Origin: Thermoplasmata archaeon
GTDB taxonomy: Archaea; Thermoplasmatota; Thermoplasmata; Lutacidiplasmatales; UBA184
Length of the DNA stretch: 10,993 nucleotides
Direction: 5' to 3'
NCBI GenBank assembly: GCA_030039825.1
Contig: JASHUV010000135.1
Coordinates: 1-10,993, forward strand
Shown: piece after piece, positions 1 through 10,993 of the stretch
Layout of the letters: every line of letters begins with the position of its first letter
Position numbering within the stretch: the stretch's first letter is position 1
Notes under the pieces: model-generated
What the model was told of the DNA's origin: nothing
Database searches by the model: none
The model's input: only the letters and a program-made list of their open reading frames with translations
Program-made: the position numbers and the translations under genes

Positions 1-197
1 ATTCGGTGAGCCTGAACCTGTCCGAGGTCGGAATCAGCGGCGCCGTCGCCATGACCGGGTCCGGCGCGAGCGGCACCTACACCTACTCCGGCGCGGCGAC
101 CGCCCCCACGACCGCGGGAACGTACTACATCTTCCTCACCGCCAAGGACTCCGCCGGACGGACGACGACGACCGCCGTGGCGCTGTCCGCCTCCTAG
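1..197 (+). CDS. 3' end of a secreted, probably pilin-like protein (5' partial)
   Basis: The frame is open from the left edge to a TAG at 195-197, so only about 64 C-terminal residues are visible and the true start is outside the window. The peptide is rich in Thr, Ser, Gly and Ala, with alternating small and aromatic residues (GTYTYSG, then GTYYIFLTAKDSAGRTTTT). This is the look of a beta-sandwich or Ig-like extracellular domain. It has no cysteine, no transmembrane helix and few charges. Archaeal type IV pilins and archaellins often end in such a domain, and two pilin-like genes lie directly downstream on the same strand, so a pilin or other cell-surface protein is the likely identity. The diagnostic N-terminal signal peptide cannot be seen. 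Any other secreted protein with a C-terminal Ig-like domain would look the same. Confidence 0.6.
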   Translation, partial: SVSLNLSEVGISGAVAMTGSGASGTYTYSGAATAPTTAGTYYIFLTAKDSAGRTTTTAVALSAS

Positions 198-216
198 GCG
201 TGCGCCGTACCGGGTC

Positions 217-233
217 CCTCGGCGAGGCCGAGG
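217..233 (+). terminator. Small hairpin after the first gene, possible 3' end signal
   Basis: A perfect 7-bp stem (CCTCGGC at 217-223 with GCCGAGG at 227-233) closes a 3-base loop, 20 bases after the stop codon at 197. No T-rich run follows, and archaeal terminators are usually T-rich tracts rather than hairpins. It may therefore be an RNA stability or processing element, or chance in GC-rich DNA. Confidence 0.25.
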
Positions 234-275
234 TGGCCCGGACCGAGCACGCGGGGCGATGAAACCTCGCGTAGT

Positions 276-305
276 GCTAAATACCAAAGGCCCGCCTTAT
301 TCATG
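276..305 (+). promoter_or_regulatory. TATA box and probable leaderless start of the cysteine-rich pilin
   Basis: An AT-rich element CTAAATAC (277-284) stands out in a GC-rich background. Its centre lies about 24 bases upstream of the ATG at 303, which is close to the normal archaeal TATA-to-start distance. The transcript would therefore begin at or next to the start codon. The bases before the ATG (CCCGCCTTATTC) hold no GGAGG-like sequence, which fits a leaderless mRNA. A second in-frame ATG lies at 309 and could be used instead. Confidence 0.5.
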
Positions 306-1058
306 CGGATGAAGACGTACCGGCGCTCCCGGCGGGGGGTCTCGGGCATCATCGCCACGATCCTCCTGGTCGCGATCACCATCGCGGCCGGGGTCGCGCT
401 CTGGACGTTCCGGATCGTCTCCCTTCCCTACGCTCCCCCGACGTTCACGTACGTCGCCCAGGGGGGAGTGCCCGAGCCGGTCTACGGGGACGGCACCGAC
501 TGCTCGGGCGGGGGTTTCGGCGACACGGGGAACCAGGTCTGCCTGACGCTCCCGGCGACCCTCCTGATCATCAGCTCCCACGATCCCGAGGACATCCCGT
601 TAACGAACCTCTTCTTCGACATGACGTGCAACGGCACCACCTACCTGAGCGCGAGCTTCGCCTCGATCGAGTGGGTGCCGGGGGAGAACGCCGCTCCGGG
701 CGCCGGGGCCCCCGAGCTCGGGAGCTGCGGGACGTTCCTGCCGCCCCGGGCCTACTTCGACCGGCTCGCGTTCTTCGACCAGGCCACCCCGGGGGCCACG
801 TCGCTCGAGGTCGGCGACATGATCGTGATCTACGACAAGACGTTCTACTGCGACGACAACGGCGTCGTCACGAGCTGCGACGAGGACTTCCACGGCTTCC
901 CGCCGTGGTGCATCTCCGGCGGGGCGAACTGCCAACTCCGGATCCAGTACGAGACCCCCGACGAGAACGTCACGGTCGCGAACATCCCGATGACGGACTT
1001 CTCCGCGGTCGGATGTCCCCCCTCGTGCTACCAATCGATGCCGGCCGCGCCCTCCTGA
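303..1058 (+). CDS. Archaeal type IV pilin, cysteine-rich
   Basis: This 251-residue protein begins with a basic stretch (residues 4-11, KTYRRSRR), a glycine at 12, then a hydrophobic helix VSGIIATILLVAITIAAGVA. This is the class III signal peptide of archaeal type IV pilins: prepilin peptidase cuts after Gly12, and the helix both anchors the subunit in the membrane and packs the filament core. The remaining ~215 residues would face outward. They hold ten cysteines (for example TDC, VCL, MTC, FYC, TSC, PWC, NCQ, GCP, SCY), an even number that suits disulfide bonds, and two N-glycosylation sequons (NGT, NVT). The ATG at 303 suits the upstream TATA box as a leaderless start. It stands between another likely surface-protein gene and the pilus assembly operon, so it is a plausible major or minor subunit of that pilus. 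Which one cannot be told from sequence. Confidence 0.85.
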   Translation: MRMKTYRRSRRGVSGIIATILLVAITIAAGVALWTFRIVSLPYAPPTFTYVAQGGVPEPVYGDGTDCSGGGFGDTGNQVCLTLPATLLIISSHDPEDIPLTNLFFDMTCNGTTYLSASFASIEWVPGENAAPGAGAPELGSCGTFLPPRAYFDRLAFFDQATPGATSLEVGDMIVIYDKTFYCDDNGVVTSCDEDFHGFPPWCISGGANCQLRIQYETPDENVTVANIPMTDFSAVGCPPSCYQSMPAAPS

Positions 1059-1126
1059 CGACCGCTCTCCCGCTTCGCGCCCCGCGAGCCCTCCGGTCGG
1101 GGAGTCGACGGGTCCGCCCGGCGCGA

Positions 1127-1168
1127 CGACCCGACCCTTCCCGCCCGCGCCCCCGGACGGTCGGGTCG
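1127..1168 (+). repeat. 10-bp perfect inverted repeat (large hairpin)
   Basis: CGACCCGACC (1127-1136) pairs perfectly with GGTCGGGTCG (1159-1168) across a 22-base C-rich loop. It begins about 70 bases after the pilin stop codon. It could end or protect the pilin transcript. No T run follows. The stem is long enough to be more than the usual background of short GC hairpins, but its role is inference. Confidence 0.45.
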
Positions 1169-1207
1169 AACCGTGTCCCGGAGGCCCTCCATCCCTCTTC
1201 GGGCGGG

Positions 1208-1230
1208 GCCGCCCGCGGGCACCGGGCGGC
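1208..1230 (+). repeat. 8-bp inverted repeat with short loop
   Basis: GCCGCCCG (1208-1215) pairs with CGGGCGGC (1223-1230) around a 7-base loop. It is all G and C and lies in the same untranslated spacer as the larger hairpin. Short stems of this kind arise by chance in such sequence, so this is a weak call on its own. Confidence 0.3.
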
Positions 1231-1326
1231 GGCCTCCGCGGCGTCGACCGGTCGGCCCTCCTCCGCGGGGTCGATCCGGGCGTCGGACGGCCGGGGCGGG
1301 GCGGCCGGAGCCGGTCAGTGAGAGCG

Positions 1327-1334
1327 TTTATATG
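1327..1334 (+). promoter_or_regulatory. TATA box of the pilus operon
   Basis: TTTATATG at 1327-1334 is close to the archaeal TATA consensus and is the clearest one in the window. With a normal spacing of about 25 bases, transcription would start near 1355-1358, giving a leader of about 30 bases before the GTG at 1389. A second AT-rich element (TTTTACTAT, 1348-1356) could be the initiator region, or a second TATA box giving a start close to 1380. All genes from 1389 to 8676 lie within 16 bases of each other or overlap, so this promoter probably drives them all. Confidence 0.6.
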
Positions 1335-1336
1335 GC

Positions 1337-1348
1337 ACGGTCGACCGT
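1337..1348. promoter_or_regulatory. 12-bp perfect palindrome, candidate operator
   Basis: ACGGTCGACCGT reads the same on both strands. It begins 3 bases after the TATA box and ends just before the predicted transcription start, where a bound dimeric regulator would block RNA polymerase recruitment in an archaeal promoter. No regulator gene is visible in the window. Position and perfect symmetry are seen; operator function is inferred. Confidence 0.4.
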
Positions 1349-1388
1349 TTTACTATCCCGGCCGGGCCGTTCCGGGGGGGTCGATCGC

Positions 1389-2318
1389 GTGAATCGGGCA
1401 CGACGGGGCGTCAAGGCGCGGCAGTTCCGACGCCGGATGGGTCGCGACCGGCGCGCCGTCGTGTCGGTGGTCGGCACGCTGCTCTCGCTCCTCGTCTTCT
1501 TCGCGCTGTTCGGGATCTTCCTGACCCAGGTGGCCCCCGTCTGGATGTCGGAGAACGAGGAGGCGCTCACCGTCCAGCTCGAGTCCTCGCTCGGGAACCT
1601 CAAGGCGGACATCGACACCCAGGTGACGGAGGGCGGGCCGTCGGTCCTCTCCGTGCCGTTCCAGCTCAATTCGGCGACGATCCCGCTCCTCGCCCAGCCG
1701 ACGTCGGCGTACTTCTCGTTCATCCCCGGCGCGATCGGCATCTTCTCCAACGTGACGATGCAGCCGGCGCCGGGAGCGACGGGCCACTCGATCTTCACCG
1801 AGAACATCAGCCTCGGGGTCTTCACCCTCGTCGTCCCCAACCGGTACTACGCCCCGCAGACCTTCTCGATGGAGAACGACGCCGTCATCCAGTCCCAGGG
1901 GACCGGCCAGCAGGTCATCGAGTTCCCCCCGACCTTCTCGCTCAACAGCACCCCCTCCGGGATCGACCTGACCGCCTCCATCGTCGACCTCACCGGGACG
2001 TCGACCCAGTCGACCGGCCTCGGCACCCAGGAGGTCTTCTCGCACTTCGTGACCACCCAGAGCATCGAGAGCACGAGCGCGAACCACGAGCTCAACGCGA
2101 CGTTCACCGAGGGGACGAGCTACCCGTGCGCCTGGACCCAGTTCCTCTCCTCGACGCTGAACGCGTCGGGGGTCTCGGTCACCCACACGATCACGCCGTC
2201 GAGCTGCCCGACGTCCGTCCCGAGCCCGGTCCCGGTCAAGATCACCTTCCGCGGGCTCACCCAGTTCACGCTCATCTACTCCGAGATCCGCGTGGTCATC
2301 GGCGTGGGCACCGAGTGA
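1389..2318 (+). CDS. Pilin-like membrane-anchored surface protein, first gene of pilus operon
   Basis: From the GTG at 1389 this encodes 309 residues; an ATG at 1437 would give 293. I chose the GTG because it is the first start after the predicted transcription start and a G-run (1374-1380) lies 8 bases before it, but the evidence is weak. A basic stretch (GRDRRA) precedes a single hydrophobic helix (VVSVVGTLLSLLVFFALFGIFL), then VWMSENEEALTVQ and a long extracellular part. This resembles the archaeal pilin/flagellin-like group with a shortened class III signal. The cut site is not a clean Gly but probably Ala in RRA|VVS. The outer part is rich in Ser and Thr, with five N-glycosylation sequons (NVT, NIS, NST, NAT, NAS) and only two cysteines. 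It ends 13 bases before the ATPase start, so it is likely a minor pilin or a pilus anchor of the machine encoded downstream. The exact role is unknown. Confidence 0.75.
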   Translation: MNRARRGVKARQFRRRMGRDRRAVVSVVGTLLSLLVFFALFGIFLTQVAPVWMSENEEALTVQLESSLGNLKADIDTQVTEGGPSVLSVPFQLNSATIPLLAQPTSAYFSFIPGAIGIFSNVTMQPAPGATGHSIFTENISLGVFTLVVPNRYYAPQTFSMENDAVIQSQGTGQQVIEFPPTFSLNSTPSGIDLTASIVDLTGTSTQSTGLGTQEVFSHFVTTQSIESTSANHELNATFTEGTSYPCAWTQFLSSTLNASGVSVTHTITPSSCPTSVPSPVPVKITFRGLTQFTLIYSEIRVVIGVGTE

Positions 2319-2321
2319 GGG

Positions 2322-2326
2322 GGAGG
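2322..2326 (+). promoter_or_regulatory. Ribosome binding site of the first ATPase
   Basis: GGAGG at 2322-2326 stands 5 bases before the GTG at 2332 and decides this GTG as the start. The same GGAGG and 5-base spacing recur at the two following genes. Confidence 0.75.
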
Positions 2327-2331
2327 TTCGG

Positions 2332-4005
2332 GTGAGCAGCTCGTCGTTCCGGGTCAAGATCCCCCGTACCCCCTCCGAGGAGCGGGGCGCGAGCGCCGGC
2401 CCCGCCACGGCGGAGGGCGACGACCTCCCCGGGACGTTCATCACGGCGATGCCGCCGCTGGCGGGACCGGAGGTCAAGGAGCTCCAGGTCTCGGCGATCC
2501 ACCCGCCGTACGCCTACGGCCGGATCAGCTACAACGAGCAGAAGAAGGAGTACCTCTACGAGGTCATCGAACCCCAGCTCTCCGCGCACGAGCGCGACCT
2601 CGTCGAGCACCTCAAGGCGACCCTGACCCAGATCATGGGCCCAGAGGTCGCCTCGATGTCGCTCGCCGACAAGCGGACCTACATCCGCGGCGAGGTCGAG
2701 GGCTACCTCAAGAGCCGGGAGATGACCGTGGGGCCGCTCTCGGTGGAGCGGATCATCTACTACATCCAGAGGGACTTCGTCGGCTACGGGCCGGTCGACG
2801 CGCTGATCTCCGATCCCGAGGTGGAGGACATCTCCTGCGACGGCGTCGACGTTCCGCTGTTCGTCTTCCACGGGGCGTTCGAATCGGTGAAGTCGAACGT
2901 GTTGTTCTCCGACGAGGACACGCTCAATTCCTTCATCGTCTCGCTCGGGCAGCGCTGCGGCAAGGCGGTCAGCGTCTCGGCCCCGATCCTCGACGGCACG
3001 ACCCCGGAGGGGCACCGCGTCCAGGCGACGTACGCCCGCGAGGTCACGACGCGCGGGGCGAGCTTCACGATCCGACGGTTCAAGGAGCGGCCGTTCACCC
3101 CGGTCGACCTCATCACGACGGGGAGCGCCTCGAAGGAGATGATCGCCTACCTGTGGCTCGCGGCCGAGCAGGGCGAGTCGCTGATCATCTGCGGCGGCCC
3201 GGCGTCCGGCAAGACGAGCACGCTCAACGCCGTCGCGCTGTTCATCCCCCCGACCTCCAAGATCGTCTCCATCGAGGACACCCGCGAGGTGAACCTCCCG
3301 CACGAGAACTGGATCCCGGGCGCCACGCGCAGCGGCACGGGGGACCGTGGCCCGGACGGCAAGGCCGCCGGCGAGGTCGACATGTTCGACCTCGTGCGGG
3401 CCGCCCTCCGGCAGCGCCCGAACTACATCATCGTCGGGGAGGTGCGGGGAAAGGAGACTTACACGATGTTCCAGGCGATGGCGACGGGCCACACCACCTA
3501 CTCGACGATGCACGCCGACAGCGTGAAGTCGATGGTGAACCGGCTCGAGAATCCCCCGATCAACACCCCGCGCATCCTGCTCTCGGCGCTGAACAACGTG
3601 ATCATCCAGGTCCAGGCCCGGACCGACAAGGGCGTCGTCCGCCGGATCAAGCAGATCCTCGAGATCGTCGGGTTCGAGCCCGAGACGAACGAGCTCATCA
3701 CGAACACCGTCTACGAGTGGGACCCCGGCACCGACACGTTCGTGTTCAAGGGCCACTCCTTCCTGTTTGACAAGATCATGGAACTGAAGAACCTCACCCA
3801 CGAGGAGATGGACGCCGAGTTCGACCGACGCGTCACCGTCCTCGACTTCCTCGCGAGGCGGAAGATCAACGACCACCGGGCGCTGTGGAAGGCGGTCACG
3901 GCCTACTACAAGGACCCGACCGGCGTCCTCAACATCCTGAAGGCCGACAACGCGCCCGGCCCGGTCCGGGCCGCCGGCGCGCCCGCCCCCGAGGAGGAGG
4001 CCTAG
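2332..4005 (+). CDS. Type II/IV secretion (TadA/GspE-like) pilus assembly ATPase, first copy
   Basis: This 557-residue cytoplasmic ATPase belongs to the VirB11/GspE superfamily that powers archaeal pili and archaella. The N-terminal ~145 residues form the family's variable domain, with the block KKEYLYEVIEPQLSA. The central N-domain of the motor includes PEVEDISCDGVDVPLFVFH. The catalytic domain carries Walker A GGPASGKT (288-295), the Asp box IVSIEDTRE (311-319), Walker B YIIVGEVRG (365-373, Glu370) and a full His box GHTTYSTMHADS (386-397, His387 and His394). All catalytic motifs are intact. The tetracysteine zinc site of bacterial GspE/PilB is absent, as is usual in archaeal forms. The C-terminal end is Ala/Pro-rich and acidic. 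It is followed with no gap by the platform protein genes, so it is probably the assembly motor of this pilus. ArlI of archaella is a relative, but no other archaellum genes are here. Confidence 0.93.
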   Translation: MSSSSFRVKIPRTPSEERGASAGPATAEGDDLPGTFITAMPPLAGPEVKELQVSAIHPPYAYGRISYNEQKKEYLYEVIEPQLSAHERDLVEHLKATLTQIMGPEVASMSLADKRTYIRGEVEGYLKSREMTVGPLSVERIIYYIQRDFVGYGPVDALISDPEVEDISCDGVDVPLFVFHGAFESVKSNVLFSDEDTLNSFIVSLGQRCGKAVSVSAPILDGTTPEGHRVQATYAREVTTRGASFTIRRFKERPFTPVDLITTGSASKEMIAYLWLAAEQGESLIICGGPASGKTSTLNAVALFIPPTSKIVSIEDTREVNLPHENWIPGATRSGTGDRGPDGKAAGEVDMFDLVRAALRQRPNYIIVGEVRGKETYTMFQAMATGHTTYSTMHADSVKSMVNRLENPPINTPRILLSALNNVIIQVQARTDKGVVRRIKQILEIVGFEPETNELITNTVYEWDPGTDTFVFKGHSFLFDKIMELKNLTHEEMDAEFDRRVTVLDFLARRKINDHRALWKAVTAYYKDPTGVLNILKADNAPGPVRAAGAPAPEEEA

Positions 4006-4010
4006 ATGGC
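3996..4010 (+). promoter_or_regulatory. Stop-start junction with embedded ribosome site (copy 1)
   Basis: GGAGGCCTAGATGGC holds the GGAGG ribosome site within the last Glu-Ala codons of the ATPase, its TAG stop, and the next ATG directly after with no base between. The layout favours re-initiation by ribosomes that finish the ATPase. The identical 15 bases occur again at 4971-4985. Confidence 0.7.
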
Positions 4011-4980
4011 CGCCCCCGGGGGCCCCGACGGGGACGACGGGCCGCTACCGGACGCCGCGCCGGTCCGCCTCGTCCGGGTCGCCCGGGGCTCGCAACCGAC
4101 CCACGCGGCCCTGACCGGCTTCCAGCAGTGGGCCTGGCGGACGTTCCGCGAGACCGTCCTCCGCCACCCGCCGGACCCGTCGCTCGACGAGGCGCTCGCC
4201 AAGGCCCACATGCGCCTGCGGGGCGACGAGTACCTGGCCCAGGTCTACGCGACGACGCTCCTCGCGGGCCTCGGGCTCGCCGTCGCGGGGATCGCGATCT
4301 TCGCCGTCCTCGCCCTCTCGGGCCTCGCCCTCTTCGGGGCGATCTTCGACGTCCTCATCCCCGTCGCGGCGACGCCGCTCGTCTTCCTCATGATGCAGGG
4401 CGCGCCGGGTCGGGTCGCGAAGGCCCGCGGCCGCCGGATCGACGCGAGGATCTCCTCGGCGATGAGCTTCGTGAGCGCGATGGCCTCGGCCGACGTCAAC
4501 GTCGACCAGATCTTCCGCGAGCTCGCCCGCCAGAAGATCTACGGGGACGTCGCGGAGGAGGCCGCGTGGATCACCCGCGACACCGAGCTCCTCGGCGTCG
4601 ACATCCTGACCGCCCTCAAGGACGGGGCGACCCGGACGCCCTCGAAGCGCTGGCAGGAGTTCCTGCAGGGCGTCGTGACGACGGCGACGAGCGGGGGGCA
4701 GCTGAAGCCCTACTTCCTGCTCAAGACCGAGCAGTTCGAGCAGGAGCACAAGCTCGAGATGCTCCGGCGGGTCGAGACGATGGGCCTCTTCGCCGAGACG
4801 TTCGTCACCGTCGTCGTGGCGTTCCCTCTCTTCCTCGTGATCATCATCGCCATCTTCGCCATCATCGGCAGCGGCGGGAGCTTCATGATCGAGATCCTCT
4901 TCCTGATCGTCGGGGTGATGATCCCCGTCTCCCAGGTCGGGTTCATCATCCCGATGCAGTCGCTCGCCTCGGAGGCCTAG
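4006..4980 (+). CDS. GspF/TadC-like pilus platform membrane protein, first copy
   Basis: The 324-residue product has the layout of the type II secretion F (T2SSF) family, the inner-membrane platform on which the ATPase acts. A ~80-residue soluble N-terminus contains ALAKAHMRLRGDEYLAQVY. Two hydrophobic helices follow at about 83-105 and 107-130. A cytoplasmic helical domain comes next (about 136-260, with ISSAMSFVSAMASADVNVDQ, then RWQEFLQGVVTTATSGG). Two final helices lie at about 266-288 and 293-316. The size matches one TadB or TadC unit (~300 residues), about half the length of ArlJ or GspF-type double-domain proteins. The next gene supplies a second such unit, so the two probably pair. 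The ATG directly abuts the ATPase stop, with the ribosome site inside the upstream gene. The start is well supported. Confidence 0.88.
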   Translation: MAAPGGPDGDDGPLPDAAPVRLVRVARGSQPTHAALTGFQQWAWRTFRETVLRHPPDPSLDEALAKAHMRLRGDEYLAQVYATTLLAGLGLAVAGIAIFAVLALSGLALFGAIFDVLIPVAATPLVFLMMQGAPGRVAKARGRRIDARISSAMSFVSAMASADVNVDQIFRELARQKIYGDVAEEAAWITRDTELLGVDILTALKDGATRTPSKRWQEFLQGVVTTATSGGQLKPYFLLKTEQFEQEHKLEMLRRVETMGLFAETFVTVVVAFPLFLVIIIAIFAIIGSGGSFMIEILFLIVGVMIPVSQVGFIIPMQSLASEA

Positions 4981-4985
4981 ATGGC
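4971..4985 (+). promoter_or_regulatory. Stop-start junction with embedded ribosome site (copy 2)
   Basis: The same GGAGGCCTAGATGGC as at 3996-4010 joins the two platform genes: a GGAGG inside the last codons, TAG, then ATG with no gap. It implies tight translational coupling of the two membrane proteins. Confidence 0.7.
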
Positions 4986-5961
4986 GACGGCGAAGGTCTC
5001 CTCGGGCTTCATCGACGCCCACGCCGCCCGCGCGGCCCAGGCGCTCATCCCGCAGAAGGAGACCCCGAAGCTCCGCAAGGAGCTCAAGATCCTCGTCCTC
5101 GGCTCGGCCGGGGCCGTCGTGATGTTCCTCATCGGGGTCCTGAACCTCGCCGGGGCCATCGCGACGCCGCTCGCCCCGGGCGAGGCGCTCGGGACGAACC
5201 CCGGGATCGACTTCTTCGTCCTCGGTGCCGTCCTCATCCTCGGGCCGTTCGGCTTCGCCGAGACGGCGCGGATCCGGCGGATCGACAAGATCGAGGAGCG
5301 CCTCCCCGACTTCCTGCGGGACGTCGCCGAGGCCGGACGCTTCGGGATGACCCTCCCCGACGCCATCATCGTCGCCTCCCGGGGCCGCTACGGCCTCCTG
5401 ACCGACGAGATCAAGCGGATGGCGAGCCAGCTCGAGTGGGGGGTGCCGGTCGCGACGGCCCTCCACCTCTTCGAGGAGCGCGTCCCCACGCCGCTCGTCC
5501 AGCGCGTCGTCTCGATCATCACGCGGGCGAACGAGGCCGGCGGCAACGTCGCCGACGTCCTCACGATGGTCGCGCACGACACCCGCGAGGTCCAGAACCA
5601 GCTCGCGGCGCGGAAGATCTCGATGCTGACCTACGTGACGGTCATCTACATCTCGTTCTTCGTCTTCCTCGTCACGATCTACATCATGGCGGCCGTCTTC
5701 CTCCCCCAGATGGTCGTCGCCGGGCAGGGCATCGCCGCGTCGAGCCTGTCGAGCGGCGGGGCCGTCACGCTCTCCTTCACGCTCGTGCCGGCGCTCTTCA
5801 TCGCCTTCCTGATCGCCGTCATCGTCCACGCGATCGGGGACGGCATCATGGCCGGGGTCCTCTTCTCCGGGAAGTACGCCGAGGGCTTCCAGCACGCGAC
5901 GATCATGCTGATCGCGGGCTGGGCGATCATGCGCTTCGTCGTCCCCCCGATCGGGGGCTAG
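4981..5961 (+). CDS. GspF/TadC-like pilus platform membrane protein, second copy
   Basis: This 326-residue T2SSF-family protein has a basic N-terminus, helices at about 37-59 and 76-93, a cytoplasmic domain (about 97-215), and helices at about 218-241, 266-285 and 305-323. The last is an extra helix compared with its upstream neighbour. The cytoplasmic part shows the family pattern clearly: a charged entry (RIRRIDKIEERLPDFLRDVA), a LEWGVPVATALHLF stretch, and IITRANEAGGNVADVLTMVA. In this family the pattern corresponds to the GG-containing helical bundle that touches the ATPase. It starts immediately after the TAG of the first platform gene and is followed 16 bases later by the second ATPase. 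It likely forms a heteromeric platform with the upstream protein, as TadB and TadC do in bacterial Tad pili. The pairing is inference from order and size. Confidence 0.9.
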   Translation: MATAKVSSGFIDAHAARAAQALIPQKETPKLRKELKILVLGSAGAVVMFLIGVLNLAGAIATPLAPGEALGTNPGIDFFVLGAVLILGPFGFAETARIRRIDKIEERLPDFLRDVAEAGRFGMTLPDAIIVASRGRYGLLTDEIKRMASQLEWGVPVATALHLFEERVPTPLVQRVVSIITRANEAGGNVADVLTMVAHDTREVQNQLAARKISMLTYVTVIYISFFVFLVTIYIMAAVFLPQMVVAGQGIAASSLSSGGAVTLSFTLVPALFIAFLIAVIVHAIGDGIMAGVLFSGKYAEGFQHATIMLIAGWAIMRFVVPPIGG

Positions 5962-5965
5962 GAGG
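5961..5965 (+). promoter_or_regulatory. Ribosome binding site of the second ATPase, long spacing
   Basis: GGAGG (5961-5965, extended to GGAGGGG) overlaps the last base of the upstream stop codon and lies 12 bases before the ATG at 5978. The other three operon genes show tighter spacing, so this start may be used less efficiently. No alternative start codon lies closer. Confidence 0.5.
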
Positions 5966-5977
5966 GGCGCGACGACG

Positions 5978-7777
5978 ATGGCGAGCGAGGTCGAGGGAGC
6001 GGCGGCGAGCACGGACGACGGGACGCTCGGTCGCCCCCCGCCGCGCCCCGCGACGTTCTTCTCCCCCCTCCTCAAGCTCGGGGCCGCGCTCTCGCGGGGC
6101 GCGAGCGGACCGAGGGCCGTCCGGCTCGCCCGCCTCGGGGTCTCGGGCCAGGGCGCCGAGGGCACGACGACCCCGATCCCGCCGATCAAGGACCCGCTCG
6201 TCAAGGAGCTCGACCTCGCGCCGATCCAGGACGGGCTCTCCTACGTCCGGGTCAGCTACCACACCGGCCGCAACGAGTACCTCTACGAGGTCATCGAACC
6301 GCCGCTCTCGGCGATCGAGACCTCCCTTCTTGACCGGCTGAAGATCGCGCTCATCGACCAGTTCCAGCCGCTGCCGGATCTCGACGTCGCCACGAAGCGG
6401 ACCGAGCTCCGCAAGATGGTCGACGACCAGCTGAAGGCCTGGCAGCTCTCCCCGAGCCCCGTCACGAAGGGGCGCCTCGTCTACTACCTCGATCGCGAGT
6501 TCATCGGGACCGGGATCGTCGAGGTCCCGATGACCGACACCGAGGTCGAGGACATCTCCTGCGACGGCGTCGGCATCCCCCTCTACATCTACCACCGCAA
6601 GTTCGGCTCGATCCGCTCGAACGTCAAGTTCTCGGACAACAAGCAGGTCGACGACTACGTCGTCTGGATCGCTCAGCGCTCCGGCAAGCACATCAGCGTC
6701 GCGAGCCCGATGCTCGACGCGACGATGCCGGACGGCTCGCGCCTTCAGGCGACGCTCGGGACCCACGTCACGAAGCGCGGGAGCTCCTTCACGATCCGGC
6801 GCTTCCGGGACCACCCGTTCACGCCGGTCGACCTCCTGAAGTTCAAGACCATGAGCCCGGAGATGATGGCGTACCTCTGGATCGCCATCGAGTCGGGCCA
6901 GTCGATGATGGTCTGCGGGGGCACGGCCTCCGGGAAGACCACGACGCTCAACGCGACGCTCCTGTTCATCCCGAGCCAGATGAAGATCGTCTCGATCGAG
7001 GACACGCGGGAGTTGAACCTCCCCCACGAGAACTGGGTCCCGTCGCTCACGCGCGCCGGCTTCGGCGCGAAGAACGTGGTGAGCGGGAAGGCGCCCGGGG
7101 AGATCGACATGTTCGACCTCCTCGCCGCCGCGCTCCGCCAGCGGCCCCAGTACCTGATGGTCGGGGAGGTGCGGGGGGCCGAGGCGTTCATCGTCTTCCA
7201 GGCGATGGCGACCGGGAAGACCTGCTACACCACGTTCCACGCGGAGAGCGTCTCGGCGATGGTCCACCGGATGGAGAACCCGCCGATCTCCCTCCCGCGC
7301 TCGCTCGTGAGCGCCCTCAACCTCGTCCTCCTGCAGCGTCAGGTGAAGGTCGGGACGAAGATGACCCGCCGCGTCCAGAGCCTGACGGAGATCGTCGGCC
7401 TCGACCCGGAGACGAACGAGCTCATCACGAACTCCGTCTACTCCTGGGACCCCGGCGACGACACCTTCCTCTATTCGGGGCACTCGTACATCTACGAGCG
7501 CGTCGCGATGATGAAGAACTGGTCGATGAAGGAGATGGAGCGCGAGGTCCAGAACCGGACCGAGATGCTCGAGTACATGAACTGGCGCGACGCCCGCGCC
7601 GACCGCCAGAACCCGTTCACGCACCGGGACGTCGGGCGGGTCGTCGCGTTCTACTACAAGGACCCCAAGGCGGCCCTCGAAGAGGCCCGCTCGGAGATGG
7701 CGATCAAGCGCCGCACCCCGCCCGCGGCCTCGAGCTCGCCGGGGGCGAGCCTCGCGAGCGGCACCGCGCGGGCGTGA
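5978..7777 (+). CDS. Type II/IV secretion (TadA/GspE-like) ATPase, second copy
   Basis: This 599-residue ATPase is a clear paralogue of the one at 2332-4005. They share blocks such as EYLYEVIEP, VEDISCDGV, GSSFTIRRF/GASFTIRRF, FTPVDL and NLPHENW. Motifs: Walker A GGTASGKT (314-321), Asp box IVSIEDTRE (337-345), Walker B YLMVGEVRG (392-400, Glu397). The His box reads GKTCYTTFHAES (413-424): the first His is Lys414, while His421 is kept. The N-terminus is about 25 residues longer, Pro/Arg-rich, and unlike the first copy. P-loop, Asp box and Walker B are intact, so it should bind and hydrolyse ATP. Possible roles are a second assembly motor for a different pilin set, a retraction or regulatory motor, or a partner in a mixed hexamer. 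None can be chosen from sequence. It is the fifth gene of the operon and its stop overlaps the methyltransferase start. Confidence 0.92.
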   Translation: MASEVEGAAASTDDGTLGRPPPRPATFFSPLLKLGAALSRGASGPRAVRLARLGVSGQGAEGTTTPIPPIKDPLVKELDLAPIQDGLSYVRVSYHTGRNEYLYEVIEPPLSAIETSLLDRLKIALIDQFQPLPDLDVATKRTELRKMVDDQLKAWQLSPSPVTKGRLVYYLDREFIGTGIVEVPMTDTEVEDISCDGVGIPLYIYHRKFGSIRSNVKFSDNKQVDDYVVWIAQRSGKHISVASPMLDATMPDGSRLQATLGTHVTKRGSSFTIRRFRDHPFTPVDLLKFKTMSPEMMAYLWIAIESGQSMMVCGGTASGKTTTLNATLLFIPSQMKIVSIEDTRELNLPHENWVPSLTRAGFGAKNVVSGKAPGEIDMFDLLAAALRQRPQYLMVGEVRGAEAFIVFQAMATGKTCYTTFHAESVSAMVHRMENPPISLPRSLVSALNLVLLQRQVKVGTKMTRRVQSLTEIVGLDPETNELITNSVYSWDPGDDTFLYSGHSYIYERVAMMKNWSMKEMEREVQNRTEMLEYMNWRDARADRQNPFTHRDVGRVVAFYYKDPKAALEEARSEMAIKRRTPPAASSSPGASLASGTARA

Positions 7778-8676
7778 GCGCCCCGCGGGCCCTTCCCTAC
7801 GCGCGCCTCGCCGCGCGCTCGGGGGGGCGCCTCGACCTCTTCCACGGCGACGCCGTCGCGGGACTCACCTCGGTCCTCGCGGCCCGCTCCGTCGACGTCC
7901 TCGTCACCTCGCCGCCGTACAACATCGGGACGGCGTACTCCGGCTACGACGACGCGCGCCCCCGGACGGAGTACCTCGCCTGGATGCGCCGCGTCCGGGA
8001 CGCCGTCGACCGGGCGCTCGCCGACGGGGGCTCCTTCTTCCTGAACGTCGGCGGGCCCCCGAGCGACCCCGGCTGGCCCTGGGAGGTCGCCCGGACCGCG
8101 GGGGGGGCGCTCGTCCTGCAGAACGTGATCCACTGGGTGAAGTCGATCGCCATCGAACGGAGCGCCGCGGGGCGATCCGCCGGCCTCGACCGGGACCTCG
8201 CCGTCGGCCACTACAAGCCCGTCAACAGCCCGAGGTACCTGAACGGCGCCCACGAGTACATCTTCCACTTCACCCGCCGCGGGGACGTCCCCCTCGACCG
8301 GCTGGCGATCGGCGTACCGTACCAGGACCGGTCGAACGTCGGGCGCTGGAGCGCGGGCCGGGGGGGTCTCCGATGCCGGGGGAACGCCTGGTTCCTGCCG
8401 TATCCGACGATCCGACGGCGGGCGACCGACCGGCCCCACCCGGCGACGTTCCCGGTCGAGCTTCCCGAGCGTTGTCTCCGCCTGCACGGTGCGGAACGGA
8501 TACGGCTCGCCGTCGACCCGTTCCTCGGCCTCGGCGCGTCGGCCGTCGCGGCGGCCCGCGTCGGTGTCGCGTTCGTCGGTTTCGAGGTCGATGAGGGCTA
8601 CCTCCGCGAGGCCGTGGCCCGGCTGAGGACGGCGGGGGCCACGCCCCTCGCCGACGAGGCGACGCGGCGGGGGTGA
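7774..8676 (+). CDS. DNA methyltransferase, SPPY (N4-cytosine-like) class
   Basis: The 300-residue product is an S-adenosylmethionine-dependent DNA amino-methyltransferase of the COG0863 type. The catalytic motif IV is TSPPYNIG (45-52) and the cofactor-binding motif I is DPFLGLGAS (248-256), followed by GFEVD (269-273). Motif IV comes before motif I, which is the beta-class order. The Ser in SPPY is typical of N4-cytosine enzymes, though some N6-adenine enzymes share it. A further conserved-looking segment, RPHPATFPVELPERCL (220-235), lies just before motif I. The target-recognition part is probably the region between about 130 and 210. The GTG start overlaps the previous TGA (GTGA), there is no ribosome site, and the next possible start would remove motif IV. 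No restriction nuclease gene is visible, so it looks solitary, although the gene's own operon is a pilus cluster. The recognition sequence is unknown. Confidence 0.88.
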   Translation: MSAPRALPYARLAARSGGRLDLFHGDAVAGLTSVLAARSVDVLVTSPPYNIGTAYSGYDDARPRTEYLAWMRRVRDAVDRALADGGSFFLNVGGPPSDPGWPWEVARTAGGALVLQNVIHWVKSIAIERSAAGRSAGLDRDLAVGHYKPVNSPRYLNGAHEYIFHFTRRGDVPLDRLAIGVPYQDRSNVGRWSAGRGGLRCRGNAWFLPYPTIRRRATDRPHPATFPVELPERCLRLHGAERIRLAVDPFLGLGASAVAAARVGVAFVGFEVDEGYLREAVARLRTAGATPLADEATRRG

Positions 8677-8710
8677 GGCGTTCGCCGCCGGCAGGGCGCC
8701 GTCGCCCGGG

Positions 8711-9148
8711 CTACCGGTCGCCGTCGAGCGCCGCGGACGGGCTCGACCAGCCCTTCATGGGGGTCCGTCGGACCCCGGCGGCCGAGGCGAGGAGGTTCTT
8801 CGTCCCTTCCTTCGTCCGGTGGCCGACGTCCTCGAGCTCGTCGCGCGCCGCGGTCCCGGCCCGGACCGCTCCGTCGCGGATCTCCCCCGCGCCGGTCGCG
8901 ATCCCATGGCCGATCTCCCGCGGGAGCCGGCGGATCTCGACGCCGGCCTTGTGGCCGATCGCCACGAGGTCGTCCTCGATCTCGTACGCCGCCGCGCGGG
9001 CCTCCTCCGCGGTGAGCGTCGGCAGCTTCTCGATCTTCCGTCCGACGTCCTCGAGCCGGATCTCGACGTCCCGGCCGAGGCCGTGGGTCGCCTGGCGAAG
9101 CTCCGCCAGGTGTTCGCGCATCCGTGCCTGTTCCTCGCGTGTCGTCAT
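8711..9148 (-). CDS. Small charged alanine-rich helical protein of unknown function
   Basis: I do not recognise this 145-residue protein. It starts at the ATG whose first base is 9148 and stops at 8711-8713. It has no cysteine, no signal peptide and no membrane helix. Acidic and basic residues alternate with Ala and Leu throughout (for example REEQARMREHLAELRQ and LTAEEARAAAYEIEDD), which predicts long amphipathic helices or coiled coil. The segment AGTAARDELEDVGHRTKEGT resembles the loose style of LEA-like or phasin-like helical proteins, but that is only compositional. The last ~25 residues are less helical (RRTPMKGWSSPSAALDGDR). A longer open frame on this strand reaches further upstream, but its extra part lies antisense to nothing recognisable and overlaps the VWA gene in another frame, so the ATG at 9148, with an AT-rich promoter-like element before it, is preferred. 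It converges with the methyltransferase, 34 bases apart. Confidence 0.7.
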   Translation of the reverse strand: MTTREEQARMREHLAELRQATHGLGRDVEIRLEDVGRKIEKLPTLTAEEARAAAYEIEDDLVAIGHKAGVEIRRLPREIGHGIATGAGEIRDGAVRAGTAARDELEDVGHRTKEGTKNLLASAAGVRRTPMKGWSSPSAALDGDR

Positions 9149-9177
9149 GGCCGTGGGCGGAAAACTCCGGTAACCGC

Positions 9178-9185
9178 CTCTTAAG
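9178..9185 (-). promoter_or_regulatory. TATA-like element for the small helical protein
   Basis: On the - strand CTTAAGAG (9185-9178) lies about 34 bases before the ATG at 9148, with a purine-rich CGAAACGAAC stretch upstream of it. It would place transcription start around 9155-9158 and a leader of roughly ten bases. No GGAGG is present in that leader. The call rests on local AT content in a GC-rich region. Confidence 0.35.
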
Positions 9186-9240
9186 CGTTCGTTTCGAGCC
9201 GCACGGGGGGTCGGCGCCGGGCGGGGGCGATCCCCGCCGA

Positions 9241-10993
9241 TCAGCCGCCCATCCGTCGATCGGCCTTCTTCCTCCGGGCCTTCCCGGGCGGCGCCGCCGT
9301 CGCCGGCGGCGGGGCCGGGCCGGCGACGGGCTTCTGGACGGTCTCCGCGCCGCCGGCCCAGCGGATCAGGAGCTCGACCCCGAGCCGGGCGGGGTCCGTG
9401 ATCACGAGCGAGCCCCCGACCGTCCGGGTGATCTCCCGCGCCGCCGCCTCGTACTCGGGGTGCTCCGACCTCAGGAGGATCATCGTGAACTTGAGCGGGG
9501 TGACCGTCGCGAGCTCGTGGGCCCGCTCGACCGCCCGTGCCATCGCCACATCGAGCTGGCCCGACCGGACATGCCCGTCGCGGTCGGTGTAGGACTCGGG
9601 GAGCCCGTCCGTGATGAGGTAGACCTCCTTGCGAGTCGCCCGCGACGCGGCCAGGAGGAGGTGGGCCGTGTGGAGCGCCTCGGCCGTGTTCGTGAACGAC
9701 CCCGGGGTGCACTCCCACAGCTCGAGGAGGTCGAGGACGCGGACCTCGTTGTCGAAGGCGACCACGTCGATCGTCGCCTCGGGGTGGCGCTTTCGGATGG
9801 CGACGTAGAGCGCGAGCAGGGACTTCTTCGCCGCGGCGAGCTTCTCCGACTCCGACATGCTGCCGGACTTGTCGAAGATCATCACGACGTGGACCCGCTC
9901 GCTCGTGATCTCCCGGTAGACGAGGCTCGTCGACTCGTCGATGTGGCGCAGGCCCTCGAGGCGCGCCGCCAGGAGCGATCCCGGGAGGTCGATGTGGGCG
10001 ACCTCCTCCGAGCGCCTCAGGCGGGCCTTCTCGTAGATGCCCGTGGAGGCCGACCCGGCGAGCGAGAGTCGGACATCCGCCGGGAGCTGGCGGCTCGCCT
10101 CCTCGAGCACGAGCCGGGCGAACTTCTCGATGAGCCCGTAGGTGACGGCGATCTCCCCGCCCCTCTCGGTGACGAAGCCCCGCTCCTTGAGCTCCCGTTC
10201 CAACCGGTGCTCCTCGGCGTCGCGGACCCTCCGGTCGGACTCGCGGGCGGCGCGCTGTTCGGCCTCCCGTCGCTCCGCCTCGAGCGCCCGCTGCTGGGCC
10301 TCCGCCTCCTTCCTCTTCGCCTCGGCCTCCCGCTCGAGGTCCCGCTCCTGGGTGCGGTAGGAGCGGTCGACCGACTCGCTGAGACGTTCGCGCTCCTTGG
10401 GCGAGAGCGAGGCGATCGCGTCGCCGAGCTCCGAACGCCCCAGGGTCCGACCGGAACCGGTGAGGAGGGCGATCGTGAGCGGGCGACCGACGCCCTTCTC
10501 CGTCGGCGGGGCCGAGCCCCTCCGGCGGAAGAGCCCCTTCAGCCAGGCGACGAAACGGGCGACGGCGTCCCGGAGGCGGGCGAAGAGGCCCGCCCGGCCG
10601 GGCGGCTGCATCCAGGGCTGGTCCGGCAGGAGCAGCGCCGAGCGAACGTCGTCGAGCAGACCGTCGTCGAACCCGGAGAGGTCGAGGCCCCGGGCCTTCT
10701 GCCGGCGCGCCTCAAGCGCGGCGATCTCCGCGGCGACTGCCTCGGCGCTCTTGTGCGTGAGGGTCTCGAGCTCGGCGACGCGCCGGTCGTAGTCGCCCTG
10801 GACCCGGGAGAGCCGCCGGGCCGCCTGGCGACGGAGCCGCTCCCGCATCTCAGCGATCCGCTGCGCGAGGGCAGGGTCGGTCCGGGCCCGCTGCTCGAGG
10901 AGCGCGCGGGCCGCGTCGAACCCCCCCTCGGCGAGGGCCCGGATGACCTCGGCGGAGTCGAGCCGGTCGAGCAGGTCGTCGGAGACGACGTCC
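9241..10993 (-). CDS. VWA-domain protein with coiled coil (5' partial)
   Basis: The frame is open on the - strand from the right edge to the TGA at 9241-9243, giving at least 583 residues. An in-frame ATG exists at 10848, but helical, protein-like sequence continues upstream of it (DDLLDRLDSAEVIRALAEGG), so the real start is probably beyond the edge. Order from the N-terminus: a charged helical region; a Trp/Phe/Arg amphipathic stretch (FVAWLKGLFRRRG); a dense Glu/Arg/Ala coiled coil (about 10375-10175); then a VWA domain. The metal-binding (MIDAS) motif is intact: DKSGSMSES (DKSGSM at 9873-9856), a Thr in SFTNTAEAL, and Asp in ITDGLPE (Asp at 9609-9607). A Pro/Ala-rich basic tail (KARRKKADRR) ends it. 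VWA proteins of this cytoplasmic kind often work with a MoxR or magnesium-chelatase-like AAA+ ATPase as metal-dependent co-chaperones. A partner could lie just outside the window, which is inference. Confidence 0.85.
   Translation of the reverse strand, partial: DVVSDDLLDRLDSAEVIRALAEGGFDAARALLEQRARTDPALAQRIAEMRERLRRQAARRLSRVQGDYDRRVAELETLTHKSAEAVAAEIAALEARRQKARGLDLSGFDDGLLDDVRSALLLPDQPWMQPPGRAGLFARLRDAVARFVAWLKGLFRRRGSAPPTEKGVGRPLTIALLTGSGRTLGRSELGDAIASLSPKERERLSESVDRSYRTQERDLEREAEAKRKEAEAQQRALEAERREAEQRAARESDRRVRDAEEHRLERELKERGFVTERGGEIAVTYGLIEKFARLVLEEASRQLPADVRLSLAGSASTGIYEKARLRRSEEVAHIDLPGSLLAARLEGLRHIDESTSLVYREITSERVHVVMIFDKSGSMSESEKLAAAKKSLLALYVAIRKRHPEATIDVVAFDNEVRVLDLLELWECTPGSFTNTAEALHTAHLLLAASRATRKEVYLITDGLPESYTDRDGHVRSGQLDVAMARAVERAHELATVTPLKFTMILLRSEHPEYEAAAREITRTVGGSLVITDPARLGVELLIRWAGGAETVQKPVAGPAPPPATAAPPGKARRKKADRRMGG

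Follow-up and report, generated by a model that had tools for sequence, protein, structure and literature searches.

The closest described counterpart of the locus considered here comes from Cuniculiplasma divulgatum, for which a 2025 report in ISME J placed two ATPases, CdiPE1 and CdiPE2, in one operon with a platform split into CdiPFa (N-terminal part) and CdiPFb (C-terminal part) (PMC12448462). The ATPase pair was termed unique there and its second member enigmatic, and no twitching was seen in this species, reported with the same gene set (PMC12448462). Two distinct ATPases were also noted, together with a single pilA-like gene, in the type IV pilus locus of Aciduliprofundum boonei, raised by Makarova et al. 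in 2016 in a passage concerned with shared pilin sets (PMC4858521). Among bacterial motors, PilU depends on PilT for its action; the idea that the two form mixed hexamers was weighed and argued against (PMC6762196).

We analysed a window of 10,993 nucleotides (contig JASHUV010000135.1) from a Thermoplasmata archaeon genome that is 64% complete. Four ORFs, designated E1, Fa, Fb and E2, form one tight run on the plus strand with intergenic distances of 0, 0 and 16 bases, and a pilin-like gene ends 13 bases 5′ of E1 (Table 1). The two outer products match T2SSE and the two inner ones T2SSF, in agreement with the initial annotation, which had read the run as ATPase, platform gene, platform gene, ATPase. 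In 38 of the 60 loci examined, single-motor and other-class loci among them, the gene immediately preceding the best ATPase encodes a homologue of the pilin-like protein nearest to E1; the protein itself yielded no Pfam family above cut-off. The window contains the core of a Thermoplasmata type IV pilus operon: a pilin-like gene, E1, the N-terminal platform half, the C-terminal platform half and E2. The 64% complete genome contains one further T2SSE match, at 18.7 bits, below the cut-off of 24.9. A promoter and terminator scan gave no informative result, and a plasmid search returned five haloarchaeal records, all at less than 60% identity.

Table 1. Features of the pilus operon and of its ATP-site motifs in the window
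Feature	Position	Strand	Basis
Type IV pilin/archaellin-like pilin gene, upstream of E1	303..1058	+	TIGR02537 archaellin/type IV pilin N-terminal domain, 35.9 bits, cut-off 20
Pilin-like protein with an N-terminus resembling class III (RAVVSVVGTLLSLLVFF...VPVWM.ENE); tentative start codon	1392..2318	+	Recurring homologue upstream of ATPase; aligned
E1, pilus ATPase of GspE2/FlaI type; GTG start preceded by GGAGGT	2332..4005	+	Profile searches; AlphaFold model
E1 N-terminal-domain arginine-finger loop, LDGTTPEGHR replacing usual LDAT.PDGSR	2980..3033	+	Motif alignment
E1 Walker A, GGPASGKT, variable among E1s	3193..3216	+	Motif alignment
E1 first His-box histidine, H387, kept	3490..3492	+	Motif alignment
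Fa, platform N-terminal half	4006..4980	+	T2SSF; aligns to ArlJ 6-244/555
Fb, platform C-terminal half	4981..5961	+	T2SSF; aligns to ArlJ 259-536/555
E2, GspE2/FlaI-type pilus ATPase paralogous to E1	5978..7777	+	Profile searches; alignment to E1
E2 arginine-finger loop, usual form LDATMPDGSR	6713..6742	+	Motif alignment
E2 first His-box position, K414 replacing histidine; motif spacing equates it with PilB H413	7217..7219	+	Motif alignment

Both ATPases score high against the T2SSE profile (E1 115.5 and E2 119.4 bits; cut-off 24.9) and retain the Walker A Lys/Thr, the Asp-box Glu, the Walker B Glu, the trans arginine and the second His-box His; the motif alignment thus agrees with the earlier reading that Walker A, Asp box and Walker B are kept in each. 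A PDB sequence search with the alignment holding E1 and E2 gave afGspE2 (2OAP) and FlaI/ArlI (4IHQ, 4II7) as best matches, and in the fold comparison, which covered E1, the AlphaFold model likewise matched 2OAP best. E1 and E2 are GspE2/FlaI-type archaeal secretion ATPases in which the Walker, Asp and His motifs are conserved, except for the first His-box His of E2. The analogy with PilB and PilT drawn in the initial annotation does not extend to membership: scores against the PilT/PilU family profile (46.4 and 39.5 bits for E1 and E2, respectively; cut-off 319.1) and against PilB (44.3 and 53.7; cut-off 675.65) are far too low. We also rejected a Tad pilus TadA/CpaF assignment (TadA profile 147.8 and 145.3; cut-off 373.15) and an archaellum ArlI/ArlJ motor (FlaI equivalog 411.8 and 405; cut-off 550), the platform in the latter case being split and scoring low with ArlJ.

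Each of the platform genes encodes one T2SSF domain (Fa 43.4 and Fb 68.7 bits; cut-off 25.2). Since Fa matches the N-terminal and Fb the C-terminal half of ArlJ, and since 21 of the loci collected encode both parts as a single ORF, we regard Fa and Fb as halves of one ArlJ-like platform; the same two facts rule out two complete platforms, and the "pair of platform proteins" of the initial annotation becomes one platform split in two. The best ArlJ profile scores were 62.6 for Fa (cut-off 550) and 52.6 for Fb (cut-off 400), and a PDB search with the Fb alignment gave chance matches only.

E1 and E2 are identical at 256 of 512 aligned residues (50%), and paralogues at one locus share about 47% identity on average. 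In phylogenetic trees the E1 and E2 sequences of the class form two clades, each with support of 1.0 in FastTree and 100 in IQ-TREE, and the pairs from the class and from families f27 and f30 are united with support of 100 in IQ-TREE and 0.807 in FastTree. The trees indicate that the pair originated by duplication, within Thermoplasmatota, of one GspE2/FlaI-type motor, as had been proposed from the blocks shared by the two proteins, although an AU test on the class, f27 and f30 did not separate one duplication from several. Five divergent pairs of one genus (L085-L089) and L199 fell outside both clades in FastTree, which we ascribe to long-branch attraction because their motif pattern is the same; the clade counts and one motif comparison exclude them, whereas the per-residue motif counts include them. 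Elsewhere in the phylum, a separate, independent in-operon motor duplication has taken place. The two paralogues evolve at equal rates (mean pairwise distance 0.440 for E1 and 0.428 for E2, r 0.97, 61 loci). In a mirror-tree analysis of 43 loci, the partial correlation was highest for E1-E2 (0.68), a value confounded by their membership of one protein family; those with the platform halves (E1-Fa 0.20, E1-Fb 0.26, E2-Fa 0.35, E2-Fb 0.05) lend no support to a scheme that assigns one motor to each half, pairing E1 to Fa and E2 to Fb.

The two-motor arrangement is common to many families of Thermoplasmata and is kept as a pair. We searched 71 genomes of the class (70 at least 95% complete plus that of the window; match threshold 1e-40) and obtained a match in 42, of which 38 have both E1 and E2; the other four had distant, separate homologues only, 29 genomes were without a match, and E1 or E2 alone occurred in none of the 71. 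The genomes behind this co-retention are related to one another, and the counting was by table rows. Among loci collected because they had matches, so that the counts are not frequencies, the order E1-Fa-Fb-E2 of the window recurs in 42 of the 45 from the same class (L064-L108) and in all seven loci of family f19, which we take to be Thermoplasmataceae and in which the motif pattern is also that of the window. Of the three exceptions, L079 is interrupted by an assembly gap where E2 would lie, and L091 and L096 are each a second locus with a single motor. The order is therefore widespread and not peculiar to one genome, and the ATPases group with each other and not with separately encoded systems, so that neither of the two findings which the initial annotation had named as weakening its proposal was obtained; tree and gene order together rule out that each ATPase is tied to a pilus system of its own.

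Draft genomes beyond the census in which one member is missing mostly lack it at contig breaks. We searched eight of them and G200 with E2: in G200 it is cut by the contig end, in G021 it would fall past the contig end, in four (G003, G009, G010, G017) it is present as fragments of 70-83% identity that stand alone or lie on other contigs, G030 showed E2 only, and G014 and G027 gave only more distant matches. In G053, E1-Fa-Fb is present and a six-frame search found no E2, but a run of 100 Ns starts 38 bases past the end of Fb, so the locus is uninformative on E2 loss.

Alignment of the motifs indicates that the two motors have changed in different parts of the ATP site: in E1 the N-terminal arginine-finger loop and the P-loop are affected, in E2 the first His-box residue. 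The loop position is His in 64 of 66 E1 sequences, whereas 65 of 66 single-motor homologues have Ser there. The first His-box histidine, present in all 66 E1 sequences and all 66 single-motor homologues, is kept in only 4 of 62 E2 sequences and lost in 58 (K in 43, R in 8, T in 4, Q in 3). The two changes are not tied, because f27 has E2 with K and E1 without the loop change; and with the E2 replacement varied and not universal, relaxed constraint would fit as well. The loop altered in E1 presumably corresponds to that of CpaF containing D215, R217 and R223. These CpaF loop residues are named in a passage of PMC12019362; the PilB His box, according to a section of PMC5424180, lies at the subunit interface, where H420 touches the gamma-phosphate.

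We tentatively favour, with confidence a little short of even, an obligate, co-acting motor pair on the single split platform, to which the recurring order, the co-retention, the equal rates, the motif asymmetry with conserved catalytic residues and the single platform all point. E1 and E2 would then drive the same Fa-Fb platform and not two different pili, either in one mixed ring or in two rings alternating or stacked, and would differ in sensing the gamma-phosphate or the neighbouring subunit; given such a difference, we propose one machine with two kinds of power stroke. Co-retention would be equally expected, however, if one paralogue assembled the pilus and the other disassembled it through the same platform, and if such a pair, independent of PilB/PilT, were always needed. 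The common platform and two active-looking motors with apparently different sensing elements would suit this arrangement, and the bacterial PilB/PilT pair, too, arose by ATPase amplification, as stated in part of PMC6668835. Nevertheless, we hold it to be somewhat unlikely: both proteins fall far under the PilT and PilB cut-offs, C. divulgatum showed no twitching (PMC12448462), single motors do both jobs in Aap (PMC11178785) and Tad (PMC11300603) systems, and PilT is described in the same part of PMC6668835 as often lost, which E2 is not among the 71 class genomes. That retraction is not generally established in archaea, as the initial annotation had it, is dated, Sulfolobus Aap pili being described in a section of PMC11178785 as retracting without PilT.

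Two alternative assembly motors, sharing the platform and serving different pilins or conditions, should be lost one at a time, which was seen in 0 of the 71 class genomes; even with the A. boonei locus, whose two ATPases were raised amid shared pilin sets (PMC4858521, passage cited above), this seems to us improbable. A redundant duplicate maintained by dosage, with no division of labour, would account for catalytic residues retained in both copies but hardly for reciprocal, clade-wide ATP-site substitutions at about 47% mean identity, and is very improbable indeed. As for the form that a co-acting pair might take, a single hexamer in which E1 and E2 alternate and the ATP sites fall into two classes would be a hetero-hexameric type IV pilus motor; this is in our estimation rather unlikely. 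The placing of the derived E1 residues at E1's own site follows the domain bookkeeping of PilB. Under the PilB packing scheme outlined in a section of PMC5424180, the derived loop and P-loop of E1 would act at that site, and supposing that the first residue of the His box contributes to the site of the adjacent subunit, a point that the section permits but leaves unsettled, all derived residues would come together at E1-site/E2-neighbour interfaces. Those between an E2 site and an E1 neighbour would then remain ancestral, much as catalytic and regulatory sites coexist in F1-ATPase.

The second ATPase, an outlier of one species in the 2025 paper, becomes a stable paired feature of many families, and named residues now distinguish E1 from E2, so that the question of why there are two motors becomes testable at defined positions. 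The pair would add an archaeal case, apart from PilB/PilT, of pilus motor specialisation after duplication, and the fact that motors were duplicated a second time, independently, within the phylum points to repeated selection for pilus operons with two motors. PilB/PilT and PilT/PilU are likewise paralogous motors on one platform, but they are bacterial duplications, and the archaeal pair lies far under the PilT-family cut-off. Bacterial Tad (CpaF with TadB/TadC) has an ATPase of related fold and a two-gene platform, ascribed to fission in a passage of PMC6668835, yet its one ATPase is bifunctional according to part of PMC11300603, as opposed to the two ATPases here. A. fulgidus GspE2 and FlaI/ArlI resemble E1 and E2 in fold and motifs, although ArlI is the sole motor of its machine (PMC12448462) and E1 and E2 stay under the FlaI equivalog cut-off. 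The A. boonei locus also combines two ATPases, with one pilA-like pilin in the description given in part of PMC4858521, and a DHVE2-group locus (L144) has the order E1-Fa-Fb-E2, its two ATPases showing the motifs typical of E1 and of E2. The CdiP operon is alike in its paralogous ATPases and in having separate genes for the N and C parts of its platform; its pilin genes are said to be about 500 kb distant (one figure legend puts the minor pilin inside the operon), whereas two pilin-like genes lie just upstream in the window, and the CdiP type is further characterised by an adhesive helical pilus. The combination of two ATPases with a split platform is thus already known from C. divulgatum, and what is new is its breadth and the residue changes at the ATP site.

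The two paralogous pilus ATPases of the GspE2/FlaI type, E1 and E2 (hereafter motors), enclose Fa and Fb in a tight run, with gaps of 13, 0, 0 and 16 bases from the pilin-like gene through E1, Fa and Fb to E2. The source genome is incomplete: its 213 contigs add up to 1.4 Mb, and its completeness is 64%.

Features of the pilus operon and its surroundings in the window
Feature	Position	Strand	Remark
ORF end	3-197	+	Weak Ig-like/PKD similarity below cut-offs; truncated by window start
Pilin	303-1058	+	First gene of the run
Pilin-like gene	about 1392-2318	+	Directly 5′ of E1
E1	2332-4005	+	T2SSE ATPase
Fa	4006-4980	+	One T2SSF domain
Fb	4981-5961	+	One T2SSF domain
E2	5978-7777	+	T2SSE ATPase
N6/N4 DNA methylase gene	7774-8676	+	PF01555, 111.6 bits; 4-base overlap with E2 stop
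von Willebrand A domain protein	9241-10992	-	PF13519, 32.7 bits; in the vicinity of the operon

The initial annotation had described Fa and Fb as a pair of platform proteins, a description that we replace. They match complementary parts of the 555-position ArlJ profile, the N-terminal part (6-244) being covered by Fa and the C-terminal part (259-536) by Fb, and in 21 fetched loci, including those from Archaeoglobi, Methanosarcinaceae and haloarchaea, both are found on a single ORF in the same order. Two separate platforms are ruled out by this coverage and the single-ORF loci, and on sequence grounds Fa and Fb are one split platform; their mutual likeness is small (24% over 164 residues). Fission of an archaeal two-domain platform was previously inferred for TadB/TadC (PMC6668835). 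Homologues of the methylase gene lie just 3′ of E2 in 10/10 fetched same-genus pair loci (L085-L090, L092-L095), and none was found after E2 in the family's three loci from other genera (L097-L099). Potential T4P regulators listed in PMC4858521 include vWA proteins.

The four-gene order, which the initial annotation suggested looking for in relatives, does recur: besides the window, E1-Fa-Fb-E2 is present in 42 of 45 same-class loci (L064-L108) and in 7/7 loci of family f19. One exception, L079, has a run of 100 N after Fb; the other two, L091 and L096, are second loci fetched on account of their single motor, and their ATPases branch apart from E1 and E2 in the FastTree phylogeny. The N run of L079 occupies bases 3209-3308 (single-contig genome G053), where E2 should begin, giving the appearance that E2 is missing; L091 and L096 are each an additional pilus locus of a same-genus genome, and the split platform there is divergent. 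In a second, separate sample of 71 class genomes, made up of 70 that are at least 95% complete and the window's own, 42 had a match at 1e-40 or better and 29 had none. Counting by listed table rows, with intervening platform genes checked in the fetched loci only, 38 of the 42 carry the ATPase pair on one contig and strand, with starts 3.2 to 4.0 kb apart (leaving out G208, where E2 is truncated by the contig end); the remaining four (G095, G131, G134, G178) have distant homologues only, at separate places. No genome with just one of E1 and E2 was found among these 71. Across 60 loci, which take in single-motor and other-class examples, the gene immediately 5′ of the best ATPase is a homologue of the pilin-like gene in 38.

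In a FastTree phylogeny of 199 ATPase domains, class E1 (52 tips) and class E2 (48 tips) each form a clade with support 1.0 and join the pairs of f27 (order E-Fa-Fb-E) and f30/L124 (E-E-Fa-Fb) in one group (0.807), apart from haloarchaeal, methanogen, Poseidoniia-type and archaellum-like ATPases; IQ-TREE with 59 sequences gave ultrafast bootstrap 100 for class E1, for class E2 and for the group as a whole. E1 and E2 are identical at 256/512 aligned residues. The earlier proposal of duplication followed by divergence is supported. The motif pattern is also kept by L199 and by five same-genus pairs that are divergent (L085-L089), all of which lie on long branches outside both clades. Neither a single duplication for the class, f27 and f30 pairs (AU test, p 0.185) nor three separate ones (p 0.367) was rejected, while placing the f32 tandem pair within the same duplication was (p 5.9e-5), which implies at least two in-operon motor duplications within Thermoplasmatota. 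The independent tandem duplication in f32 (L112-L118) has the order E-E-Fa-Fb, the contig reaching through Fb in 6/7 loci; first copies form a clade (0.992) and second copies do not.

Motifs were compared in 66 E1, 63 E2 and 66 homologues from single-motor loci, with identical domains removed, except in the case of seven f19 loci that were included at a later stage. The Walker A, Asp box and Walker B motifs noted initially in both copies proved to be conserved across these sets in their key residues: no variation was seen in any of the three sets at the K and T of Walker A or at the loop arginine, and all 66 E1, all 66 single motors and 62/62 E2 that reach these motifs carry the trans arginine (equivalent to CpaF R347), the second His-box His and the E of both the Asp box and Walker B. 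Both motors look catalytically able.

In the E1 loop, LDGT..EGHR replaces LDAT.PDGSR, with H in 64/66 (the exceptions being f27 loci L109 and L110) at the place of S in 65/66 single motors, G in 63/66 (single motors: A 48/66, G 10/66), and E in 56/66 (D in 62/66 single motors). The E1 P-loop is variable (P 34/66, T 32/66; T in 62/66 single motors). The changed loop would correspond to the segment of CpaF in which D215, R217 and R223 lie, residues that are described in PMC12019362. In E2, the first His-box position is K in 43, R in 8, T in 4, Q in 3 and H in 4 (n=62), while the His is present in 66/66 E1 and 66/66 single motors; the same split, K in the second ATPase and His in the first, occurs in L111, L124 and the two f27 loci, and in f32 the His is present in both copies. 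By motif spacing, E1 H387 and E2 K414 correspond to PilB H413. Both His-box histidines of PilB and T411 are placed at the packing interface, with H420 touching the gamma-phosphate (PMC5424180). The two motors have diverged reciprocally at elements that would sense the gamma-phosphate or the neighbour subunit, and they evolve at equal rates (mean distance 0.440 for E1 and 0.428 for E2, r 0.97, 61 loci). The AlphaFold model of E1 (mean pLDDT 82.7) matches afGspE2 2OAP best, then FlaI, then CpaF.

Since both motors look able, adjoin one platform, stay together and have diverged reciprocally, an obligate co-acting pair is our preferred reading rather than alternative motors; E1 and E2 would then form either a mixed ring or two rings on the platform that they share. 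A precedent for paralogous motors that are coupled on a shared platform is PilT/PilU, for which PMC6762196 argues against mixed hexamers. The main rival is an extension/retraction pair; however, C. divulgatum showed adhesion and no twitching in the account of PMC12448462, and single-motor Aap and Tad systems are described as both extending and retracting (PMC11178785, PMC11300603), so that a second motor is neither required for retraction nor proof of it.

The two-ATPase, split-platform arrangement is already known from Cuniculiplasma divulgatum, where it comprises CdiPE1, CdiPE2, CdiPFa and CdiPFb (ISME J 2025, PMC12448462); there, the two ATPases are called unique and the need for the second one enigmatic. 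Two ATPases in one locus were also noted for Aciduliprofundum boonei (Makarova et al. 2016, PMC4858521). Our search of the open-access literature found no report of class-wide conservation or of paralogue-specific residues. What is added here to these known systems is evidence on the breadth of the two-motor operon and on how its motors differ.
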